Shown here piece after piece: positions 1 to 64,000 of a stretch of DNA of 64,000 bases; positions within the stretch are counted from its first letter, which is position 1, and the number at the start of each line of letters is the position of its first letter. The notes under the pieces are model-generated. The model saw only the letters and a list, made by a program, of their open reading frames with translations. It made no database searches and was not told the DNA's origin. Source of the stretch: a virus. The stretch spans positions 1 to 64,000 of the IMG/VR virus record IMGVR_UViG_3300017971_007887, one strand, 5' to 3'. A program made the position numbers and the translations under genes.

Positions 1-25
1 CTGCCTGTCCTCCTGTCGTTCGTTA

Positions 26-40
26 TTAAACAGTGTTTAA
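26..40. promoter_or_regulatory. Dispersed palindrome, copy 1
   Basis: TTAAACAGTGTTTAA, a perfect 15-bp palindrome around a central G. On the minus strand it is followed within about 20 bases by an AGGAGG-like ribosome site that presumably serves a gene beyond the left edge. It is one of seven copies in the window and probably a binding site for a dimeric DNA-binding protein. Confidence 0.7.
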
Positions 41-76
41 CACCGTGCATCTCATACTATCGGCCCTCTTGCAACT

Positions 77-116
77 AAAAATACGGGGGCCGAACCCTTG
101 TGGACTCGGCCCCCGT
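77..116 (-). terminator. Rho-independent terminator after the capsid gene
   Basis: On the minus strand an 11-bp perfect stem (ACGGGGGCCGA with its complement) encloses a 12-base loop and is followed by ATTTTTA. It lies just downstream of the major capsid gene stop. It is the expected strong stop after a highly expressed structural gene. Confidence 0.85.
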
Positions 117-143
117 CTCAGTTACTCCCTCCGTCTCCTCCGC

Positions 144-1370
144 CTACGCGGTCACCGTCACCGTCGCGTAGAAGTTGCCGTTCTTGCAGTAGGTGGCGTA
201 CCGCGACATGATGGCCTTGGCCGGACACAGGGTCCGATCCCAGATGGTGGGGGACGCCCACAACGGGATGTACGGCGCGTACACGTACCCGGTGTACAGC
301 CAGTTGTCGCTCTTGTGGCCAACAATGGCCTGGTCAGTGGTGAAGAACGGATCGTGGTAGACCTTGTACTGCTCCGCCAGCACCCCGAACAGGTTGGGGC
401 CAGTCTTGATGTTGGCGAACCCGGCGGTGGTGTCCAGCTGACGGAAGCTGTTGAGCTTGCGCAGCCGGTTGGCAAAGCTGGCCCCGCACAGGATGAAGTT
501 CCCGTGCTCGTAGACGCGGGTGAAGATCTGGTTGTCGGCATCGCAAATCGCGTCGAAGATGCTCTCGTTGAACTGCCGCGGGGTCGCGTTGGCCCACCCC
601 GACGCCGCGAGCGGTTGGGTGCTGGACCAGTTGGTGTTGGTGGTGGCACACGCCACCACGCCATTGATCAGAACCCGGTTGATCTCGCGCTCGATCTGCA
701 TGCCGAGCATCCGGGTCATCTCACCCTCCAGGTTCAACCCGTACTGCGAGTTGAGGTCCTGCTGGGCCTCGGGGGACCACTGGGCCATCAGCTTCTTGGT
801 CACGGCGGTCAGGGTGGCCGCGGTGAGCTCCAGGCACAGGTGGTTCGGCTCCTGGCACTCGCCAGGGCTATCCGAGTAGTCCGGATCCTCGTTGGGGTAG
901 ATGCTGGTGCCCGAGCTGTAGGTCTCACCCGAGCTGCAGTAGGTGAAGTCCAAGGTGTGAGCCCGGCCGGTGGGGCCCTTCATGGGCTGGACGCTGACGA
1001 TCTCGTTGGCGAACAACCGGGGCCAGATCAGCCGGATCAAGGGCAGCGCCCAGGTGGTGAAGGTGGCGATGTTGGCGGTGGTGGTCTGCTCCATCCAGCT
1101 GTTGGCCACCGCGTACGCCTCGCGGGTGAAGTTGTCCATCAAGAACTCGGTCTGCCACTTGATGCGCTCCAGGTCGCCCTCACTGATCACACCGCCGGCG
1201 ATGAGCTGCTTCAGCTTCTTGTCCTCGGCCAGACCAAGGCCCTCGTCCTCGTTGAAGTACGGAGCCCACCGGTCGGAACGCTGCTTGTTCTCCACCATCC
1301 AGGGGGCTACGTGCTCGCTCAGCATGTTCTCAGCCTGCATGCTGGCCAACTGCTCGTTCAAATGTTCCAT
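144..1370 (-). CDS. Major capsid protein, T4 gp23-like
   Basis: 408 aa. The segment WALPLIRLIWPRLFANEIVSVQ and the following PMKGPTG, around residues 107-135, match the signature of T4 gp23-type HK97-fold capsid proteins. The protein builds the head shell from hexamers and pentamers. It is shorter than T4 gp23 (about 520 aa). It starts at ATG after an AAGGAGA ribosome site and is the last gene of the head operon, directly downstream of the protease-scaffold gene and before a strong terminator. In T4 the N-terminus is removed by the prohead protease; a similar cut is plausible here but no site is assigned. Confidence 0.93.
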   Translation of the reverse strand: MEHLNEQLASMQAENMLSEHVAPWMVENKQRSDRWAPYFNEDEGLGLAEDKKLKQLIAGGVISEGDLERIKWQTEFLMDNFTREAYAVANSWMEQTTTANIATFTTWALPLIRLIWPRLFANEIVSVQPMKGPTGRAHTLDFTYCSSGETYSSGTSIYPNEDPDYSDSPGECQEPNHLCLELTAATLTAVTKKLMAQWSPEAQQDLNSQYGLNLEGEMTRMLGMQIEREINRVLINGVVACATTNTNWSSTQPLAASGWANATPRQFNESIFDAICDADNQIFTRVYEHGNFILCGASFANRLRKLNSFRQLDTTAGFANIKTGPNLFGVLAEQYKVYHDPFFTTDQAIVGHKSDNWLYTGYVYAPYIPLWASPTIWDRTLCPAKAIMSRYATYCKNGNFYATVTVTA

Positions 1371-1491
1371 CTCTCCTTTTCTCCTTGCCCCGTGGGCATG
1401 GAATGTCTGACATGTTGCACGGTCACCGCGCCTTCCGATCCTGTTGCCAAAAGGGTTGAACGCCCGCCCCTCAACGGGCGCGCCTGGCCGT

Positions 1492-2865
1492 CTAAGAGAC
1501 CAGGTTCTTGGTCAGGGTGACAGACCTGTTCTGCTGCTTCTTGCCCTTGTCCTGCTCGTCCAGATCTCCGGTGTTACCACCGGTGGGCTTTCCCTTCTCC
1601 AGCAGCTGCTCTCCACCCAAGGAGATGATGTGGGCCTTCTCTTCCTCGATCACCTCGTTGACGGTCTTCTCCAGGTCCTCGGCCTCGGTGAGGTCCTTGT
1701 CCTTCAGCCGCAGGCGCACCCGGCCAGCCAGGTGCTCGGCACAATTCTCCAGGAGCTGATCCACCTGCTCCTCGACCGACTCCTTGGTCTCGGCGTCCTT
1801 CTTCTCCTGCTCCTGCTTGTCGACCTTGGCCTTCAGCTCGGAGTTCTCCTTCTCCACCTTCTCCAGGCGCTGGACCAGGTCGGAGATCACCTTGTCGGCC
1901 TCCTCCTTGGTCTCGGCCTTGGGGGCCGGCGCCGCCATCTTCACACCGCAGGCGGGACAGAACTTGCTGTTCTTGGGAACCACACCCTCGCACTCGGGGC
2001 ACTTGGCCTCTTCCAGCTCCTCCTCCTCGTCCAGCTCCTCCTCTTCCGCGGAAAGCCGCTCGCGCATCTTATCTGCGAACGCGTCGCTCTCCATGTACTT
2101 GGAGACCATCTCGGGCAGGTTCTTCTCGAACTCTGCCTGGGCCTCGCTCTTGGCGGTCTCGACGGCCTTTTCAACCACCGCCTTGACCGCGTCACTCTCC
2201 AGAACACCCTTCATCAGGGCCTCGTTCTTGAGTACGTCGTCCAACTTGATTTCCATCTCCTCCTCCTCTGGGTTTTCGTCCTCGTTGTAGTCGGCGACGT
2301 GAGCATCGCCGATTGCAGGGCCGTTCACGCTGTCGTAGGTCTGCAGGCTGGCGTCGTCGTTCACCTCATCGAACTCCCGGCCGTCCCAGTCCTTGTTCAG
2401 AGACCAGTCGGGATGCTGATCGTTCATCCTCTTGGCCGTGACCTCGCCACGCGCCCTGGAGCTGAAGCCGATCTGTGCACCCGCCCGAATCTGGACCGCC
2501 AGGTCCTCGCCCGCCTGGGTTCCCATGACATCGATCCTGCCCATCACCTCGCCTTGCTCGTTTATCTCCAGTCCACGGACGATAAACGCGTTCTGGCGAA
2601 TCGAAGGACCTCCCCTTGTGGGAGAAGGGTGGTCCGTCTCACCTATCATACCCCCGGTCTCCAGCAGACCGGACTTGGTCACCCGAGCGATCTCCTTCTG
2701 GTACCACTTGCGGGTGTACAACCGGCCGTTGCTGGTGATCCTGCCTGCATGGGCGAACTTGCCGCGGGCCTGCATAATCACGCCCTTGGGAAGCTGGACA
2801 CCCTCTTGCAGGTCCTTCTCGACAATCCACAGGCTCTGGTCCTGCTGCTCGGTCAGGAACTTCAT
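1492..2865 (-). CDS. Prohead protease fused to scaffold (T4 gp21/gp22-like) with a zinc ribbon
   Basis: About 457 aa. Residues 1-170 resemble T4 gp21-type S80 prohead proteases: GRLYTRKWY segment, a catalytic-His candidate in GETDHPS (about residue 79) and a Ser candidate in IGFSSRA (about 135). The rest is acidic, Glu/Lys-rich and coiled-coil-like, as in scaffolds that are digested during maturation. A four-Cys zinc ribbon (CPEC and CPAC pairs) sits near residues 290-307, which is unusual for a scaffold. An in-frame ATG at 2256 follows a strong AGGAGGAGG site and could give a separate scaffold product. The start ATG overlaps the upstream stop (TGATG). Confidence 0.85.
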   Translation of the reverse strand: MKFLTEQQDQSLWIVEKDLQEGVQLPKGVIMQARGKFAHAGRITSNGRLYTRKWYQKEIARVTKSGLLETGGMIGETDHPSPTRGGPSIRQNAFIVRGLEINEQGEVMGRIDVMGTQAGEDLAVQIRAGAQIGFSSRARGEVTAKRMNDQHPDWSLNKDWDGREFDEVNDDASLQTYDSVNGPAIGDAHVADYNEDENPEEEEMEIKLDDVLKNEALMKGVLESDAVKAVVEKAVETAKSEAQAEFEKNLPEMVSKYMESDAFADKMRERLSAEEEELDEEEELEEAKCPECEGVVPKNSKFCPACGVKMAAPAPKAETKEEADKVISDLVQRLEKVEKENSELKAKVDKQEQEKKDAETKESVEEQVDQLLENCAEHLAGRVRLRLKDKDLTEAEDLEKTVNEVIEEEKAHIISLGGEQLLEKGKPTGGNTGDLDEQDKGKKQQNRSVTLTKNLVS

Positions 2866-3386
2866 CACGTCTCCTCCCTCTTGAACCTGATGTTCTTGCC
2901 AAGCTTCTGGCCCAGCGCCTTGAGCACCGCCTTCTGGTCGGTCTTGTTCAGCACGTCGAACAGGCCGCCCAGGGCAGCGTCGATGGCCTTCTTGTCCTTA
3001 CCGCTGTTGCGGCGACCGGCCTCTATGATCTGCCGGACTATCCTGTCGCGGTTGCGCTTCTCCGCGAACTCTGCCCTGACTCGCGCCATGACTCGCTCCT
3101 TATGGTCCTTCTTGTAGAACTTACTCCGGACGGAAACACCGTGGTCCTTCAGGTGGATGTTCTTCTTGGCGATCCACTCAGAGCCAGCCCTCTCGTACAT
3201 GAGCTTGAACGCGGCCAGCGCATGCTCCACCGCGTCCCTCTTCTCGAACCCCGCGTCGTCCATCAGGTCCTCGACCAACCCGACCAGAACCTTGGCCTGG
3301 TGCAGCTTCAACTTGCACCCGTCCACCTCCACCGGGGCTCCCCAGTTCTTGATAGACTCCAGACTGAACCAAGACATTTTGCTCAT
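2865..3386 (-). CDS. Hypothetical head-region protein
   Basis: 173 aa, start MSKMSWF chosen because its ATG overlaps the upstream stop as ATGA. Charged and mostly helical, with a Lys/Arg-rich C-terminal half and no recognised domain. Its place between neck-region genes and the protease suggests a role in head assembly or prohead core formation. That is inferred from position only. Confidence 0.75.
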   Translation of the reverse strand: MSKMSWFSLESIKNWGAPVEVDGCKLKLHQAKVLVGLVEDLMDDAGFEKRDAVEHALAAFKLMYERAGSEWIAKKNIHLKDHGVSVRSKFYKKDHKERVMARVRAEFAEKRNRDRIVRQIIEAGRRNSGKDKKAIDAALGGLFDVLNKTDQKAVLKALGQKLGKNIRFKREET

Positions 3387-3658
3387 TTCAAAAGGTCCCC
3401 GCCGCTCTCTACCAGATGTTCGCGGCCGTAGTACGGAGTGGCCGCCAACCGGGTGTTCCCGAACCACGTCACCGACCCGTTGGCAGCATCATCGGCCCGG
3501 TTCCTGGCCTCACTCCAGCTGAAGCAATCCGGGCCCACCTTCCTCCACGGGCGCCTGGTCACGTCATACACCCGCCACACCTTCATACCGCTCACGGTGA
3601 ACGGGCCCTCGATCCTGACCAGGGTTCCCTCCCTGGGCTGTGGAACGTCCGGGATCAT
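3383..3658 (-). CDS. Small hypothetical protein of the head operon
   Basis: 91 aa starting MIPDVPQPREG. Coupled at both ends by ATGA overlaps. The opening segment GTLVRIEGPFTVSGMKVWRV looks like a small beta-barrel. Near its 3' end the DNA carries one copy of a short motif (GAACAT, two bases, GGTAGAG) that recurs at 11.88 and 12.53 kb. Function unknown. Confidence 0.7.
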   Translation of the reverse strand: MIPDVPQPREGTLVRIEGPFTVSGMKVWRVYDVTRRPWRKVGPDCFSWSEARNRADDAANGSVTWFGNTRLAATPYYGREHLVESGGDLLK

Positions 3659-3834
3659 GCCTTCCCCAGCAACGCGCGGACACCCTCCACGATGGACTCC
3701 TTGATGCCCTTCATGCGCTTGTAGATCCCCATCACGTACTTCCAGTCCTTGGCCCTGTTGCGCTTCTTGGCCACCGCCTTGGCCTTTCGCCACAGACGCT
3801 CGTCCCTGGGTGTCTTGACAACGTTGACAGGCAT
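3655..3834 (-). CDS. Small basic hypothetical protein
   Basis: 59 aa, start MPVNVVKTPRDERLW. Strongly basic, one long helix predicted by eye (KAKAVAKKRNRAKDWKYVMG). The ATG overlaps the upstream stop (TGATG) and the stop overlaps the next start (ATGA). Basic helical proteins of this size are common around phage structural genes; nothing more can be assigned. Confidence 0.7.
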   Translation of the reverse strand: MPVNVVKTPRDERLWRKAKAVAKKRNRAKDWKYVMGIYKRMKGIKESIVEGVRALLGKA

Positions 3835-4211
3835 CACTTCATCCTCTGCCTGGGAATTCCCAACAGGCCCCGCTTCTTCAGGAAGCCCCTCAGCTCCTTG
3901 CCCTTGCGCCCCTTCCTGCCGGGGCCCGGCTGCAGGGCCCGCTCCACGAACAGGTCCACTGCCTCCTCCACCGCCTGTCCCAAACGCATCTTGGCCTTCT
4001 TGCGGCCCTTCTGGCTGTACGGAGGATGACCGCCGAACTGGCTCATGCTTCCATTGGTGGTGTCCTCGTACCCCACCGGCACACTGATGCCGCTCCTGGT
4101 GAAGGCCAGGGGAGTCTTCTTGCGCTTCTTCTTTTTCTTGCGCTTCTTGAACGCGCTCCCGGCGAACTGGGCCACCGCACCCGTCGTGGTCTGCTCATTC
4201 CTGTCCGACAT
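3834..4211 (-). CDS. Lys-rich hypothetical structural-region protein
   Basis: 125 aa. Contains a dense Lys/Arg tract at residues 22-33 and two similar short segments, TTTGAVAQFAG near the N-terminus and TTNGSMSQFGG mid-protein, an internal duplication. The basic tract suggests contact with DNA or with the acidic scaffold. The start overlaps the upstream gene by 17 bases. No family recognised. Confidence 0.7.
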   Translation of the reverse strand: MSDRNEQTTTGAVAQFAGSAFKKRKKKKKRKKTPLAFTRSGISVPVGYEDTTNGSMSQFGGHPPYSQKGRKKAKMRLGQAVEEAVDLFVERALQPGPGRKGRKGKELRGFLKKRGLLGIPRQRMK

Positions 4212-4464
4212 TGGCTTCCTCCTCCCTGAGAATTGTTACCGCCTTGCTCAAGAACGACTTGATGTTGAACGTGGTGGTCTGCTTCAGCGGGGTGGCCGTG
4301 TCGCTCACTGTGATCTTGCCATTGCGCCAGTCCACCCCGGTCACCAGGAACGTGGTCCCGTCCCGGTCCACGTGCTTGCCCTTCAGCTTGTGCAGCTTGC
4401 CCACCTGGGCCGCATACACCTTGCCCTTGATCCTCTTCAACAGCCTGGCAGCCAGGTTATCCAC
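4195..4464 (-). CDS. Hypothetical beta-rich small protein
   Basis: 89 aa, GTG start preceded by GGGGAGGG. The GTG overlaps the end of the dehydratase gene. The segment LKGKHVDRDGTTFLVTGVDW reads like a small SH3-like or KOW-like barrel. The C-terminus is charged and helical. Function unknown. Confidence 0.65.
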   Translation of the reverse strand: MDNLAARLLKRIKGKVYAAQVGKLHKLKGKHVDRDGTTFLVTGVDWRNGKITVSDTATPLKQTTTFNIKSFLSKAVTILREEEANVGQE

Positions 4465-5461
4465 GCTGACCCTCCCCCGGCACGATCTGCCAGTCGTCCG
4501 GAACCACCTTGTCCTCCCACCACCACCGGTTGTCCCTGTACCACTCCACCGTGGAGGTGAGCCCAGTACCGAACCTGATCTCCGGCCTCCAGCCCAGCTT
4601 GGCGATCTTGCCGCAGTCGATGGCGTACCGGCGGTCGTTCCCAGGACGGTCGCCCACCCGGTCGAAGTGCCCAGCCGGCAGGCCCAGCTGATCATTGACC
4701 AGGTCCACCACGTCCTCGTTACTCAGCCCGTACCCGGTGCCGATGTTGTACACCTCACAACCCCCGTCCAGCATCACCTTCTCGATGGCCCGGGTGTTGT
4801 CGTCCACGTGGATCCACTCCCGCACGTTCCTCCCGTCCCCGTGCAAGGGGAACCTCCTGCCCTCCATGCCGTAGGTGATGGCCTTGGGGATCAGCTTCTC
4901 GGGGTACTGGTACGGGCCGTAGTTGTTGCTGCTGCGCGTGATGGCAACGTCCACCCCGTAGGTGCGACGGTACGCCATGCACATCAGGTCCCCGCTCATC
5001 TTGGCGGCCGCGTACGTGTTGCTGGGACTGGGTGGGTCGTCCTCCCTGCACGGTCGTACCCCCCGGGGAATGTCCCCGTACACCTCGTCGGTGCTAACGT
5101 ACACCATCCGGCAGCCCCTGCGCCTGGCGGCCTCCAGGACGTTGAACGTACCGGCCACGTTGGTGCTTATGAACGGACCACCGTCCACGATGCTGTGGTC
5201 CACATGGGACTCGGCAGCACAGTGGACTATTACATCGGGCTTGAACCTATCCACCGCGTCCAGCACCGCCAGACCGCTGGCCACATCCAACCGGCAGAAC
5301 TGGTACCTGGACATGTTGTGGGCCCACACCTCGTTCAGGTTACGCCTGTCCGCCGCGTAGGTCATCAGGTCCACACCCACCACGTGGTAGTCCTGGGAGA
5401 GCAGCCGCCTGGTAAGAGCGGACCCGATGAAGCCCAGGTTGCCTGTCACCATCACCCGCAC
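4457..5461 (-). CDS. dTDP-glucose 4,6-dehydratase-like (RmlB family)
   Basis: 334 aa from a GTG start 6 bases past AAGGAG. Extended short-chain dehydrogenase with the NAD-binding glycine motif TGNLGFIGS at the N-terminus, the catalytic STDEVYGD segment and YAAAK (the Tyr/Lys pair), plus the NNYGPYQYPEKLIP substrate region typical of RmlB. It should convert dTDP-glucose to dTDP-4-keto-6-deoxyglucose. An RmlC-like epimerase lies at 28.96 kb, so the phage may remake a nucleotide sugar to glycosylate its capsid or tail or to alter the host surface. It is embedded in the head operon, an odd place for metabolism. A related NDP-sugar dehydratase is possible. Confidence 0.9.
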   Translation of the reverse strand: MRVMVTGNLGFIGSALTRRLLSQDYHVVGVDLMTYAADRRNLNEVWAHNMSRYQFCRLDVASGLAVLDAVDRFKPDVIVHCAAESHVDHSIVDGGPFISTNVAGTFNVLEAARRRGCRMVYVSTDEVYGDIPRGVRPCREDDPPSPSNTYAAAKMSGDLMCMAYRRTYGVDVAITRSSNNYGPYQYPEKLIPKAITYGMEGRRFPLHGDGRNVREWIHVDDNTRAIEKVMLDGGCEVYNIGTGYGLSNEDVVDLVNDQLGLPAGHFDRVGDRPGNDRRYAIDCGKIAKLGWRPEIRFGTGLTSTVEWYRDNRWWWEDKVVPDDWQIVPGEGQRG

Positions 5462-5465
5462 AGGG

Positions 5466-5885
5466 CTACTCCTTCTTCTTGCGCTTCTTGTGGACCAGGC
5501 TCTTACACTTCTCGTTGACGGTGTCCGCAATGATCCCGTCGACCGTGGCGGACTCCAGCTTCAGCACCTCGTCCTTCAAGGCCTGCCTGATTACCCGCTG
5601 CACGTAGCCCACGCTGAAGCCGCCCTTGACGCTGTTCATGGCCTCCAACACCCGGTCATCGGAACTCGTCCAAGACAGGTCGGCCATCATATCGTCGTAG
5701 ATCCTGCTGGCCACTACCTTCAGCTTCTTGGGGTTCACAGAGATCTGGGCGGCATCACCCACCAGGCTCCCGGGGTCACCCTCCTCCACAGCGTCCTTTA
5801 TCCGCCACCTGGCCCTGGCCCGAATCTTGGCCTCCAGCATCCCCTTCAACTGGTCACTGCTCAGCTTCTTCGTCTTTTTGGCCAT
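5466..5885 (-). CDS. Basic hypothetical protein
   Basis: 139 aa with Lys-rich ends (MAKKTKKLSS and HKKRKKKE) and a helical core. It starts at ATG after AAGGAGAG. The dispersed palindrome at 5900-5916 lies 15 bases upstream of the start. The function is unknown. The basic N-terminus is loosely similar to the MARK-type tag seen elsewhere but does not fit its consensus. Confidence 0.75.
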   Translation of the reverse strand: MAKKTKKLSSDQLKGMLEAKIRARARWRIKDAVEEGDPGSLVGDAAQISVNPKKLKVVASRIYDDMMADLSWTSSDDRVLEAMNSVKGGFSVGYVQRVIRQALKDEVLKLESATVDGIIADTVNEKCKSLVHKKRKKKE

Positions 5886-5899
5886 CGTAGTCTCTCCTT

Positions 5900-5916
5900 G
5901 TTAAACACTGTTTAAC
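5900..5916. promoter_or_regulatory. Dispersed palindrome, copy 2
   Basis: GTTAAACACTGTTTAAC, a perfect 17-bp palindrome just 5' of the ribosome site of the 5466-5885 gene. The copy at 11490 is identical and shares the next six bases, CATCTC in plus-strand reading. Confidence 0.75.
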
Positions 5917-5923
5917 ATCTCTA

Positions 5924-6187
5924 TCATTTGCCCGCTTCCAGCGGCATCTGCCACTCCAGGCCACTCCAGGTAAGCTGTCGCTTATCCAGGTCCTCCTCCA
6001 AGGTCTCCCTCACCTGGTCCACGTCCCTCTTGTCCCCCCGGATCCAGACTCCCATATCGGCACTCACCTCGTCGTCCAGCGGAGCCACCCGGACTGGGCT
6101 GCCAACGCTGGCCACCAGGGCCGCCACCAGGAGTTCGCTGGTCTCGGCCAGCCCCTCCGCCACGTAGTTCCAGGTTACCTGTGCCAT
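5924..6187 (-). CDS. Small hypothetical protein
   Basis: 87 aa, start MAQVTWNYVAEG chosen by TGATG coupling to the upstream gene. Mixed alpha/beta, acidic, no recognised motif. Head-operon position between the MuF-like gene and the capsid genes. Confidence 0.7.
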   Translation of the reverse strand: MAQVTWNYVAEGLAETSELLVAALVASVGSPVRVAPLDDEVSADMGVWIRGDKRDVDQVRETLEEDLDKRQLTWSGLEWQMPLEAGK

Positions 6188-6381
6188 CACTTCTTCTCCT
6201 TCAGTAACTTCGTCACCGCTAGGTTAACCTTGTTTCTGTCTTCCGGTGACATCTGCAACATCAACAACGCCTCTGCATTGCCAAAATTCAACTCACCCGC
6301 CTTGACCGCCTTCCTGGCAACCCGGATCGCTGCGTCGGGATCGTCCCGCTTCAATTTCAAAAGGTCATCCGCGTAACTCAT
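6187..6381 (-). CDS. Small hypothetical protein
   Basis: 64 aa, start MSYADDLLKLKRDDP with an ATGA overlap to the MuF-like gene and a GGAGGGG ribosome site. Mostly helical. The DNA here is visibly more A+T-rich than the flanking head genes and continuous in composition with the zincin part of the upstream gene. The two may have arrived together, possibly as effector and partner. Confidence 0.7.
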   Translation of the reverse strand: MSYADDLLKLKRDDPDAAIRVARKAVKAGELNFGNAEALLMLQMSPEDRNKVNLAVTKLLKEKK

Positions 6382-8393
6382 GTCGCCCCTCCGTAGTAAA
6401 TCTTCTTCGATCCGCCACTCTCGACAACCCACTCACTGAATACGTCGTCCAGTTCCTTCTTGAACTTCTTGTGAAGGTCGGCTGCTGCCTTTTTAGAAAG
6501 TCCCTTCGTGTACGAGGCAGGTAATTCAACCTCGTCCACGAACGACTTGACCAACCGTTCCCATTTCCAGATCTCTTTACCGGGACCCATCTGCTTCTGG
6601 AACGCGTCGGTAATCACACTCATCACCTCCACGAATTCTTTGTGCTTCACCCTGACACTGAAGATCATAGGTGGTAGCCCCCCACCCTCTACTGAACCAT
6701 GGATCTTCAAACCCGCCTTCTTCAATGCTATCCCCACCCTGTTCGCAATACGATCTATATAGTCACCGTACGACGTGAATTGAGCCATCACATCGGCATT
6801 GATGTTGTACGTCTTCTTGATCAGTCTCATGCTTATCAAATCAGTTGCTGCTTCCTCCATTACGACACCCAACTCCTGATACCCCCAACCAAACCCACGG
6901 TTATATGAATGCACAGTCTCATGTACCAACGTATGCATCGAACTGATTGAATCCCGTGCACGGTCGCCTTGCAAAAACTTAGATGCTTCTTTCGCAGTGC
7001 CAGGATACATCTTGATCGTATCCGTCGCCGGCTCATATTGTGCAACGGCAGAATGCTTCGTCCCCGTCTTGATATTTCTGGACACCCCCTTGTTGAACTC
7101 GTCCACAAAAATAGTCGAGCGTTCATTGGACATGCCAGTACCCTCGAACAACCGATCCAACTGCTCACGAAGTTCCGCCTGTTCCGCAGCCGACAGTTCC
7201 GACTTGCTCATCTTGTCCAACAACTCGGCGGTTCGTTTGTCGTCTAAGACTGCCGCCTTGTTCGTTTTCCTGGCCTTCCGCTTCAGCGCCTTCCCGGACA
7301 GCACCTCCCCGGTGGCCCGCTCGTACTCGCCCAACATGGACACCAGTTGCTTCCTCTCCACCATACCCAAGCTCTTTCCGTCTATCCCGTGCCGCATCAG
7401 ATCCCTGACCGCCCGCCGGCCCACGTGCCTGCCTTCCAGCACATCGTCCACGCTCCAGATCGGCACGTCGTAGATCCCCTCCTTGGTAAGGAACTCGTTC
7501 AACTCGGCATTAGCCGCCTTTCTGGCCCGGATAGCCCCCTTGAGCTTTTCCCCGTCCGCCGTGGCTATCACCCGGCGGTTGGTGTTGATCTTCATGCGCA
7601 GGTCCTGGATGTACTTCTGCTCGTCCTCGGTGGGCAGGCGCATGCCTTTAGGGGGCGCCGGTCGCCGAAGCATCTCCACCAGACTCTGGTCCTTCTTCAT
7701 GTCCAAGTCCCGCAGCTCCTGCACCTGCTGCTTGGACAGCTTGCCGGGCTGCACGATCAGGCTGCACTCGCAGTTGCTCAGACACCTGGTGGCACCCGCC
7801 CTGGGAGTGGTCGGCAGGTCGGCCTTGGTATACGGGCTGTTGGAGGCCAGCACCAGGCAGTCAGGGCAGTGCTCCGCGTGGCCCAGCTTCCACACGAACT
7901 GGCTGTCCATCGGAGCCGCCTCTACCCGAGCGTGGTCCCCTATCCCCTGCAGGGTCTGGGAATACATACCCACCCGCTGCTGCCTGGGCATCCGCAGGGT
8001 GTCGTTGTCGATATCGGTGCCGAACGCCCGGGCGTACTTCATCTCCTCGGCGGTGGCCCTCTTCAGGTACTCCAGGTCTCCCTCGTCCAGAGGGCGGCCC
8101 AGGTTGGCCTTGTACACCTGGGTGAAGTTGGTCTGGATGGCGTCCTGCATCCTGGTGTCGTAGGTGGCCAGGTTGATCTTGCCCGACTGCAGGTCCCCGG
8201 TGATCCCATCCAGCTGCTTGAAGTACCTGCCCTGCAGAGCGCTGGTATCCGCGGCCTCCATCCGGTAGGCTCGAACACCGGCCTGGTCGTCCACCCGAGC
8301 AATGGCCCGATCCACGGAGGCCAACAGTGCCGCCAGCTCCATGTCCGTCATAGCCTCCAGGGACTCCCTGGTTATATCTTGGGCTGCCCCCAT
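6378..8393 (-). CDS. MuF/SPP1 gp7-like minor head protein with C-terminal zincin domain
   Basis: 671 aa. The N-terminal third resembles phage minor head (MuF or gp7) proteins, with the Cys/His segment GHAEHCPDCLVLAS followed by a second Cys cluster (RCLSNCECSL) around residues 170-210. The C-terminal third carries a zinc-protease motif HETVH at about residues 491-495 and a downstream acidic helix with EEAATD, the layout of gluzincin-type peptidases. Known MuF proteins often end in toxin or enzyme domains that are packaged and delivered with DNA, so an injected protease is a reasonable inference. The DNA for the C-terminal part is clearly A+T-richer, suggesting domain acquisition. Start after AGAGGAGAGG. 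Confidence 0.8.
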   Translation of the reverse strand: MGAAQDITRESLEAMTDMELAALLASVDRAIARVDDQAGVRAYRMEAADTSALQGRYFKQLDGITGDLQSGKINLATYDTRMQDAIQTNFTQVYKANLGRPLDEGDLEYLKRATAEEMKYARAFGTDIDNDTLRMPRQQRVGMYSQTLQGIGDHARVEAAPMDSQFVWKLGHAEHCPDCLVLASNSPYTKADLPTTPRAGATRCLSNCECSLIVQPGKLSKQQVQELRDLDMKKDQSLVEMLRRPAPPKGMRLPTEDEQKYIQDLRMKINTNRRVIATADGEKLKGAIRARKAANAELNEFLTKEGIYDVPIWSVDDVLEGRHVGRRAVRDLMRHGIDGKSLGMVERKQLVSMLGEYERATGEVLSGKALKRKARKTNKAAVLDDKRTAELLDKMSKSELSAAEQAELREQLDRLFEGTGMSNERSTIFVDEFNKGVSRNIKTGTKHSAVAQYEPATDTIKMYPGTAKEASKFLQGDRARDSISSMHTLVHETVHSYNRGFGWGYQELGVVMEEAATDLISMRLIKKTYNINADVMAQFTSYGDYIDRIANRVGIALKKAGLKIHGSVEGGGLPPMIFSVRVKHKEFVEVMSVITDAFQKQMGPGKEIWKWERLVKSFVDEVELPASYTKGLSKKAAADLHKKFKKELDDVFSEWVVESGGSKKIYYGGAT

Positions 8394-8647
8394 CCTCTCC
8401 TCTTCCAGACCCGGACGAACTCCACCCGGACCGCGCGCGCGTTGCCGCTATTGGCGTCTATCATCAGCACCGACGGGATCGCCATCAGGCAGGACCTGTC
8501 AGTCTCGTGCATCAGCCCGCAGGTGAACACCCCGTCCTCCTTGTCCCCTGCCACCACCGGGCTGGAACCCCGCCGCTCGCAGTGCAGGTCACACTCGCTG
8601 CACACCACCGGCGTGTGCTGGTTGTCGATCCTCTGTTCCTCACTCAT
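8372..8647 (-). CDS. Cys-containing small hypothetical protein
   Basis: 91 aa, start MSEEQRIDNQHTP coupled by ATGA. Has Cys at CSECDLHC, a third cluster at TCGLMH and one at SCLM, suggesting a small zinc-binding fold. Overlaps the MuF-like gene by 22 bases. Function unknown. Confidence 0.7.
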   Translation of the reverse strand: MSEEQRIDNQHTPVVCSECDLHCERRGSSPVVAGDKEDGVFTCGLMHETDRSCLMAIPSVLMIDANSGNARAVRVEFVRVWKRRGWGQPKI

Positions 8648-9255
8648 CGCTGCCTCCCGATTGTCTTCCCGCTGCCGTACCGCTTCAGCTTCAGGTCGGT
8701 GGACCAGTAGGCCCATCCAAGACTGATCCTATCGTCCAGCACGTCCCTGACCACGTCCTCCAGGGTGTCGAACGGCCCAAACATGGCACCGTTCGCCCAG
8801 TTGCTCATGTGCATCCACCGGCTGCGGCTGCTGCCCTCCTGGAACACCCGGAGCACGCACACGTTGTGGCCCCCTATCCCGTCACGGCCAATCCACGGTA
8901 CCGACAGCAGGCCCACCTCCACCACGTCGTCAACCGCCCCGCTGTCACTCATGTTCTTTATGGCCTGGGCGGCCACCAGGCTGATATCATCGCAGTCGCC
9001 CGCCTTCCTACCGGCCTGGTGCCTGGTGTACGTGGCCACCGGATGGCTAATCGCATCCCACAACATCAGCCATGTGTCCCGACGCCAGCGCATGGCACCC
9101 ACCATCTCCTTGACCTGGTCCATGGAACTGAACGGGGGAAGGCGCTTGTCCAGGTGCCTGTGTTCCGCCAGGAACCGGTACACCCTGCTCCAGAAGGGGT
9201 ACAGGCAGCCCCTCAGGGCCAGCCAGGTAAGCGCACGCATTACGGTCTTCTTCAC
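8644..9255 (-). CDS. Transglutaminase-like cysteine protease-fold protein (candidate)
   Basis: 203 aa. Shows the order Cys-His-Asp/Asn expected of a transglutaminase-like fold: AGDCDDISLVAAQA (Cys), GGHNVCVL (His) and WMHMSNW. Similar proteins occur near portal genes in several phages; the substrate is unknown. GTG start at 9255 is used; an ATG 15 bases inside is the alternative. Lies between portal and MuF-like gene. Confidence 0.6.
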   Translation of the reverse strand: MKKTVMRALTWLALRGCLYPFWSRVYRFLAEHRHLDKRLPPFSSMDQVKEMVGAMRWRRDTWLMLWDAISHPVATYTRHQAGRKAGDCDDISLVAAQAIKNMSDSGAVDDVVEVGLLSVPWIGRDGIGGHNVCVLRVFQEGSSRSRWMHMSNWANGAMFGPFDTLEDVVRDVLDDRISLGWAYWSTDLKLKRYGSGKTIGRQR

Positions 9256-9259
9256 CGGC

Positions 9260-10939
9260 TCACCCCGCGTCGCGGTACGGCTTGTTGAGCCGCTCGCTCT
9301 GAACCACCATGATCATGTCCCTGATGTTGCTCAGCTCGTTGGCCAGCTCCATGTCCCGAAGCGCGTGCTCCCTGGTGAACGGCTGACCCCCTGGTAGTTG
9401 AGGGGCAACCTGGGCAGGCTCGGGTTCGGCCCGGATAGCCACAAGGATCTCCTCGATCTCGTCCTCCGGGATCTTGATGATGTTCTGCAACAGCCACCTG
9501 GTGGGCATCCGCAGGGCCGTCTTGGCCTGCCCTGCGATCTGCCACTTCAAGGCCTCCACCGTCATCTTCATCTGCTCATCCACGAAGCTGATGGGCGGAT
9601 AGATCACCTCGTACAGGCCCTTGACCGGGGGGATTGCCATCATGGTCAATTGGAAGTCGTACACGCTCCGCTGGAACGCGGCCATCTCCCGCTGGATCTT
9701 CCTGAGCATCCGGGCGAACTCGATGTCCTGCCAGGACAAGGTGGCCTTGGCGTTCACGTCCCGTTCCACCCCCAAGTAGCTCTTGGGCACCCCGGTGGCC
9801 ATGAAGATCTTGTTCTGGAAGTGCTCCACGTCCCGCAATTCCCCCAGGACCCCGGAGGCGGACAGGCGCTCCACCTTTGCCCCCTGCCCTTCAGGAGGCA
9901 CGGTTATGTAGAAGTCGTTACCATCGGGAAGAGGCCTGGACCGGCTGTCGATCTGTCCGGTGCTGCTGTCCATCACATTGCGGCGCTTCAGGTTCCTCTT
10001 GGCCTCCAGGATCAGGTTCTTGAGCTTGGCAGGAGAGGCGTTCCTGGGGGCCGGAATGCTGAACACCAGGTGGTCATCCGCCCGGTTGACTCGAGTCATC
10101 AGGACCCCGTCCTCCATAGTGCGCAGGTACCTCCACGGCTTCCTGGCGTTGAAGTAGAAGGACCGCCCATACTGGCACCCCCGTTTGTGGTTGTGCCGCA
10201 GGTGCCGCACCTGCCAGAACTTGAAGTGGATCTCCTGGTGGCTCCCTTCCCGCTTCATGGTGAACGCCTCTTCCGCCTTGAGCCGACCGAACTCGTCCTC
10301 GTTGCGGTACATGTGCTTTTGATTGAGCCACTTGAGCCTGGTGATCAGGAACCGGTTGTCGACCACCACCTCCTCGAAGTCGTCCCCATAATGCAGCATG
10401 CCGTCGCAGATCCCGGGGATCTCGTTCTGCATGTTGGTCCGCTCGTCCACCCCTTCCAGAGCCGCCAGCACCCTGGGCACCTTACTGGCCAGCTTGTAGC
10501 TCTCCTCGTCTCCGTCCCGGCTGCTGAACACGTTGGACACCGTCACTTCCCGGGCCCTGGCCAGCTCCACACACTCGGCATCGATGTACTCGTAGTCCTG
10601 GTACCTGGCCATCCGGGTGTTGTCGATCTTCAGCTGGTCGTAGTACTCATCGCTGCGGATTCCGCCCTGGCTGCTGCCGGTGGCCCCGCCGACCTCCGAG
10701 GTACCCTCGTCGTCCGCCTGGTCGGTAACGTGTCTGCTCATCGGCCGGACGAAGGAGGCGATCCTCTGGATCAGGTTCTGCTTCCTGCGAATATCCCGGT
10801 CACTCAGCATCTCCCGCAGGTCCTCCATTCGGACCAGCGCCCGCTCCTCCTCGCTCCGGGTCTCGGGATTCACGTAGGTGTCCACCGGGTACTTCTGCCG
10901 GACTTCCCTCTCGGTAACAACGGGGCGCTTCTTGGCCAT
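9260..10939 (-). CDS. Portal protein, T4 gp20-like
   Basis: 559 aa, close to T4 gp20 (about 520 aa). Recognisable by the ATGVPKSYLGVERDVNAKATLS region and the following long helices (QDIEFARMLRKIQREMAAF), typical of T4-type portals. It forms the dodecameric DNA entry channel at the head vertex and the docking site for terminase. Neighbours (MuF-like protein, protease, capsid) support this. The N-terminus MAKKRP is basic. Confidence 0.88.
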   Translation of the reverse strand: MAKKRPVVTEREVRQKYPVDTYVNPETRSEEERALVRMEDLREMLSDRDIRRKQNLIQRIASFVRPMSRHVTDQADDEGTSEVGGATGSSQGGIRSDEYYDQLKIDNTRMARYQDYEYIDAECVELARAREVTVSNVFSSRDGDEESYKLASKVPRVLAALEGVDERTNMQNEIPGICDGMLHYGDDFEEVVVDNRFLITRLKWLNQKHMYRNEDEFGRLKAEEAFTMKREGSHQEIHFKFWQVRHLRHNHKRGCQYGRSFYFNARKPWRYLRTMEDGVLMTRVNRADDHLVFSIPAPRNASPAKLKNLILEAKRNLKRRNVMDSSTGQIDSRSRPLPDGNDFYITVPPEGQGAKVERLSASGVLGELRDVEHFQNKIFMATGVPKSYLGVERDVNAKATLSWQDIEFARMLRKIQREMAAFQRSVYDFQLTMMAIPPVKGLYEVIYPPISFVDEQMKMTVEALKWQIAGQAKTALRMPTRWLLQNIIKIPEDEIEEILVAIRAEPEPAQVAPQLPGGQPFTREHALRDMELANELSNIRDMIMVVQSERLNKPYRDAG

Positions 10940-10954
10940 GTCGGTTCGCTCCTT

Positions 10955-11554
10955 TTATGGGCTGATTATGCTTCCGCCTGGCTGCCCTGGTGCGGCCGGC
11001 TGTCCTAATCCCGCTCCCTGGGGCCTGACGCTACTCATCACCATGTGCCGGGTGACCGCCAGGATGTTGGCAGTGATCACGTTGAGCCACGCGTTGTGGA
11101 AGATGTACTCCAGCTGAGTGCCCCCGGGTAGTTCCTTCTTTTCGTCCAGCATGCGGCTACTCATGGACCCGTCCGGGTACACCGACAGCACGATCTCATA
11201 CTTGGGCACCTGCCGGGCAGCGACCGCCTTCTTCTCCTTGGCGGCCAGCTTGCGGCGGTTCCTGTGGCTCCGCTCCAGCAGGTTCCACGACCCCTTGCAG
11301 CACTGGCCGAACTTGTTGCCGCTGCCGCACCCGCACTTGCTGTTGTTGGTAAGACCGCCATAGATCCGCCGGAAGTTCTTGTAGTCGTTCTCGTGGATCA
11401 CCTCGGTGCTCAGGGTCTCCAGCAGCCTGCCCAGGCTGCCGTCCTGGGCCCCATGACAATTCACGATCTCGTGCCCGTGCAGCTTGTCTGTTAAACACTG
11501 TTTAACATCTCCCTCTTGGTTCTGGTCTGCCTGGACCGTCTCCTGTTCGTTCAT
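10955..11554 (-). CDS. SEC-C motif protein
   Basis: 199 aa, start MNEQETVQAD after GGAGGAG. Contains KCGCGSGNKFGQCCKG at about residues 72-87, a textbook SEC-C zinc motif as at the SecA C-terminus. The surrounding regions are helical and charged. The role in the phage is unknown. A dispersed palindrome lies inside its coding sequence at 11490-11506. Confidence 0.8.
   Translation of the reverse strand: MNEQETVQADQNQEGDVKQCLTDKLHGHEIVNCHGAQDGSLGRLLETLSTEVIHENDYKNFRRIYGGLTNNSKCGCGSGNKFGQCCKGSWNLLERSHRNRRKLAAKEKKAVAARQVPKYEIVLSVYPDGSMSSRMLDEKKELPGGTQLEYIFHNAWLNVITANILAVTRHMVMSSVRPQGAGLGQPAAPGQPGGSIISP
11490..11506. promoter_or_regulatory. Dispersed palindrome, copy 3 (intragenic)
   Basis: GTTAAACACTGTTTAAC, identical to copy 2, but inside the SEC-C gene near its 5' end. 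An intragenic copy argues against a simple promoter and fits a roadblock-type site. Confidence 0.7.
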
Positions 11555-11760
11555 CTCTGCTCCTCCGTCAATAAAGGGGGTTGGTCGGACCTGCAAGACT
11601 GCTCGTCCGATTTGCAGGATTGCCGCAGTAGCTTGGTGCACTTACGACCGTCCCAAAAAACACAAGGACCCGGGGCCTGGTCGGCGTCCGGGTATACCAT
11701 TCCGTCCCTAGCCCACGACCGGGCCTCGGGACACCACCTTGCTCCATTGGGCCTGCTCAT
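11551..11760 (-). CDS. Small Cys-containing protein
   Basis: 69 aa starting MSRPNGARWCPEAR, with GGAGGAAT ribosome site and an ATGA overlap to the SEC-C gene. Four Cys in WCPEAR, PCVFW, KCTKL and QSCKS plus a fifth in SCRS; probably metal-binding. Function unknown. Confidence 0.7.
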   Translation of the reverse strand: MSRPNGARWCPEARSWARDGMVYPDADQAPGPCVFWDGRKCTKLLRQSCKSDEQSCRSDQPPLLTEEQR

Positions 11761-11784
11761 TCCGATTCCTCCGGTAAATTGCGA

Positions 11785-11822
11785 AGCCAGGAGCGGCTAG
11801 AGGGGTTGGACCGCTCCTGGCT
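11785..11822 (-). terminator. Long hairpin downstream of methyltransferase gene
   Basis: A 12-bp perfect stem (AGCCAGGAGCGG with its complement) with a 14-base loop. There is no U-run after it on either strand, so it may be an RNA processing or stabilising hairpin rather than a true terminator. Confidence 0.5.
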
Positions 11823-11872
11823 GCGCGACAACAGGAGTCGGCATGGCCAGGCAGTAACCATGCGGCTCACTA

Positions 11873-11901
11873 GGTCTGCGCCACTCTCTACCCGATGTTC
11901 G
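11873..11901 (-). repeat. Short GAACAT-GGTAGAG motif, copy B
   Basis: Minus strand CGAACATCGGGTAGAGAGTG begins just past the methyltransferase stop. The pattern GAACAT, two bases, GGTAGAG, two to three bases, GGCG recurs at 12520-12549 and 3394-3422. Role unknown. Confidence 0.45.
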
Positions 11902-11904
11902 ATG

Positions 11905-12486
11905 TCACTTCTTGCGCAGTAGGTGGGCCCGGTGTTTGAGCCCGTTGCACGTGAATTCCACCGTGTCAACTCGCTCCAGTAGGTCCCCCTCCAGGCGGCT
12001 TATCCACGGGTCGGTCACACAACCCTCGCTCACGAACGAGGTGACCACCAGACCGCCCTTCTTTAGCAGCCGGTCCACCGTAACCATGAACTGGTCCCAC
12101 CTGGAATCGAAGTAGGGAAGCACCGCGGTCAAGACCAGGCAGTCGAACTTCCTGGTCCTCAACTGCAGGAAGTCCACTTGGCGGAACTCCAGCATCTCAT
12201 CCAGGTCGCTGTAAGCCACCTTGGCCCGGGCAATGGCGGTCTGAGAAACGTCGATCCCCACAGTGTGCTCGGCAGCGTCGCTAAGCACGTGAGTCAGGTA
12301 GCCCTCACCACATCCCACGTCGAGCAGGCGCCTGGCCAGCCCGAACTTGGTATGGCGGGATACCAGAGCGGTGTACTGCTCTGCTCTGGCCACATGATCG
12401 TCCGTCTGGTACTTGAAGGGATCGGGGCCGGACTGGAAGAACTCCTCCATGGCCTCCGGGGAATGGTTCTTTGGCAGGTTGCCCAT
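11905..12486 (-). CDS. Class I SAM-dependent methyltransferase
   Basis: 193 aa. Motif I LLDVGCGEGYLTHVL, acidic GIDVSQTAI and the FDCLVLTAVLPYF segment define a Rossmann methyltransferase of the NodS/SAM-MT type. The target is not evident; there is no DNA-methylase NPPY motif, so a small molecule, sugar or protein is likelier. ATG start after a hairpin and GGAGG. Confidence 0.85.
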   Translation of the reverse strand: MGNLPKNHSPEAMEEFFQSGPDPFKYQTDDHVARAEQYTALVSRHTKFGLARRLLDVGCGEGYLTHVLSDAAEHTVGIDVSQTAIARAKVAYSDLDEMLEFRQVDFLQLRTRKFDCLVLTAVLPYFDSRWDQFMVTVDRLLKKGGLVVTSFVSEGCVTDPWISRLEGDLLERVDTVEFTCNGLKHRAHLLRKK

Positions 12487-12497
12487 CGAGCGCCTCC

Positions 12498-12521
12498 TTG
12501 CAGGTTCGTTTGTACCTGCAA
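12498..12521 (-). promoter_or_regulatory. Hairpin abutting a ribosome site
   Basis: TTGCAGGT and its complement form an 8-bp stem with an 8-base loop; the stem runs directly into AAGGAGG of the methyltransferase gene. It could control translation. Upstream lies motif copy A at 12520-12549. Confidence 0.55.
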
Positions 12522-12549
12522 GTCAGCGCCGTGCTCTACCTCATGTTCG

Positions 12550-12576
12550 TTATATACTCCGTCTTGTACGTGCCAT
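12550..12576 (-). CDS. Candidate 8-residue leader peptide MARTRRSI
   Basis: ATG follows GGGAGAACCA and reads MARTRRSI then TAA, ending 64 bases before the methyltransferase start. The basic MAR start resembles the tag on many phage proteins. Too short to be sure; ribosome stalling on it could affect the downstream hairpin. Confidence 0.3.
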   Translation of the reverse strand: MARTRRSI

Positions 12577-12587
12577 TGGTTCTCCCT

Positions 12588-12746
12588 TTAGGCAGTCTTT
12601 TCACTAGGCCGGCCCTGAAGGTCATTATTAAGGAGGCGCGCGATCTGATATTCCCTACAGACACAAATTCCAGTGGGCTCTTCATACCACCACGCATTTT
12701 GCTTGGGCAGCCGGTGTGGCTTGGTTTTTAGGTGTTTATTAGCCAT
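12588..12746 (-). CDS. Small hypothetical protein, 52 aa
   Basis: Start MANKHLKTKPHRLP, with AAAGGAGACTAAGTA before the ATG and a TAA at 12588. Contains WWYEEPTGICVCREYQ, compatible with a tiny zinc-ribbon-like or beta-hairpin fold. Below the usual length cut-off but well supported by its ribosome site and its tight spacing to the upstream gene. Confidence 0.65.
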   Translation of the reverse strand: MANKHLKTKPHRLPKQNAWWYEEPTGICVCREYQIARLLNNDLQGRPSEKTA

Positions 12747-12749
12747 TAC

Positions 12750-13280
12750 TTAGTCTCCTTTGGTCTTTCTCCTGAGTTTGCGCTTTCTGTATGGCAACTG
12801 GTCTTGCACCTCTCGCAAGACAGACATTGCGTCTTGCAGCTTTCTCTTGTCGGAGGGGTCAAGCCCCCAGTTTTCAGCCAATCGCCAAAGCGTTGTTCGG
12901 GCCTGTATCGCCTGAACCTGAGTGGGGGGCGTGTTGCTCATGTCTATTTCTCCTTCGGTGGGCATGGGCTCGCATTGTGTACAGAATTGGTTTCTTCCTG
13001 TGGGGGTTGGGGTTTGTCTGGCACCATGCCGATCCCGTTTTTCCTCAATGGTCATCGCAGGAGCCCCGCAACTGCAACATGCATCTCCATCGTACCAACA
13101 GTCACAATGTCTTCCGTCTCTGCGCTCCTGGCATGCTTCGCCTGGAAGAACTTCGCAAACAGAATCTAATGCCTCTTTGATGTACTGCGGATTGAATCCT
13201 TCTGCGTTTATGACTACCCAGAGGCACTGTCTGGCCTTGTCTAGCGCTTTCCTCTGTTTCTCACAGTTTTCACAACTCAT
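12750..13280 (-). CDS. Cys-rich hypothetical protein with a possible internal start
   Basis: 176 aa, start MSCENCEKQRK coupled by ATGA. The N-terminal two thirds are Cys-rich (CENC, CDCWYDGDACCSC, FCTQC). An in-frame ATG (MSNTPPTQVQA) follows AAGGAGAAATAGAC and could independently make the helical C-terminal 63 residues. Likely metal-binding; function unknown. Confidence 0.7.
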   Translation of the reverse strand: MSCENCEKQRKALDKARQCLWVVINAEGFNPQYIKEALDSVCEVLPGEACQERRDGRHCDCWYDGDACCSCGAPAMTIEEKRDRHGARQTPTPTGRNQFCTQCEPMPTEGEIDMSNTPPTQVQAIQARTTLWRLAENWGLDPSDKRKLQDAMSVLREVQDQLPYRKRKLRRKTKGD

Positions 13281-14341
13281 TTGCTTTCTCCCTCTGGCTT
13301 CTGGCATTCGGGGCAATCAAAATCCGCATCACTCAGGGGAACCTTGTGGTGACACCAATTGACCTTACCCGTACCCCCGCATGTCTTGCATGGGGGTTGG
13401 TCTTGGGGTTGGTCTTGGGGTTGGTCTTGGGGCTGGAGGGCTTGCTTGGCCTGGGGCAGCACCGTATCCACCAAGCTCCACCATTGCGCTTCAAGGTTGG
13501 CACCCCTCTTGATGTATTCCTCGCGCTTCATAATCTCAGCTATCAAACTAATCAATGCCTCCCGGGTCTTGCAGTTCATGACCCCTCCCCGTTTACCCTC
13601 AAGTTTTTCGCAACTGTGACATGCCTCCAGCACCTTACGGTATCTGTCTAGTTGAAACTTCATTCTCCGTACATCGTCATAGCTCGCAGAGTACCCGTAG
13701 TCTCCCGGCTTGATTTCGTCTCCCGAATACCCCAGGGCCGCTACCCCACATCCCGCAAGCCTGACACGCTCTTGCTCTAGCTCTTTCTCAGTGGAGTGGA
13801 GTTTGGCTTCTGCTGTGTACTTTGCCGCGAGTGCGTTCAATCTCTGCTCGTTCGTTTCCTTCCATATTCTGGTGTCCATCACCTTGGCCTCACCAGCCAT
13901 CACCCTGTTGAGCAAGGCCAACTCTGCCAGGTCCTCTTTCGCCTGCGGTAAATGCTCGGCCAGCTTATCCAGGTTCGGTGTTTCCCTTGTGACCTCCAAC
14001 TCCCCCTGTAGCCTTTCTACCTCTGCCTTGAGTCCCTCGATGGTTTCCTTGACAGGCCGCGCCCCATTCCAGTCGGCCTTCCCGGTGCCAGATGCCTGCA
14101 AGCACTCGTTGACAGTCGCTCGCTGCGACCGGGCTTCTGTGGCATGCGTTTGCGCCTCCAGCTTGAGTCGATCAACCAGCGCCCCTAGCCTTTCTACCTC
14201 TGCTAATAGGGCGGGGATGTCGGTGCGAGCGTGGGCTATGAATTCGGCATCCGCAATATCTGTCGCCTCTTCCCACCACCACGGTCCCGGCGTTGCCGCT
14301 TCCGCCCTTGCTCGGATCTCTTCTATTTCTTGGGGGGTCAT
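13277..14341 (-). CDS. Ea22-like N-terminus with coiled coil and C-terminal zinc ribbon
   Basis: 354 aa, start MTPQEIEEIRARAEAATPGP. The IRARAEAATPGPW opening is the conserved start of Ead/Ea22-like phage proteins of unknown function. A long coiled coil follows, then the repeat QDQP, then Cys pairs CKTCGGTGK and CPECQ. The repeat reflects a 12-bp tandem DNA repeat. Accessory gene, role unknown. Confidence 0.75.
   Translation of the reverse strand: MTPQEIEEIRARAEAATPGPWWWEEATDIADAEFIAHARTDIPALLAEVERLGALVDRLKLEAQTHATEARSQRATVNECLQASGTGKADWNGARPVKETIEGLKAEVERLQGELEVTRETPNLDKLAEHLPQAKEDLAELALLNRVMAGEAKVMDTRIWKETNEQRLNALAAKYTAEAKLHSTEKELEQERVRLAGCGVAALGYSGDEIKPGDYGYSASYDDVRRMKFQLDRYRKVLEACHSCEKLEGKRGGVMNCKTREALISLIAEIMKREEYIKRGANLEAQWWSLVDTVLPQAKQALQPQDQPQDQPQDQPPCKTCGGTGKVNWCHHKVPLSDADFDCPECQKPEGESK
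13390..13434. repeat. 12-bp tandem repeat inside a gene
   Basis: GGTTGGTCTTGG is repeated about three and a half times, encoding QDQP units. The copies are near-identical, so slippage and copy-number variation are likely. Confidence 0.8.
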
Positions 14342-14342
14342 T

Positions 14343-14594
14343 TCAATATTCCCTTTTGGCAATTCTGGCGAATATGTGCCCATTTGCTGCCATCTCATCT
14401 TTGCAGTCATCACACCAGCACAAGGGGCAGTCGTCACACATCGGAACAAACTCCGCCATCAACGTATCGTTCCACCAGAAGCCGCAATCATGTTCTGTGC
14501 CTGCGTCTGTTTCTGTCACTTTTAGATGTCTGCAGGTCTGGGCCGGTTTGTCTCCACAACGGCCACACATTCGTACCGATTTTTTGGGGGTCAT
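14343..14594 (-). CDS. Cys-rich small protein
   Basis: 83 aa, start MTPKKSVRMCGRCGDKP with a GGGAGGAAT ribosome site and ATGA coupling. Cys pattern CGRC, TCRH, CDDCPLCWCDDC suggests two zinc sites. Part of an island of small zinc-type proteins. Confidence 0.7.
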   Translation of the reverse strand: MTPKKSVRMCGRCGDKPAQTCRHLKVTETDAGTEHDCGFWWNDTLMAEFVPMCDDCPLCWCDDCKDEMAANGHIFARIAKREY

Positions 14595-14773
14595 GATTCC
14601 TCCCTGGGTAGGGCTTGGGCTAGCTGGCAGTCAGGAGTGTGCTTCCCCCCTCGCTCAAGAAACCCGCACGCTGGGCATTTCCCATAATCACGTTCCACAG
14701 TAAGTGCTGTCATGTCTGTACCACCCCAGCCACCAGCCCACTCCACCTCTTCCAACGCATCCCATGCAGACAA
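14591..14773 (-). CDS. Small zinc-ribbon protein; 5' end uncertain (possible frameshift)
   Basis: The well-formed part reads DALEEVEWAGGWGGTDMTAL and continues to CPACGFLERGGKHTPDC. No good ATG precedes it (TTG at 14773, or ATG at the MTAL site). A different frame opens at 14870 with MKLTRKEVKARKG, coupled to the previous gene by ATGA, and runs into this region. Either two overlapping genes or one gene broken by an indel near 14770. Confidence 0.5.
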   Translation of the reverse strand: MSAWDALEEVEWAGGWGGTDMTALTVERDYGKCPACGFLERGGKHTPDCQLAQALPREES

Positions 14774-14866
14774 GAGGGCGTCGCAAATATCGGGAAAATT
14801 CGTTCTGTCGTGACCCCACCCCTTGAGATCTACCCTTGCGGGCTTTTACCTCTTTCCTTGTTAGCT

Positions 14867-15088
14867 TCATGATATCTTCTCTGGATGCAGGTAGGAATCT
14901 CGCTCAAACTCACTCACCACCCATTCATATATTTTGACCGCCATGGCTTCGGCTCTTGCCAGTGTGGTCGAATCCGGCAGAATCGCCCAGAGCAGGTTAT
15001 TGATCTGCTGCTTGGTGTCCTCCTGTATTTTGGTCTGCATGTCCTGCTCAAGAAATTCATCAAACGTCTGGTTACTGTCTGCCTTCAT
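14867..15088 (-). CDS. Small helical protein, paralogue of 15613-15819
   Basis: 73 aa, start MKADSNQTFDEF after CGGAGGAATC, ATGA overlap. Its segment NNLLWAILPDSTTLARAEAM aligns with NELVWVCLPATTTLGRAERI in the gene at 15613-15819: same length and spacing, clearly a duplicated family. Function unknown. Confidence 0.75.
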   Translation of the reverse strand: MKADSNQTFDEFLEQDMQTKIQEDTKQQINNLLWAILPDSTTLARAEAMAVKIYEWVVSEFERDSYLHPEKIS

Positions 15089-15612
15089 GATTCCTCCGGG
15101 TACTTCTTGCCGGTTCCTTGGCAGGTTGGGCATGGCCTGAAAATATATTCCGACTTCCCGCCCGAGCTACAGGTCGCCCAACCGTAGCCATCCTCTTTGT
15201 GCAAGCAATCCTTCTTGGCAAAGAGTTCACAGCGAGGCACCCCGGTTTGGGGATCCTCGTAGCATGGGTGTCGATGCTCAGATTTTATTCCATCGCCGCC
15301 CACACCACAGCATATGGAGCAGGGCACCTCCCCCTTGACCCTTGCGAGTTCTGATCGGAGCTTGTCTATTTCGTTGTTGCGAATCTCCAGTGCATCCCAT
15401 AACTCCTTGACGGCAACCTCTTGTTGGCTTGCATATATTCCAGATGCAAATTTCTGATAATCCATTTCTCTATACGCATCCCTCAGTACCCGGAAGGCTC
15501 TGCGCTCTTTGCACTCCAGGCTAGATGCCGGTCTTGACTCAAACCAACGCGTTTTGCACCTGCGTTCACTCCGATCCCACCACGGGCAATCACCGCATGT
15601 CTTGGTTGCCAT
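15085..15612 (-). CDS. Zinc-ribbon protein with three Cys clusters
   Basis: 175 aa. N-terminal CGDCPWW and RCKTRW, a central helix, then CSICCG and a C-terminal RPCPTCQGTGKKYP that looks like a DnaJ-type zinc knuckle. Start ATG directly after the TAG of the upstream gene. Function unknown; it is not DnaJ (no J domain). Confidence 0.7.
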   Translation of the reverse strand: MATKTCGDCPWWDRSERRCKTRWFESRPASSLECKERRAFRVLRDAYREMDYQKFASGIYASQQEVAVKELWDALEIRNNEIDKLRSELARVKGEVPCSICCGVGGDGIKSEHRHPCYEDPQTGVPRCELFAKKDCLHKEDGYGWATCSSGGKSEYIFRPCPTCQGTGKKYPEES

Positions 15613-15819
15613 CTAGTCCTCGCTGTCTGCATTCTGTGATTCGTATTCATTACGAAGCACATCGTAGATTTCACACGCGATTCTTTCTGCCCGGCCAAGC
15701 GTAGTAGTGGCTGGTAGACACACCCAAACAAGCTCGTTGATCTTCTCTTTGGTGTAGTCTGGCATGTTGTAATGACAGTCTGTGCTCTGTAGCATTTGAA
15801 CATCTCTTGAATCTTTCAT
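15613..15819 (-). CDS. Small helical protein, paralogue of 14867-15088
   Basis: 68 aa, start MKDSRDVQMLQ after AGGAGGG. Shares the KINELVWVCLPATTTLGRAE core with the other copy. First gene after the large terminase stop. Confidence 0.7.
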   Translation of the reverse strand: MKDSRDVQMLQSTDCHYNMPDYTKEKINELVWVCLPATTTLGRAERIACEIYDVLRNEYESQNADSED

Positions 15820-15859
15820 CCCTCAACCCTCCTGAAAAGAGATCACCCACACCCAGGGG

Positions 15860-17995
15860 CTACCCATTCCTTTCCTCCTCTTCCTTCTTCATGATCTCAT
15901 ACAGCCTCTCCAGATTGCCGGACTTCAGCAACTCTCCCTTCCTGTACTCCCTCTCGCCTTTGCTCTCCTCGGGATCCCCGCGACCGGACGCGAACTGCCC
16001 GGTCTCCAGGGACTGCTGCGCGTAGGTCTCCGCCAAGAACACCGCCCGTGCGAGCGCGTCACTGGCGTCCTTCCCGTAGGGGCCCTTTATAATCTTCTCC
16101 ACCGGCTGGCCGTTCCTGACCGTGCCGTCGTTGAACCTCTGCAGTCCGGCCAGCTGTTCCTCCATCGGGGGGTAAGGGTACGCACTGATCCTACGCTCGG
16201 TGTACGCCCTCTTGGTCCACTCGTACGGAACCACGCTGGTGTCCGTGCTCACGATCTCCCAGTCGAACCCCATCTTCTCCAAGGGCTGCGACAGGCTCAC
16301 CCGCTCGAATGTGTCGAAGCCCACACGGTCGACGGAGAACCCCATGTCCCGGAACACATTGACCAGATCCAACAGCGCGTCGTACGGGACCTCCCCTCCT
16401 GGGGGCGGACGGATCAGCAGGGCCAGGTCCACCCACAGCCTGGGCACCAACTCCCTGACAGCCTCCTTATTCTCATCCACCGCCGCTATCTTACCCATGC
16501 GCAACCGCTCCACGAACCCGTCCACCCCCACCACGCAGAACCCGGAGGCCGCCCCGCTGATGCTCGTGTCTATCCCGATGTACCTGGGCATATCCGGTTT
16601 GCGGATCGGCCTCCACTCTCCCTCCGGCTCCTTGGGATCCACCGGCCTGGCCAGCCTGTCCTTTATCAGGAACACACCGTCGTGGAAGTCGGTGGTCTCC
16701 TCGGTGTAAGGGTGCAGACAAACCTCCCGCGGAACCATAGGCGGGTTCGCAGTGCGATGACAGTCCACTATCACCGACTTGTCGTCGAACAGCATGTTGG
16801 TCCCCTCGGTAGGCAGGCCGATCACCTGCCGTATAAACATCAGGGTGTCCGCAGTCGCCTTGTCTACCCACATACCACCGGCCCGGGGACACTCCACCAC
16901 CCGCTGAATCTCCTGTGGATCCGCCCCTGACGCCTCCATTAGGCGACCGTTCTTGGCGATCTCCTCGGCCACCTGCCGGTCCTCTATAACCTGGGCGGAC
17001 TGAGTCCTGGTGGGAAGCACCACCCAAAACACGTCGTCCATGTCGTACTCGTCCAGCTTAGTCTCCCACTCACTGTGCGCGTACACCTTGGCCCGACATC
17101 TGCCGGTATCCACGTCGGGGATGGTGAGCCCCTTCTTCTCCACCTCCGTCGCCCGCTTCTCGGTGAAGCTATTGGGGACGGTCTCCCGACACAGCACCAC
17201 CACCTTGCACGGGAGCGGCATTATACCCCCTTCATCCTTGACCAGGTACCTGGTCATCATCCTGGTGGTCGCGCTGTCATACACAGTCTGCGCCTCGTCG
17301 TACCTCACCTGGCCCGGATCGGAGCGTTTGCTCTTGTCCACCACGTCGTACAGGTTGGCCTCGTCCAGAACCACAAAAATCAGGTTTTCGGACTCCGCCG
17401 CCGTCTTGCTGGCTCCCGCAAACCTGACGAACACGTTCTTGGGCAGCCGTATCTCGTTGACCAGCCGAACAGGGTCCTCCATCGGGAAGTCCTGCTGGTT
17501 CATGAAGTACGGCGCAGACATCATCATCTGCTTCAGCTCACGGAAGTACGCCGCCTTGGCCTTTTCCTTGGTTACATTCAAGGACATGTACAGAATCTGC
17601 GCGGTGGTGGCCATCTTGCGAAACGCCTTCTGGGGAGTCCCGTAGCAGCCGATCAGGTGGATGCTGTACATCTCGACTGCGGCCGTAAGATACGTTTTTC
17701 CCCAACCAATGCTACCGCGCAGTATCAACTCGAATACCCGCTGCTCGTACACCTCGCAGAAGTGATCCTTTATCAGGTCGTATGCGTCATCGGCCAGGTG
17801 ACCACAGAAGTACGGGTTGTCGATCCACTCACGAGGAGACAGGGGCGTCCGGTCCTCCCTGGCGCGTTCCTCCGCCTCCCTCTGCTGCTGAACAGTGGCC
17901 AGCTTGACGGACCGATGCCGGTCCTCCCGAATCTTCAACAGGTTCAGGTGGTCGTCTTCACCAATCACCTTCCGGAACGCTTCCCAGTCAGCCAC
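15860..17995 (-). CDS. Large terminase subunit (TerL)
   Basis: 711 aa. ATPase domain with Walker A GSIGWGKT (residues 94-101), Walker B LIFVVLDEANLYD (about 205-217) and a C-terminal RNase H-type nuclease beginning at RYIGIDTSISG with further acidic residues downstream. Pumps DNA into the prohead and cuts concatemers. GTG start overlaps the upstream gene. It lies about 5 kb upstream of the portal gene with an accessory island between, and about 5.5 kb from the candidate small subunit at 23544-24185. Confidence 0.92.
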   Translation of the reverse strand: MADWEAFRKVIGEDDHLNLLKIREDRHRSVKLATVQQQREAEERAREDRTPLSPREWIDNPYFCGHLADDAYDLIKDHFCEVYEQRVFELILRGSIGWGKTYLTAAVEMYSIHLIGCYGTPQKAFRKMATTAQILYMSLNVTKEKAKAAYFRELKQMMMSAPYFMNQQDFPMEDPVRLVNEIRLPKNVFVRFAGASKTAAESENLIFVVLDEANLYDVVDKSKRSDPGQVRYDEAQTVYDSATTRMMTRYLVKDEGGIMPLPCKVVVLCRETVPNSFTEKRATEVEKKGLTIPDVDTGRCRAKVYAHSEWETKLDEYDMDDVFWVVLPTRTQSAQVIEDRQVAEEIAKNGRLMEASGADPQEIQRVVECPRAGGMWVDKATADTLMFIRQVIGLPTEGTNMLFDDKSVIVDCHRTANPPMVPREVCLHPYTEETTDFHDGVFLIKDRLARPVDPKEPEGEWRPIRKPDMPRYIGIDTSISGAASGFCVVGVDGFVERLRMGKIAAVDENKEAVRELVPRLWVDLALLIRPPPGGEVPYDALLDLVNVFRDMGFSVDRVGFDTFERVSLSQPLEKMGFDWEIVSTDTSVVPYEWTKRAYTERRISAYPYPPMEEQLAGLQRFNDGTVRNGQPVEKIIKGPYGKDASDALARAVFLAETYAQQSLETGQFASGRGDPEESKGEREYRKGELLKSGNLERLYEIMKKEEEERNG

Positions 17996-18161
17996 TCGTT
18001 CTACCCCCGTGTTTTCCGAATGTCCATCCTATCACCCACCCAGTCGTCCCTCCCAATAACGGCCAAGTCCACGACGGTAAGCCCACATAGTATCCGAACA
18101 CCACGATGCCAAAACCTGCCAACAGTCCGACACCAACAGCCCATATAAAAAATCTGATCAC
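17988..18161 (-). CDS. Small two-helix membrane protein
   Basis: 57 aa from GTG after AAGGAG. Two hydrophobic stretches (FFIWAVGVGLLAGFGIVVFG and WPLLGGTTGWVIGWTF). Upstream of and overlapping the terminase start. Could be a holin-like or superinfection-related membrane protein; unassigned. Confidence 0.65.
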   Translation of the reverse strand: MIRFFIWAVGVGLLAGFGIVVFGYYVGLPSWTWPLLGGTTGWVIGWTFGKHGGRTSG

Positions 18162-18171
18162 TCGATCTCCT

Positions 18172-18387
18172 TCAGGTACTCGTAGGGATCGACCTTCCAC
18201 TCCTCAATCGGCACCACTCACCACAGCACTTGCACCGGACCCAGGCCGGCCGGTGAGACATGGTCACGTCCTTGCGCTCGTGTTTGCCAGGGGGTTTGTC
18301 GTTGCACAGATGACAGACCTTGTCGCCCTTGTTGCCTTGGAACGTCATCCGACAGTAGATGCAGTTGCATCGATACTTGCTGCTCAT
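18172..18387 (-). CDS. Cys-rich zinc-finger-like small protein
   Basis: 71 aa, start MSSKYRCNCIYCRMTF, ATGA coupling. Cys pairs CNCIYC, VCHLC and RCKCCGEWC. Near its end another frame reads WKVDPYEYLKEIE and stops by TGA, matching the YLKEIE ending of the next upstream gene at DNA level too, so the 3' ends share a short duplicated segment. Confidence 0.6.
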   Translation of the reverse strand: MSSKYRCNCIYCRMTFQGNKGDKVCHLCNDKPPGKHERKDVTMSHRPAWVRCKCCGEWCRLRSGRSIPTST

Positions 18388-18617
18388 TCGATCTCCTTCA
18401 GGTACTTCTCGACCAGCGCCAAGATGTCCTCCATCATTTCGTGCTTCGACTCGGGCGGTGTGTAGAAATACCGCTCCAGGACACTCCGGACCCGCCGCAG
18501 CATCCTGACGTGCTCCATCGACCTCGACACCTCGGCCTTGTGCATGACCTTCAGTGCGTCCCGCTCCTCAATACATTCGGGCATGACGCACTTGATCCCA
18601 CTGTGCTTGACCGTCAT
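18384..18617 (-). CDS. Helical hypothetical protein
   Basis: 77 aa, start MTVKHSGIKCVMPEC by TGATG overlap (an ATG 15 bases upstream is possible). Two Cys near the N-terminus, then long charged helices ending EKYLKEIE. Function unknown. Confidence 0.65.
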   Translation of the reverse strand: MTVKHSGIKCVMPECIEERDALKVMHKAEVSRSMEHVRMLRRVRSVLERYFYTPPESKHEMMEDILALVEKYLKEIE

Positions 18618-18715
18618 CAGTTCACCAGCCATTGGATCAGGAAGCCCAGACCCGCGAACGCTGCGGCGATGCCGACGACGAGCCAGAAGGTCCTCCAGTT
18701 CTTGACGACGCTCAT
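18617..18715 (-). CDS. Single-pass membrane peptide, 32 aa
   Basis: Start MSVVKNWRTFWLVVGIAAAF, hydrophobic through residue 31. Preceded by GGGGAAGAG. Short, but both neighbours abut it, so it is probably real. Confidence 0.55.
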   Translation of the reverse strand: MSVVKNWRTFWLVVGIAAAFAGLGFLIQWLVN

Positions 18716-18717
18716 GG

Positions 18718-18828
18718 CTACCACTCTTCCCCGAATATGGCCGACTCTACTATCCACATCGGTAACATTCCACCACCTCCCATCTGGTAAAACGCCACAC
18801 AAATCGGCATCTGCTTTTCGCCACTCAT
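18718..18828 (-). CDS. Very small hypothetical protein, 36 aa
   Basis: Start MSGEKQMPICVAFYQMGGGG with ATGA overlap to the upstream gene; TAG at 18718 is two bases before the next ATG. Support is the tight packing; function unknown. Confidence 0.55.
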   Translation of the reverse strand: MSGEKQMPICVAFYQMGGGGMLPMWIVESAIFGEEW

Positions 18829-19031
18829 GTCTTCAGAACCAAGCCCATCTCGTTCTTGATGCCCCGGCCGTTGCAGGTCAGCTCGATGGCGACTATCCGC
18901 TGCGGCCTCTCGGTAAGGCTGGTCGTGATCACGTCGCCCACGATCAGGTGCGGGTTGCGGTCCCGGTCGGCCACGTACACATCACCCCTGCCACTGACCC
19001 TCACATGATATTTGCAGATGACGTGATTCAC
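18825..19031 (-). CDS. Hypothetical beta-rich small protein
   Basis: 68 aa, GTG start overlapping the upstream stop (GTGA). The segment RGDVYVADRDRNPHLIVGDV suggests a small barrel. No family recognised. Confidence 0.65.
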   Translation of the reverse strand: MNHVICKYHVRVSGRGDVYVADRDRNPHLIVGDVITTSLTERPQRIVAIELTCNGRGIKNEMGLVLKT

Positions 19032-19285
19032 TTCACCGGGCTCTCCAGCGCCCGCCTGGCCACCGCGCCCCGGTCCCTCTGTATCTTGCCGGTGACCAGC
19101 TCCTCCGTCAGCAGGTTGATCGTGATCTGGTAGTCTGCCGGGTCGGTGTAGAACGTCAACGCAGTCCTCAGACGGACCACCTCACACGTCCAACACAACC
19201 CATTCGGGATATTCCCTACACCGGGGATCACCGCCCGGTTGTGGTCGTTCAACTCGCAGCCGCACACTTCACATTCGGTTCCCAT
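19028..19285 (-). CDS. Small zinc-ribbon protein
   Basis: 85 aa, start MGTECEVCGCELNDHNRAV after GGGAGGATG. CEVCGC and LCWTCE pairs form a likely zinc ribbon followed by helices. Overlaps the upstream gene by 17 bases. Confidence 0.65.
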   Translation of the reverse strand: MGTECEVCGCELNDHNRAVIPGVGNIPNGLCWTCEVVRLRTALTFYTDPADYQITINLLTEELVTGKIQRDRGAVARRALESPVK

Positions 19286-19475
19286 GAGAACATCCTCCCA
19301 ACGTGGTACAGAACTGACAATCCTTGCAAGCCAACTTCAAGATTTCCTGCTTGCAGTCCAGCCCGTGATACTCCTTCAGGTCGGCAATCGCTTCATCGGT
19401 AGTCGTCGCGCACACCTTGCCACCAGCACTGACCAATTCGTGCGTGTGACCCTTGCGCCTCCACTGCCTTTCCAT
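19269..19475 (-). CDS. Small Cys protein, paralogue of 20285-20530
   Basis: 68 aa, start MERQWRRKGHTHELVS by TGATG overlap. The core HELVSAGGKVCATTTDEAIA and the C-terminal CKDCQFC match ELVSRVGRVCAWVADEAV and CRRCRYNF in the gene at 20285. A duplicated family of unknown function. Confidence 0.7.
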   Translation of the reverse strand: MERQWRRKGHTHELVSAGGKVCATTTDEAIADLKEYHGLDCKQEILKLACKDCQFCTTLGGCSHGNRM

Positions 19476-19654
19476 CAATCCTCCTCAGCCAGCACAATCT
19501 TGATGCCTTCCCGGATTCCGTTGATGGTCTGTCGCCGGATACTCGGTTCTCTTACTGTGCACAAGTCACCCAGCTTCTCGTTCACCTTCTCCAGCACGCC
19601 CTCCAGCCGCTCGACCCTCGGGTGCTTCTCCTCCACGTCGGACACCTCGAACAT
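19475..19654 (-). CDS. Small helical protein, 59 aa
   Basis: Start MFEVSDVEEKHPRVERL after GGAGGCACC; stop overlaps the next start (TGATG). Heptad-like, probably a coiled coil. Its first 89 bases are overlapped by the end of the upstream frame, see that entry. Confidence 0.6.
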   Translation of the reverse strand: MFEVSDVEEKHPRVERLEGVLEKVNEKLGDLCTVREPSIRRQTINGIREGIKIVLAEED

Positions 19655-19907
19655 GATGGTGCCTCCATGGCAACTTCACCGTGTACACGCGCTCGCAATA
19701 CAACTCGACCGTCCGTAGGTCGTGCGTTATGGTTTGAACCCCATACCGGACGCCGAGGACCTTATAGTGACGCTGCTCGTTCCTCTTCATCAGCGTCACC
19801 ACCTCGCCTATCCGTGGAACCACGTCGGTCTCGAACCGCTCCACCTCCTCCGCCTCGCCCCACCGCCCGGACTCCTCGCTCTCCTCATAAATGGTCACGT
19901 TCACCAT
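19566..19907 (-). CDS. Hypothetical protein with doubtful C-terminus
   Basis: 113 aa as an open frame. The first 82 residues (MVNVTIYEESEESGRWG through VYTVKLPWRH) look genuine; the rest reads through the 19475-19654 gene in another frame and is Arg/Gly-rich. A missed stop or an indel near 19655 is likely. Start by TGATG after AGGAGGG. Confidence 0.5.
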   Translation of the reverse strand: MVNVTIYEESEESGRWGEAEEVERFETDVVPRIGEVVTLMKRNEQRHYKVLGVRYGVQTITHDLRTVELYCERVYTVKLPWRHHHVRGVRRGGEAPEGRAAGGRAGEGEREAG

Positions 19908-20007
19908 CAGTCCCTCCTGCTGGCCCGCTCGGCCAGCCCGAACACGATCACCACAGCGCCGCGCCTCCCAGGATGTTCAACAGCAGCTTCCACTCGTCGG
20001 CGGTCAT
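19907..20007 (-). pseudogene. Frameshifted small membrane protein gene
   Basis: ATG at 20007 overlaps the upstream stop and opens MTADEWKLLLNILGGAAL, then hits TGA. Adding one base near 19953 restores VVIVFGLAERASRRD and a TGA that overlaps the next start. The joined 33-aa product has one membrane helix. A sequencing or assembly indel, or a true inactivation. Confidence 0.6.
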
Positions 20008-20288
20008 CGTCTGAACCACCTGCGCCACCACGGCAGGCGTCTGAACCTCCACTCGGCCGGAATCACCTCGCAGAACAACCAACCGCCCAGCGACGACGGA
20101 GGCAACGGCCTCAACCCCAACCCGTCCAGCACGACGCCCTCAAGCTCTGCCGCGACGCTCACCGCCAGGAGCATCACCAGGTCCTCGCTGATCCAAGTCT
20201 CCAGCGATGCCTCCTCGACCGTCCACTTGGCGACGAGCCTGCGCCGGGTGGATGCTATCTGCCCGACCTTCACGTTCAGGGCGGTCAT
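20004..20288 (-). CDS. Hypothetical protein
   Basis: 94 aa, start MTALNVKVGQIASTRRRL; stop and start both coupled by ATGA. Ends in an Arg/Trp-rich stretch (RRLPWWRRWFRR). Function unknown. Confidence 0.65.
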   Translation of the reverse strand: MTALNVKVGQIASTRRRLVAKWTVEEASLETWISEDLVMLLAVSVAAELEGVVLDGLGLRPLPPSSLGGWLFCEVIPAEWRFRRLPWWRRWFRR

Positions 20289-20530
20289 CGCCGCATCACC
20301 CGGTCAGTGCAGCCGTCCCGGCCGAACGGATTCTTAAAATTGTACCGACACCGACGACAGGCCTTCTTCTCGACGTGCTCCTTGGCCTGCTCCGCCACAC
20401 CCTCGTACTTCCGCGAGTCCATCACCGCCTCGTCCGCTACCCAAGCGCACACCCTTCCCACCCGACTGACCAGCTCCCACTGGTTCTTGTCGTCGTTGCG
20501 CTTCCACTTCTTCTCGAATTCGGCGGTCAT
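20285..20530 (-). CDS. Small Cys protein, paralogue of 19269-19475
   Basis: 81 aa, start MTAEFEKKWKRNDDKN by ATGA overlap. Shares the ELVSxxGxVCAxxxDEA core and a C-terminal Cys pair with the gene at 19269. Confidence 0.7.
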   Translation of the reverse strand: MTAEFEKKWKRNDDKNQWELVSRVGRVCAWVADEAVMDSRKYEGVAEQAKEHVEKKACRRCRYNFKNPFGRDGCTDRVMRR

Positions 20531-20715
20531 CTCAGTCTCGTCACGGTTATCTGAATGAGCGGACACCACTCAGGGAACTCGTCGTCGGTCACGATGCTTC
20601 TCATGTCCAACCCAGGATAGCTGCACTCGTCATGATAGACCACATCGTCGTAATGCCTGAACGGGCAGTCCATGCACCGCTTGACAATAACCTGGGGTGT
20701 TGCTTCCTCGTTCAT
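20527..20715 (-). CDS. Small Cys4 protein
   Basis: 62 aa, start MNEEATPQVIVKRCMDCPFR with ATGA coupling on both sides. CMDCPFRHY, ECSYPG and WCPL give four Cys in zinc-ribbon spacing. Function unknown. Confidence 0.7.
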   Translation of the reverse strand: MNEEATPQVIVKRCMDCPFRHYDDVVYHDECSYPGLDMRSIVTDDEFPEWCPLIQITVTRLR

Positions 20716-20942
20716 CTCTCCATCCTGGCGATCAGGTCTTCCATCTTCACGATCAGCCGCATCTGGTCGGTGGACAGCACCCTGACCTCGGCGTCCACGT
20801 TCGTGAGGTCGGCGTTCTTCAGGTCCGCAGCCCTCAACGTTGGATTGCCGGTCTCGATGTAGCAGATCCGCATGTACAACCCCAACACCATCAACTCCAC
20901 CTCACTCCTGGTGAACAGAAGCTCAACGGTCCGGTCAGTCAT
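20712..20942 (-). CDS. Helical hypothetical protein
   Basis: 76 aa, start MTDRTVELLFTRSEVELM two bases after the upstream TAG. Helical with one short pentapeptide-like stretch (LRAADLKNADLTNVDA), too short to call a pentapeptide repeat fold. Confidence 0.65.
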   Translation of the reverse strand: MTDRTVELLFTRSEVELMVLGLYMRICYIETGNPTLRAADLKNADLTNVDAEVRVLSTDQMRLIVKMEDLIARMER

Positions 20943-20944
20943 GG

Positions 20945-22501
20945 CTACCACTCCCAGTCGTCGCCGGGGATCTTCCGCACCACCTTGCCCAGCCGCCTGG
21001 GCTTGTTCGTGGCCCTCGGCAGGGACGTCCCGTCCTTGTAGCCGTGGTCGCCGGCCCTGTCTCCAGGCAGTAGTGGTGCCGTGTACTCGTAGTCTATCTT
21101 CTCGGCAGTGGGCGACACCACCTCCGTGTCCTCCAACGGCCAACGATCATGCTTGCCCGTCCGGACGCACACCTGGACCTCGTCGTCGTGGATGAACACC
21201 ACCCGGCCCATCCTGCCGGTCCTCCGGTGCCTGACCCGGTCGGTGTCGTACTTCTGCATCAGGTGCGTCAACCGGTCGTGGTGGTTCTCCTGGTCTTCAA
21301 TGTCGTCGGTCACCACGATCAGGTCCGTCAGCGCCGACGCGACAGGACGCCCGTCGCCCTCCCACACCACCTCAGCGCCACGGACCTCGGTCTCGTGCCG
21401 TTGCAAGCGCCTCAGCTTCTTGATCACACCGACCCCAAACTCCGAGTACCTCTTGTGCCGCACCTTCGCACCCACCGGGTACAACAGGCCCTCCTTCTTC
21501 TGTTCGGCATGCCTCAGCCGCTTCAACGCAGACCATCCCTCAGACCCGTCCGGCCATCGCACCCTGGCGCTCGGCTTCTGCAGGTAGGTACCCAACTTGA
21601 TCACCTTGCCCACTCCCAACTCTGCACCGCAGTGCACCACCTTGTCTCCTACTTCGATCTCAGGTTCCATGCCTACCTCCTGTTCCGGCAACGCTAGGTC
21701 GCCAATCATTTTCGGTTCGCCCACCTCGGCCGTGTACTCGCCCACCACGTGCCTGCAATTGAAGCCTCCCGGTTTCTTTGGCGGCTCCGGGAACTTCGGA
21801 ACGCGAGCGGCGACTATCGGCAACGCCCACGTCTCGAAGAAGCTGGCCAGCGGCGATGGCCCGTAATCACCGTTCGTCTTGTTCACGTGCCGCTCCTTGA
21901 ACTTCTCGAACTGCTCGACCTGCGCCTCGGTCGGGATCGTGTGCGGTGACGGCGACAACGGCAACTGCCATTTGCCCATACCTGACAGCGGCAGCGCCCA
22001 CTTCTTGAAGTGCTCGATCAGCTGGTCGTCGTTGTCGATGATAGCTTTCTGGATCTCCTTCGCGATCGCGGCCGCCACCTTGTGCTCCTCCACAAGGGTC
22101 TTCACCGGCTCGATCTTGACCTCGCCGTCCTTGACCACCACTGCCTTCTCGTCCGGGCGCTCCGCCAGGTCCGCCTTGTTCATCCGCTCGATCTCGGCCA
22201 TCGTCAGCGCGTTGGCCAGCATGGTCTTCCCGTACCGGGAGCCTGCGGTCAACAGCGGGCGCAACTCCGCCAGCGGACTCACACCGTACACTTCCTCCGG
22301 CGTGAGCGGCACCTTGAACGGCTCGATCTGCGGCTCGATGCACGCCACGTCCTCCACCGACCACCGGTCGTGGTAGAACCGCCGCTCCCCGTCCTGCTCG
22401 ATCACCCTGACCTTCAGCCAGTCGGCCTCGAACGACTGCACCAATGCCCGCCTGCTGTCCCAATGCACCACCGTCTTACCCACCATGTCCTTGCTCTTCA
22501 T
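20945..22501 (-). CDS. Large hypothetical protein with KOW/Tudor-like repeats
   Basis: 518 aa, start MKSKDMVGKTVVHWD after GGAGGTTGATC. At least four similar barrel-type segments recur: VGKTVVHWDSRRALVQSF, VGDKVVHCGAELGVGKVI, VGAKVRHKRYSEFGVGVI and RVRHRRTGRMGRVVFIHD. The form V-x-H-x-x-x-x-G-x-G-x-V suggests KOW, CarD or Tudor-like folds for nucleic-acid or protein binding. The middle is helical and charged. First gene after a terminator-like hairpin and a palindrome, so probably the head of its own transcript. Function unknown. Confidence 0.75.
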   Translation of the reverse strand: MKSKDMVGKTVVHWDSRRALVQSFEADWLKVRVIEQDGERRFYHDRWSVEDVACIEPQIEPFKVPLTPEEVYGVSPLAELRPLLTAGSRYGKTMLANALTMAEIERMNKADLAERPDEKAVVVKDGEVKIEPVKTLVEEHKVAAAIAKEIQKAIIDNDDQLIEHFKKWALPLSGMGKWQLPLSPSPHTIPTEAQVEQFEKFKERHVNKTNGDYGPSPLASFFETWALPIVAARVPKFPEPPKKPGGFNCRHVVGEYTAEVGEPKMIGDLALPEQEVGMEPEIEVGDKVVHCGAELGVGKVIKLGTYLQKPSARVRWPDGSEGWSALKRLRHAEQKKEGLLYPVGAKVRHKRYSEFGVGVIKKLRRLQRHETEVRGAEVVWEGDGRPVASALTDLIVVTDDIEDQENHHDRLTHLMQKYDTDRVRHRRTGRMGRVVFIHDDEVQVCVRTGKHDRWPLEDTEVVSPTAEKIDYEYTAPLLPGDRAGDHGYKDGTSLPRATNKPRRLGKVVRKIPGDDWEW

Positions 22502-22516
22502 GATCAACCTCCAGGC

Positions 22517-22726
22517 TCAGTATAGTGCAATCTTCTGGTTTATAAAACAGGTTTTTATAATGGACCGTCTATCGCCACGGACGGTCCGACGTGGGCGGCC
22601 GCCTGGACGGAGGTAGGTGCCCATCGACCGCTGCGGGTGTTTTGGGAGAAGCGAAAGACGGGTCAGCGCCTCCCACCGAATGATCTCACCTGGTCCCAAG
22701 CCCAAGTACTCCCGCCAGGTCGCCAC
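22517..22726 (-). CDS. Hypothetical protein, boundaries uncertain
   Basis: 69 aa from a GTG with no clear ribosome site. The protein-like part is WREYLGLGPGEIIRWEALTR followed by LSLLPKHPQRSMG. The frame continues upstream without a start codon to the TGA of the 22757 gene, and downstream it runs through a hairpin and operator, so both ends are doubtful. Confidence 0.4.
   Translation of the reverse strand: MATWREYLGLGPGEIIRWEALTRLSLLPKHPQRSMGTYLRPGGRPRRTVRGDRRSIIKTCFINQKIALY
22519..22587 (-). promoter_or_regulatory. Hairpin, palindrome (family B) and weak promoter candidate
   Basis: On the minus strand GGACCGTC and its complement form an 8-bp hairpin (22562-22587) followed by ATTATAAAAA. 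Then comes the palindrome TTATAAAAACCTGTTTTATAAA (22539-22560), and a TATACT hexamer at 22519-22524 with TTTATA 16 bases upstream. The -10 is good, the -35 poor. Together they look like an operon boundary. Confidence 0.45.
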
Positions 22727-22756
22727 CGCCCGCTGGGCGAATCCTGGTCTTTCCAG

Positions 22757-23035
22757 TCAAGGTGCTCTGCGCAACTGGTCAGTCAACCACTCCTTGGTCA
22801 TGCGTCGGCACCCATTGTCGTCACAGTACCACGGCCCTGCCGTCGCGGGGCGTTCCCAAAAATGATCGTTGTTCAGGCGCTCCTTGAGCCACTTGATCCG
22901 CTCGTCTATCCGCAGGACGTGCTGCTCGATGCGGTCCAGTTGCTTCTCCTCCCTCGACTCAGTATCGAACACAAGACCCACCACGACGACAAGCGCAGCG
23001 ATCACCGCAATGACGCCCGCGAAGTATTTGAACAT
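22757..23035 (-). CDS. Membrane-anchored coiled-coil protein
   Basis: 92 aa, start MFKYFAGVIAVIAALVVVVG: one N-terminal membrane helix, then a charged coiled coil (SREEKQLDRIEQHVLRIDER) and a two-Cys C-terminal part (WYCDDNGCRR). Topology resembles an inner-membrane spanin (Rz-type), although the lysis genes lie at 60 kb; other membrane roles are equally possible. Confidence 0.65.
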   Translation of the reverse strand: MFKYFAGVIAVIAALVVVVGLVFDTESREEKQLDRIEQHVLRIDERIKWLKERLNNDHFWERPATAGPWYCDDNGCRRMTKEWLTDQLRRAP

Positions 23036-23100
23036 CCCAGTCCATCAACTCACTCCTTTATGGTTCTCCAGCGTCGTTTGTCCCCGGTTTTTGAAATTGT

Positions 23101-23289
23101 CTACTCTCCCTTCACCACGATGCTGCCGAACACCACCAGCATAAACACCGGGAATGCGACAGGCCACAGCAGAACCATGGCCGCCCCGATCCTATCTAGC
23201 GAAAGTATGTAGTGCCCAAGCACCCAGCCAACAGCGGCGTACACATTCGCCGCACCGACGATCGACAGGACTGTCCAGTACCACTCCAT
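23101..23289 (-). CDS. Small membrane protein, two helices
   Basis: 62 aa, start MEWYWTVLSIVGAANVYAAV after AAGGAATAG. Two hydrophobic segments with a short polar turn (SLDRIG). Function unknown; holin-like size but away from the lysis genes. Confidence 0.7.
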   Translation of the reverse strand: MEWYWTVLSIVGAANVYAAVGWVLGHYILSLDRIGAAMVLLWPVAFPVFMLVVFGSIVVKGE

Positions 23290-23293
23290 ATCT

Positions 23294-23521
23294 CTATTCC
23301 TTCTTCAACGCAGCATCCAACTTCATATCCAGCAATAATTCCAAGTTGGCCAATCTATTCTCCAACGCACTTATCTTCTCAGCCATGTTCGCATTGACCG
23401 ACTTCAAGGTATCAATAATACCATCTACTTTATCCCAATACTCCCGCACCTGGACCGGTGCAGAATTATAACCTCATGTACACGGAGTATCCCAACATTT
23501 TACACAATCAGATAGTGCCAT
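23294..23521 (-). CDS. Zinc-knuckle coiled-coil protein with in-frame UGA (candidate selenoprotein or readthrough)
   Basis: ATG at 23521 follows GGAGACTGGT and reads MALSDCVKCWDTPCT, then UGA at 23474-23476, then in the same frame GYNSAPVQVREYWDKVDG and a coiled coil ending LLLDMKLDAALKKE before TAG. No start codon with a ribosome site opens the second half. The Cys pattern C-x2-C-x4-C-x-[UGA]-G-Y suggests that Cys belongs at the UGA. After UGA, 17 bases lead to a six-base loop beginning GGUC on a GCACC/GGUGC stem, within the usual bacterial SECIS geometry. Alternatives: TGT or TGC mutated or misread as TGA. Standard TGA stops are used by neighbours. Confidence 0.55.
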
Positions 23522-23543
23522 ACCAGTCTCCTCTCATCAGGGA

Positions 23544-24185
23544 TTAATTCACCTCCAGGACCTCATCCACCTGAGCCTTGGCCTCGGCGTCTATCTGCGC
23601 CAGATCCTGCATGATGTTCTCGTAGACCTCCGCGGACTTTACCCACTTCTGAATCACCACCAGGACCCTCTGCGTGATCTCCCTGGTGTGCGTGGCCACC
23701 ACGAACTTGTCCGCGATCCCCAGACCCTTCCTCTCCACATCCACACCCTTGGCCATCAACGGCACCAGCATTGCCATGACCCTCATGCCCTCCTTGACAT
23801 CCATTTCCCCGCTGTCCATCTGCCTGACGATGTTGACCGCCTTCTCCATGGCCACGCCAGCCGCCCCCTGCATGGCCTGCCCGACCTTGATGTGCCTGTC
23901 GGTGGCCTCAGCTATCTGTCTCTCCCTGCGTTCGGCGGCATCGATCTCCTGTTTCTCGGCCACCCGCCGGTCCACCCGCTCCCAGTGCTCCTTACGATAC
24001 CTCGACCAGTGCTCGGAAGTGCACCGCCTCCTGATGTTGTAGACGGAGCAGCCAGCGTGCCCCTCGAATTCCTCCGCTACTTCCTGGGTTGTATAACCAG
24101 GCGGATCGGAGTAGATGAACATCTCCCTGGGAGTCCGCCACTTGCTCCTCTTCCTTCTCTTCTTGGGTGCCCGCTTGCGTGCCAT
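23544..24185 (-). CDS. Probable small terminase subunit or DNA-binding packaging protein (tagged)
   Basis: 213 aa, start MARKRAPKKRRKRSKW by TGATG overlap. After the basic tag comes TPREMFIYSDPPGYTTQEVAEEFEGHAGCSVYNIRRRC, a helix-turn-helix-like unit as in phage small terminases, then a long helical region (oligomerisation) and an acidic end. Small terminase is the best guess from this architecture and the same-strand large terminase at 16 kb, not proven. Carries the recurrent MARKRAPKK tag. Confidence 0.5.
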   Translation of the reverse strand: MARKRAPKKRRKRSKWRTPREMFIYSDPPGYTTQEVAEEFEGHAGCSVYNIRRRCTSEHWSRYRKEHWERVDRRVAEKQEIDAAERRERQIAEATDRHIKVGQAMQGAAGVAMEKAVNIVRQMDSGEMDVKEGMRVMAMLVPLMAKGVDVERKGLGIADKFVVATHTREITQRVLVVIQKWVKSAEVYENIMQDLAQIDAEAKAQVDEVLEVN

Positions 24186-24439
24186 CAGTTCCCCATCTCC
24201 TCCAACTTCCGCATCTCCACGGTGCCCCTGCGGGTCACAAACCACAGTTTTCCGTCGCCATCAATCGACGGGATCCAGCCGGCCAGGCCCATTTTTCGCA
24301 GCCTCCCGAGAAAGCTTCCCGCAGGAGCAGTCCTGGCATGGCCCCACATCGCCTGGGAGAACTGCCGGGTCGTCATGTTCCCCTCCGGGCTGCACCACAG
24401 GACCCTCAACGCCTTCTGCTGCGCGACTGTCAGTATCAT
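24185..24439 (-). CDS. Winged-helix-like small protein
   Basis: 84 aa, start MILTVAQQKALRVLWCSP after GGTGGAAG. MTTRQFSQAMWGH followed by FLGRLRKMGLAGW and a short wing (GKLWFVTRRGTVEM) resemble MarR/winged-helix DNA-binding proteins. Overlaps the end of another frame for 179 bases. Confidence 0.6.
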   Translation of the reverse strand: MILTVAQQKALRVLWCSPEGNMTTRQFSQAMWGHARTAPAGSFLGRLRKMGLAGWIPSIDGDGKLWFVTRRGTVEMRKLEEMGN

Positions 24440-24605
24440 CTTCCACCTCCACCCGGACGGCAACCACCTTCCACAGGCGGCGCCTGTCCGGAACTATCAT
24501 CTTCTCAAACATGTGGTCCGCCACCCGCTCACTCTCGTACAGGACCAGGTTCGGGCCAAAGTAGTTCAACCTGCCGCTTCTGGACACTATCGCGTGGAAG
24601 ATCAT
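24261..24605 (-). CDS. Hypothetical protein with long overlap
   Basis: 114 aa, start MIFHAIVSRSGRLNYFGPNL by ATGA coupling. Residues 1-55 look genuine; the rest overlaps the winged-helix gene in another frame and is low-complexity. A lost stop codon or frameshift near 24440 is suspected, otherwise a true long overlap. Confidence 0.5.
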   Translation of the reverse strand: MIFHAIVSRSGRLNYFGPNLVLYESERVADHMFEKMIVPDRRRLWKVVAVRVEVEDDTDSRAAEGVEGPVVQPGGEHDDPAVLPGDVGPCQDCSCGKLSREAAKNGPGRLDPVD

Positions 24606-25150
24606 CTCACCTCCTTGAAGCCGACGGACTCTAGCGCCGCCCGGAACATGATGTTGGCAATGTCAACCTTCTCATTATAAACTTCCAACTTCAACCTGAC
24701 ATCTTCATTCACTGTTGTCCCCACCACAATATACGTATTAATGGCCTCACACCCTTCGGGTGTAATTTCCAGACAGCCAAAACTGCACATCATGACCTGC
24801 TCCACCTGACTGTCTCCAGCACTAACCTTGCGGACCACCTTCCACTCCCTGGGCTCTGCGTTCCCGCACCCGGCGTTCCGATTAACGGTCTCCACGAAAC
24901 TGCCGTCCTTCCGGCACTGCTCCTTCACCTTCTCAGCGCACTCCTCGTGGACAGATCCGCCACACAACTGGCTGTGCACCCGGACACCAGGTTTGTTGCA
25001 CACCACACACACCGGCTGCCGGGTAGCCTGGCGCATGCGCTCAGGTGTGGACGGTATGGATGTCATGAAGTCCCCGGTCGACAGCTTCTCCGGAGGACTC
25101 GAGTCGAACATGTCCCTCTGCCCCTTCTTGGGCGCTCTCTTCCTGGCCAT
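24602..25150 (-). CDS. Tagged zinc-binding protein
   Basis: 182 aa starting MARKRAPKKGQRDMFDSSP. Contains CVVCNKPG...CGGSVHEEC, a RING- or zinc-ribbon-like cluster at about residues 48-75, and MMCSFGCLEI later. The tag is written with codons different from those of the other tagged genes. Function unknown. Confidence 0.7.
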   Translation of the reverse strand: MARKRAPKKGQRDMFDSSPPEKLSTGDFMTSIPSTPERMRQATRQPVCVVCNKPGVRVHSQLCGGSVHEECAEKVKEQCRKDGSFVETVNRNAGCGNAEPREWKVVRKVSAGDSQVEQVMMCSFGCLEITPEGCEAINTYIVVGTTVNEDVRLKLEVYNEKVDIANIMFRAALESVGFKEVR

Positions 25151-25165
25151 GATTCCGCTCCTGAC

Positions 25166-25582
25166 CTAGATGGCGGGACACGTTCCGGCAGACCACAGGA
25201 ACGGCATCCAGTCTACCGGCAGTTCGTCGCCCCAACCCTGGGGAATATCACAGTGCTGATTGGCCCTCTGCAACCAGTAACAGTCGGCCGCCTCGGCGCA
25301 CTCGGCGTTCGTGTACCCTTGGAACCACTCGTAGTCCACGCAGTCACCTTGATCCAGCACAGGATGACCGCAGAACATAGCCCACTGTGCCGCCTCGTCG
25401 CAAAGCCTGACACACTCCGCGTAGTGGGTGTCGTAGAAGTCCTGTGGATCGCACTGACACGTCCCCTCTGGTCCCTGGGGACCCTCGATCCCGCAGCCCG
25501 CCAGCCAAAACACCAGCACTGCACAACCGACCGCAAAGGACAGGAACAGCACTGCCTTCGTCACGAAATCGTTTCCTTTCAT
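25166..25582 (-). CDS. Phage-encoded lipoprotein, Cys-rich
   Basis: 138 aa. Signal peptide with hydrophobic core AVLFLSFAVGCAVLVFW and lipobox LAGC (Cys about residue 30), followed by a collagen-like GPQGPEG and about ten further Cys, suggesting disulfide bonds outside the cytoplasm. Candidates are superinfection exclusion or cell-surface modification. A spanin is less likely because the mature part is long and folded. Confidence 0.75.
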   Translation of the reverse strand: MKGNDFVTKAVLFLSFAVGCAVLVFWLAGCGIEGPQGPEGTCQCDPQDFYDTHYAECVRLCDEAAQWAMFCGHPVLDQGDCVDYEWFQGYTNAECAEAADCYWLQRANQHCDIPQGWGDELPVDWMPFLWSAGTCPAI

Positions 25583-25585
25583 TCT

Positions 25586-25909
25586 TCACCTCCTCCTATA
25601 ATACCCGTGCCATCGGTACGGGCAGGCCTTCCTGAACGACTCAGACCACATTTGATCGTGATGTTTCTTCCTATTTTCGTTGATCCTGGTGTTCATGAAC
25701 TCGTCGCCATGACGCGCGTGAAGTTCGGCACATTCCGGACAATGCACCACGGTTCTGAATCCGATTATATCGTACACTTCAACCAACTTCCATCCTTCAG
25801 GCCGCGGTTGCTTCTCTATCGGCAATTTCTCCTGACCGGCATCGTGCGTCACCAACCCGCCCCTGTCGCATGCCCAGCAAAGCCAATGGGTGGTGAGCTG
25901 CTCGACCAA
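25586..25909 (-). CDS. Zinc-ribbon hypothetical protein
   Basis: 107 aa from TTG directly after the upstream TAA, with AGGAGG in the preceding gene end. LCWACDRGG and VHCPECAELH form a four-Cys ribbon around a small barrel (GWKLVEVYDIIGFRTVV), then a basic C-terminus. Function unknown. Confidence 0.65.
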   Translation of the reverse strand: MVEQLTTHWLCWACDRGGLVTHDAGQEKLPIEKQPRPEGWKLVEVYDIIGFRTVVHCPECAELHARHGDEFMNTRINENRKKHHDQMWSESFRKACPYRWHGYYRRR

Positions 25910-26539
25910 TTACTTCCTCCTGGCGACTTCCATCTGGGTCCCATGATGCGCACCGTGCATCCACACATGCCACGCGTACTCCCTAGAGTCCGTGCCGCCA
26001 CCAACAAAAGACGGCCTGGGAGTTAGACCGATTACTGCGTCGGGCGGGTTCTCGTTGATCCATTGGCTCCTCTCCGGGTTGGTCCACGAGCCCCCTATCC
26101 ACCAGTCCGCCCTGAGCAAAAACGCCGCGGCAGACCCGGGCGCGTGCGAACCCTTGACAAAGCTGACCGCCCGCCACACAAACTCGTGAGATAAACTGAA
26201 CGGCGGGTTACTGACGTACAGAACCCGCTCGTCATCGTTAATCTGTTCGTGCGGCCCTCCCCGATCAAACCAAGGGGGAACGTCTTCCTCCAAATACGCT
26301 TCATTCGCTGGAGAAAACTTCGGATCCCTCTGCAGGTCCAAGAACAGGATGTGTGGTCGGCCCTTGTAAGCTCGTTGGACTCCCAAGCCAATCCTACCAT
26401 CGCCAGCACCCAAGTCTACCACCACACCAGGTCTCGGAAGCGATCTCTCCAGCCGCTTGGCCAAGATATCGATGCACCAGTGCGGGGTCGGGTAGTTGTC
26501 ACTCGCCCTGCGTTTTTTAGGGGCTTTCTTGCGCGCCAT
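25910..26539 (-). CDS. Tagged DNA adenine-type methyltransferase
   Basis: 209 aa starting MARKKAPKKRRASDNYPTPH. After the tag: YPTPHWCIDIL, motif I VVVDLGAGDGRIG and motif IV SNPPFSLSHEF, the N6-adenine (or N4-cytosine) DNA methyltransferase pattern. Probably modifies phage DNA against host restriction. Grouped with the radical SAM and ParB-like genes. Confidence 0.82.
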   Translation of the reverse strand: MARKKAPKKRRASDNYPTPHWCIDILAKRLERSLPRPGVVVDLGAGDGRIGLGVQRAYKGRPHILFLDLQRDPKFSPANEAYLEEDVPPWFDRGGPHEQINDDERVLYVSNPPFSLSHEFVWRAVSFVKGSHAPGSAAAFLLRADWWIGGSWTNPERSQWINENPPDAVIGLTPRPSFVGGGTDSREYAWHVWMHGAHHGTQMEVARRK

Positions 26540-26543
26540 ATCT

Positions 26544-27971
26544 CTACCTCACACTCCAATAGGGTGTACGCTCCGGGTTCTGCCGCTCCAAGCCAATATA
26601 CCGGTAGACCAATTCGTTACCCATCATCTCCGGCTTCAATGCACCCTGGAAGTAATGCAACGGACTGCGCTGCGCCGATGGATCATTCCAGATCTCCTCC
26701 AGCTTATCGGCCCAGGTGAAATGCCGTTTCTTGTAAACATTCAGCGGGCCAGCTCCCATATTACACATAGTGCCCATCAGCGTACCATGTGCCCACTCTG
26801 GAACGATATCTTTCAAATGGATAACACGATCCTTGTCCTTCTTCGCATCCCGGGCACGGATGAGTGCATTGGTTGCGTTCTCCCGCTCCCAGTTGCCGAA
26901 CACCGGGTCATCTTCCGGAATACCGCAGCAACATCCGTGTTGACTCAACTGCTTCCAGCACGGATCACTGACGCCCACCTGCAAGCCGTTCTCCCTGGCC
27001 CGGTCATGGATGGCATGCATGATCTGCTCCACCCACAGGTAGCTCGGTCGAAGACAGACCTGTCCCTTGCTCATGGCCATGTACACGTCCTTGAGCGGGA
27101 CTCCCAACTTCTGCTCCATACCCTCCCACTTCTTCTTCTGCGGCTTGGTAAACCGCATCGGTACAAACCCACACTCATAGCTGACTGCGTAGGCCCCGGA
27201 CTCGGTGGCCCGGTCGATCAGCTCTCGCCATCCATTCGGGTGCCTCGGTGTTGCATCCGTAAGGCCTGGATACATCGGTCGGCAGCGCAGGCTGGTCTTG
27301 ATGCCAAGCTCCTTCGACAGCACCTCCATCGTCCGCAACCTGTCACTCGGTGCCGGTGCTGCTACATCCACCTTGGCCGCAAGCTCGTCGTCGATGGTGT
27401 TGATGCTAAAAGCAACCCAGAACAAGTGCGGTGCCTTCGCCAACTCTCGCATGTAATCCGATTCCCGTAACAGCGTTCCCTTCGTGCTGATGCGCACCGG
27501 CTGGCCATACTGGGTGGCCAAGCGAATGAAATCCAGGAGCCAACCCTGCTGTCGCTCAATGTTATCACAAGGATCGTTGATACCTCCCAGCTGCACAGGG
27601 CACGGGTAACCAGCCTTGTTACGTCGATCGTACTTGAGCGCCTTCCGGATGGACTTGCCGAACTTGCCACCTCCCTCACCGGAAAAGATAGCCTCTAACT
27701 GTCGCAAGCTCATCTGCCCGATAGGCTTCTCCTTGGTCTTGATGTGACCAGCCAACTGCTCACTAAAGCAATAGGAACAGGCATAAGAACAGCAAGAATG
27801 CGAATCTATAGTCACCGGTAATGCACAATCAAAACCATCCGATGTCAGCCGAATTCCACCATAAGAACGCAACTTGCCTCTCGCGTTGTTACACCTGTCA
27901 CGTGTTTTGCCTTTGCAAAAACCACACTCGTCACAGACAGCACTCCCCATCTGTTGGTAACGTGCACCCAT
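26544..27971 (-). CDS. Radical SAM protein, SPL/photolyase-like
   Basis: 475 aa, start MGARYQQMGSAVCDECGFCK. The SCCSYACSYCF segment near residue 60 supplies the CxxxCxxC iron-sulfur motif. An N-terminal CDECGFCKGKTRDRC cluster and a C-terminal GCCCG suggest more metal sites. Overall it resembles the spore-photoproduct-lyase-like (DNA repair photolyase) group. It may act on thymine or another base, either repairing lesions or modifying phage DNA; this is inference. Overlaps nothing downstream and follows the ParB-like gene closely. Confidence 0.8.
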   Translation of the reverse strand: MGARYQQMGSAVCDECGFCKGKTRDRCNNARGKLRSYGGIRLTSDGFDCALPVTIDSHSCCSYACSYCFSEQLAGHIKTKEKPIGQMSLRQLEAIFSGEGGGKFGKSIRKALKYDRRNKAGYPCPVQLGGINDPCDNIERQQGWLLDFIRLATQYGQPVRISTKGTLLRESDYMRELAKAPHLFWVAFSINTIDDELAAKVDVAAPAPSDRLRTMEVLSKELGIKTSLRCRPMYPGLTDATPRHPNGWRELIDRATESGAYAVSYECGFVPMRFTKPQKKKWEGMEQKLGVPLKDVYMAMSKGQVCLRPSYLWVEQIMHAIHDRARENGLQVGVSDPCWKQLSQHGCCCGIPEDDPVFGNWERENATNALIRARDAKKDKDRVIHLKDIVPEWAHGTLMGTMCNMGAGPLNVYKKRHFTWADKLEEIWNDPSAQRSPLHYFQGALKPEMMGNELVYRYIGLERQNPERTPYWSVR

Positions 27972-27981
27972 CACACCACCC

Positions 27982-28629
27982 TCACTTCTTCCAACTGCGC
28001 AACATCTTGGCAAAGTCCTCTGCCTTGATTTCGTGTTCGGTGCGCATGCTACCAGCTAGTAACTCCTGCAACTCCGCGAACAGGTCATCCTTGCCGTAAA
28101 ACTCCACGAAGAACCAGTTCCCATCACCCTTCGCCGGGATAGCCGGTACATCGCTACCATCCAACTCGGGCTTCTTGAAATCGTTCAGCTTATCGAAATC
28201 CACCCGGTGCATAAGCGCATCCAAACGCACCTCGGAAAACAACTCGTTTTCCACCTTGATGGTCTTCAGTTCCTCCAACAACGACGGCAACCTCTCAGAC
28301 CAACCGCCTTGGATCTCCGGGTTGTTTAGCGTGACGTTCAGCATCTTCTCATGATCCTCATCCAGATCCACCACCGACACGTCCACCTCATCAACACCCT
28401 GACGAGCCAGCACCTTCAACCGCTGATGGCCGGCCACCAGCCTACTGGTGCGTTTATTCCACACCATCGGCTCCACCAAACCAAACTCCTCCACGCTCCT
28501 GCTCAGCCCAGCCAATTCATCCTCGGTAATCGTACGCGGGTTATAATCGGCCGGTGTCAGGTCCTCCAGCTTCATGCGCTTGACCTTCAACGCGGCAACC
28601 TTCCTATCAGCTTTCTTCCTCGCCACCAT
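27982..28629 (-). CDS. ParB-like (Spo0J N-terminal) protein, tagged
   Basis: 215 aa starting MVARKKADRKVAALKVKR. Contains LTPADYNPRTITEDELAGL, GLVEPMVWNKRT and LVAGHQRLKVL, the ParB/Srx-fold core with its NPR and GHxR motifs. In phages such proteins are CTP-binding or nuclease-like and often sit beside DNA methyltransferases, as here. Substrate unknown. Confidence 0.8.
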   Translation of the reverse strand: MVARKKADRKVAALKVKRMKLEDLTPADYNPRTITEDELAGLSRSVEEFGLVEPMVWNKRTSRLVAGHQRLKVLARQGVDEVDVSVVDLDEDHEKMLNVTLNNPEIQGGWSERLPSLLEELKTIKVENELFSEVRLDALMHRVDFDKLNDFKKPELDGSDVPAIPAKGDGNWFFVEFYGKDDLFAELQELLAGSMRTEHEIKAEDFAKMLRSWKK

Positions 28630-28861
28630 TGTCTCCTTTCATTCCCAGGCACCTGCCCACGTACAACTTGGGCTCACCCTTGACCCAGATAACCTGGATC
28701 TCCCAGCCGCCCGCGTGCAGCTGCGTCATTGCAGCACCGGGTCCCCGGCTGTCCAGGGTCTGGCCCACCTGGGCCGCGAACCTCTCCGGTACCCGGTGGG
28801 CCACCAACAGGTCCCTGCATTGGTCTCCGTTGATCTTCCTGTACACCTTCACCCTTCCCAT
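28607..28861 (-). CDS. Hypothetical basic protein
   Basis: 84 aa, start MGRVKVYRKINGDQCRDL after GGTGGAGG. Small alpha/beta protein ending acidic. Overlaps the ParB-like start by 23 bases. Function unknown. Confidence 0.65.
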   Translation of the reverse strand: MGRVKVYRKINGDQCRDLLVAHRVPERFAAQVGQTLDSRGPGAAMTQLHAGGWEIQVIWVKGEPKLYVGRCLGMKGDNGGEEES

Positions 28862-28881
28862 CACAACCTCCACCCCTCTTC

Positions 28882-28902
28882 AAAAAATGCGGTCCCCGCA
28901 TT
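28882..28902 (-). terminator. Rho-independent terminator after the epimerase gene
   Basis: On the minus strand AATGCGG, a three-base loop and the complement CCGCATT are followed by TTTTT. It sits between the epimerase stop (28957) and the next gene. Confidence 0.75.
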
Positions 28903-28956
28903 CGACTCCACGGGGGGATTGGTATGAAATCTCACACGAGGACCGCTACCGATTTA

Positions 28957-29409
28957 CTACCTGTTCCTGACCGCCCAGTCGTACGGCAGGCTGTCCCACG
29001 GGCACCTCTCCTCATCGGGATCCGAATGATCATGAGGCACGTCCGGCATATTTAGAACCAGGGCCTCGCTGTCGCCCACGTTCTGGAACCCGTGCCACAC
29101 TCCCGGGGGGAACATCACCGTGCACGGCGCCTCGTCACCGATGAAGAACTCCTTGGCACCCTCCTCCTCGGTGTACAACACCAGCTTGATCCTGCCACTG
29201 ACACAGCAAATCCTGTCGGTCTGCTTCTGGTGGCGGTGCCACGCCTTGACCACACCGGGTCTTATCGTGGTGCAGTATAGCTGCCCGAACGGATGCTCGT
29301 CGTTGAAGAACTCCGGCTCGTCTCCGCGCAGGATCTCCATCAACCACCCTCGGTCGTCAAGATGCTTGGTCAGGTGCCGGACACCCACCACGTTCTTGGT
29401 TCTAGCCAT
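28957..29409 (-). CDS. dTDP-4-dehydrorhamnose 3,5-epimerase-like (RmlC family cupin)
   Basis: 150 aa, start MARTKNVVGVRHL by TGATG overlap. DDRGWLMEILRGDEPEFF matches the opening of RmlC-type cupins, followed by AWHRHQKQTDRICCVSG (the His-x-His and first cupin motif) and MFPPGVWHGFQN (second cupin motif). It would epimerise the product of the RmlB-like enzyme at 4.5 kb. The two genes are 24 kb apart, and no RmlA or RmlD is visible in the window. Confidence 0.82.
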   Translation of the reverse strand: MARTKNVVGVRHLTKHLDDRGWLMEILRGDEPEFFNDEHPFGQLYCTTIRPGVVKAWHRHQKQTDRICCVSGRIKLVLYTEEEGAKEFFIGDEAPCTVMFPPGVWHGFQNVGDSEALVLNMPDVPHDHSDPDEERCPWDSLPYDWAVRNR

Positions 29410-29915
29410 CACTGAATCAGACCTCCGCCGGAGTTGGTGTCCTCGGTGCTACACGAGGACTTGTGGTACTTGGCCTGCAGGTCAGGGTCAGACAGCAACT
29501 CGTAATCCAACTCGACCTCGGACTCGCAGGTCACACCCAGTACATCCTCCTCCTTGAGCCAGTAGAACGACGGCACCTTGTCGGTAAAATGAGGAGCCAC
29601 CGGCTGTGGACTCTGATCCATGGTGGCGCCCTGTCTCCAGAACACATACTGCTTCTTGCCATCCTTCACAGGTTGGATCTCGCAGCCCTCACCGGACTTC
29701 AGAACCTGGGCACACAACGGTAGGTATTTGTACTTATACCCATCGGGAATCTTGATCAGGCCACGCTGCTCCATCTCCTGGGGAGCGCCAGGTCGCCAGA
29801 TCAACAGCCAGCCCGGTCTGGGAACCAGCTTATCCACATCCAGCTCAGGATTGTGCCTGGCGTTGAACTGCTCGATGGCTTCGCCGCCCTGCTTCTTGTA
29901 CGGTGCGTAGGTCAT
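29409..29915 (-). CDS. GroES-like co-chaperonin candidate
   Basis: 168 aa, start MTYAPYKKQGGEAIEQF by ATGA. The stretch RPGWLLIWRP...GLIKIPDGYK...CAQVLKSGEG...GATMD follows the order of GroES segments (N-terminal beta strand, GGIxIPD-like loop, AxVLxxGxG). Phages such as T4 encode GroES-like gp31 to fold their capsid protein. Sequence similarity is weak; call is tentative. Confidence 0.45.
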   Translation of the reverse strand: MTYAPYKKQGGEAIEQFNARHNPELDVDKLVPRPGWLLIWRPGAPQEMEQRGLIKIPDGYKYKYLPLCAQVLKSGEGCEIQPVKDGKKQYVFWRQGATMDQSPQPVAPHFTDKVPSFYWLKEEDVLGVTCESEVELDYELLSDPDLQAKYHKSSCSTEDTNSGGGLIQ

Positions 29916-30316
29916 CTCTCCTCCCTCTCCTTCTCCAGGTTCGCCTGGATGTCGTTTGCCAGCTCGTCCAGTCCGTCGCGCCTGCACCAGCCAACCACCA
30001 TCTCCTTCTCCTTATCGGTCAGCTCCACGTTGCGCCGGCTCCACATATGCGCGTCCTCCAGGCGCTCCAGCTCCAACTGCAGGATATCCTCCGGTGGGAT
30101 CTCCCCGTCCTGGACACGCATGACCTTCTTGGCCACCCCGGTCACGAAGTCCACAGTGCCGGGCGGCAGGTTGTTGGCCTCAATGGCGGCCTCCACACTC
30201 TTCTGGTCCAGCTCCGTCAGCAGGTACTGGCACCGCAGGAACCTCCGCTGCGGTGGCGTCAGGTCCTGGTGGGTGAGAACCTGCCCGTCACCCAGTTGCA
30301 CTTTGGTTGTCGTCAT
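29912..30316 (-). CDS. Helical hypothetical protein
   Basis: 134 aa, start MTTTKVQLGDGQVLTHQ after AGGAGAGGG, with the dispersed palindrome 13 bases upstream. Highly charged and helical; no family recognised. Confidence 0.7.
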   Translation of the reverse strand: MTTTKVQLGDGQVLTHQDLTPPQRRFLRCQYLLTELDQKSVEAAIEANNLPPGTVDFVTGVAKKVMRVQDGEIPPEDILQLELERLEDAHMWSRRNVELTDKEKEMVVGWCRRDGLDELANDIQANLEKEREER

Positions 30317-30328
30317 CTCCCTCTCCTG

Positions 30329-30343
30329 TTAAACAGTGTTTAA
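30329..30343. promoter_or_regulatory. Dispersed palindrome, copy 4
   Basis: TTAAACAGTGTTTAA between the fusion ORF stop (30347) and the ribosome site of the 29912-30316 gene. Confidence 0.7.
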
Positions 30344-30346
30344 TAA

Positions 30347-31390
30347 TCACTCCACCCTCCGGTACCCCAGAAAGTCCCTGCGGTACCGCGGGCTGGTCTT
30401 CACCCACAACCCGGCCCCCGCGAGCCGAGCCCAGTTCTCGTCCATCAGCCTGCGACCGCCGCACATCCCCGCCACGCAGTTCTCGTGGGACGTGAGAGTG
30501 CCGTCCGACCTGCCAACAACAAACGGACCGAGGTAGAACATCACGTGCCTCACCTTTCGCCAGGTCTTGCCATAAAACACCAGGTCGCAGACCCTGGGGT
30601 TCCTGGCGTGCCGGAAATGCCTGGCCAGCTCCTGGGCCGTCATGTCCCCGAAGTTTCCGGGCAACACCTTGAACTTCTTGAGCACCTCCATGACCAGACC
30701 GCTGCAGTCCGCCCTGCCCTGGTCCACCTGCTGGCCCGCCCAGTGGTACCAGACCTGCCCGGTGTTCTCCAGAAGCCACTCCTTGGCGTCGCTCCTCCAC
30801 TGGTCACCGCCTGCCATGATCCGCCTCCTCCTGATGCGCAGCCCCTTCCTGCTCAGCGCCTCGTCCAGCATGGCCACCACGTCCGGGTGACCTCCCCTCT
30901 CCAGCTTCCCTCTGGCTCCACCCAGCACCTGGGTCGTCCACGGCCTCCACCGGATCCCGAAATGCCTGCCGATGTCCCGCGATGTCTGCCTGTCCACCAC
31001 GAACATCATCAGCACCAGGGTCTCCCGCCTTGTGAGCGGAAGCATTCCGGTGTACAGCTTGCGGACGGCCGCCAGGTGCCGAGCGAAAAAACGAGCCACC
31101 CCTATGGCCCGGTTCAACTCTTTCGTCGCATGCCACGGCCGGCCCTTGGGGCAGTTCAAACCCATAATCTCGGCCACGTCCGTGGGACCCTTCCCCTCCC
31201 GCACCAGCCAGAGCAACTGTCGCTCCTCCGGCCACATCATCATCATGACCTCGCGCAGGTCCTCCCATGTCAGTCTCCCGCCATCTGAATCCTCGACAGC
31301 CGGGAACTCGTCGATCTCCCAGCCGTATGCGATGGGGACCTTGCGCTCCCTGCCTGCGCCCTTCGTCCACGTGCGTCGCTCGTACCGCAT
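30347..31390 (-). CDS. Fusion ORF: sigma-region-4-like HTH plus NlpC/P60 peptidase, with internal start
   Basis: 347 aa open frame. Residues 50-185 hold two HTH-like units typical of sigma region 4 (PEERQLLWLVREGKGPTDVA and LTRRETLVLMMFVVDRQTSR). Residues 192-347 form an NlpC/P60 domain with the Cys in RADCSGLVMEVLKK and the His in KVRHVMFYLG. An in-frame ATG at 30817 (MAGGDQWRSD) follows the very strong AGGAGGAGGCGG site, so the peptidase is probably also made alone (156 aa) and may be the endolysin or a tail-linked muralytic enzyme. The true 5' start is uncertain because the upstream frame overlaps by 121 bases. Confidence 0.7.
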   Translation of the reverse strand: MRYERRTWTKGAGRERKVPIAYGWEIDEFPAVEDSDGGRLTWEDLREVMMMMWPEERQLLWLVREGKGPTDVAEIMGLNCPKGRPWHATKELNRAIGVARFFARHLAAVRKLYTGMLPLTRRETLVLMMFVVDRQTSRDIGRHFGIRWRPWTTQVLGGARGKLERGGHPDVVAMLDEALSRKGLRIRRRRIMAGGDQWRSDAKEWLLENTGQVWYHWAGQQVDQGRADCSGLVMEVLKKFKVLPGNFGDMTAQELARHFRHARNPRVCDLVFYGKTWRKVRHVMFYLGPFVVGRSDGTLTSHENCVAGMCGGRRLMDENWARLAGAGLWVKTSPRYRRDFLGYRRVE

Positions 31391-31899
31391 GGTCGCAGGT
31401 GATCATAGGGAACTACTTTTACCTTCAGAACGTCCATCACCCAGATCGCCACCCTCGCGAAGTAGCCTTCGGCGAGGAGGTGGCCCATATACACAGCCTC
31501 CAACCCAGCGAACGGTGACCTGGCATCCGGACGAAACTCCACTCCCTGGCCCACCGACAGGCAGTGCTCGACGTGGTACCGCTCGAAGCGAACCTCGGCG
31601 TTGGTCCTTTCCACCTCCGCCTCCGTCAGTGGGCAGTAGCTCCTTCCCCTTCTCAGCACACGCGCACCCGTCGCGTCTTCGATCACAACAGGGCCGAACG
31701 GGCACTTGGCCAGCAGGTACCCCGGATACAACTCCTCCAGAACCTCCGCCCAGGCACCGTCCCTGAGTATCCTCACAACCCTTGCGGGTCTCCACAGATC
31801 CACCATCCTGCATTTGCCTCTCCTCTCCCACTGGTGCAACACAAGGTCTATGTCCTCCACCTCCAGGACATACCACCGCCTGTCAACTCTCCTGCGCAT
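31270..31899 (-). CDS. Hypothetical protein, C-terminus overlapping next frame
   Basis: 209 aa. Residues 1-165 (MRRRVDRRWYVLEVEDIDLV through VAIWVMDVLKVKVV) look genuine and beta-rich; the last 40 are Ser/Arg-rich and overlap the next frame, so a frameshift or lost stop near 31400 is possible. Start overlaps the RuvC-like gene by 17 bases. Confidence 0.6.
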   Translation of the reverse strand: MRRRVDRRWYVLEVEDIDLVLHQWERRGKCRMVDLWRPARVVRILRDGAWAEVLEELYPGYLLAKCPFGPVVIEDATGARVLRRGRSYCPLTEAEVERTNAEVRFERYHVEHCLSVGQGVEFRPDARSPFAGLEAVYMGHLLAEGYFARVAIWVMDVLKVKVVPYDHLRPCGTSDARGRRAQAGSARSPSHTAGRSTSSRLSRIQMAGD

Positions 31900-32452
31900 T
31901 GGCCGCCCTGAGCCGGTCGATTATCTGGCAACGCTCCTTGGTCTCCTTCCACTCCAAAAAAATGGTGTGCATCGCCATGCGAGCCAGCCCATACGAGTCC
32001 ACTTGATTGTTGTCGACCAGCACATCGTCGCCGACCCCCCACGACTTGTACGTGTGGTGCAGCATTACCTCTTTCTTTGCGTTACCCTTTCCGGTGACGT
32101 ACTTCTTCAGTGTCTTTGGCGGCACCACCTGGAACAGGCACCTGTTCTCGCGCAGCAGCCTCCTCACCTGGCCGCCGATCTCGCCAAGCTGGTGTGCCTG
32201 GTGACCCTTGGCGAACGCGTACCCCTCCAGAAACACCATGTCAGGATCCATCCGCTGGATCGACATCTCCACCTGAGTCGCCAGATAAATCAGCCGGTCC
32301 ACCCGATCCCCCGTGTCCTGGTACACAGGATTGAACTTGATGATGTTGCAGTTGGCGTCCATGTAACAAATCGAAAATCCCACAAGTGATGGATCAATAC
32401 CAGCTGCCACAACGGTATCATCAAACTTCGGAGGTGCCTTCTTGCGCGCCAT
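31883..32452 (-). CDS. RuvC-like Holliday junction resolvase, tagged
   Basis: 189 aa starting MARKKAPPKFDDTVVAAG. RNase H-fold motifs: GIDPSLVGFSICYMD, MVFLEGYAFAKGH and NNQVDSYGLARMA supply the acidic catalytic residues; KGNAKKEVM is the RuvC-type lysine helix. Cuts four-way junctions before packaging. Sits directly downstream of SbcC/D and UvsX-like genes. Confidence 0.85.
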   Translation of the reverse strand: MARKKAPPKFDDTVVAAGIDPSLVGFSICYMDANCNIIKFNPVYQDTGDRVDRLIYLATQVEMSIQRMDPDMVFLEGYAFAKGHQAHQLGEIGGQVRRLLRENRCLFQVVPPKTLKKYVTGKGNAKKEVMLHHTYKSWGVGDDVLVDNNQVDSYGLARMAMHTIFLEWKETKERCQIIDRLRAANAQES

Positions 32453-32455
32453 TGG

Positions 32456-34816
32456 TCACTCCCACCCGACAGTCGAATGGGTGCCCCTGCGGGTTATAAC
32501 AATATTGCGGTCCAAAGCCTCCGCGACCTCCTGCCTATGACTGACATCGAACACTTGACGGAAGCCAATGCTATTCAAACCGCGCAGCATTGTCAAGTAC
32601 GTTCTCAGGTTTTCTTGGTCGAGCGACGCGCATGCCTCATCGATGGCCAACAGGGGCGCACCCAGCATCTTTGCGACGGCGATTCTCATGGCGATAGCCA
32701 GCAGTGCCTTGCCCCCGCCGCTGTCCTGATCGAACGATAGCTCCCTGGCCCCCTCCACCACACGGACGGTCATCTGGTTGGACTTCTTCCTCCCCCTCTT
32801 CTCCCCACATCCGCCGCAGTGCTTCTCGCCCTTGTCGAACGGTCGGCCGCAACCGTGGCACACGTCGGCCATCGTCCTCAGCTCGGTCTCGAAGCCGAAC
32901 GACAACCGGTGGTCAGTGCCGATCCGGGCCAGTATCGAGTTGGCCTGGGCCTCCAACTCCCGCACACCATTCTCGATCTGCATGTTGGGGATCCCTTGAC
33001 GGCCTACCATCAGGCGCACGTACCGCAGCAGAACCAGCTCCCGCTCCACCTTGCCTATCTCCTCCTCCACCCGCTCGACCGCGACCAGCGCCCTTCCCCG
33101 TATCTCCTCGCTGGCCTGCATGGACGCCAACTGACTGCGGAGGCCGCTCACCACTGCTCTGGTGACCGTGTTACCGCTCTCCAGAAGACGATTCCTGTGG
33201 GCCACCAGATCACCGACATCCTCCGGGTCGTGCTGATCCAAAAACTCCTGGGCCCTGGCCCTCTCCCGCTCCGCGTCCTCCAACACCTGCCACCTCTTGT
33301 CCACCTCGGCCTTCCTCGCGCTCAAATTCTGAAGCTGGGACTCCATATCAACCAGGGCCATCTGGTGCTTGTCGATTCTCTTCTGAATTCTGCCGGAGCT
33401 CTTGTTGATATCCTTGGTCCTGGGGCACTTGCCACTGTCCACCGGGCACACACCATCGAAGCTGCGCAGCTGTTCCCGGGCCTGCCGAATTGCACTGGTC
33501 TCAGCCCCAATCTTCATGTTGACCTTGTCCATCTCTGCGGAAACCTCCGCTAGCTCGGTAGTGACCCTCTTCAGATCGCTGCCGACCGACTGACTCCCCT
33601 CCAATTCCACGCGCGCGGCAGCCACCCTCTTGGCCACCCCAATCCGCTCCTCGACACTGTGTAACTCCCGCTCCAGCTGAACCTGCCCGTCTATCGCCTC
33701 CTCGGCCTCTTGCAGTTCCTTGCGGGCCCTATCCATCTCCTCGGCATCCACCAGGTTGTCCTCGGCCTGCTGGCTGGACTGCTCAAGCTGAACCTGCAAG
33801 CGGTCCAGAAGCCTCTCGTGATCCGCCTGCTCCGCTGAAACCTGCACCTCCACCTGGCCCCACACCTCCACGCCGAACCACCTGACCATGTCCTTCTGGA
33901 TCTCCGCATTGGTCCGCCCCAATAGCCCGTGCAGGTCGTCCTGCCTCACAAAGCAGGTGCGGACGAAGTCCTCCAGACCCAGACCAACCACTTTATCCTG
34001 AATGTGTCGGTCCGCCTCGCGCACCCCGTACCTACGGCCGTTGATTATCACGGAGGACGAGTTGCCCTTCACCACCCGGTCTATCCTGACATTCTCCCCT
34101 CTATGGTCGACCAACTCGACGAAGACGCACAGGCTATCCTCACCCTGGTGAATGTACTGGTCCACCGACCTGACCTTCCTCGCAACACCGAACAGGGCGA
34201 ACAGCAGCACCTCCAGGAACGCGCTCTTGCCCGCCCTGTTGGACCTGGTGATCTGCCCCTCGTACCTGCCATGCACTGCGAACACCCCCTCGTCGATCCC
34301 GTGCACCGCGAACTCGCCCTTGAACGGCTGGAAATTCTTGCCCCCAATCGCCTTGATCGTGAACGGCAAGAACTGCTCGGCTTGCCGGCCCTTTACATTG
34401 ATCAGCAAACCGTCCAGTTTCCGTCGTACCTCATTCACATCGACACCGGCAGGAGCCCGCTCCTTGAGCCACATGTCGATTGCCTCCACCGGCTTGGTCC
34501 TTGCGGTCAGCTCCGGCATCCGCGCCTCGCTGGTCCCCACCACAACCATCTCGGGCCGGAACACGTGGTACGCACCGTTCTTCCTGCACCAGTCAGTCAT
34601 GACATTCACCTGTGCATTGGCAATCTCCTCATCCCCTCGATGGTGGCGCATCCTGATCTTAACCAGGGCGTCCTCAGGGGAATCCTGTAACTTCACATCC
34701 ATGGAGTCTGGATCATCCGCCATGTCCATGTCGATCTGAATCATGAGTCTTCGCGGTAGTTCCACGAACTTTCCCTTGAGGCCACTAAGCACATCCACCG
34801 CCCGCTTGCGTGCCAT
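32456..34816 (-). CDS. SbcC/gp46-like recombination ATPase, tagged, with extra zinc ribbon
   Basis: 786 aa starting MARKRAVDVLSGLKG. An extra N-terminal domain of about 155 residues precedes the ATPase. Walker A is SNRAGKSAFLEVLLFALFG, two coiled coils flank a hook-like CPVDSGKCP, and Walker B is PLLAIDEACASLD. A second Cys cluster (CHGCGRPFDKGEKHCGGCG) sits in the C-terminal ATPase part, which is uncommon in SbcC/Rad50. With SbcD it should process DNA ends for recombination-dependent replication. Confidence 0.9.
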   Translation of the reverse strand: MARKRAVDVLSGLKGKFVELPRRLMIQIDMDMADDPDSMDVKLQDSPEDALVKIRMRHHRGDEEIANAQVNVMTDWCRKNGAYHVFRPEMVVVGTSEARMPELTARTKPVEAIDMWLKERAPAGVDVNEVRRKLDGLLINVKGRQAEQFLPFTIKAIGGKNFQPFKGEFAVHGIDEGVFAVHGRYEGQITRSNRAGKSAFLEVLLFALFGVARKVRSVDQYIHQGEDSLCVFVELVDHRGENVRIDRVVKGNSSSVIINGRRYGVREADRHIQDKVVGLGLEDFVRTCFVRQDDLHGLLGRTNAEIQKDMVRWFGVEVWGQVEVQVSAEQADHERLLDRLQVQLEQSSQQAEDNLVDAEEMDRARKELQEAEEAIDGQVQLERELHSVEERIGVAKRVAAARVELEGSQSVGSDLKRVTTELAEVSAEMDKVNMKIGAETSAIRQAREQLRSFDGVCPVDSGKCPRTKDINKSSGRIQKRIDKHQMALVDMESQLQNLSARKAEVDKRWQVLEDAERERARAQEFLDQHDPEDVGDLVAHRNRLLESGNTVTRAVVSGLRSQLASMQASEEIRGRALVAVERVEEEIGKVERELVLLRYVRLMVGRQGIPNMQIENGVRELEAQANSILARIGTDHRLSFGFETELRTMADVCHGCGRPFDKGEKHCGGCGEKRGRKKSNQMTVRVVEGARELSFDQDSGGGKALLAIAMRIAVAKMLGAPLLAIDEACASLDQENLRTYLTMLRGLNSIGFRQVFDVSHRQEVAEALDRNIVITRRGTHSTVGWE

Positions 34817-34818
34817 CC

Positions 34819-35523
34819 TTACACCTCCATCACGTAGCAGTACCCGTGCAGCTGCTTCCGCTCACCAAAGTCCACCGCCACAGGGCTGCCGGGCATCACA
34901 ATGTTCGGGTGCATCCGCTGCCGCTTGTGGATGTGCCCGTTGACCACGTCACACGGCAGCTTCCTGGCGACATCCAATGGCATCTGCAACCGGCCACCCC
35001 TGAGCATGAAGCCTTCATCGCCCACCTTGGCACCGTCCACATCCAGGTGACAGAACGCAGCCGTCACCCCCCTCTGCCTGGCCTGCTCGAACCCGGAATC
35101 GACAGCCTCCTGCGGATGCAAAGACTCATCCGGTGTCATACCAACCATCGGTAGCACCAAGTACGGGCAGAACAGCAGGGGGATCCCATCGAACGATTGA
35201 ATCACCGGCGCCCTTATGATCTCCACCGGCGGGTCAAACCGCAGCTTGTCAAACGGCTGCAATGCGTCCCCCTTCATGCTCACCTCGTGGTTGCCGGTGA
35301 TCCACGCGACCGGACAACCCATCTCCTGGATGTGCTCAAACACAGTGGCGTACTCCCTAGGTCCAGGCCGCGGGGAATGGAACACGTCCCCTCCCAGTAC
35401 CACCAGGTCCACGGTGCGACTCTTGTCCACCACCGTCTTGAACGCACGGACAATCTCATCGTGCCGGTCCAGGCCCTGGTGGACCAGGCCAAAATGGAAA
35501 TCACTGGCGAACAAGATCTTCAC
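34819..35523 (-). CDS. SbcD/gp47-like nuclease
   Basis: 234 aa from GTG after GGAGG; GTGA overlap with the recombinase gene. Metallophosphoesterase motifs are in order: ASDFHFG, GGDVFHS, GNHEVS, CHLD and NGHIH. Partner of the SbcC-like ATPase immediately downstream. It lacks the MARK tag. Confidence 0.9.
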   Translation of the reverse strand: MKILFASDFHFGLVHQGLDRHDEIVRAFKTVVDKSRTVDLVVLGGDVFHSPRPGPREYATVFEHIQEMGCPVAWITGNHEVSMKGDALQPFDKLRFDPPVEIIRAPVIQSFDGIPLLFCPYLVLPMVGMTPDESLHPQEAVDSGFEQARQRGVTAAFCHLDVDGAKVGDEGFMLRGGRLQMPLDVARKLPCDVVNGHIHKRQRMHPNIVMPGSPVAVDFGERKQLHGYCYVMEV

Positions 35524-36602
35524 CGCCGCACCTCCAGGTTCAGTCGTTCCACGATCTCGTCGAACAACACACTGTCCTTGACAAGGCGCAGGCGCAGGTC
35601 CTCCCAACCCCCCTTGACCTTGCGAATCATCGGATCGAACCCATCCAACCGGGGCATGGAGATCCTCACATAATCCCCGCTCTGGATAGTGTGTTTGCGT
35701 TGCCGCAGTTCAGCAATACACTCCCTCACCAGGTCCAGTCCCTTGGGCATGTCACCCTTGCCGTTGCTGGTGAAGAACGAACCCTCCTCGAACGTGGTGC
35801 CGTCGATCTTGTTATTCTCCACCTTGTAGAAGGACTGGACCCCGACCACCTGCTTCTTCTGCTCGACCTTCTTGCAGTGGGTCACCCTGACACGCAGGCA
35901 GTTGTCGTACTTGAGCGACTGGCCACCGGGCAGCGACCACGTCTTACGACTGAACTGGTCCAGGTTCTTACGTTCCTGCAGGACCAGTACCAGGGTGCTC
36001 ATGGACTCGTCTAGCTTGATTACGATCTCCTTCATCCAGGTGCTGATCCACAGGGCCTGAATCGGGAACATCTTGTCGATGCCCTCCTTCTCGACCTTCT
36101 CCACGATGTTCTTGGGCATCAGCTTGGTGATGGTATCCACGATCTCGAAGCAGCCGGCCCTTTTCAAGATCTGCTCGTCCTTCTTGCGCGACTTCTTCTT
36201 GGACATCAGCTTGCCGATCCTGTCGTTGATGTTGTCACGCATCCCATCCAGGTTGACGGGGTAGTCCAGCTTGGCCTTGGGCACAATGGACGAGTACCAT
36301 TCCTTCTCTGCCGCCCTCTCGGTGTCCTGAATGGCCACCGAGTGAAGGTTGCCGTAAGCCGACAAACCCAGGGCCATCGCGAACACCGACTTGCCGACCT
36401 GGTTTGGCCCGTGCACGATCATGATCTTACCGCGGGCCAGGCCGCCGATTCCAGACGCCCGGTTGTACCCGGTGAGCACAGTGGGGAAGTACTCGACCTC
36501 CTCCATGTCCTCCACACGCCTGACACTGTCGTCCGATATGGCGGCCAGTACATCCACCACCGGCCACTCTGCCTTCTTGCGAGCTGCCTTCTTGCGAGCC
36601 AT
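35520..36602 (-). CDS. RecA/UvsX-like recombinase, tagged
   Basis: 360 aa starting MARKKAARKKAEWPVVD after AGGAGATCGG. Walker A is GPNQVGKSVF (residues 65-74); the STLVLVLQERKNLDQF segment fits the Walker B and L1 region of UvsX/RecA. Core strand-exchange protein for recombination-dependent replication and repair. Tag longer than most, with ARKK twice. Confidence 0.85.
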   Translation of the reverse strand: MARKKAARKKAEWPVVDVLAAISDDSVRRVEDMEEVEYFPTVLTGYNRASGIGGLARGKIMIVHGPNQVGKSVFAMALGLSAYGNLHSVAIQDTERAAEKEWYSSIVPKAKLDYPVNLDGMRDNINDRIGKLMSKKKSRKKDEQILKRAGCFEIVDTITKLMPKNIVEKVEKEGIDKMFPIQALWISTWMKEIVIKLDESMSTLVLVLQERKNLDQFSRKTWSLPGGQSLKYDNCLRVRVTHCKKVEQKKQVVGVQSFYKVENNKIDGTTFEEGSFFTSNGKGDMPKGLDLVRECIAELRQRKHTIQSGDYVRISMPRLDGFDPMIRKVKGGWEDLRLRLVKDSVLFDEIVERLNLEVRR

Positions 36603-36712
36603 TCCGATCTCCTGTCGAAAAAGGGGCGGAACGCGCGCGGGAGGTGGGGACATGGTCAAGCCCCATCGAACGGTGTGGTCCGCCGTCCGAAACGCGCGCG
36701 CCCGCCCGAGTC
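36603..36712. other. GC-rich gap
   Basis: 110 bases between the zinc-ribbon ssDNA-binding candidate and the recombinase gene. Contains two GCGCGCG runs and, on the minus strand, a GGGG/CCCC hairpin around TTGACCATG followed by CCCCTTTTTCG. No gene; possibly a weak terminator plus the recombinase leader. Confidence 0.4.
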
Positions 36713-37813
36713 CTAGAACGGTGTGTCCAAGTTCCCGTGGTTGCAGTTGGGACAGTACCCGAACCTGCTGGGCACCACCATCTCCCCGCAGCCCGGGCAC
36801 TTGATCTTCTGCTTGTTGCCGGCGGCAGGCGCAGCACTGGCAGGTGGTGGTGCACTTCCCGGCTGCGTGGCTCCGCACTCAGGGCAGAACTTGCTGCCCG
36901 CCTGGATAGGCTTCTTACACTCCACGCACACTGGATCGCCCGCTGCGTCGGACGGGGGAAGGTTGTCCGGCACCTTCGGTTCCCTGGCAGGTTCCCGACC
37001 AGCCTGCTCGGACAGGCCGGCGAAATCCAGAAACATCTCGTAGGTGATCTTGCGGCTGCACCAGGTGGACCTCAAGGCGGCCAGTACGTCGCCCTTATTG
37101 GCCGGCTTCACCATGTCGTCCAGGTTGACCCCCAGGGCCTCCTCGTCAGCCTGCATGATCTCCTGGATTTCCTTGACCAGGGGAGCCAGCCGTTGGTCCG
37201 CGTAGTATGCCTGGTACTTGTTGGCAGGCTTCTCCTTCTCGTCATACACCAATTCGAACCCGTACGGCGTCTGCATGGGGTCACCCTTGGTCTCGCCGAA
37301 GTTCTCCTGCTGTCTGGCAATGACCCGCTTGATTGCGCCGCCCAGGCCCGCAGTGATGGTCATCACCTGCACAGGGTTCTCACCCATGTGCTCCTCCGGG
37401 TTGGAGCTGATGAACCCGACCACGTACTCCTGCCTGGCCTTCAGGTCAGTCTTCCAGCTACCCCTACCCGCGATCTCCCCCAAGGTGTAGCTCTGCGCCT
37501 CCCTGCCACCGTCCAGGATCGTCTCGTCGGGGTCGGCCCCATCCTGCAGGGCCTTGTCGGCGAAATCCATCAACAGGCAGATCGGGCACCCCCGGCCCAC
37601 ACAGTTGAACATACGGTTGCGAATCTCGACCTTCCCGGCGTCATCACCACGGGCCTCCCATTCACCGGGAATCGCCCCGTGTCGCTGGCGCTGACGGAAC
37701 CCCATCTTGGGGTGCAGAAAGCCTGTCAGGCGACCCGCCTTCTTCAGGTTTGCGTACTTGCCACGCTTGAAGCCTACATTGGACATGAACTCCCTTGTGT
37801 TGTGAACGCTCAT
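36713..37813 (-). CDS. Candidate single-stranded DNA-binding protein with zinc ribbons
   Basis: 366 aa, start MSVHNTREFMSNVGFKRG after GGAGGAGG with ATGA coupling. N-terminal basic part and a zinc site CVGRGCPICLLMD recall gp32-type proteins. The C-terminus has two classic ribbons (CVECKKPIQAGSKFCPECG and CPGCGEMVVP...YCPNC). Being next to the UvsX-like gene supports an ssDNA-binding or recombination-mediator role, but no clear family match was found. Confidence 0.45.
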   Translation of the reverse strand: MSVHNTREFMSNVGFKRGKYANLKKAGRLTGFLHPKMGFRQRQRHGAIPGEWEARGDDAGKVEIRNRMFNCVGRGCPICLLMDFADKALQDGADPDETILDGGREAQSYTLGEIAGRGSWKTDLKARQEYVVGFISSNPEEHMGENPVQVMTITAGLGGAIKRVIARQQENFGETKGDPMQTPYGFELVYDEKEKPANKYQAYYADQRLAPLVKEIQEIMQADEEALGVNLDDMVKPANKGDVLAALRSTWCSRKITYEMFLDFAGLSEQAGREPAREPKVPDNLPPSDAAGDPVCVECKKPIQAGSKFCPECGATQPGSAPPPASAAPAAGNKQKIKCPGCGEMVVPSRFGYCPNCNHGNLDTPF

Positions 37814-38010
37814 CTTCTACCTCCTCCTCTGCGAATGATTTGTTCTTCCTCTAACAACTTATTATCGACCCAGTCCTTGGCCCGGTCGTACGCATCGTCA
37901 TAGGATTCGCCCTGCTTGACTACCACCTCCAGCTCCAGATCGAGCCGCACCGACTCGTAGTTGCCGATGTTGATGGTCACACCCTTTCCGAATCTCACCT
38001 TGTTTGCCAT
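37810..38010 (-). CDS. Small hypothetical protein
   Basis: 66 aa, start MANKVRFGKGVTINIGNYES after AGGAGGAG, with palindrome copy 5 directly upstream. N-terminal beta strands and a charged helix. Similar small proteins with the pattern INIGNYESVRLDL occur widely in phages, function unknown. Confidence 0.75.
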   Translation of the reverse strand: MANKVRFGKGVTINIGNYESVRLDLELEVVVKQGESYDDAYDRAKDWVDNKLLEEEQIIRRGGGRR

Positions 38011-38024
38011 GTTCACTCCTCCTG

Positions 38025-38039
38025 TTAAACACCGTTTAA
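38025..38039. promoter_or_regulatory. Dispersed palindrome, copy 5
   Basis: TTAAACACCGTTTAA, one base off the consensus. It overlaps the TAA stop of the upstream gene and abuts the ribosome site of the 37810 gene. Confidence 0.65.
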
Positions 38040-38269
38040 GATTTCCTGGACTCCTCGTATTCGTCCAGCTTCCTCTCCAGCTCGTACACCGCGCCCACCG
38101 CCCCCTCCACCGAGTCACCCACATGATCACCGTACGCCTTCACCTCCCACGACAGAACGCCCTTCGCGTCCCGCTTCACCGTTACAGATGACTGCGACCG
38201 GTGCTGCACAATCTCCAGGTCTCCGTTTTTGGACATATTCCCCTCCTCTTTATCAGCCTTCTTCCTCAT
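38036..38269 (-). CDS. Small protein, possibly tagged
   Basis: 77 aa from MRKKADKEEG (TGATG overlap) or 66 aa from MSKNGDLEIV at 38236, which has the better ribosome site (AGGAGGGGAAT). If the first start is used it carries a MARK-like basic tag. SVTVKRDAKGVLSWEVKAYG is a beta hairpin, followed by helix. Function unknown. Confidence 0.65.
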   Translation of the reverse strand: MRKKADKEEGNMSKNGDLEIVQHRSQSSVTVKRDAKGVLSWEVKAYGDHVGDSVEGAVGAVYELERKLDEYEESRKS

Positions 38270-38922
38270 CACGAACCTCCGCCCAGCACCACCTCGCGCT
38301 GGGATGTAAGCAGACGCGCCTGCGTCTGTAGCGTTCCCTTTCGGTTGCTCCACTCCTCCGCCAGCACCTTCAGGTTGCCGACAATCTCCCGGTACCGCTC
38401 CTGCTCCTCCACCAGGGCAGTCAGCTCCTTGCGCATAGAGTCGTTGGAGGCAATCTCCTCCTCCACCATGTCCTTGGTAATCTGCTTCTTCTTGACGTTG
38501 TGAGCCTCCATCCACCACTCAATCTGCTGGGTCGCCCGCTTGGTCAGGTCGCGTTTGCGCCGGTTGAACTCTATGCGGAACAGCTCACGTTCCTTCCTGG
38601 CCTTCAGGTATATACGGGTGGCCAGCACACTACACTCGGACGCCTCGTTGATTGCCTCACTCAGCAGCATCCGGTCCCGTAGGTCCTTCTTGTCCAGCTT
38701 ACCCACGGTCTTCAACCGGTCGTAGGTCGCCTGGATATCGATATTGAACTCGCGCCGGAAGAACTGCATCGAATTCATGAACGACTTGGTATCAGCTCGC
38801 GCCCTCACGGCTTCATCCCCAGTTTTTTCATCGCCCGTCGCATCTTGCGAAGCATGGGCTTGGGGGTCTTTGTCGGCGCACATCGTCGCATACGGATTCG
38901 GTGAGAACACTCTTTTTTCCAA
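38269..38922 (-). CDS. Charged helical protein next to DNA polymerase
   Basis: 217 aa from TTG; an ATG at residue 14 is an alternative. Residues 45-217 are almost entirely helical and basic (ESWSVLATRIYLKA-type and KRDLTKRATQQIEWWMEAHN). Position between polymerase and SSB-like gene suggests a replication accessory factor; inference from position only. Confidence 0.65.
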   Translation of the reverse strand: MEKRVFSPNPYATMCADKDPQAHASQDATGDEKTGDEAVRARADTKSFMNSMQFFRREFNIDIQATYDRLKTVGKLDKKDLRDRMLLSEAINEASECSVLATRIYLKARKERELFRIEFNRRKRDLTKRATQQIEWWMEAHNVKKKQITKDMVEEEIASNDSMRKELTALVEEQERYREIVGNLKVLAEEWSNRKGTLQTQARLLTSQREVVLGGGS

Positions 38923-38925
38923 GAT

Positions 38926-41538
38926 TCAACGCTCATCGTCCCACTCCTCTTTACCATAGTAGCACCTGTGTCCGACAGTCTGTTCCACCGCCTTCACCAT
39001 GGCCGGCGTCAGCGCCACCTTCATACCGGTGATGACAGACGTGGTCTCCTCCAGCTCGTTCATGTGAGGTACCTTGGGCTCAATCACAATGTCTAGCACC
39101 AGCGGGTGCTCACCGAGATGACCGGCCAGTGCCTTCTTGATGTCAGCCAACTTGCCCTGGTCCTCCCTCTGCAGGGTCAGGGTCACCTTGTCGGCTCGCT
39201 TGGCGGCGAACAGCCCCTCCTGCTTGGAATTTCCCGCCTGGTACTTCAGCATGGCCTTCCAGGGTACCTGGGGAAACGCCGCGTCCAGCACCAACTGAGA
39301 CGCTGGGAACACCGGTCCGGTCCAGTACAGTTCCGCGTCGTAGTTACCGTCGAAATCGTCGGCGTGAATGGCCACCTGGTGGCTACTCTTGGCGGTCTTC
39401 TCCGTGCCAATCAGAACGTACGGCACCTTCATACCGACATAAAACTCTTTCCCGTCCTTTATCATCTGCTCGGCCACCCTCACCTGGGGCTGTTTGGTCT
39501 CGTACAGATCCGGGCGCTTGTTCACCGCCTTGGTGATTGTCAGATCCGCAGGATCCGCATGTCCGCCGAACAGCAAGTCGCGCCACCTGACCACTATCTC
39601 CCGAGCCCCCTCCACGGTCGGGTCGGCGTCCTCCATCAGGTAGTCGATGATCTCCTTCTGCATCTTCTGCCGTATCGGACAGCCGTCGGTACGGATATAC
39701 GCCAACCCCTTCACGTCTAGCTTTCCGGTGACCTTCATCCCGGCGTAATTCTTCTTGGACACGAACACAATCCGGGTATACTCCGCGTCCAACTCCAACC
39801 GGATGAACCCGGGCTCGCCGCCCCTCTCCGACACCCAGGCGTCTATCACGGCCGCCATCTCCTCCGCGAACGCCAGGGCGGTGTCCCGGTCGCACAACAC
39901 ATACACCGAGTCGGTATCCCCGTACAGAACCTTGATGCCCCGCTTCTCGGCCTCGGCGATCACAAGCTGGATGATCTGCTTGGACGTGACCGTCACCGCC
40001 TCGCCGCACTCCCGGCTGTAGTACCGGTGGTCCGGCGAGGACAGGATGCCGAACCCGCTGTTGCCGATCACTTTGTTTGCGTCCGACCTCTGTTTGGCCC
40101 GTCGGTACTCCGCGGTCCCCTCTTTGGACTGCTCCTCAAGCTCGATGGCCCGCTGTTTGAACCGGCGCCGGTTATACATCGAGTCGGACACCATCGACGG
40201 GAACACCCCCTCCTCGTCCAACCTAAACACCGCCCCGTTCCCGGCAACACACGTCGGAATAGCAGAGGGCTTCTCCGCTCCCAACCCCACGTACGTCTCC
40301 GGGCTGATGTTGAACGACCGGATTACGTTCGGATACAGCGACGCGAAGTCCAGGCAGCAGACGCCCTTGTGCAGTCCGGTCACTGGCTCCTTCACGTACG
40401 CCCCCTCGATCTTCCCGTCATCAACGAACGGGTTCTCTTTGCCGTAGAAATGGAACTTGGTAGGGAACCGTTTTCCGGTTGTCGCGCCCTTACGCAGGAT
40501 GTACGCATCGTTCAGGTACCCGGTGCGCAGGCTGAAGTCCGACAGGAACCGGTTGCACAGGTGGCTCAAGGTCTTCAGTCCGTCCACGTACCCGAACTTC
40601 TGCTCCAGCCTGACCATGATCTGCACGTCCCGGCTGTTGTACTGCTTGAGTAACACCTGATCCTTCTGCCACGCCTGGTACACCGCCTGGGCGGGATGGC
40701 TTCCCACCATCCCATGTCGCTTCTGCATCTCCTTGACCAGGTCCAGCTTGGGCATATCCACCAGGGCCGAACCAACCACGTCCAAGGCAAACGTGAGCTT
40801 CACCCCGGTGGCCTCCGTGTCCCTGCCATACCCGAAGTAGGGATGCCGGAACAGCTCCAACATATCCAGGAAGTTGACCATCTGCCAGCGCGGCCAGATC
40901 CTGTTGTGTTTGAACCTGGCCTTGAGCACCGGCTCGTCGTACTCGCTCCCATTCCACGCCACCAACACGTCGTGATTGGCCACCACCTCCCCGAACCGAT
41001 GCAGCAACTCCTGCTCCCCGGCGTCGTCGTCGCTCCTGGCCACGATAGTATCCCCAGGATGGCAATCCTGCGACCAGTAGCTGACCGACAGGATCCTGTG
41101 CTCCTCGGAGTGACTCCAGCCCAACCGGGCATCGGTCTCCAGATCGAAGAACAGCACCTTCGGGTCCTCGCTGAACTTCACCGGTCGGTCGGTCAGGAAC
41201 CTGGAGATGGGCGGCAGGTCGGCCTCCAGGGGCTCCACCCCCTTGTTGCGCATCCAGTCCACCAGGCTCCTCAGGTCGTTGCGACTGCCCACCGGATACA
41301 GCCTGACGTACCCATCACTCGACTTCACGTCCAAAAGCTGCGAGTCCAGTTCCCGGCAACGGATCTGCCTGTACTCGTCATCGGTGAGGTAGAAATAGTT
41401 CCGGAACGGGTGTTGCTCGATCAGCTTGCGCTCGCCCTCCCAATAGGACAGGCATATGTTGCCCTGCTTGTAGTCGAACCACCCGGCGGTGTAGCCGTCC
41501 GCCCGGGTGGCCTTCTTAGGCGCACGCTTCCTGGCCAT
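38926..41538 (-). CDS. Family B DNA polymerase, tagged
   Basis: 870 aa starting MARKRAPKKATRADGYTAG. Exonuclease motifs FFDLETD (Exo I), WNGSEYDEPVL (Exo II) and YNSRDVQIM (Exo III); polymerase motifs DFASLYPNVI (A), KVIGNSGFG (B) and YGDTDSVY (C). A complete proofreading replicase of the T4 gp43 type. Ribosome site GGAGTG. The tag precedes the conserved fold. Confidence 0.95.
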   Translation of the reverse strand: MARKRAPKKATRADGYTAGWFDYKQGNICLSYWEGERKLIEQHPFRNYFYLTDDEYRQIRCRELDSQLLDVKSSDGYVRLYPVGSRNDLRSLVDWMRNKGVEPLEADLPPISRFLTDRPVKFSEDPKVLFFDLETDARLGWSHSEEHRILSVSYWSQDCHPGDTIVARSDDDAGEQELLHRFGEVVANHDVLVAWNGSEYDEPVLKARFKHNRIWPRWQMVNFLDMLELFRHPYFGYGRDTEATGVKLTFALDVVGSALVDMPKLDLVKEMQKRHGMVGSHPAQAVYQAWQKDQVLLKQYNSRDVQIMVRLEQKFGYVDGLKTLSHLCNRFLSDFSLRTGYLNDAYILRKGATTGKRFPTKFHFYGKENPFVDDGKIEGAYVKEPVTGLHKGVCCLDFASLYPNVIRSFNISPETYVGLGAEKPSAIPTCVAGNGAVFRLDEEGVFPSMVSDSMYNRRRFKQRAIELEEQSKEGTAEYRRAKQRSDANKVIGNSGFGILSSPDHRYYSRECGEAVTVTSKQIIQLVIAEAEKRGIKVLYGDTDSVYVLCDRDTALAFAEEMAAVIDAWVSERGGEPGFIRLELDAEYTRIVFVSKKNYAGMKVTGKLDVKGLAYIRTDGCPIRQKMQKEIIDYLMEDADPTVEGAREIVVRWRDLLFGGHADPADLTITKAVNKRPDLYETKQPQVRVAEQMIKDGKEFYVGMKVPYVLIGTEKTAKSSHQVAIHADDFDGNYDAELYWTGPVFPASQLVLDAAFPQVPWKAMLKYQAGNSKQEGLFAAKRADKVTLTLQREDQGKLADIKKALAGHLGEHPLVLDIVIEPKVPHMNELEETTSVITGMKVALTPAMVKAVEQTVGHRCYYGKEEWDDER

Positions 41539-41631
41539 GTTTCACTCCGGAATGAGAACGAGGGATTTCAGGGGGACAGGCTCCCTCGGGCCTGCCTCTA
41601 CGTGACACCATTGCCACACCCCCTACTCAAC

Positions 41632-42666
41632 TCACTCACTGGCGAACTGGCAAAACTCCAGGGTGGCCTTGTCGCCACTGATCTCGATCTCGACCCATAC
41701 GCGGTTCTCCTTGGGAACCTCCTTGTCATCCAGGCACACGTAGTACTGGGCACCCTCCTTCTTGCCACTCTTCTTCTTGTGTACCATGAATGACAGCTTG
41801 GACTTGCGGGGACGGCCCCGGCCATCTCCGTTGTCATCCTCACCGGCCACCTTCTCCCGGGCATCGTTCAACACCTTGGTCAGAGCGTCCCGGTCCAGGC
41901 CCTTGCCACCCTCGCTCTTGGGCAGCGCGGCCTTGAGCAGCTTGGGGCGCTCCTTGTCGGGCACCTTGACGATGGTCCGGCCGAGCAGGTCCAGCTTGAA
42001 CACCGATAGTTTGGCGGCCTCCTCCTCGTCGAACCGCTCGGCGATCCGCACGTACATGTACGCAGTGGGACGCTTCATGGAAAGCTCCTTGTCCAGGAAC
42101 GCATCCATGTCCTTGTACTTCATCTCACGCCACTGCTCGGTCTCGCTGATCTCCACCAGATGTTGACCGATCCTCCACGCCGCCGCTCCCGTGCTGGCAT
42201 CCAGACGGCGGATCTCCTCCACCCTGTCCGTCAACGGTACCGCCGACTTTTCCGGCTCAGGCTCCTTCTTGGCAACCGCCGTTGTCTTGGTGGTGTTGGT
42301 CTTCTTGCCGGGCTTGCCAGGTTTGTCCTTGCCCTTCTTTTTGTCGGCGGTCTTGCTCTCGCCGGTGCGGTCGATGGTGTTCACCTTCTTCTTGTCACTA
42401 CCACCGAACAATTTGTCGTACCCGCCGTCGCTGTTCTCGGAGCAGTCCCAGCCGCAGCGCCAGCAGTACTTGTCATCATCGCCAACGTACGTCGGCTCAG
42501 TGGGGAACTTGCAACCTCCCTCCTCCGGGTCGCACACATACTCCTGCTCCCCGACCTCTCCCCGGATGATCCGCTCCAGCGCCTTGTCGGTGACGCCCTC
42601 CGGTACTTCGATCCCCTTGTCCGCCGCGTACTGCAGCGCTACTTCCCGTCTGAATTTACCTGCCAT
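41632..42666 (-). CDS. DUF3102/ParB-family-like DNA-associated protein, related to 55442-56296
   Basis: 344 aa, start MAGKFRREVALQYAADKGIE after AGGAGGCGG. Cys-containing N-terminal part (YVCDPEEGGCKF and YCWRCGWDC), a Lys-rich linker, then IGQHLVEISETEQWREMKYK followed by KDMDAFLDKEL. That layout recurs in the gene at 55442 (VGQALLQVQDKMLWKYGG). The segment is reminiscent of DUF3102-type DNA-binding helices. Function unknown. Confidence 0.6.
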   Translation of the reverse strand: MAGKFRREVALQYAADKGIEVPEGVTDKALERIIRGEVGEQEYVCDPEEGGCKFPTEPTYVGDDDKYCWRCGWDCSENSDGGYDKLFGGSDKKKVNTIDRTGESKTADKKKGKDKPGKPGKKTNTTKTTAVAKKEPEPEKSAVPLTDRVEEIRRLDASTGAAAWRIGQHLVEISETEQWREMKYKDMDAFLDKELSMKRPTAYMYVRIAERFDEEEAAKLSVFKLDLLGRTIVKVPDKERPKLLKAALPKSEGGKGLDRDALTKVLNDAREKVAGEDDNGDGRGRPRKSKLSFMVHKKKSGKKEGAQYYVCLDDKEVPKENRVWVEIEISGDKATLEFCQFASE

Positions 42667-43601
42667 GATCCGCCTCCTGTCTGAAAAAGTGTAACCAATT
42701 CGGCCGGCCGGAATTCGGCCGGGTCCATGCCCTTCGGCAACCTCACGATCTCAACTCTCTTTCCAGTGAACCACGCCCTGGCCTCCGTGGCCATGACGCT
42801 CCCCGCGACATCCCCCTCCCGCCAAACAAAGATGGTATCCGCCCACGACAGCTCGGACACCTGCTGCTCCGTGATCTTGCTTCCTCTGATCGCCACCGGA
42901 TTGGGCAGGCCAGTCTGCCACACCCGCAAGGCGTCCGCCCAGCCCTCCACCAAGTTGACAACCCGCTTTGACCGGTCTGCCTGATCCAACCCGAACAAGC
43001 CCCACTCCGAACCCGCGGTGTTCCCCTTGGGCGTGAGCACCTTCGGGTCGCTGTCCGAATACGACCTGGCATCCCACGCGATAAGCAACCCCTGTCGCCT
43101 GACCGGCACCCACAACCTTCCCCTCCACACCCAGTCCATCAGGCCGAACGTCCTGATCTCCTCGGCCCCGAAGCCACGGTCTGACATGTACCTCACGCAC
43201 GGTGAACCTGCCTGTATGGGCTGCAATCCAATCGGTTCTCGAATTCCTGGTGGTTCGTACTGCCTGAACGTCATGTTGTATACAACATCCTCATCCTCGA
43301 TGTAAACACTTTTTTTTGAGGACCCCTTCACGAACTCCAGGGCCTCCTGGAACTCACATCCGCGGACTGTCATCACCAGATCGTACACACTGCCGCCCCA
43401 GTGACAAGAGAAGCAGTAGAACAACCCGCTCCTATCACCGTCGTCGGCGCGAATGCCCCACGACGGATTGCTGTCGGCATGCCTGCCCGACATGCACCTG
43501 GCCACTAGTTCACCACCCCTGCGCTTGAACTGGATCTCCAGCCTGGTCAGCAGGTGCTCAACATCGACAGCTCGGCGTATCTGGTTCAGGGTTGTTGTCA
43601 C
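42639..43601 (-). CDS. DnaG-like primase (CHC2 zinc finger and TOPRIM)
   Basis: 320 aa from GTG (GTGA overlap). Zinc finger with CMSGRHADSNPSWGI and LFYCFSCHWGG, then a TOPRIM segment NLVEGWADALRVWQTGLPN with WREGDVAGS supplying acidic residues. Compact compared with bacterial DnaG (about 580 aa), lacking a helicase-binding C-terminal domain. Lays primers for the family B polymerase together with the adjacent DnaB-type helicase. Confidence 0.85.
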   Translation of the reverse strand: MTTTLNQIRRAVDVEHLLTRLEIQFKRRGGELVARCMSGRHADSNPSWGIRADDGDRSGLFYCFSCHWGGSVYDLVMTVRGCEFQEALEFVKGSSKKSVYIEDEDVVYNMTFRQYEPPGIREPIGLQPIQAGSPCVRYMSDRGFGAEEIRTFGLMDWVWRGRLWVPVRRQGLLIAWDARSYSDSDPKVLTPKGNTAGSEWGLFGLDQADRSKRVVNLVEGWADALRVWQTGLPNPVAIRGSKITEQQVSELSWADTIFVWREGDVAGSVMATEARAWFTGKRVEIVRLPKGMDPAEFRPAELVTLFQTGGGSWQVNSDGK

Positions 43602-44227
43602 GGAAGTATCTTCACGTACTTTGCCCAGGCCACGAACAGGTTGAACCTTTCCTGACAACGTTTGTCCCCGGCTACCATCTCCCGCTCGTGGTACTCCAGA
43701 TTATCGGAGCAGACCGAGATTCTCCTGTTAGCAAACTCCTCTGGTGACGTATCAGGAGCCGGGTACACCGGCGGTGTCGGCAGTACGAACTCGTTTTCGA
43801 CCATCTCCAACTGCTCGACTGCGAACTTCAAAAAATTACGGAACTCCTCATCACGGGTCTTCTTGCGCCACTCCCGTAGAGTCTCCAGTGACTGTTGATA
43901 TGCATCTATCTTGGGAACAAGCTCCGCCTTCCGCCGATCATATTCATCCCGGTTGGCACTACACTCGTTTTGGATCTCCTGGATCCACTGTTCCTCCGTC
44001 CTGCTCTTGAGTTCTTCCAACTCGGCGCGGTACTCATCGACGCGTTCCCGGTGGTAACTGTCTTTCTGCTCCTTCACCAACAGCTCGCGGATCTGGTCCT
44101 CTGTGAGATCCCACGGCTCCTCCCGCAGCATCACGAGCATTCCAAAATTACGCGACAGACACTCAACCAGCCACCTCTTCAGATCCCAATTCATCTCCTC
44201 CAGCTTTGCTGTATACCCAGTCGGCAT
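43598..44227 (-). CDS. Coiled-coil protein between helicase and primase
   Basis: 209 aa, start MPTGYTAKLEEMNWDLKRWL after CTGGAGGTGG. Residues 40-140 are coiled coil. Proteins with the MPTGYTA opening are common in phages and uncharacterised. Position suggests a replication role. Confidence 0.7.
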   Translation of the reverse strand: MPTGYTAKLEEMNWDLKRWLVECLSRNFGMLVMLREEPWDLTEDQIRELLVKEQKDSYHRERVDEYRAELEELKSRTEEQWIQEIQNECSANRDEYDRRKAELVPKIDAYQQSLETLREWRKKTRDEEFRNFLKFAVEQLEMVENEFVLPTPPVYPAPDTSPEEFANRRISVCSDNLEYHEREMVAGDKRCQERFNLFVAWAKYVKILP

Positions 44228-44242
44228 TTTTCCACCTCCAGT

Positions 44243-45607
44243 TTAGAATGGTCTATCGTCAGGGGGAACAAACGAAGCTGCCTGCTCCACGTCCCCTATC
44301 TTGTCCCGGACCAGTCGGAACACCCACGGCTCAAAGTCGGCCATCATGGTGATCCCGGCCTCCCCCACTCGCTGCTTCTCCATGCCCACTTCCACCACGT
44401 CGTCCCGCAGGTGCTTGGTGTACATCCGCTCCCGGTGCATCAGCCAGATCACGTCGGCCACCTCCTCGTACATACCCGCGTCCTTCAGATCCCCCAGCAC
44501 CGGCCGGCGGGTCCTGTCCTTGCTGCGGTCCTCCGCCTTGCGGCTCAATTGGGACAGCAGGATCCCGTGTACTTCGTACCGCTTCAGTATCGACTGTACA
44601 CGCATCAACGCCCCGTTGATCCTTTGGGCCGACCAGTCCACCAGCATCCGCTGGAACAGATCCATCGCCAGGATGTCGTAGCCCCCGTCCGCCAGAATCT
44701 CCTCCAGGCGTTCCAGGGCGCTGTCGTTGGTCCACTTGCCGCCCAGGTCCACAAACGGGTTGTCCATGACCTCCAACCGATCATCCGTCCCGGCAATCTT
44801 CTTGGCCACCTTCTGGATCCTCTCCCTCTCCTCCAGGGACAGCTTATCGGGTGTCTTGATGATCCTGCTAGACTCAATCCCGGTGGAACACGACACCAGC
44901 ATGTCCAGGAATCGCACCCTGCCGGACTCGAGAGGCAGCACCAGAATCCGGGGCTTCTTCCTGCGCTCCAGCTGCCGGCGCACCAGGTCCACCAGCAGGG
45001 TGGACTTGCCAGCCCCCGGTCTGCCAGCGATCACGGTTATCCTACGAGGCGCCAGTCCCTCCACCAGGTGGCGGTCGATGGACGCGAACCCAGTAGGGAC
45101 GAACGGCACGTCCCCATCACACCTGGCCTGGAACTCCTGGAGCCACTGATCAGCGGTGCCGTGGATCCCAGACCTGGCGGACACATTGCGAAGCTCCTTC
45201 AGCAGGGTGCTGGCCGCGTCTATGCACTCGACGTGAGGCCTACCCCTGTCCTCCAGGCACTCCTGCACCTCCGGCAGCAGCTTCACCGCCCTGCGGCGGG
45301 AGGACTCCCGCTTCAGGCGCTCCAGGTATTTCTCGAACCCGTCCGCTATGCCCATGGACAGTAGCTTGTCCACGTAGTCCAGGCCGCCGAACTCCTCCTC
45401 CTCGCAGTGCACCGCGATGTTTGCCTTGTCGGGCTTGACCCCGTTCAGCTCGCACGCGCACACCGACTCGAACAGGATCCTGTGTTTGGACCCCTGGAAG
45501 TCCTCCTTGTGTAGAGAGCCGATGGCGCGCCGTCTGCACTTGGGGCAGTTGATCATGCTGGACAGGACAACCTGCTCGTTGACAACGTCGAAAGGCGCTC
45601 TAGGCAT
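44243..45607 (-). CDS. Replicative DNA helicase, DnaB-like
   Basis: 454 aa, start MPRAPFDVVNEQVVLSSMI after GGGAGGGGAGTG. DnaB-type N-terminal domain (AIGSLHKEDFQGSKHRILFE) with a CPKC pair inserted near residue 20 and CAC near 48, then the RecA-like core with Walker A AGRPGAGKST and a LSQLSRKAEDRSKDRTRRP-type arginine region. Unwinds DNA at the fork, working with the loader at 47.1 kb and primase at 42.6 kb. Confidence 0.9.
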   Translation of the reverse strand: MPRAPFDVVNEQVVLSSMINCPKCRRRAIGSLHKEDFQGSKHRILFESVCACELNGVKPDKANIAVHCEEEEFGGLDYVDKLLSMGIADGFEKYLERLKRESSRRRAVKLLPEVQECLEDRGRPHVECIDAASTLLKELRNVSARSGIHGTADQWLQEFQARCDGDVPFVPTGFASIDRHLVEGLAPRRITVIAGRPGAGKSTLLVDLVRRQLERRKKPRILVLPLESGRVRFLDMLVSCSTGIESSRIIKTPDKLSLEERERIQKVAKKIAGTDDRLEVMDNPFVDLGGKWTNDSALERLEEILADGGYDILAMDLFQRMLVDWSAQRINGALMRVQSILKRYEVHGILLSQLSRKAEDRSKDRTRRPVLGDLKDAGMYEEVADVIWLMHRERMYTKHLRDDVVEVGMEKQRVGEAGITMMADFEPWVFRLVRDKIGDVEQAASFVPPDDRPF

Positions 45608-46424
45608 CACTCCCCTCCCTGGGACTCGTGACATCGATGTAGTTCTTCTCAGATTCCATGATCTGTTTAGCCAGTGCCGCCTCCTGCATGAAGCTCCTGT
45701 TGTAGTGCCACGCGCACCGGTCAGGCTGCTGCCCGGCATTCTTCTTGAACACCACGAACGCATCAATCAAACAATATTGGTTGGGCAGCTCGCCGTCCAT
45801 CCCCCAGTTGACCATCTCTACCAGCAGGGGCTCGAACTGGGTGTAGTGCCTGAGCCTCTCCACCAACCACGTAGCCGACATACCCGGGTCGCGCAGGTGG
45901 GGGGTTCCCCTCCTAACATGCTCATCGCACCAGCCCAGGTTGCTCACGTGTAGGAACGCGTACCCGCCCTCCACCATCACCCGCTGCAGGTCATTGAGGT
46001 AGTAAGTGAGGCACGTCCGGTCGCAGTGCACCAGGCTGTCCCAACTGAACACGAACGACACACTGTCGTCCTTGATCTTGACCAAGTCCAGACCACCCGT
46101 ATGGTAAAACCTTGCATGGGGATCATTACAGAAACGTTCACGACAATATTCCACGCATCCCGGAATTAGATCAACTCCAATCACATCACCGTAATCAAGA
46201 CTGATAGCTTGGAGATCTAACAAACAATTAGTCATTCGTCCATGACCACATCCGATCTCCAACCAATGACCTGGAGGAGGTGCCAACAATGCCAACGGTT
46301 GAATGCGCGGCTCCACCGTCACCTGCCATAACTTGGCAGTACATCCCCATGCCTGGGACCACTCCTCCCCGTGCTCCTTCCACGGGCACTCGCTCCACAT
46401 CTTCAGGTTGCCTTGGACGTTCAT
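45600..46424 (-). CDS. SAM-dependent methyltransferase (second)
   Basis: 274 aa. Motif I WLEIGCGHGRMTNCL, GVDLIPGCVEYC, and FVFSWDSLVHCD of a class I methyltransferase. The latter is typical of small-molecule or sugar methyltransferases. It could belong with the RmlB/RmlC-like sugar genes. Overlaps the helicase start by 8 bases. Confidence 0.82.
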   Translation of the reverse strand: MNVQGNLKMWSECPWKEHGEEWSQAWGCTAKLWQVTVEPRIQPLALLAPPPGHWLEIGCGHGRMTNCLLDLQAISLDYGDVIGVDLIPGCVEYCRERFCNDPHARFYHTGGLDLVKIKDDSVSFVFSWDSLVHCDRTCLTYYLNDLQRVMVEGGYAFLHVSNLGWCDEHVRRGTPHLRDPGMSATWLVERLRHYTQFEPLLVEMVNWGMDGELPNQYCLIDAFVVFKKNAGQQPDRCAWHYNRSFMQEAALAKQIMESEKNYIDVTSPREGSDA

Positions 46425-46427
46425 GTT

Positions 46428-46679
46428 TCAACTCTTCAACAGATGGATCATCATACCGATCCGCCGGTACAGTATTTCCAGCGACTCCTGCAGCACATGC
46501 TCCACCATCTCATCTGGGTTATCGTCAGTGCTATACAGGACCTCAGCGCCCATCACCAGCTGAAGTATGTTGTGGTTACCCTCCACCCGCACACCAGAGA
46601 ACTCCGTGTTGTTGGTACGCTCCTCGATGTCAGCGTCCAGCAGCTGCACCAGATCCGCCAGCGAATCGAATGAAACCAT
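46428..46679 (-). CDS. Small acidic hypothetical protein
   Basis: 83 aa, start MVSFDSLADLVQLLDADIEE after AAGGAGGAG; palindrome copy 6 lies 18 bases upstream. Acidic, helical. Function unknown. Confidence 0.7.
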   Translation of the reverse strand: MVSFDSLADLVQLLDADIEERTNNTEFSGVRVEGNHNILQLVMGAEVLYSTDDNPDEMVEHVLQESLEILYRRIGMMIHLLKS

Positions 46680-46696
46680 GCTCTCCTCCTTGCCTA

Positions 46697-46711
46697 TTAA
46701 ACAGTGTTTAA
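46697..46711. promoter_or_regulatory. Dispersed palindrome, copy 6
   Basis: TTAAACAGTGTTTAA in the gap between two genes, just 5' of the AAGGAGGAG site of the 46428 gene. Confidence 0.7.
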
Positions 46712-46713
46712 GT

Positions 46714-47052
46714 TTAGTCATGCCCCCTGTCTCCAGGTTCTGTAATGGTCAACCCAAAACCACCATAATATCCGTTATGCTCATTGTGATTGACCAAGAC
46801 AACAGTGCACTTGTCAGTGACGATCTCAACAAAACAACATTCGTGCATCCCATACTCCTTCTCCAGATCGGGCACCTCTTTGACATCGATCTTGACGAAC
46901 GTCCCACCCTCCAGTTCTCCTGGCTTGTCGTCCGTCATCATGTATCTCTCCTCGCAGCATGACTGCCCGTCGTCCCAGATTGCAATCTCCTTCCCGTCAG
47001 TAAACTTTATCCTGAATTTGTTTGCCTCTGCCAACATATTCATTCCATCCAT
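46714..47052 (-). CDS. Hypothetical protein, start uncertain
   Basis: 112 aa from MDGMNMLAEANKF; no good ribosome site precedes this start. A strong site (CTGGAGGTG) instead serves an ATG at 47111 in another frame that reads MSDQMGFGVMIHYLSGG and stops after 37 codons within this gene. It may be a translationally coupled leader or signal a one-base error. The protein is beta-rich (FRIKFTDGKEIAIWDDGQS), unassigned. Confidence 0.55.
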   Translation of the reverse strand: MDGMNMLAEANKFRIKFTDGKEIAIWDDGQSCCEERYMMTDDKPGELEGGTFVKIDVKEVPDLEKEYGMHECCFVEIVTDKCTVVLVNHNEHNGYYGGFGLTITEPGDRGHD

Positions 47053-47123
47053 GAGCAGTACCACCAGACAAATAATGGATCATCACCCCAAACCCCATTT
47101 GATCTGACATTTGTACACCTCCA

Positions 47124-47145
47124 GTTATAAAACTCGTTTTACAAC
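47124..47145. promoter_or_regulatory. Palindrome family B, copy 2
   Basis: Half-sites GTTATAAAAC and GTTTTACAAC separated by TC, next to the ribosome site of the 47111 leader frame. The core TAAAACTCGTTTTACAA is shared exactly with the copy at 58460. Confidence 0.6.
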
Positions 47146-47837
47146 CTCCGGTCCGGCCCGTCTACCGGAACACACTCACACATCTGCATCAGCCGGCTGT
47201 ACAGCTTGTCCCCGTGACCACCGCCTGTGCCGTACCGCCGGATGTTGTCCGGTCGCAGGTTGGTGGTCACGATGGTGGGCGCCCCTGCCCACAGCCTGCC
47301 GTCCACGATGGTGTACAGGCACTCCAACAACCGCTCGGTGGCCTTCTCTGCCCCCAGGTCATCCAGGATCAACACAGGTGTCGCCGATGGATCCGCCAGG
47401 TTCAAGATCGCCTCCTGGTCGTTGCGCGGAATCCTGACCGTGGGCAGGAACACCGTCAGCAGACCTGCCCCGATGAACCAGTTTGCAATGGCACACGCCA
47501 GGTGAGTCTTTCCACACCCAGTCTTGGGCCCGTACAGCATGATGCCCCTCTTGCCGTTCCACACAAGCTCGACCTGGGACACCCTGTCCTCGCCTACCAG
47601 TCCCATCTGACCGCCGAGCAACCACTGGCTGTATGATAGGGCAGCAACGTACCCGGAGTGGTTGGCCTGCCGTCTATTGGTGTCAAACCTGGAGAACGTC
47701 ATCCCCCTTCCCACAGGACCAAGATTGCTGGCCCGGTACAGTTCACCCTCCCTTGCCTTGCTTATAGGCCTCAATGTCCTTCTTGATCCAGTCGGTTCTT
47801 TCCTCCGGGTACTCCTGTCTGCCTTCTTTCTTACCAT
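47139..47837 (-). CDS. Helicase loader, DnaC/IstB-like, tagged
   Basis: 232 aa, start MVRKKADRSTRRKEPTGS after GGAGGCAGAC. AAA+ core with Walker A GPKTGCGKTHLACAIA, Walker B VLILDDLGAE and sensor segment TIVTTNLRPDNI. Loads the DnaB-type helicase. The N-terminal tag is followed by a further basic stretch. Overlaps the upstream gene by 95 bases. Confidence 0.85.
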   Translation of the reverse strand: MVRKKADRSTRRKEPTGSRRTLRPISKAREGELYRASNLGPVGRGMTFSRFDTNRRQANHSGYVAALSYSQWLLGGQMGLVGEDRVSQVELVWNGKRGIMLYGPKTGCGKTHLACAIANWFIGAGLLTVFLPTVRIPRNDQEAILNLADPSATPVLILDDLGAEKATERLLECLYTIVDGRLWAGAPTIVTTNLRPDNIRRYGTGGGHGDKLYSRLMQMCECVPVDGPDRRL

Positions 47838-48105
47838 GTCTGCCTCCGTATTGATCGATGCCCGACACGAACACGTTCCACGGATGGTGCCTTTCCACCA
47901 GCCACCTGGAGCGGTCATCGAAGTACCTTCCGATCCGCCGCCTGATCTCGGACAGGCCGAATATCTGCAGCAGCTCCTTCAACCGGGTTCTCTGCCGGCC
48001 GGACAACCGGAGTGCCGACTGCTCTCCGTGGGTCGACAAGTACTTCGATCTATACACCCGTTCCACGATTCCGATCAACACCTTTGTCGGTGCCCTCTTT
48101 TTCAT
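47743..48105 (-). CDS. Basic helical protein near the putative origin
   Basis: 120 aa, start MKKRAPTKVLIGIVERV after GGGGAGAA. Basic, helical; LSGRQRTRLKELLQIFGLSE could be an HTH. First gene after the A+T-rich gap and immediately before the loader, so an origin-binding or initiation role is plausible but unproven. The MKKRAP start is a partial tag match. Confidence 0.6.
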   Translation of the reverse strand: MKKRAPTKVLIGIVERVYRSKYLSTHGEQSALRLSGRQRTRLKELLQIFGLSEIRRRIGRYFDDRSRWLVERHHPWNVFVSGIDQYGGRHGKKEGRQEYPEERTDWIKKDIEAYKQGKGG

Positions 48106-48413
48106 TTCTCCCCTCTCCGTTTTTTTTTTCTTTTCCAATCTCCCGTCAGGTTTCCTTTTCCGCCAACGGGAAACTCCAATTATTTTTTTCCGGTCCCCTC
48201 CCTTACGTAGTAAGGAAAGTAATAGGGGGTTAAGTTAATATATATAGATCTTTTAAAAAGAGGGAGACGGGAAAATAAAAATAAATTTCCTAGAATCCCT
48301 CAAACCCTACCCTCCGGTCGTGAATTCTGGCACCTGTCCTCGAAAAACCGGTTCTGGAATTATTTTTCGGTGCCTATTTTATTTTCCACCGAAAAAGATC
48401 CGGCTGCCTGTTT
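48106..48413. other. A+T-rich intergenic region, candidate replication origin
   Basis: About 308 bases without a gene, far richer in A and T than the rest of the window. On the minus strand it holds TTTTTAAAAGATCTATATATATTAACTTAA-type sequence (broken here for length), a TACTACGTAAGG palindrome-like stretch, purine runs and a GGAGAGGGGAGAA leader for the next gene. No convincing iterons were found. Position beside helicase-loader genes fits an origin or a strong early promoter region. Confidence 0.4.
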
Positions 48414-48428
48414 TTAAACACTGTTTAA
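48414..48428. promoter_or_regulatory. Dispersed palindrome, copy 7
   Basis: TTAAACACTGTTTAA; the TAA stop of the SF2 helicase gene lies inside it and the A+T-rich gap begins at its other side. Confidence 0.7.
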
Positions 48429-49891
48429 CAGTCGTCCACCGACAGTACATCACAGATCGAACGCAGCTTGTTCAGGAACTCGCGCTCCCTGCGAACCCTG
48501 ACCTCGTGGGTGTCGGTGTCCCTCTCCCTCGGCCACATCCTACGATCCCAGAAGTAAACCGCGGTCCCGAACTCCTTGTCGCCGTGAGGCCGGGCCGCCC
48601 TTCCAAACTGCTGAACCATCCTCCTGGGGTGCCCGTGCACAGGGCACGTAAGCAGCACGTGGGTCAAAGGGGGAATGTCCAGACCCTCGTCCGCCACGGT
48701 AGTGCCAACCCCTACCCTGCACCTGCCGGTGCGGAGCCCGTCTATCGTATCCGCCTGCTGGTCCTTGTAGTCGTTGCCGCCGACCAGCAATCCACTGGTG
48801 TATCCGGCCCTGTCGAACCTGGCCACCCACGACCTGCAGGCCTCCACCCGGTCGTTGAGCATCAGGATCCGGGCGGACTGGTCCCGCAGGATCTGCTGTG
48901 CCCTCTTCCAGATGATCTCGTTCCTATCCTCGTCGCCGTTCAGGTTGGCCAGCATGGCGTTCCAGTCGGGAGTCACCTGGGCATCGATTGCGTCCTGATA
49001 ATCCTCATCCCAGAAGTCAGTGGGCACCACCTCGATCCGTGTCGGCAGGAGGCGCCCCGCCTCCATCACCTCCTGGCGCTTGATCTCGGTGGCCAGAGGA
49101 CCGAACGACTCGTAGATCATGTACTCCAGGCCGTCCTTCCGGGTCTCGTCTGCGCTGCACCCGATCCGCCACCTGGCCGAACAGTGGTGCGTGGTGGCCT
49201 GGAACGTGTTGGCCGCCCAGTGGTGGATCTCGTCGCCAGCCAGGCACCCGAAGTCCTTCCACCAGGGGGCATCCGGCCTACGCCAGATGGTCTGTTGAAC
49301 CCCGACCGTCAGGCTGCGAATCACCGTCTGTCTGCCACCCCCTATGGTACCAGGAACCACTCCCAGGAACCTGGACGCAGCCGCTATCCACTGTTGCATG
49401 AGCGGCTTGCTGTGCACCACCACCAGGGTCGGCTGACCTATCTCAGCTATGGCTCCCAGCAGACACACCGTCTTCCCGCTACCACACGGGCCCTTGAGCA
49501 CGCCTCCACCCGCCTTCACCAGCTCCATGGCGGCCCGCTTCTGGTACGGCCTGAGCGGCTCCCTCATTCTGAACCTGACAGGGTCATGGAGCACCGTGTG
49601 GTCGTGGGGCTTGTCAATCCATGCGCCCTCGGCCGCTAATAGATCCCTGACGGTTCCAAGGGAACCGCGCGGCAAAAGTATCCAGGGCTCCCTGACCTCG
49701 TACGACCGCAGATACCTCTCGATCCCCTGCGGGTTCTGCTTGGTGGGCCCAGTGTAGAATCCCCGACGCTTGGCGTTCTTCCACTTGGGGTTCTCGCGCG
49801 TGAACCGCTCACGCAGCATGTTGACCAGCACAGGTCCAAGGTCGTCGATCTGCAGTGCCAGGTGCGTGTCGATTGCCGATCTGATATTCAT
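48425..49891 (-). CDS. SF2 helicase, UvsW-like
   Basis: 488 aa, start MNIRSAIDTHLALQIDDLGP. LRPYQKRAAMELVKAGGG (Q-like motif), GPCGSGKT (I), GDEIHH (II), GCSADE (III), VGVGTTVADEGLDIP and QQFGRAARP (V, VI) define a DEAD/DEAH-type SF2 helicase of the UvsW/RadD kind, likely acting on branched DNA and R-loops in recombination-dependent replication. Confidence 0.88.
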   Translation of the reverse strand: MNIRSAIDTHLALQIDDLGPVLVNMLRERFTRENPKWKNAKRRGFYTGPTKQNPQGIERYLRSYEVREPWILLPRGSLGTVRDLLAAEGAWIDKPHDHTVLHDPVRFRMREPLRPYQKRAAMELVKAGGGVLKGPCGSGKTVCLLGAIAEIGQPTLVVVHSKPLMQQWIAAASRFLGVVPGTIGGGRQTVIRSLTVGVQQTIWRRPDAPWWKDFGCLAGDEIHHWAANTFQATTHHCSARWRIGCSADETRKDGLEYMIYESFGPLATEIKRQEVMEAGRLLPTRIEVVPTDFWDEDYQDAIDAQVTPDWNAMLANLNGDEDRNEIIWKRAQQILRDQSARILMLNDRVEACRSWVARFDRAGYTSGLLVGGNDYKDQQADTIDGLRTGRCRVGVGTTVADEGLDIPPLTHVLLTCPVHGHPRRMVQQFGRAARPHGDKEFGTAVYFWDRRMWPRERDTDTHEVRVRREREFLNKLRSICDVLSVDDC

Positions 49892-49904
49892 CCAAGTCAC
49901 CTCA

Positions 49905-49942
49905 GGAACAATTATAACCCATACTGGTGATACAGAGTAAAC
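49905..49942 (-). promoter_or_regulatory. Promoter of the SF2 helicase operon
   Basis: On the minus strand a perfect TATAAT (plus-strand 49911-49916) is preceded at about 17-19 bases by TTTACTCT, a weak -35. It lies between the upstream terminator and the helicase start, leaving a short leader with GAGGTGA. Confidence 0.6.
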
Positions 49943-49943
49943 C

Positions 49944-49985
49944 AAAAAAAAAATCCCCCAGGGGCGCGTTGCCCTGGGGGATTTT
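49944..49985 (-). terminator. Strong rho-independent terminator
   Basis: A 13-bp stem (AAATCCCCCAGGG with its complement) with an 8-base loop, followed on the minus strand by a run of about 10 T. Ends the transcript of the 49988 gene and separates the 50-64 kb block from the replication operon. Confidence 0.9.
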
Positions 49986-49987
49986 CC

Positions 49988-50464
49988 CTACTTCATCGAA
50001 CGCGTGCCGCGGCATCCTGGATACTTGGCGCAGCCGTAAAAACTCGGCTTCTTCTGGCCCTTCTTGGCCCGGGCCACCATCCGACCCTTGCAGACGGGGC
50101 ACTCTGGAAGTGTGCTGGCCGCCTTCCAGGCCTCCCTGCACCGCTTCCGCATGTTGTCCAGGAAGCTCTTGGTGCGGTAACACCTGGACGACTTCCAAAC
50201 GCCCTTCCCGGTCTCCCGGTCGACTAAGATCACCCGGCCGGCGTCCGCGCCGCATTCCCGAGTGCCGTTCCTGGCCACCGACGTGTACGCCCGGATGACG
50301 AGACCGGTATCGGCATGCTGCCTGTTGGGATCTGATTCGACTTGGATCACCCCGCGCTCGAACACCATCTCGTTGCAGCCCGGCAGATCTACCTCCTTGA
50401 ATCCCATCTCGTGGAACAGCCCTTCGACTTCCTCTCTGGTTCTTTCAACGTATCTAGTTCCCAT
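49988..50464 (-). CDS. Topoisomerase-type zinc finger protein
   Basis: 158 aa, start MGTRYVERTREEVEG after AAGGAGG. The C-terminus CPVCKGRMVARAKKG followed by SFYGCAKYPGCRG is the four-Cys zinc finger found at the end of type IA topoisomerases. The N-terminal part (VFERGVIQVESDPNRQHADT) is unassigned. Probably DNA-binding. Confidence 0.75.
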   Translation of the reverse strand: MGTRYVERTREEVEGLFHEMGFKEVDLPGCNEMVFERGVIQVESDPNRQHADTGLVIRAYTSVARNGTRECGADAGRVILVDRETGKGVWKSSRCYRTKSFLDNMRKRCREAWKAASTLPECPVCKGRMVARAKKGQKKPSFYGCAKYPGCRGTRSMK

Positions 50465-50744
50465 TTTTTGCCTCCTTCGATGGCCAGATGTCTGACGAGC
50501 GTGTATAGAAATACCGCTTGTTCAAACACCGGAGCACCATCTCTTTCTTTCCGTGGTCGACCAGTTCCAGCTTTCGGACATGCGGTTCAGGAAATCCGTG
50601 GTCGCCATCGACCTTCCTTCTCCTGATCTCTTCCTTGCAGGTTTTGATCGCGTTCTTCTTGGAAGAAAAATACTGGCTGTGGCCGATGCCCTCTGGACAA
50701 CCGTCGTCGCAATCCTTGACCCAGCACGCCTCGTAAACAATCAT
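50454..50744 (-). CDS. Hypothetical protein
   Basis: 96 aa, start MIVYEACWVKDCDDGCPEG by ATGA coupling. Four Cys in the first 35 residues, then a beta-rich C-terminus. Function unknown. Confidence 0.65.
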   Translation of the reverse strand: MIVYEACWVKDCDDGCPEGIGHSQYFSSKKNAIKTCKEEIRRRKVDGDHGFPEPHVRKLELVDHGKKEMVLRCLNKRYFYTRSSDIWPSKEAKNGN

Positions 50745-51052
50745 GGTGCACCAGATTCGTGCAAACGGCGCAGCAGTACCGCCCAGATATAACCCGGACA
50801 CCTGGCCACCACGAACATGCACAAGTCCTTCAGGTCGGTATGATCCAGGCGACACTCCATGCCCTTCTCGTACCAGTCCATCAGGAACTCCAGCGCACCG
50901 GGTACCGTTTCCGTATATGACTTGTTGAAGTTGCCAGATATGTGGCCCTGAATATGCATAACTGTGGCTTGCAGAGCATAACAGAAATCTTGCTCATCGA
51001 CTGCGCCCTTGGCTTTTGCCATGAACAATTTGTAAGCTTCGTGTTCTAACAT
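50741..51052 (-). CDS. Helical hypothetical protein
   Basis: 103 aa, start MLEHEAYKLFMAKAKGAVDE by TGATG overlap. Helical, one Cys cluster (CMFVVARCPG). Function unknown. Confidence 0.65.
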   Translation of the reverse strand: MLEHEAYKLFMAKAKGAVDEQDFCYALQATVMHIQGHISGNFNKSYTETVPGALEFLMDWYEKGMECRLDHTDLKDLCMFVVARCPGYIWAVLLRRLHESGAP

Positions 51053-51342
51053 CACGGCACCTTCTTTCCGACTTGGTATCCCCGCATTTCCAAGAACGCC
51101 GTCGCTGCGATTTCCGCGCAGTCCGGTTGGAACCTTTCCAACAAATCGAACAGCGCTTGCGGAACGCCGACTGTCCATAACTCGTTCGGCATGGCATTCA
51201 TGATCTTCATCCACCAACGTGCACAAGTGGTGATGTATGCGTCTGCCATCTCCTCGTTCTTGTACAGTCGTTTGGACTCTTTGCTAAAGTTCCTGTCGAT
51301 TCTTACCATTACTGGCCTTTCCACTTTCTTTTTCTCGGTCAT
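51052..51342 (-). CDS. Hypothetical protein behind leader module 1
   Basis: 96 aa, start MTEKKKVERPVMVRIDRNFS. Helical with two Cys. First gene after the intein-containing helicase; translated from the conserved GGGAGGTAG leader. Function unknown. Confidence 0.7.
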   Translation of the reverse strand: MTEKKKVERPVMVRIDRNFSKESKRLYKNEEMADAYITTCARWWMKIMNAMPNELWTVGVPQALFDLLERFQPDCAEIAATAFLEMRGYQVGKKVP

Positions 51343-51411
51343 TTTCTACCTCCCTGTTTTGCACGGGTCCATTCCCGCGATAAGACCCTGCAGGTTTTTA
51401 CACCTGCAGGG
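51343..51411 (-). promoter_or_regulatory. Two-hairpin leader module 1
   Basis: On the minus strand: hairpin 1 (10-bp stem, loop GTAAAA) starts about 8 bases after the helicase stop. Hairpin 2 has stem CGCGGG/CCCGTG and hexaloop AATGGA. Then GCAAAACAGGGAGGTAG and the ATG of the 51052 gene. Confidence 0.75.
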
Positions 51412-51418
51412 CAATCGT

Positions 51419-54136
51419 TTATAACAAACCACCTTCCTGCAAAAATCTGCTCGGTGACAGCGGCCTGACCTTGCCGCCCATCAACGCGCCCCTCGGACTG
51501 GTAATCATCAGATGGTCCCGCGCCCTGGTAACGCCCACATAAAACAATCGGCGTTCCTCAGCCGGCCCGACACCATCACCCTCAAATCCATCGGCCCTGG
51601 CATGGGGAAGCACCATCTCGCAGGCACCCGCCAAGAATACCACCGGCCACTCCAGACCCTTGGCCTTGTGCAAGGTGCTGATCCACACCGCGTCCGGCTG
51701 CTCGTCGTCCTCCTTGGCCTTCCTCTTGGTGTCCAGGATGTTGTCCACGTACTCCAGCATCTCCTTGGCCGTCTTGAACCTGCCGGCCGTTCGGCACAGT
51801 TCCCGAAGGTTGCTCAGCTTGCTGTTCTCCGCGGTGTCGGTGCCCTCGTCCTTGATGATCCACTCTTCGTATCCGCTCACCTCGATCAGCTTGGCCAGCG
51901 CCTGCGGAAGCACGCTCTGCTCGGCGTCGTTCGGCTCGATGTCGTCTCGCAGATTCTGTACCAGGCTGACGAACTCCTCGACCGCTCTTTCCTGCTTGCT
52001 CCAGATGCCCAGATCGTACATCCGAACATCGGAAGCTACCTGCATGAAGTTACCCGCCGACTCCATCTTGTCGATGGTCTTCTTGCCGATGAACCGCCAC
52101 GGTCGGTTGATGGCCCGTTTGGCGCTCTCCACGTCGTTCTCGTCCACGGCCACCCGCAGGTACGCCAGGATGTCGGCCACTTCTTTGCGCTTGTAAAACT
52201 CGGTGCCGCCGACTACCACGTGCGGGATTTTCTCCCGGATGCAGACTTCCTCGAACGCCCTGCTCTGCGCGTTGGTGCGATACAAGATCGCCATGTCCTT
52301 CCAATCGACTCCGTCCTCGTGATAGGCCCGGATGCGCTCGACCACCGTCTCCGCCTCCGCGTCCATGCTTTCGCAGGACACGTACTCGACCGGATTGTTG
52401 TCCGGCCTGGTGGCCACGTTGGTCTTGGTGATCCGGTCCGGCTCGTTGCCGGTGATCACTTGGTTGGCGATCTCCAAGATCTGCGGAGTGCACCGGTAGT
52501 TGTGCTCCATGCGGAACACCCGCGCGTTGAACCGCTCCTCGAACGTCAAGGTGTACTCCGGCACGCTCCCGCGCCATTCATATATGCAGTTGTCCACCAC
52601 GATGCCGTCCGCCACGTAGTTGTGATGCTCAGCCACCTCTAGGGATACGACTTCACCACTGTACTCCTCACAAAACTTCTTATGCACCGTTGTCCAACCA
52701 TTGCCCGAAAGATGAACCTGCATCATGCCAGGAATGATGTTCGCCGCGTATGCTCTAAATGTTTTGCTGCCATGTCTTCCACCCGCGCGTCCCCATTTCG
52801 ATTCCTTGCTTTTGCTAGATGGTGGAAACGGCCACAATGGACAGTGCTCCTGTAATTCGAAATCATCGAACAGAACATCGACAGTGCTGATTTTTCTAAC
52901 ATACCTGAACAAATCAGCCAGCCGTACTTGACCCAAAACATGCTTGGTCTGCGACTTAAAGCAAGCAGTTGGGATGCGATATTGTAAAGATATTTTTTGT
53001 TCCTGCAATGCCGCATCTCCCTTATTGTCGTAAACCGAAAGTATCCAAGCAGCGTCCGCTTCTTCCAGTCGTGCACGTTGTCCCAGGTGAAATGCACCGT
53101 CCATGTTGAACATCTGGCACCAGCCCACCCTGTAGTCGTCGCCCTTTTTCATCAGGTAGCACGCCCATCGTTCGGTTTTCTTGTCCGCCCATCTGACTGG
53201 AATCTTGTGATCTGATGTCGCCCTGGTTGAACAGTGACCTGCAAGAATCGTGTACAGGTCGCCATAGTACGAACGCCGTTTGGTGCGAACAACTCTCCTG
53301 TGCCCACCCACCTTACCATTGTGAGACTGGAACACCCGAACCATGTCACCGACTTCTAAGGAACCAAGTTCGACTATTCCGTCTGCAGTTTCTACTTCGG
53401 TGTCCGGTGGCTGGCACTGGTCGTCGTCACCGACCACCAGCAAGACCTTGGCCTTCTCTGCCAAGATCTTCATCAACTCGTACTGAGCCGCGTTGCTGTC
53501 CTGGAACTCGTCCACGATCACGTGATCGAACATGCCCTGCCACTTGCCGCGGGCATGCGGGTCTTCCTGCAGATACCAAACCGCCCCGGACATCATGTCG
53601 TCGAACGTCAGCAGTCCCAGCAAGTGCCGGCACCGCTCGTACTTGCGATAGACCTCGACGTACCGATGGTCCGGGTGACTGGCGTCCTCCGGCTTGACCA
53701 GGGAGCCCTTGCAGTTGCTGATGTACTGCTCCAGGTCGGTGATGTCGGCGTCTTCCCACTCCATGCCGAACACCCCGCTGTTCTCGACGGCTTCCTTTTT
53801 GCACCAGCCCAAGATGTCCTTGAGCACATAGTGCATCTTGTTGCCGTCCACCTTGTACTCGGCTTCGGGGCTGCCGTCGCGAACGATCTTGTATCCCAAG
53901 CTGTGCAAAGTGCGCACGTCCACTTGGGGTATGCCGATCCGCTCCTGCATCTCCAACGCCGCGTTCTTGGTGAACGTGGTGCACAAAATCCGCTTGGCCG
54001 AGCAGCCCTCGTCCACTCGCTTCCTGACCCAGCACTCGACGGTGTGTGTCTTTCCCGAGCCCGCGACCGCGCAAACGATTGCGTTGCCCTCGGTGTGGTT
54101 CACCACTTCTTGCTGTGTCTCGTTCAGCTTTTTCAT
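51419..54136 (-). CDS. UvrD/PcrA-like SF1 helicase precursor containing an intein
   Basis: 905 aa precursor. Helicase parts: Walker A AGSGKT (residues 25-30), TTFTKNAALEM (Ia), VIVDEFQDSN (II), VVGDDDQ, then after the intein CIYEWRGS (III), HNYRCTP (IV), WISTLHKAKGLEWP (V) and YVGVTRARDHL (VI). Removal of residues 241-516 restores GDDDQCIYEWRG, where most relatives have Ser. Mature protein about 629 aa. Likely roles are displacement of proteins from DNA or support of recombination and repair. Leader module 2 precedes it. Confidence 0.92.
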   Translation of the reverse strand: MKKLNETQQEVVNHTEGNAIVCAVAGSGKTHTVECWVRKRVDEGCSAKRILCTTFTKNAALEMQERIGIPQVDVRTLHSLGYKIVRDGSPEAEYKVDGNKMHYVLKDILGWCKKEAVENSGVFGMEWEDADITDLEQYISNCKGSLVKPEDASHPDHRYVEVYRKYERCRHLLGLLTFDDMMSGAVWYLQEDPHARGKWQGMFDHVIVDEFQDSNAAQYELMKILAEKAKVLLVVGDDDQCQPPDTEVETADGIVELGSLEVGDMVRVFQSHNGKVGGHRRVVRTKRRSYYGDLYTILAGHCSTRATSDHKIPVRWADKKTERWACYLMKKGDDYRVGWCQMFNMDGAFHLGQRARLEEADAAWILSVYDNKGDAALQEQKISLQYRIPTACFKSQTKHVLGQVRLADLFRYVRKISTVDVLFDDFELQEHCPLWPFPPSSKSKESKWGRAGGRHGSKTFRAYAANIIPGMMQVHLSGNGWTTVHKKFCEEYSGEVVSLEVAEHHNYVADGIVVDNCIYEWRGSVPEYTLTFEERFNARVFRMEHNYRCTPQILEIANQVITGNEPDRITKTNVATRPDNNPVEYVSCESMDAEAETVVERIRAYHEDGVDWKDMAILYRTNAQSRAFEEVCIREKIPHVVVGGTEFYKRKEVADILAYLRVAVDENDVESAKRAINRPWRFIGKKTIDKMESAGNFMQVASDVRMYDLGIWSKQERAVEEFVSLVQNLRDDIEPNDAEQSVLPQALAKLIEVSGYEEWIIKDEGTDTAENSKLSNLRELCRTAGRFKTAKEMLEYVDNILDTKRKAKEDDEQPDAVWISTLHKAKGLEWPVVFLAGACEMVLPHARADGFEGDGVGPAEERRLFYVGVTRARDHLMITSPRGALMGGKVRPLSPSRFLQEGGLL
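52589..53416 (-). mobile_element. Intein in motif III of the helicase
   Basis: 276 residues (241-516). Begins with Cys in CQPPDTEVETADG (block A), has the TSDH block B (RATSDHKIPVRW), and ends with EVAEHHNYVADGIVVDN before Cys+1 (blocks F and G, terminal Asn; His in EHHN). No LAGLIDADG motif. The middle has WILSVYDNKGDAALQEQKIS followed by LQYRIPTACF, which may be a remnant or a different endonuclease-like helix pair. The DNA is A+T-richer than the flanking helicase, fitting later insertion. Confidence 0.9.
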
Positions 54137-54205
54137 TTCCTACCTCCCTGTTTTGCCCAGGTTCATTCCTGGGATATAAACGGTCACGCCTTTTACACGT
54201 GACCG
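54137..54205 (-). promoter_or_regulatory. Two-hairpin leader module 2
   Basis: Hairpin 1 is CGGTCACG with its complement around a GTAAAA-containing loop. Hairpin 2 is CCCAGG/CCTGGG with hexaloop AATGAA, followed by GCAAAACAGGGAGGTAG and the helicase ATG. Confidence 0.75.
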
Positions 54206-54211
54206 CCTTGT

Positions 54212-54487
54212 CTACGTTGCTGGATGTAACGAGCAATCGTCGCGGTGTCCCGCGCCTTCCCAGCAAAAGCACTGATCTGACAACCCGAAATCCCATGCCT
54301 CCAATGCACACACGACCGAGCTGCCGTCGTCAAACCGGAATTTGACGGGATCGTCCGTGTGATCGCCCGAGCGAATTTCTTCCGCCACGATTGCCAGCGC
54401 TTCGCACCAGTCGCGGTCTCCAACAGACCAGCACTGGCCATCCAAGTCCTCGAAAAACTGCTTCGCAAATTTTCTTGCTTGGCTCAT
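54212..54487 (-). CDS. Small acidic hypothetical protein
   Basis: 91 aa, start MSQARKFAKQFFEDLDGQCW behind the leader ribosome site. Cys/His-containing C-terminus (CFCWEGAGHRDDCSLH) suggests a metal site. Function unknown. Confidence 0.65.
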   Translation of the reverse strand: MSQARKFAKQFFEDLDGQCWSVGDRDWCEALAIVAEEIRSGDHTDDPVKFRFDDGSSVVCALEAWDFGLSDQCFCWEGAGHRDDCSLHPAT

Positions 54488-54559
54488 AACTACCTCCCTG
54501 TTTTGGCCCTCCCCTTTTTGAAAACGACCGGGCAAGGAAGGGAGGAACCCTGCCCGGTC
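54488..54559 (-). promoter_or_regulatory. Leader module 3 (hairpin 2 degenerate)
   Basis: Hairpin 1 is GACCGGGCA with its complement and a 16-base loop. Instead of hairpin 2 there is AAAAAGGGGAGGGC, then CAAAACAGGGAGGTAG and the ATG at 54487. Shows that the linker and ribosome site persist when the hairpin is lost. Confidence 0.6.
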
Positions 54560-54625
54560 TTGCCCCGCCGCAACAGTGCGGCAGACTCCGGTGGCCGATG
54601 TTATCCGGCCACTCGGGGCTATACC

Positions 54626-54964
54626 TCAGTCCATGATGTAAATGACACGCGCGTTCCAGTCTTTCAACACGTTCCTGGCGGCGACGGTTGCCGATGCCCG
54701 CTTGTTCGCCTGGCCATGCGTGTAGCTAAGCCCATAACCGCGACCGTACCACCGACCACTATATCGATACCCACCAAACTGCTTGAACAAGGCATCCAGC
54801 TTCTTGCTCAGTCTAGAGCCGAGCGGACAATTCTTGCCGACCGGGATCAACACAAAATCCATGTTGCAGGTCCCACCGTCGTCAGTTTGACTGGCCGCAA
54901 AACTCGCCGCCCTGTTCGCGTTCCTGAGATCTTGGACTAACTTTTCTTCTTGTTTTTTGTCCAT
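54626..54964 (-). CDS. Hypothetical protein
   Basis: 112 aa, start MDKKQEEKLVQDLRNANRAA. N-terminal helix, then FGGYRYSGRWYGRGYGLSYT rich in Gly and Tyr, which may bind nucleic acid. Function unknown. Confidence 0.65.
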   Translation of the reverse strand: MDKKQEEKLVQDLRNANRAASFAASQTDDGGTCNMDFVLIPVGKNCPLGSRLSKKLDALFKQFGGYRYSGRWYGRGYGLSYTHGQANKRASATVAARNVLKDWNARVIYIMD

Positions 54965-55029
54965 CACTACCTCCCTGTTTTGCGCCGCTCAATTGCGGCG
55001 ATATAGTCTCCCGGGATTTTACTCCCGGA
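54965..55029 (-). promoter_or_regulatory. Two-hairpin leader module 4
   Basis: Hairpin 1 TCCGGGA, loop GTAAAA, TCCCGGGA. Hairpin 2 CGCCGC/GCGGCG with hexaloop AATTGA, then GCAAAACAGGGAGGTAG and ATG. Confidence 0.75.
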
Positions 55030-55037
55030 AAACTGTC

Positions 55038-55442
55038 TTACTCCTCTTCCGGCCACTTCTCCTTGATGGCCACTGCGATGTACCTCACCGACCGGAACGG
55101 CCGCGGTTCGATCCGATCCAACACTTTGAATTTCAGCACCCTGGACACCGACCACTTCTTCGGTCGCCCTCCTAACGCGCGCTCCCATTCTTCCCTGGCC
55201 CGGTCGATAGCGGTCTGCGGTTTTCGATGTCGTCCCCACGCGCCCTGCCCGTATTCGTTGACTAGATGCACCTCGTATTGGATCGAGCAGTTGTTCAACA
55301 TGTTGCGAACAAACCGCCGTCCATTTTCAAATTCCAAATACTTCTCCAGGCGCCGTTCCACTGTCCAACAATTGACGCAGCGTTTCGTGCCAGTGTAGTC
55401 GGTCGGTTCTCCGCACGTCTTGCAAGGCACCTTGACCGTCAT
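55038..55442 (-). CDS. Zinc-ribbon protein
   Basis: 134 aa, start MTVKVPCKTCGEPTDYTGTK by TGATG overlap. CKTCGEP and RCVNCWT form a zinc ribbon at the N-terminus; the rest is mixed alpha/beta. Coupled to the 55442-56296 gene and so not preceded by its own leader. Function unknown. Confidence 0.7.
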   Translation of the reverse strand: MTVKVPCKTCGEPTDYTGTKRCVNCWTVERRLEKYLEFENGRRFVRNMLNNCSIQYEVHLVNEYGQGAWGRHRKPQTAIDRAREEWERALGGRPKKWSVSRVLKFKVLDRIEPRPFRSVRYIAVAIKEKWPEEE

Positions 55443-56296
55443 CACATCACCTCGTACTTCAGAATCTTCTTCTTGGGGTTGTACAACACCTTCACGTCCG
55501 GGCCGTCCTCGCCCAGTTGGGTCCGGGCGCTCAGGGTGTACCCGGCCTTCTTGTTCCTCTTGCCGGTCTCCTCTCCAAGCTGCACCAAGCCGGTCTCCCC
55601 GGCCTTCACACCCACCTGCTCGCGCTTGCGGGCCCTGGCGCTGGCCTTGACTTCCTTGGCCGGCTTGCTGACCTTCTCCACGCCGTTGACACCGGATACC
55701 TGGGCCGCCCGTTCCACCTTCTTGGGCCGTCCGGGCGACCGGGACTCGATGCCCCGTTCCGCACGCTGCTTTTTGGCCACCTGCTTCAACTCCGCGGCTG
55801 TCGCGCCGTCGGCAGCCATGCGGGTCAACTCCTTGCGGGCGTCCTCGTCGCTCGCCCGGGCGATCACGTAACTGATGCTCGGGCCGAACCTAGCGGCCAT
55901 GTTGCGGTCCATCGCCCTGGCGACCGCCATCATGTTGTACGCCGTTTGCGGCGTTCGGATCTCCTTGATGGACGCCAGGTACTTGCTGAACGACTCATGT
56001 CCGCCGTACTTCCAAAGCATCTTGTCCTGCACCTGCAGGAGCGCCTGACCGACTTCGAAAAACCGCAGCCCGATCTCCCGGGTTCCGGCCTTTACCTGCT
56101 CGGTCAGGTCTTCCAGCTCTTTCTGATTCCTGGTGTGATTTTCAGAGCCCGGGGTGTTGTCGATCACCGTGATGCGCCGTCCGGTGTCCGTCACCTCGCC
56201 GGTCTTTCCGTTGACGACTTTCAATGTGTCCTGCTCGGTGGCCGGCTTCGTTTTCATGCCCGGCTTCGATCCGTACTTCCGTTTCGCCTGTGCCAT
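55442..56296 (-). CDS. DNA-associated regulator-like protein, related to 41632-42666
   Basis: 284 aa, start MAQAKRKYGSKPGMKTKP. Middle helices FEVGQALLQVQDKMLWKYGG and IRTPQTAYNMMAVARAM match the layout of the 41632 gene; then a basic SPGRPKK AT-hook-like stretch and a beta-rich C-terminus. Looks like a DNA-binding protein; function unknown. Confidence 0.6.
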   Translation of the reverse strand: MAQAKRKYGSKPGMKTKPATEQDTLKVVNGKTGEVTDTGRRITVIDNTPGSENHTRNQKELEDLTEQVKAGTREIGLRFFEVGQALLQVQDKMLWKYGGHESFSKYLASIKEIRTPQTAYNMMAVARAMDRNMAARFGPSISYVIARASDEDARKELTRMAADGATAAELKQVAKKQRAERGIESRSPGRPKKVERAAQVSGVNGVEKVSKPAKEVKASARARKREQVGVKAGETGLVQLGEETGKRNKKAGYTLSARTQLGEDGPDVKVLYNPKKKILKYEVM

Positions 56297-56365
56297 GTTC
56301 CTACCTCCCTCGTTTGCCCGCTCCATTGCGGGATAACAGTTCGCAGAAGTATTCCCTCTGCGAAC
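56297..56365 (-). promoter_or_regulatory. Two-hairpin leader module 5
   Basis: Hairpin 1 GTTCGCAGA with its complement. Hairpin 2 CCCGC/GCGGG with hexaloop AATGGA, then GCAAACGAGGGAGGTAG (two changes from consensus) and ATG at 56296. Confidence 0.75.
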
Positions 56366-56370
56366 CTGCG

Positions 56371-56502
56371 CTATTTCCTCGGAGGGGCCGGCCACACGTC
56401 GAGCAGCCCTTCCCGAATCTGCGCGCCCTCCAGGACCCAACAACCAGCGCCTACGTACACCCACGATTTACCGTCCATGATTTTCTTCTCACCAATCTTC
56501 AT
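56371..56502 (-). CDS. Very small hypothetical protein, 43 aa
   Basis: Start MKIGEKKIMDGKSWVYVGAG with ATGA coupling; TAG at 56371. Beta-hairpin followed by helix. Real by its coupling and position; function unknown. Confidence 0.6.
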   Translation of the reverse strand: MKIGEKKIMDGKSWVYVGAGCWVLEGAQIREGLLDVWPAPPRK

Positions 56503-56777
56503 TTCGTCACCCTCCTGACCACTTCTGTAGCAACCGCCTTGGACTCCTTTTCGTCCAAACCGAATTCAAAATTGATGATTCTTCCCAGGTAAAGCACCGC
56601 CCATTTTGGCGGGTCGTTGGGATACTGTGCGATCCTGATCTTCGCCAAGGTACCCAAGAACACCGACCGTCGGGCGAAGTCTTTGACCAGCTCTGGATCC
56701 ACCTGGCACCGCTTGCAGTAACTCTCGCTCTGGTTTTTCTTTCGTCCGCAGGTGCATTTGCTTGAATTGACTGTCAT
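56499..56777 (-). CDS. Zinc-ribbon hypothetical protein
   Basis: 92 aa, start MTVNSSKCTCGRKKNQS chosen by AAAGGAACTATC and ATGA coupling. CTCGRKKNQSESYCKRC is a zinc ribbon; helical C-terminus. An upstream in-frame ATG reading MARDINRSKG lies inside the preceding gene and is probably not used. Confidence 0.65.
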   Translation of the reverse strand: MTVNSSKCTCGRKKNQSESYCKRCQVDPELVKDFARRSVFLGTLAKIRIAQYPNDPPKWAVLYLGRIINFEFGLDEKESKAVATEVVRRVTK

Positions 56778-56923
56778 GATAGTTCCTTTCGAACGGTTGA
56801 TATCACGTGCCATTTAATGGCGCCAATTTTCTTCATGGTCACATCCTCATGACCGATTATTGTTTTTACGATAAAAAATTCACCAGTCTTCAACGTATAA
56901 ACAATCTTTCGAAAATCGACCAT
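56774..56923 (-). CDS. Very small hypothetical protein, 49 aa
   Basis: Start MVDFRKIVYTLKTGEFFIVK directly behind the module 6 ribosome site; stop coupled by ATGA. Beta-rich. Supported by the conserved leader although short. Confidence 0.65.
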   Translation of the reverse strand: MVDFRKIVYTLKTGEFFIVKTIIGHEDVTMKKIGAIKWHVISTVRKELS

Positions 56924-56992
56924 AACTACCTCCCTGTTTTGCCCGGGTTCATTCCCGGGATAGAACGGGGCCGGAATTCTATCCCGACCCCG
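56924..56992 (-). promoter_or_regulatory. Two-hairpin leader module 6
   Basis: Hairpin 1 CGGGGTCGG-type stem with complement. Hairpin 2 CCCGGG/CCCGGG with hexaloop AATGAA, then GCAAAACAGGGAGGTAG and ATG at 56923. Confidence 0.75.
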
Positions 56993-56997
56993 CCAAC

Positions 56998-57945
56998 TCA
57001 GTCGCTTCCGTTGGTGGGCTCTTGTTCGTCGAACTTCCGATCCAAGATGTAGTCGACCGCCTTCTGGGCCCGTTGCGCCGCGCTGACGATCAGTTTAGGA
57101 TCGTCCTTCAGCCGCTTGGCCCAGCTTTTGATGTATGCCGCGCTGTTGCGGTCCACCTTCGGACGGCGCAGTCCGAACTGCGCGTCCAACATGGCGGCCC
57201 CGATTTCCGCGACCAACTCTTCCTTGCTGTAATCCTCGCTGCCGAACGGGTTGATCCTGGCGTCGTAGTCGAACCGCGCACAACGTCCCGGGGTGCCGGT
57301 GCTGTGAACAGTCTCGTGCGACCGGGTGCGGACATACTCCACGCTGCTCTTGTACTGGCTTTCGGACGGGATGGTGATCGAATCGTCGGCCGGCCGATAA
57401 AACGCCCGGTCCGAGCCTTCCTTGACCTCGATGCCCTCGCGCTTGATGTAGTCGACAAACGCCATGGTCGATTCCTTCACCGACTTGGCCAACGCCTTGC
57501 CGTTTTTCTTGGGCTTGTTTTTGGCCCGAGCCTCTTTGAGCCACTTGGGGTACTTGCTCTTGGGAACGGTCGTTTGCTCCAACGACCAGACCCGGTAGTA
57601 GAACATGGTGAAGCTCTTGCGAACCTCGTCCGTCTCGGCGCCCTTCTCGTCCTTGACCTTGTACCCGCTGATTTTCCAAAACACCACCGGAATGGACTTC
57701 TCGCCCTTCTTGATCCGGCCGCCCGCTGCGTTGATCATCTTCCTGGTGAGCCAGGGTCCTTCCCGGCCGGTGCTCAGGGTCATCAGCCAATTGAGACCCC
57801 GGTACTCCTTGCCGTTCCACCGATGGGTGGAAGTGCCGTTGGAAATCCACGGCTTCTCCCATGGGGGAATGTCGTCGTCTTGCATGGCCTGCACGAAAAA
57901 ATCGGTCACCTTCTGATACGGATAAGACACTTTGCCATTCTTCAT
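56998..57945 (-). CDS. ArdC-like antirestriction protein
   Basis: 315 aa. N-terminal domain (DDDIPPWEKPW followed by YRGLNWLMT) and the pGEKSIPVVFWK segment are typical of the ArdC/TraC ssDNA-binding domain. The C-terminal zincin part has HETVH (210-214) and EELVAEIGAAML. ArdC-type proteins protect incoming DNA from restriction. It sits in the small-gene early-like block behind leader module 7. Confidence 0.88.
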   Translation of the reverse strand: MKNGKVSYPYQKVTDFFVQAMQDDDIPPWEKPWISNGTSTHRWNGKEYRGLNWLMTLSTGREGPWLTRKMINAAGGRIKKGEKSIPVVFWKISGYKVKDEKGAETDEVRKSFTMFYYRVWSLEQTTVPKSKYPKWLKEARAKNKPKKNGKALAKSVKESTMAFVDYIKREGIEVKEGSDRAFYRPADDSITIPSESQYKSSVEYVRTRSHETVHSTGTPGRCARFDYDARINPFGSEDYSKEELVAEIGAAMLDAQFGLRRPKVDRNSAAYIKSWAKRLKDDPKLIVSAAQRAQKAVDYILDRKFDEQEPTNGSD

Positions 57946-58013
57946 AACTACCTCCCTGTTTTGCCCGCATCATTGCGGGATAGAGGCGCGACCCGGGAAT
58001 TACCCGGGCCGCC
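57946..58013 (-). promoter_or_regulatory. Two-hairpin leader module 7
   Basis: Hairpin 1 GGCCCGGG-type stem around a TAATT loop. Hairpin 2 CCCGC/GCGGG with hexaloop AATGAT, then GCAAAACAGGGAGGTAG and ATG at 57945. Confidence 0.75.
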
Positions 58014-58021
58014 CTGCCGGT

Positions 58022-58345
58022 CTAGTCGGGAATGGATGCCCACTTGCTGACCGAGCGCCGATAGAAGGCGCCGTTCTTTACCATCCAGTCGGCTTCCTTG
58101 CGGGCCTTGTCCATGATCTTCCGGCGCGCCACCCTCTCGTCGCCGTCGTCGCCACAGAAATGACCGATCATCAGGTTGATCAGTTCCTGCCTGATGTGCT
58201 GCAGGCTGCCGACGCAGTTCCAGTCGCCGTCGCGGCCCAGCTCCTCGGACACCTCAGCGACGACCTTCAGCAGTCCGCTGATCTCCTTGGTCGCCTCGGA
58301 CACCAGGTTGATCCTCCGCTTCTCGTCCTTGTTCAGCTTCGCCAT
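58022..58345 (-). CDS. Helical hypothetical protein
   Basis: 107 aa, start MAKLNKDEKRRINLVSEATK behind module 8. Helical throughout. Function unknown; first coding gene after the non-coding gap, possibly the first gene of an early transcript. Confidence 0.7.
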   Translation of the reverse strand: MAKLNKDEKRRINLVSEATKEISGLLKVVAEVSEELGRDGDWNCVGSLQHIRQELINLMIGHFCGDDGDERVARRKIMDKARKEADWMVKNGAFYRRSVSKWASIPD

Positions 58346-58418
58346 CTCGTACCTCCCTGTTTTGCCCTGACGTGATTGCCAGGGATAGGACCCGGTGACC
58401 CGTTACGGTCACCGAGCC
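58346..58418 (-). promoter_or_regulatory. Two-hairpin leader module 8
   Basis: Hairpin 1 CGGTGACC with complement, loop beginning GTAA. Hairpin 2 CCCTGGC/GTCAGGG (one G-U pair) with hexaloop AATCAC, then GCAAAACAGGGAGGTAC and ATG at 58345. Confidence 0.7.
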
Positions 58419-58427
58419 AGACACCTA

Positions 58428-58456
58428 CTCGTTCTGTTTTGCCCGGCGTCGCCGGG
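58428..58456 (-). promoter_or_regulatory. Orphan leader-like hairpin
   Basis: CCCGGC, a three-base loop, GCCGGG, then CAAAACAGAACGAG: the leader linker with a degraded ribosome site and no ATG behind it. Probably a decayed copy. Confidence 0.5.
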
Positions 58457-58459
58457 ATG

Positions 58460-58481
58460 GTTGTAAAACTCGTTTTACAAT
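58460..58481. promoter_or_regulatory. Palindrome family B, copy 3
   Basis: GTTGTAAAAC, TC, GTTTTACAAT; nearly perfect inverted repeat just downstream of the tRNA-like T-arm on the minus strand. Confidence 0.6.
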
Positions 58482-58482
58482 T

Positions 58483-58557
58483 TGCCCCGTCCGGGAATCG
58501 AACCCGAACAAACCCTCCAGGGGGACACAAGCCCGGACGAACCGGGCTGTTCCAACA
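58483..58557 (-). ncRNA. tRNA-like 3' end (T-arm) without a matching 5' half
   Basis: The minus strand reads TCGGGTTCGATTCCCGG, a perfect T-arm with TTCGATT loop, followed by ACGGGGC and A as an acceptor 3' strand. No GCCCCGT-like 5' strand lies at tRNA distance; GCCCGGT at 58547-58541 pairs 6 of 7 but is too close. Two further hairpins precede the T-arm. A degenerate tRNA, a tmRNA-like end or a tRNA mimic are possible. Confidence 0.35.
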
Positions 58558-58639
58558 CACGTCGATAGACGTGCACGCACCATGTGACTCGACCACGTTT
58601 TTGCCCGGAGTGTGCCAGGCCGATTCGCGTCAAGTCGAT

Positions 58640-59000
58640 GCGATTTAAAACTAGGGAGGAGGTAGATTTCTAAATCGCCGGCTGCAACCTAAAACCGTCG
58701 GTCGGTTCGCCTCTTCGATTTCGTTCTCCAGGAATTCCCCGGCTCCCTCCTTCAAGGGTTCACCGCGCTCTTTCGAGCGGCGGTCCTGTCTAGACCGCCT
58801 CGCTTCATTCCTGGTTCCTGGTTCCCCGTGGGGTCCTGCCAGCGCCGTTCTTGCTGCCCGCTGGCACCCGGCTAGTTCGCCGGTTGGGCTGTTCGGGTCG
58901 CCCCTGCGCTCACCCTTCGATTGTCAGCCGCACCTAAAAACGCCGGTCGCGATTGCACGCAGGGCTAAGCCGCTCGTCCGGTTCGTGATGTCGGATGCTT
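58640..59000 (-). other. GC-rich hairpin-dense block without a convincing gene
   Basis: About 360 bases. Minus strand features: CGCTC-GAAA-GAGCG with a GNRA tetraloop extended by an outer stem, GGCGGTC/GACCGCC, CCGGC/GCCGG, TGCCAGC/GCTGGCA, and two copies of a CGACCG-NCG-TTTTAGGT motif. Short frames are open in all phases but none has a start, ribosome site and length to convince; one (GEPLKEGAGEFLENEIEEAN) looks protein-like and could be a gene remnant. Either a structured RNA or decayed coding DNA. Confidence 0.35.
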
Positions 59001-59098
59001 CCGGAGTCGCCGCTGTTGGCGCTCGACGGACGGTGGGGACCGTGCCCATGACCGCTGCCGCCTTGCTTGCCCTGCCGCTCTGTGAGGTGCTTGCTCAT
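58934..59098 (-). CDS. Doubtful small ORF, 54 aa
   Basis: ATG at 59098 just downstream of the operator and a TAGAAT hexamer, reading MSKHLTERQGKQGGSGHGHG. His/Gly-rich, no ribosome site. Kept only because of its position behind a promoter-like element. Confidence 0.25.
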   Translation of the reverse strand: MSKHLTERQGKQGGSGHGHGPHRPSSANSGDSGSIRHHEPDERLSPACNRDRRF

Positions 59099-59102
59099 AT
59101 GA

Positions 59103-59140
59103 CCATTCTACCAGGTTTACATTGTAAACCAAGGAAAATT
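59103..59140 (-). promoter_or_regulatory. Operator and promoter candidate
   Basis: GGTTTACATTGTAAACC at 59114-59130 is a perfect 17-bp palindrome. On the minus strand TTGGTT, 16 bases, TAGAAT form a possible promoter overlapped by the palindrome. Transcript would run into the hairpin-rich block. Confidence 0.55.
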
Positions 59141-59320
59141 CCGACAAAAAAACTAAGTAATTGCGGTCAGTTGTATGAATATTTTGGACGAGGGGTTGTT
59201 CCGTCTGTGGGACGCCTGCGACGACTGTGGTCACCCTGGCTGCCAGGGACGATTGTGGTCTGCCTGTGGTCCTCCTAGCATCCGTTGTGTGGTGCGCCAC
59301 AGCTCGCTGGCAACCCAGGC
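59141..59320. other. Gap between HTH gene and operator
   Basis: 180 bases. Contains a perfect CCCTGG-CAG-CCAGGG hairpin and a T7 run on the minus strand near 59145. A plus-strand frame from 59175 (MNILDEGLFRLWDACDDCGH) is Cys-containing but lies antisense to the HTH gene and lacks a ribosome site. Confidence 0.4.
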
Positions 59321-59560
59321 CTACCGGCCTGGCCGGCCAAAAAATCCTACAACCTGGTTGAGCCGCCGTAGGTTTTCTGTGGATGGAGCGGTGCTGCCGC
59401 GCAACCACTTGCCGACTGCCACCCGACTGGTATGGACAGCCCGAGCGACGCCGGCCAAGCTACCGAGCAGATGCACCGCGCAGCGCACCAGCATTTCCAC
59501 CTGACCGACCGGCATGCGCTTCTGCTGGCCATCATCGTCTTCATAGATCACTGCAGCCAT
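59321..59560 (-). CDS. Cro/CI-type HTH regulator
   Basis: 79 aa, start MAAVIYEDDDGQQKRMPVG after GGGAGG. Residues 28-70 form a Cro/XRE-like helix-turn-helix (LAGVARAVHTSRVAVGKWLR then PSTENLRRLNQVVGF). TTACAAATGTAA lies upstream of its start and GGTTTACATTGTAAACC downstream; it is the best candidate to bind them and possibly the dispersed ACA-N-TGT palindromes. Confidence 0.75.
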   Translation of the reverse strand: MAAVIYEDDDGQQKRMPVGQVEMLVRCAVHLLGSLAGVARAVHTSRVAVGKWLRGSTAPSTENLRRLNQVVGFFGRPGR

Positions 59561-59604
59561 CTCTGCCTCCCTTCCCCACCGGAGGCCAGGATGCCACAGT
59601 CAGG

Positions 59605-59616
59605 TTACAAATGTAA
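59605..59616. promoter_or_regulatory. Palindromic operator upstream of the HTH gene
   Basis: TTACAAATGTAA, half-site TTACA as in the 59114-59130 operator, 45 bases upstream of the HTH start. Suggests autoregulation. Confidence 0.5.
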
Positions 59617-59620
59617 AGAG

Positions 59621-59986
59621 CTACTTCTTGGTCAGCAGAACGACACCACCACCCACGAGTACGCCTGCAACCAGAGCGGTCGCGGCGATCAGAATCACAG
59701 TACCGGTGGACCAGGTCTCAGAGTTGACCTGGTGCTTGCCCCTGCACAGGTCCAGATCCTTTCGGCACCGGGCCTCGCTGCGGCCCGCCTCGAGAACCCG
59801 CTCCATCTGCTCCCGAGTGAAGCAGCCCTTCTCACCAGGCTCACACCACTTCTTGCGGACTAACGAAGGCGGCCCCGGCGTGGTGCCTTCACCACCGTGC
59901 TCCTCTACCGGGGCCGGTTTCCTTTCCTGTCCGCTAGCCGGTGCCACCATCAGCACGGTAGCGATCAAGCATGTCAAGAATCTCAT
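59621..59986 (-). CDS. Secreted or membrane protein of the lysis region (spanin candidate)
   Basis: 121 aa, start MRFLTCLIATVLMVAPASG with a signal-peptide-like N-terminus, a Pro-rich linker, four Cys in the middle (WCEPGEKGC, RCRKDLDLC) and a C-terminal membrane helix (TVILIAATALVAGVLVGGGV). Its start lies inside the upstream gene, as Rz1 does in Rz, but it has no lipobox. Outer spanin or another envelope protein. Confidence 0.5.
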   Translation of the reverse strand: MRFLTCLIATVLMVAPASGQERKPAPVEEHGGEGTTPGPPSLVRKKWCEPGEKGCFTREQMERVLEAGRSEARCRKDLDLCRGKHQVNSETWSTGTVILIAATALVAGVLVGGGVVLLTKK

Positions 59987-60182
59987 CGTGCAGCTCCTCA
60001 TCGCTCAGGGCGCGGATCTCCTCCCGGTCGTTCAGCCTGGCGATTACGTCCAGGGCTGCGTCGCGCTCCGCCCTGAACCTGGCCTTGTCCCTGCGCTCCT
60101 TGACCACCCACAGGACCAGGACGGTGCCGCCCACCAGGACGGCCCCCGCGATCACGACCACCAGCAGGTTCTGCCAGGCCAT
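59934..60182 (-). CDS. Rz-like inner-membrane spanin candidate
   Basis: 82 aa, start MAWQNLLVVVIAGAVLVGGT by TGATG overlap with the holin gene. One N-terminal membrane helix and a charged helical ectodomain (KERRDKARFRAERDAALDV), the i-spanin layout, overlapped by the next gene. Confidence 0.6.
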   Translation of the reverse strand: MAWQNLLVVVIAGAVLVGGTVLVLWVVKERRDKARFRAERDAALDVIARLNDREEIRALSDEELHDEILDMLDRYRADGGTG

Positions 60183-60634
60183 CACCCGCTCGCCTTGCGG
60201 ATCTTCCTGGCCTCCACCTTGTCGGCGAACTTGGCCCGGCTCTCCTTGCTGAAGATCAGCTTGCCGAACGCGCTCCACATCAGGGTCGCCGGTCCAGAGG
60301 CAGTGAACGACTGGTAGATCGCAACACCCACGTCAACATCCGGCTTGGCCAACTCCACAGCGCAACTGCACAAGACTCCCACGACAGGCGCCAGGAATGC
60401 CAACCACAGCGGTTCCTTGACGATGAACCTGGCGATGGCCCACACCGCAAGCATGATGGCGGTGGCCCCCACAACCCACCAGTCGCCCCCCTGGAACGCG
60501 CTGGCCAGGAACGCCAAAACACCGCCAAGGTTCTCGTCGGGATCCAAGCTGGTCTCCTGCGCGATCACCGCCACCGAGTACATCAGCACCCACAACCCAG
60601 TCAGCATCAGCATCAGCCTCTTTATTTCCTTCAT
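60182..60634 (-). CDS. Holin candidate
   Basis: 150 aa, start MKEIKRLMLMLTGLWVLMYS. Three or four hydrophobic segments (LMLTGLWVLMYSVAV, WWVVGATAIMLAVWAIARF, LWLAFLAPVVGVLCSC) and a basic C-terminus. Followed by spanin-like genes. No endolysin is adjacent; the NlpC/P60 domain at 30.3 kb could serve. Confidence 0.65.
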   Translation of the reverse strand: MKEIKRLMLMLTGLWVLMYSVAVIAQETSLDPDENLGGVLAFLASAFQGGDWWVVGATAIMLAVWAIARFIVKEPLWLAFLAPVVGVLCSCAVELAKPDVDVGVAIYQSFTASGPATLMWSAFGKLIFSKESRAKFADKVEARKIRKASG

Positions 60635-60645
60635 CACTGCCTCCT

Positions 60646-62970
60646 TTATGGCCCGTTCAGGATCGGGCTGCTGTAAACATTCCACGTGTAGGGCGCGTTC
60701 GGCCCGCTGGCGATATCCGGCGTCAGAGTCGCCCCGACTGCGTCATTGAAGTCGATGTAGCACATCGGGTACGTGTCTGGATCGCAAATCTCGTAAGGTT
60801 TGATTGCGTTGTCCAGGATCTGCTGCAGCTGGCCACCGGTGTATCTATAACCCTTCACCCATAGCGCCCAGTATATGCGACCCTTGTAGAACTGCTGCGC
60901 GTAATCGGGTGCACTAGAATGCCCGTGGGCGGCAATCCTGACGCGGGACGAGCTGTCGTCTGTGACTGAGCCGAAGCAGAACGAGTAGGTGTTGATCGCC
61001 TGCGGGGTGTCGTCGTATATGCTACGGTACGACGAGTCTATGCTGTTCTTGAACCTGCCGGCGAGCACTGTGTCTATGAACGGGTGCGCCATGTCCCCGG
61101 TCTCTGCGTTCTGTAACCCGAACGCTCCGCGCCAGACTCCGAACCCGACCGGCCTGCTGTTGCCCGCCGGGAACGTCCCGTGGTGCGTGGTGTACAGCTT
61201 CCAGGAGTTGTTCCCGCCCGGGTAGCCATCCTTGGTGTAGAGGCCATACGTACTGACAGCCGCGACTCCAGACGCTTCCTGCCTGACGCCGACTATCACC
61301 GAGCACTCACCCTCGTCGATCTCGAAGTCCTGGTTGCTCGCCAACCACAGGTGGTCGTCCACCCCGTCGAACCACCACCAGTCGGCCCATGGATCCTCTA
61401 TGACCTCGGCCGAAAGGACCACCGGGGCTATCGGCTTGTATACCTCACTGTAGTCGTCGATGCTCACCAGGTCCAGCACCATGTCGCTGCCTGTGCCGCG
61501 CCGGATACCGATCACCTTGAACAGGGAGTCCCAGTTTTGGAACTCGTCCTCCACCCTCACGGTGGCCCACAGGGGAACGTTCACCGCACCCAGGTTGACC
61601 CGATAGCTGACGAACACACGCATTCGGCTGTAAGTCTCGACGTACCAGTCCATCAACCAGGCAGCACCGTCATCGCTGTTCAGATCCCCCGCGTCCACGT
61701 CGCCCATAGCGCGCCGGCCGTACCTTTCCTCCGACCTGCGGCAATCCTGGTTGTTGGAGGAGGTCTTCTCCAGGACGGATATCTTGCCGCCCCTGAGGCT
61801 GCTGCGGTTGTACCTGATCACGAACTCGTTGAACACGTCCGACCGCTTGGTTTCGGTCGGCCCGGATACGCACTCCTGGATACTACCGTCCGCGAACGAC
61901 AGGTGGTGCATCACGTCCCGATCCCACGTCAACGGCTTGAACTCGTACTTCCTGCCCCGCGGGATCATGCCGATGGGCAGCATTCGCAGGACACGGTCGA
62001 TCAGGACTTTCAGTACCCCGCCCCTGGAAGACCTTGAGTTGAACACCATGCCCAGGTCTACTTTGGGCATGGCCAGCTTCACCTGCTTCAGCGACGACAG
62101 GTCGAACACATCGTCGTTGTTGGCGAAGAACGTGAGCAGGTACCGAATCACCGACTCGACATCGGTATTTGCGTGACCGGTCACGTCGGCGGTCACCTCC
62201 GCAGTGGCCGCGTTGTCGTTGGTGGTCACCCGGTGGTAGACGTTCCCCTCCGCGTCGGTCTGCCTGGTCTGCGCGGACACCGTCAACGCAGTGTCCTGAT
62301 CGTACACCTCGGACACCTGGGCCCCTCCGGCGTACTCGTCCATAGGGTCGCCCATGGCCAGGAACACGTTACCCGCGATGGCACCGTCGATGTTGAGCAC
62401 GGGCGACTTCTTGCAGCTTCCAATCACAATGGGGTACGGCTTGCCAACATGGTCGTCGATCAGATTCGGTATCTTGGTCTGGTCGGCCACCACCGGGGGG
62501 AACCGCTGCTCGCCCTCCAGGCGGGTGTCCTCCACCCTGAAGTCGACGGTCTTCTCCTGTTCGTTATACGTGGGGTCCTGCAGCCGGCCGCGCAGAAGGT
62601 GGAACGCCTGGTCGAAGGTGAAATCCCTGCCGATGATGTGCCAGTACACGTCCACCCTGATGTCCTGCAGTAGCAGCCCCGTTCTTCTCATCTCGGGGAT
62701 TGGAAACCGCTCGGACATCACCGTGAACTTCATGTCCTGCACGCTCGGCTGTCGACCGAATACGTCCACCTTCTCCTTGTGCACCGGGTCGTTCATGATG
62801 GCCCCGTGGAACCTCATCCACGGGCCGTCGGCGGCGGACTGCACATCCACGTCGATGGTGCTGAAGCAGTACCGGTTGCCGCCGGCGTTGATGTCCACCA
62901 GGATGCACGCGCGCGCGTTGCGGTCGTCGGCCAGGCCCTGCCAGCCGTTCTTTTTTACATAGAAGCTCAA
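60646..62970 (-). CDS. Tail tip or baseplate protein with lectin-like domain
   Basis: 774 aa. Residues 1-520 are beta-rich and resemble no named family I can state with confidence. From about residue 535 WWWFDGVDDHLWLASNQDFEI begins a LamG/concanavalin-like jelly roll (FDGxDDxL motif) running almost to the C-terminus. Likely binds surface sugars or a receptor. Overlaps the upstream tail gene by 4 bases. Confidence 0.65.
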   Translation of the reverse strand: MSFYVKKNGWQGLADDRNARACILVDINAGGNRYCFSTIDVDVQSAADGPWMRFHGAIMNDPVHKEKVDVFGRQPSVQDMKFTVMSERFPIPEMRRTGLLLQDIRVDVYWHIIGRDFTFDQAFHLLRGRLQDPTYNEQEKTVDFRVEDTRLEGEQRFPPVVADQTKIPNLIDDHVGKPYPIVIGSCKKSPVLNIDGAIAGNVFLAMGDPMDEYAGGAQVSEVYDQDTALTVSAQTRQTDAEGNVYHRVTTNDNAATAEVTADVTGHANTDVESVIRYLLTFFANNDDVFDLSSLKQVKLAMPKVDLGMVFNSRSSRGGVLKVLIDRVLRMLPIGMIPRGRKYEFKPLTWDRDVMHHLSFADGSIQECVSGPTETKRSDVFNEFVIRYNRSSLRGGKISVLEKTSSNNQDCRRSEERYGRRAMGDVDAGDLNSDDGAAWLMDWYVETYSRMRVFVSYRVNLGAVNVPLWATVRVEDEFQNWDSLFKVIGIRRGTGSDMVLDLVSIDDYSEVYKPIAPVVLSAEVIEDPWADWWWFDGVDDHLWLASNQDFEIDEGECSVIVGVRQEASGVAAVSTYGLYTKDGYPGGNNSWKLYTTHHGTFPAGNSRPVGFGVWRGAFGLQNAETGDMAHPFIDTVLAGRFKNSIDSSYRSIYDDTPQAINTYSFCFGSVTDDSSSRVRIAAHGHSSAPDYAQQFYKGRIYWALWVKGYRYTGGQLQQILDNAIKPYEICDPDTYPMCYIDFNDAVGATLTPDIASGPNAPYTWNVYSSPILNGP

Positions 62971-63998
62971 AGCACTTCCTCAAGCTTTATGGACTGCTCC
63001 CACATGGACCTGTGCCAATCCACCGCGGTGGCGACCAGCACCTGGCTCTCAACCGAGTAGCAGAGTCGGCTCTGGTCCGCGCTACCCATGCGCCTGACAA
63101 GGATCGGCTCGTGAAACACATTGTCGCTGTCCTCCACCAGACCAGCGTCGTCGTCGATCCACACCATCGGGTGCACGCTCTGCCGCAGGAACCTCCACAG
63201 CTGGGACGGGTCGGTGATGCCCATGCCCCTGTCGAAGTGACCAGTGTACTTGACGTTCACCACGCGCTTCTCCTGGCCCATCTCGTCCACTGACTGGACG
63301 CCCGAGCGGCCTGCCGTCACCTTGACGTTGGGGATGGTCGTGATGGTCGATTCCCACGCATCATCCTTGAGGTCGTAGGTGCGCCCGATCACCAGGCTGC
63401 CCAGTCGCAGCTGCGCCTCCGTGGGACTCGCGTACTGGGATGCGATAGTCAGGCGCAGGCGCTCGTACGACTGCATGGACGCGAACTCGAAGAAGAACCG
63501 GTCGGTGAAGATCACAAAGCTGTCGGTGGCGCCCGCGCCTGCGGTCTCCACGTCCTCCTCAAGGAACAGAGTATCCGTGTTGTTGCCCAGGATCCTGTAC
63601 GTCCGGTTGGCCAGGGAGCCGGTGGTGAACCGGACGTAGTACTTCCGGTAATCATCCGACGCGAACTGCTCCGGGATCATGTCCTCGTAAGGGGACATGG
63701 TCATGGTAACTGCGTTCTGGTCGATACTGGTCACGCTGCGAAGGATCATGTAGGCCAGCTGGGTGCCACCATCGCTGTCGAACAGCGTAGACCAACCCCC
63801 GCCACCCGCATCCCCGCCCTCCAGCTTGCAGTGCAGCCAGTTCCTGCCGAACACCGCGAACGCGTTGAAGTTGTACTTCATGTCCGCACTGTTGATGTCC
63901 TCGCCCCGCTCCCACTCGAACACCTGGGCGGAGCTAGGGGGGCTATCTTCAATCGGCTCCTGCCACCGGATGCTCGGGCTGTCCACGAACACATTATC
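62967..63998 (-). CDS. Tail protein, 5' end outside the window
   Basis: At least 344 residues open to the right edge, so partial. Beta-rich (DYRKYYVRFTTGSLANRTYR, RLRLTIASQYASPTEAQLRL) with repeated barrel-like units. Upstream partner of the lectin-type tail protein; distal tail or tail-hub protein by position. No family recognised. Confidence 0.6.
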   Translation of the reverse strand, partial: DNVFVDSPSIRWQEPIEDSPPSSAQVFEWERGEDINSADMKYNFNAFAVFGRNWLHCKLEGGDAGGGGWSTLFDSDGGTQLAYMILRSVTSIDQNAVTMTMSPYEDMIPEQFASDDYRKYYVRFTTGSLANRTYRILGNNTDTLFLEEDVETAGAGATDSFVIFTDRFFFEFASMQSYERLRLTIASQYASPTEAQLRLGSLVIGRTYDLKDDAWESTITTIPNVKVTAGRSGVQSVDEMGQEKRVVNVKYTGHFDRGMGITDPSQLWRFLRQSVHPMVWIDDDAGLVEDSDNVFHEPILVRRMGSADQSRLCYSVESQVLVATAVDWHRSMWEQSIKLEEVL

Positions 63999-64000
63999 CG

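Follow-up and report, generated by a model that had tools for sequence, protein, structure and literature searches.

An in-frame UGA at a conserved cysteine position marks a candidate selenoprotein gene in a phage

Formate dehydrogenase H of Escherichia coli, the product of fdhF, carries a proven selenocysteine (Sec), and the hairpin that follows its UGA has a 4-nt loop and a bulged U. The bulged U is important for E. coli SelB. Bacteria and archaea have been searched intensively for selenoproteins. Among the metagenomic candidates is the FmdB family, represented by 2 Sec and 807 Cys sequences (PMC2398784). A rule for metagenomic selenoproteins asks for at least two UGA sequences and treats singletons as candidates only, since a sequencing error may underlie them (PMC1088965). 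In the open literature we found no report of a phage-encoded selenoprotein, only a tRNA-Sec predicted in Basilisk-like Bacillus phages (PMC6145125). Those phages provide another hint of phage selenocysteine use, but the hint is a tRNA gene call and not a selenoprotein. Here we describe a phage gene in which a UGA occupies the position of a conserved Cys and is followed by a strong hairpin; unlike the Basilisk-like phages, the virus that carries it yielded no tRNA in the sequence examined.

The DNA analysed, hereafter the window, comprises 64,000 nucleotides and belongs to a longer IMG/VR virus record (IMGVR_UViG_3300017971_007887; 71,522 bases). A sequence-only reading of the window had proposed that one small gene continues through an in-frame UGA. 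The minus-strand frame from ATG 23521 to TAG 23294 bears this out, reading MALSDCVKCWDTPCT-UGA-GYNSAPVQVREYWDKVDGIIDTLKSVNANMAEKISALENRLANLELLLDMKLDAALKKE, with GYNSAPVQ directly after the UGA and KKE at the end. The entire frame fits between the end of the upstream gene at 23544 and the start of the next gene at 23289. In favour of Sec, the 59 open codons 3' of the UGA are coding-like by codon score and end 4 nt before the next ATG. The same reading held that the downstream half has no start of its own, which proved too strong: a formal start, GTG 23449, opens a 51-aa ORF, though it has no evident Shine-Dalgarno and sits within the 3' arm of the hairpin. The features of the locus are as follows.

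23294..23521, minus strand: candidate selenoprotein gene, 75 codons with the UGA read through, then TAG (reading frame)
23528..23532, minus strand: Shine-Dalgarno AGGAG, 6 nt 5' of the ATG (sequence)
23521-23519, minus strand: start ATG (reading frame)
23468..23521, minus strand: conserved N-terminal phage module MALSDCVKCWDTPCT-U-GY, residues 1-18 (relatives and profile)
23474..23476, minus strand: in-frame UGA (TGA), site of the fourth module Cys (reading frame and relatives)
23438..23469, minus strand: SECIS-like hairpin (folding)
23469-23467 with 23440-23438, minus strand: short lower stem of the hairpin (folding)
23465-23457 with 23450-23442, minus strand: upper stem of the hairpin (folding)
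23456-23451, minus strand: hairpin loop GGUCCA (folding)
23294..23449, minus strand: alternative 51-aa ORF from GTG 23449, with no evident Shine-Dalgarno (ORF listing)
23296-23294, minus strand: stop TAG (reading frame)

Folding the 40 nt after the UGA produced the hairpin UUCUGCACC-GGUCCA-GGUGCGGGA, with a minimum free energy of -14.7 kcal/mol including the short lower stem (z -2.59; 3 of 200 shuffles were equally good). Its 9-bp stem begins 8 nt past the UGA and its loop begins after 17 nt, confirming the GGUC-starting stem-loop that had been noticed by eye. Scored in the same way, E. coli fdhF reaches -13.9 kcal/mol with a GGUC loop after 18 nt, and checking the fdhF letters against E. coli genomes verified that its loop indeed begins with GGUC. 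The two differ in that the candidate has a 6-nt loop and an unbroken upper stem without the bulged U of fdhF, a feature that counts against Sec, and in that its Sec is only predicted. Rfam returned nothing at the gathering threshold, and the weaker matches were implausible.

The candidate hairpin satisfies all published limits for bacterial SECIS elements: a loop of 3-9 nt, a stem of 4-16 bp, a G in the first two loop bases, a spacing of 16-37 nt and an energy of at most -7.5 kcal/mol (PMC13188914). The claim that it lies inside the known bacterial SECIS range is thus correct, but it is weak evidence alone because about half of random GC-matched sites pass. Within the window, the -7.5 limit was passed by 54% of random minus-strand sites and by 50% of GC-matched ones, and we conclude that these limits have little discriminating power when the genome is 60% GC. 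The hairpin stands out by its quality instead. None of 37 Cys relatives reached an energy of -14.7 kcal/mol, whereas 5.8% of random minus-strand sites and 2.9% of GC-matched ones did. Perfect stems of 9 bp or more combined with a G[GU] loop were present at 0.8% of all sites and 1.3% of GC-matched ones, in 2.2% of codon-order shuffles and in 0.2-0.7% of synonymous recodings, figures that are somewhat flattering, as the 9-bp threshold was chosen after the candidate was seen. None of 56 ordinary TGA stops was followed by a perfect 9-bp stem with such a loop. Overall, the hairpin ranks among about the best 1-3% of sites in this genome, and the Cys relatives have nothing to match it.

Residues 1-18 of the candidate belong to a widespread phage N-terminal module, MxxSDCxxCW[DE]TPCxCG[HY]. 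We scanned IMG/VR with C-x2-C-W-[DE]-T-P-C fixed and the codon at the UGA position left open. The scan returned 41 stretches, 40 real members and one chance match. Cys (TGT or TGC) stands at the UGA position in all 40 members, a few of which are the same or near-identical proteins, and TGA in none, which favours Sec; these searches may omit records very close to the window. The expectation of Cys at this site is therefore well founded, and the homologue alignment that the sequence-only reading had proposed places Cys where the candidate has UGA in every IMG/VR relative found. Isolate phages PhiPA3, PhiXhv-12, PhiXhv-15, Ep032 and RHph_Y1_11 also have Cys there. An exception is Pseudomonas phage PA1C, where Ala replaces the fourth Cys (CSCCWETPCHAGG; positions 401-601 of the PA1C stretch). 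Ala in the PA1C clade is the only natural replacement that we saw, and it argues against Sec. No relative that we read ends at the UGA position.

Further IMG/VR scans, which looked for TGA at the fourth Cys, at each of the module's Cys positions or within a relaxed motif, found no TGA member; all that they returned were chance matches or Cys members. We found no second UGA member in IMG/VR, isolate phages or GTDB genomes, where three TGA matches do not resemble module genes. With Cys written at the UGA, hmmsearch against the module family profile gave an E-value of 2e-18 for one sequence. In every aligned sequence a Gly comes directly after the UGA position, as it does in the candidate, and the next residue is commonly Tyr, as here; since both lie in frame beyond the UGA, the alignment indicates that the frame is continuous or was until recently.

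Beyond residue 18, the candidate protein is unlike its relatives. We considered whether a SECIS segment had been inserted relative to the Cys homologues and rejected the idea, as the region after residue 18 mismatches the profile with or without a gap. An AlphaFold model shows residues 1-22 without helix or strand, at moderate confidence, followed by a single helix (residues 23-74), and the C-terminal part is probably a long coiled-coil helix. Searching viral structures with Foldseek gave PhiPA3 gp218 as the best match, which was not significant. This protein and other unnamed Cys-module proteins share the N-terminal module with the candidate but have Cys in place of its UGA and an unrelated C-terminal part. 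The module has no named family in Pfam, PHROGs or NCBIfam and no credible relative in the PDB. Across phages it is fused to varied C-terminal parts, and many of its carriers are jumbo phages. The module gene of Rhizobium phage RHph_Y1_11 adjoins a putative terminase small subunit (positions 404-556 of its stretch). The gene beside the candidate (window 23544-24179, minus strand) is similar in character to a terminase small subunit and matches no family. Like FmdB, the candidate is a small protein with a Cys motif in which UGA takes the place of a Cys, and Cys homologues are far more numerous. FmdB, however, has two UGA sequences and a CxxU motif (PMC2398784), whereas the candidate is a phage gene with one UGA sequence and CxU.

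The window encodes a T4-type major capsid protein Gp23 (144-1370) and portal protein Gp20 (9260-10939) on the minus strand and represents a phage of less than 80 kb of known sequence. Its terminase large subunit is less than 30% identical to those of isolate phages. Terminase and polymerase relatives were all distant and mixed, and we therefore assigned no host; two neighbouring genes had no relatives in IMG/VR. A second assembly of the same virus, IMGVR_UViG_3300017963_000643, extends 5,747 bases past the first base of the window, which implies a genome larger than the 71.5-kb record. The metagenome of that second record also gave a Hydrogenedentes genome (PMC7449369), which says nothing firm about the host. 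Elsewhere in the window we observed a UvrD/PcrA-type helicase (51419-54136, minus strand) with an apparent intein at about residues 243-517 (CQPPDTEVETADGIVELGSLEVGD...HNYVADGIVVDNC), whose C-terminal splicing region scored above the NCBIfam cut-off, and a Cys-rich 83-aa ORF with a Shine-Dalgarno (14348-14594, minus strand; MTPKKSVRMCGRCGDKPAQTC...CDDCPLCWCDDCK).

UGA serves as a normal stop in other genes here, as had been claimed: TGA closes 56 of the 93 putative genes, which rules out genome-wide reassignment (code 4 or similar). At four other sites in the record, a Shine-Dalgarno-preceded ORF ends in TGA and stays open for 40 codons or more beyond it, within a gap that no gene covers. The extensions at these sites look non-coding, and the best stems there measure 3-6 bp.

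Our preferred, still tentative, reading is that of a phage selenoprotein made through the host Sec machinery, in which Sec replaces one Cys of a four-Cys knuckle in an unnamed family of no known function. Host SelA, SelB, tRNA-Sec and SelD would be used to read UGA 23476-23474 as Sec. The hairpin just 3' of the UGA would direct insertion by binding host SelB with Sec-tRNA, and this decoding would compete with RF2. The full 75-residue protein would then be made solely in selenium-replete cells. Its motif, C-x2-C-W-D-T-P-C-x-U-G, would form a Cys3-Sec knuckle ahead of a long helix, probably a coiled coil, and the product may be oligomeric. Here we infer both Sec insertion itself and a Sec-using host, and we take only from the spacing C-x2-C-x4-C-x-U that the protein may have a metal-binding or redox function. 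Some observations point the other way. The four Cys of the tight C-x2-C-x4-C-x-C arrangement in the relatives look like a structural or metal-binding knuckle and not a catalytic site. The record contains no selA match, and the absence of tRNAs from the virus sequence examined likewise weighs against Sec.

The strongest competitor, to which we give substantial weight, is a real nonsense mutation. In this reading a small, dispensable gene of recent acquisition has changed from TGT or TGC to TGA, leaving a stop after 15 residues and a coincidental hairpin. A single base change would be enough, yet Cys to TGA makes up just 4 of the 36 single-base nonsense routes in this gene, and the frame 3' of the UGA is intact. 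The composition of the gene makes decay plausible: its GC content is 42.5% against 60%, its GC3 is 48% against 81%, and the modules most similar to its own at the DNA level come from mostly low-GC phages. Because of this AT-richness and affinity, we regard recent acquisition of the gene as probable and its decay as possible. That the UGA form is a singleton among 40 or more relatives also fits a mutation and argues against Sec. Half of random sites would offer a hairpin within the published SECIS limits, but one of such quality is rare. Together, the Cys position and the top-1-3% hairpin strongly favour Sec over a random nonsense change; we nonetheless place the two about even, because a phage selenoprotein has a very low prior, with none reported in the open literature that we found.

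Less probable is that the UGA is a working stop, either with low-level or regulated read-through without Sec or ending a 15-residue peptide, in which case GTG 23449 would start a separate coiled-coil gene. The 51-aa ORF would fill most of the gap, and module homology stops at residue 18, with the remainder matching no relative. Its GTG lacks an evident Shine-Dalgarno and lies inside the hairpin stem, however, and termination at the UGA position has no counterpart in the relatives read. An assembly or sequencing error at one base, with the virus truly carrying TGT or TGC, seems slightly more doubtful still. The TGA rests on one assembly, as the contig of the second breaks off at window 22927 and so misses the gene by 367 bases. 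Base errors look rare, with one mismatch in the 22,927 bases shared, although the assemblies may not be independent, and the coding strand showed no further interrupted gene. Having weighed these four readings by judgement rather than computation, we regard Sec as the most likely single mechanism, but not as likelier than the broken-gene readings combined. As a single UGA record falls short of the two sequences asked for, the gene is a candidate only and is not classed as a bacterial selenoprotein (PMC1088965).

If the Sec reading is true, infection would be tied to the selenium status of the host, and Sec would be placed in a small, non-enzyme Cys knuckle. It would also provide an easy search strategy, namely UGA at a Cys of a phage module followed by a strong hairpin. 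Should it prove false, the analysis still brings to light a phage Cys module that is widespread but has no name, and it demonstrates that at 60% GC the published SECIS limits are of little use as a filter.

Follow-up and report, generated by a model that had tools for sequence, protein, structure and literature searches.

A repeated two-hairpin leader at minus-strand gene starts of a phage record

Leader copies at the locus

The window analysed here is a 64,000-nucleotide stretch of DNA from an uncultivated phage, positions 1 to 64,000 of the 71.5-kb IMG/VR record IMGVR_UViG_3300017971_007887. A common leader precedes eight minus-strand gene starts (58345, 57945, 56923, 56296, 54964, 54487, 54136 and 51342). 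At seven of them it is complete, consisting of hairpin 1 (H1), a TAT, hairpin 2 (H2; 5-7 bp with the six-base loop AATNNN), a tail of the form CAAA(A)...AGGGAGGTA and the ATG. The copies are as follows, all on the minus strand.

58434..58456, minus: decayed copy without a gene; 6-bp stem, three-base loop, CAAAACAG, no Shine-Dalgarno; 15.2 bits, E 0.068
58346..58417, minus: leader copy 1; H1 58390-58417, TAT 58385-58387, H2 58365-58384 (7 bp, loop AATCAC), tail CAAAACAGGGAGGTACGAG; gene start 58345, 107 aa, no Pfam or PHROGs match
57946..58010, minus: leader copy 2; H1 57990-58010 (core), TAT 57980-57982, H2 57964-57979 (5 bp, loop AATGAT), tail; gene start 57945, ArdC-like antirestriction protein
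56924..56993, minus: leader copy 3; H1 56964-56993, TAT 56960-56962, H2 56942-56959 (6 bp, loop AATGAA), tail; start 56923, short open reading frame missed by the gene caller used
56297..56368, minus: leader copy 4; H1 56337-56368, TAT 56333-56335, H2 56317-56332 (5 bp, loop AATGGA), tail CAAACGAGGGAGGTAGGAAC; gene start 56296, 284 aa, no assigned function
54965..55034, minus: leader copy 5; H1 55005-55034 (loop GTAAAA), TAT 55001-55003, H2 54983-55000 (6 bp, loop AATTGA), tail; gene start 54964, 112 aa
54488..54620, minus: copy 6, altered; tail CAAAACAGGGAGGTAGTT present, six-base-loop H2 missing; E 0.0006, matched by the tail; gene start 54487
54137..54208, minus: leader copy 7; H1 54178-54208, TAT 54174-54176, H2 54156-54173 (6 bp, loop AATGAA), tail; gene start 54136, UvrD-like helicase
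51343..51412, minus: leader copy 8; H1 51385-51412 (loop GTAAAA), TAT 51380-51382, H2 51362-51379 (6 bp, loop AATGGA), tail; gene start 51342, 96 aa

A sequence-only reading of this DNA had described a module recurring at eight minus-strand genes, and we confirmed it, with the tail at all eight. The seven H2 loops starting with AAT are exactly those it had listed, and the copy without H2 and the decayed, geneless copy that it had pointed out are both present. Its remark that H1 loops are often GTAAAA was overstated, since this loop occurs in two of the seven copies (54964 and 51342) and inside a seven-base loop in a third (54136).

When the whole 71.5-kb record was searched, the element was found only in this block, with copies at 51.3-58.5 kb. 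Genes for capsid, protease, portal and terminase lie at 0.1-18 kb, and the leader copies are found only among non-structural genes. Judged by eye only, tail-like genes lie above 60 kb. The sequence CAAAACAGGGAGGTA occurs seven times in the record, always exact and always on the minus strand, and no one-mismatch copy exists elsewhere in it; the eighth tail (gene start 56296) is two bases off. With up to three mismatches allowed, the 16-mer gave nine matches against 0.57 expected, namely the eight leaders and one three-mismatch site at 18002. GCAAAACAGGGAGGTAG is exact in five of the eight leaders.

Pairing and folding of the leader

All 41 H2 base pairs in the seven complete copies are standard, even though four stem positions vary, which upholds the earlier claim that the stems differ yet stay complementary. 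When 3' arms were swapped among the four 6-bp copies, a mean of 16.7 of 24 positions paired (maximum 19), compared with 24 of 24 in the real stems. A six-base loop closed by 5 bp or more, ending at the base in question, exists at 1.5% of window positions, and H2 adjoins the tail in seven of the eight leaders. The folding z-scores of the leaders ranged from -3.7 to -7.9 (mean -5.1), against a mean of -0.57 for 76 other gene starts, four of which also fell below -3, so that a stable fold 5' of the start is not unique to the leaders. The sense strand folded more stably than the antisense strand in all seven leaders, with 17 G-U among 139 pairs. The RNA structure of the leader is thus supported by covariation, by folding energy relative to other starts and by strand asymmetry; the covariation of H2 rests on seven copies in one genome, because no relative carrying H2 was found.

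Counts of perfect stems of at least 6 bp near the Shine-Dalgarno are not leader-specific, because many non-leader genes and other phages score too. The window gave 15 of 59 genes against 7.7% at random, and ten of these 15 are non-leader genes. Elsewhere (random 8-17%) the counts were 8/23 genes in L076, 8/21 in L183, 8/22 in L185, 7/25 in L168, 2/24 in L075, 3/24 in L079, 10/49 in Wentworth, 5/41 in Wollypog and 2/40 in Eleri.

H1 stems comprise about 10-14 pairs as folded, and TAT precedes H2 in all seven complete copies, 1-7 bases past H1 as delimited here. TAT, AAT, CAAA and AGGGAGGTA are constant in 7/7, whereas H1 has no visible consensus. H2 is followed immediately by an A-rich linker and then by a strong Shine-Dalgarno 5-7 bases 5' of the start codon. 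The mean predicted unpaired probability of the Shine-Dalgarno was 0.19 in copy 2, 0.57 in copy 8 and 0.67-0.93 in the other five, compared with 0.57 for 54 other genes.

Search for relatives

No Rfam family (4227 models) matched the window at its curated cut-off. The best sub-threshold match in the block was Termite-leu (25.4 bits against a cut-off of 51), and at E up to 10 the block gave only Termite-leu (twice), PhotoRC-I and one miRNA, all far under their cut-offs.

The earlier reading had also looked to further covarying copies elsewhere; in six IMG/VR scans for the element or the genes of its block, we recognised no relative carrying the exact element among the matches listed. Three protein queries in IMG/VR turned up no relative of the window phage, and annotated phages yielded none when 48-64 kb was compared with them by megablast. 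In annotated phages, identities among the 20 matches listed for each protein were 22-27% for PolB, 23-29% for the capsid protein and 34-35% for ArdC. A relaxed TATC-H2-tail pattern returned at least 119 stretches; a stem filter applied to 119 left no recognisable relative, and the 13 best are one kind of AT-rich sequence with weak folds. By appearance, 36 stretches with CAAAACAGGGAGGTA in IMG/VR are mostly chance. Near-copies of the 12-mer in 12 chosen records numbered five to seven in G001-G005, two in G008 and one in each of the other six. Model R1 gave 17 matches at E up to 1 in other phages, and the six displayed alignments rest on the tail, which is no independent evidence of kinship, because the records had been chosen by their tail.

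Interpretation and alternative explanations

We tentatively favour the view, to which we give a little under an even chance, that the element is a multi-copy translation-initiation leader whose TAT and loop AAU are probably read by one shared factor; both recognition and effect are inferred from sequence. Each copy would be a structured leader at the 5' end of a single cistron; the phage mRNA would be polycistronic and, judging from gene content and position, probably early. Both hairpins can fold in the mRNA-sense strand, where H2, as the sequence supports, stays paired while its letters change. H1 may close off the preceding cistron and H2 may separate the start region from upstream sequence, so that each gene would have its own ribosome landing site. 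A single phage- or host-encoded factor that reads the inter-hairpin TAT and the loop AAU could then allow the eight genes, which include an antirestriction protein, a helicase and small proteins, to be translated as one set. The fixed TAT and AAU beside diverged H1 and H2 stems fit a recognition site; they may in part reflect descent, because all seven copies come from one genome and could have a recent common origin. Of the earlier interpretation, RNA structure is supported and recognition is consistent with the fixed bases; further covarying copies of this exact element were not recognised in the six scans. Several observations count against the favoured reading: stable folds and perfect stems also occur at other gene starts, H2 is dispensable at 54487, because the gene there keeps the tail without it, and the Shine-Dalgarno is not always predicted to be open (lowest in copy 2).

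The hairpins might instead serve only as structural insulators that shield the ribosome-binding site from upstream sequence and provide a single-stranded standby region with no dedicated factor, an idea that we regard as possible but doubtful. Structured standby sites can shift initiation rates over 100-fold, according to one study (PMC3936740). Other phages likewise have hairpins 5' of the Shine-Dalgarno, with sequences of their own, and in all seven complete copies the A-rich linker is predicted to be largely single-stranded (unpaired probability 0.61-0.98). Such a role leaves TAT and AAU, fixed in 7/7 although the stems and H1 diverged, unexplained, and the Shine-Dalgarno of copy 2 is predicted to be paired. 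The constancy of TAT, AAT, CAAA and AGGGAGGTA beside divergent H1 favours a reader, since a purely structural role needs no such constancy. The effect of structures and single-stranded stretches 5' of the Shine-Dalgarno on initiation rate resembles what the leaders could do; it is general biophysics, whereas the leaders are a repeated family with fixed loop bases.

Cleavage by a host or phage RNase at TAT or within H1, leaving each cistron with protective hairpins at its 3' and 5' ends, appears unlikely. The TAT conserved between two hairpins in 7/7 and the H1 stems of about 10-14 pairs would suit it, and RNase III cuts T7 early mRNA between cistrons, at hairpins that, like the leaders, are intercistronic in an early polycistronic mRNA. 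T7 RNase III sites are, however, longer, contain an internal loop and hold no fixed geometry to the Shine-Dalgarno; by this yardstick H1 is short and has no conserved internal loop.

It is highly improbable that the element acts in DNA, whether as operator, as terminator or at a recombination boundary. Recombination between the repeated tails could shuffle cassettes, and copy 6 (54488..54620) has additional hairpins upstream, among them a 12-bp hairpin with GTTTTC after it. The lack of an H1 consensus and the four variable positions in the H2 stems make a double-strand operator unlikely; G-U pairs on the mRNA-sense strand and the weaker antisense folds (7/7) also speak against a DNA-level role. 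As for intrinsic terminators (a GC-rich hairpin, then a T run), a scan of 50900-60500 covering loops up to 8 gave ten terminator-like sites against 9.7 in shuffles, and no leader hairpin was among them.

We give equally little credence to a leader peptide starting in the loop or to a preQ1-I-like riboswitch with an A-rich tail. Copies at 56923, 54136 and 51342 do read ATG plus seven codons to a TAG at the Shine-Dalgarno, but the loop ATG is off-frame at 57945 and 56296 (running into the gene at the latter) and absent at 58345 and 54964. The order hairpin, A-rich tail, Shine-Dalgarno resembles preQ1-I; on inspection the loop is unable to pair with the tail as that architecture requires, and the window has no match at the gathering score of any Rfam family.

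Comparison with known systems

The closest known system is the start-associated sequences (SAS) of Cluster K mycobacteriophages, described in 2011 with no known function (PMC3203893). These are a conserved 13-mer, GGGATAGGAGCCC, that lies within a few bases of the start codon in some of the non-structural genes; roughly half of the copies carry inverted repeats with a consensus just upstream (ESAS) (PMC3203893). Like the leaders, they are multi-copy, lie at starts of some non-structural genes and contain a Shine-Dalgarno core (PMC3203893). Compared at the leader tails, the window has CAAAACAGGGAGGTA or a variant, not the 13-bp GGGATAGGAGCCC. The 17-bp ESAS inverted repeats have a consensus, whereas here H1 arms show none and H2 arms covary; what is fixed in the window is loop, linker and geometry, and the stems vary yet pair. 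The Cluster K authors found little support for RNA hairpins, departures generally not supporting pairing (PMC3203893). Pairing apparently under selection in multi-copy start leaders differs from that case as argued there, and makes the translation-control idea directly testable with reporters and compensatory mutants.

The proposed reader would resemble T4 RegA, one phage protein acting at the translation initiation regions of about 30 mRNAs (PMC3014915). RegA sites are A+U-rich and without clear secondary structure (PMC3014915), whereas the leaders are highly structured, with two hairpins 5' of the Shine-Dalgarno.

Hairpin leaders in other phages

Two further kinds of hairpin leader occur at gene starts outside the window, and one of them covaries strongly (337 of 341 cells). 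In the stretches fetched from the phages that carry them, nothing matches a called protein of the window. The leader that we call class B, a hairpin with a conserved two-by-two internal loop (model R2), was found in G001, G002/G004, G005, G027 and G028. The actinophage-like group has a UA/CU internal loop and a second hairpin, and G013 has plain GC-rich hairpins. Differently built hairpin leaders at the same position appear, from their sequences, to point to translation control. It is conceivable, if rather doubtful, that unrelated phages repeatedly evolved lineage-specific families of structured RNA leaders copied to many gene starts, and that every family keeps recognition bases of its own constant for a separate trans-acting reader. 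Such a post-transcriptional regulon, encoded in RNA structure, would then be seen in three independent cases: the window with its AAU hexaloop, the actinophage-like group and G013.

The window leader is not class B, because R2 matched neither the window nor L044 at E up to 1 and found nothing in the whole record at 0.01. Nor did R2 match stretches of the isolated phages Wentworth and Wollypog or the whole of Eleri (E up to 1), and six loci of other phages gave no match at Rfam cut-offs. In bacterial genomes the class B pattern returned ten matches, chance by eye, and a relaxed viral scan returned 12 stretches, five already known and seven unrelated by eye. R2 had no match in two actinobacterial genomes either, a result that carries no weight as evidence. 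Class B leaders supply a covariance model and several phages for comparison. Their folds were more stable in the sense than in the antisense strand in 25 of 33 cases and less stable in eight, and by eye the class B outer stem seems to compete with the following hairpin.

Architecture of the leader

The tail CAAAACAGGGAGGTA, or a version of it with two mismatches, precedes eight minus-strand genes of the following block.

51343-58418, minus strand: leader block, gene starts at 58345, 57945, 56923, 56296, 54964, 54487, 54136 and 51342

Seven of the eight leaders share one order: hairpin 1 (H1), 1-7 bases, TAT, hairpin 2 (H2), the tail and the start. H2 contains 5, 5, 6, 6, 6, 6 and 7 pairs in the seven copies, is followed directly by CAAA after its 3' arm in each, and always carries the six-base loop beginning AAT that the sequence-only reading had described. 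A covariance model of this leader (R1), built on four copies, recovered the remaining three complete leaders in a search of the whole record (E 4e-11 to 4e-8). R1 also found the copy said to lack H2, through its tail (E 0.0006), and the copy described as decayed (E 0.068), confirming both; the only three further matches in the whole record all had E above 3. The leader is a real, structured module confined to one gene block.

In Rfam, no family reached its cut-off in the window, and at E up to 10 the leader block gave four matches, all below threshold; Termite-leu scored highest (25.4 bits against a cut-off of 51). Two other identities were rejected: the leader hairpins are absent from the list of terminator-like sites, and a mini-ORF running from the loop to the Shine-Dalgarno sequence is present in three leader copies only.

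Probable selection of the leader as RNA

A stem of at least five pairs with a six-base loop ends at a given base at 1.5% of window positions, compared with 7 of 8 leaders. The observation that the stems differ and yet stay complementary held throughout, with standard pairs in 41 of 41 H2 cells. With the outermost pair as number 1, C-G, G-C and G-T are seen at pair 2, all of G-C, C-G, A-T and T-A at pair 4, G-C or C-G at pair 5, and G-C, C-G and G-T at pair 6; pairs 1 and 3 are invariant, and pair 7 is present in one copy. Among the four copies with six pairs, no swap of 3' arms preserved more than 19 of 24 pairs. This covariation comes from seven copies in one genome, aligned by hand.

In the eight leaders, the 65-base stretch preceding the Shine-Dalgarno region has folding z-scores between -3.7 and -7.9 (60 mononucleotide shuffles per sequence); 76 other gene starts average -0.57 (s.d. 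1.2), and four of these fall below -3. The H1+H2 fold is more stable in the sense than in the antisense RNA in 7 of 7 copies, and G-U pairs account for 17 of the 139 predicted; read on the other strand, these would become A-C mismatches. These two observations favour mRNA rather than DNA as the selected form of the leader.

Possible role in translation initiation

Because the leader adjoins the Shine-Dalgarno sequence, we infer that it acts in translation initiation. The hairpins would set each start region apart, with an A-rich stretch left for ribosomes to land on, and a common factor would read TAT and AAU, which stayed fixed while the remainder changed. This combination of a generic and a specific layer is the reading that we tentatively favour. 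Insulation by the hairpins alone, with no reader of the fixed TAT and AAU, is a less probable explanation, and a processing site is somewhat less probable again.

PMC3203893 describes, in Cluster K mycobacteriophages, a 13-base sequence at gene starts (11-19 copies per genome) with 17-bp inverted repeats just upstream of about half of the copies. The window leader occupies the same place as that element, but is built otherwise, with variable stems whose pairing is kept. T4 RegA sites are without clear structure (PMC3014915). The terms searched in one open-access library returned no description of the present leaders. The window leader is a new variant of start-associated leaders, with a presumptive function, and hairpin-leader families in other phages add to its interest.

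Hairpin leaders in other phages

An IMG/VR search for CAAAACAGGGAGGTA returned 36 stretches, by a rough estimate not above chance for a 15-mer; some records hold several near-copies. Comparison of fetched stretches revealed proteins common to the phage records G001, G002/G004, G005 and G027, and the G027 SNF2-type helicase and G001 DUF2786 protein match mostly phages of Actinobacteria. The window's called proteins had no match at E 1e-3 in ten stretches from these records and G013, G014 and G028.

Many genes of G001, G002/G004, G005 and G027 have before them a hairpin built differently from the window leader (class B): a two-by-two internal loop (often UA/CU) separates its inner stem from an outer stem, mostly CGGG/CCCG. 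In many cases another short hairpin comes next, then ACAGGGAGG or ACCAGGGAGG, then the start. Class B loci L075, L076, L079, L183 and L185 come from actinophage-like records and covary strongly. The DUF6011 gene was matched across four phages, and all four carry a hairpin leader before it. For the DUF2786 gene (three phages by protein match, G027 assigned by eye), 3 of 4 do, G005 having no more than a weak hairpin.

At E up to 1, a class B covariance model (R2), built on five copies, matched 58 times in 16 sources; removing the minus-strand rows, together with overlapping loci L167 and L077, left 33 distinct plus-strand rows. Of 341 cells, 337 pair, whereas 1000 shuffles averaged 262 and never exceeded 279; the observed count leans towards structure since the alignment was structure-fitted and includes the five seed copies. 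One outer-stem pair is GC in 26 rows, CG in 4 and AT in 3, and the sense strand is more stable in 25 of 33 rows (antisense in 8). G028 contributes six of the 33 rows; one clearly precedes a second hairpin, Shine-Dalgarno sequence and start, and others are followed by further hairpins. R2 had no match at E 0.01 in the window's record or G013, and class B loci had none at cut-off in Rfam. Visual inspection of several copies suggests competition between the outer stem and the next hairpin for a shared strand.

G013 has a third kind of leader, plain GC-rich hairpins directly before the Shine-Dalgarno sequence of five genes (stretch L168); CGGCAAAGCTG lies upstream of the hairpin in three of these five. 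The similar records L104, L147, L088 and L135 each show one leader of the form GGGTGGTGGCG-loop-CGCCACCACCC before ACAAAACAGGGAGGGAATAAATG, with one changed base in one record.

Gene block and other repeats

The record is 71,522 bases long, and the window covers bases 1-64000. Nearly all genes called in the window lie on the minus strand; the simple gene caller used missed some short ORFs. Among ten large window proteins scanned, PHROGs matches include a T4-type major head protein, head maturation protease, portal, diverged terminase, family B DNA polymerase, SbcC-like protein and DnaB-like protein. The leader block encodes an ArdC-like antirestriction protein, a UvrD-like helicase and adjoining small proteins without known function. 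Its antirestriction gene and its position directly after 58346-59933, where the caller placed no gene, suggest early expression. That stretch nevertheless contains a 79-aa ORF and other features:

58461-58480: inverted repeat TTGTAAAA-CGAG-TTTTACAA
58483-58505, minus strand: GGGTTCGATTCCCGGACGGGGCA, similar to a tRNA gene's 3' portion, with T arm and acceptor end; it may be what is left of an attachment site
59114-59130: inverted repeat GGTTTACA-A-TGTAAACC
59321-59560, minus strand: 79-aa ORF missed by the caller, GGGAGG before its ATG, resembling a small helix-turn-helix regulator by eye

ARAGORN reported no tRNA. Between the two helicase domains (241 and 542) of the UvrD-like helicase ORF lie about 300 residues (window ~52600-53400) that look like an intein.

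The inverted repeat TTAAACA-S-TGTTTAA (15 bases, S being C or G) occurs in eight copies, several just upstream of a Shine-Dalgarno sequence:

Window 26
Window 5901
Window 11491
Window 30329
Window 38025 (one change)
Window 46697
Window 48414
L044:6879

The repeat keeps its sequence instead of covarying and so looks closer to a DNA operator at which a phage regulator would act.
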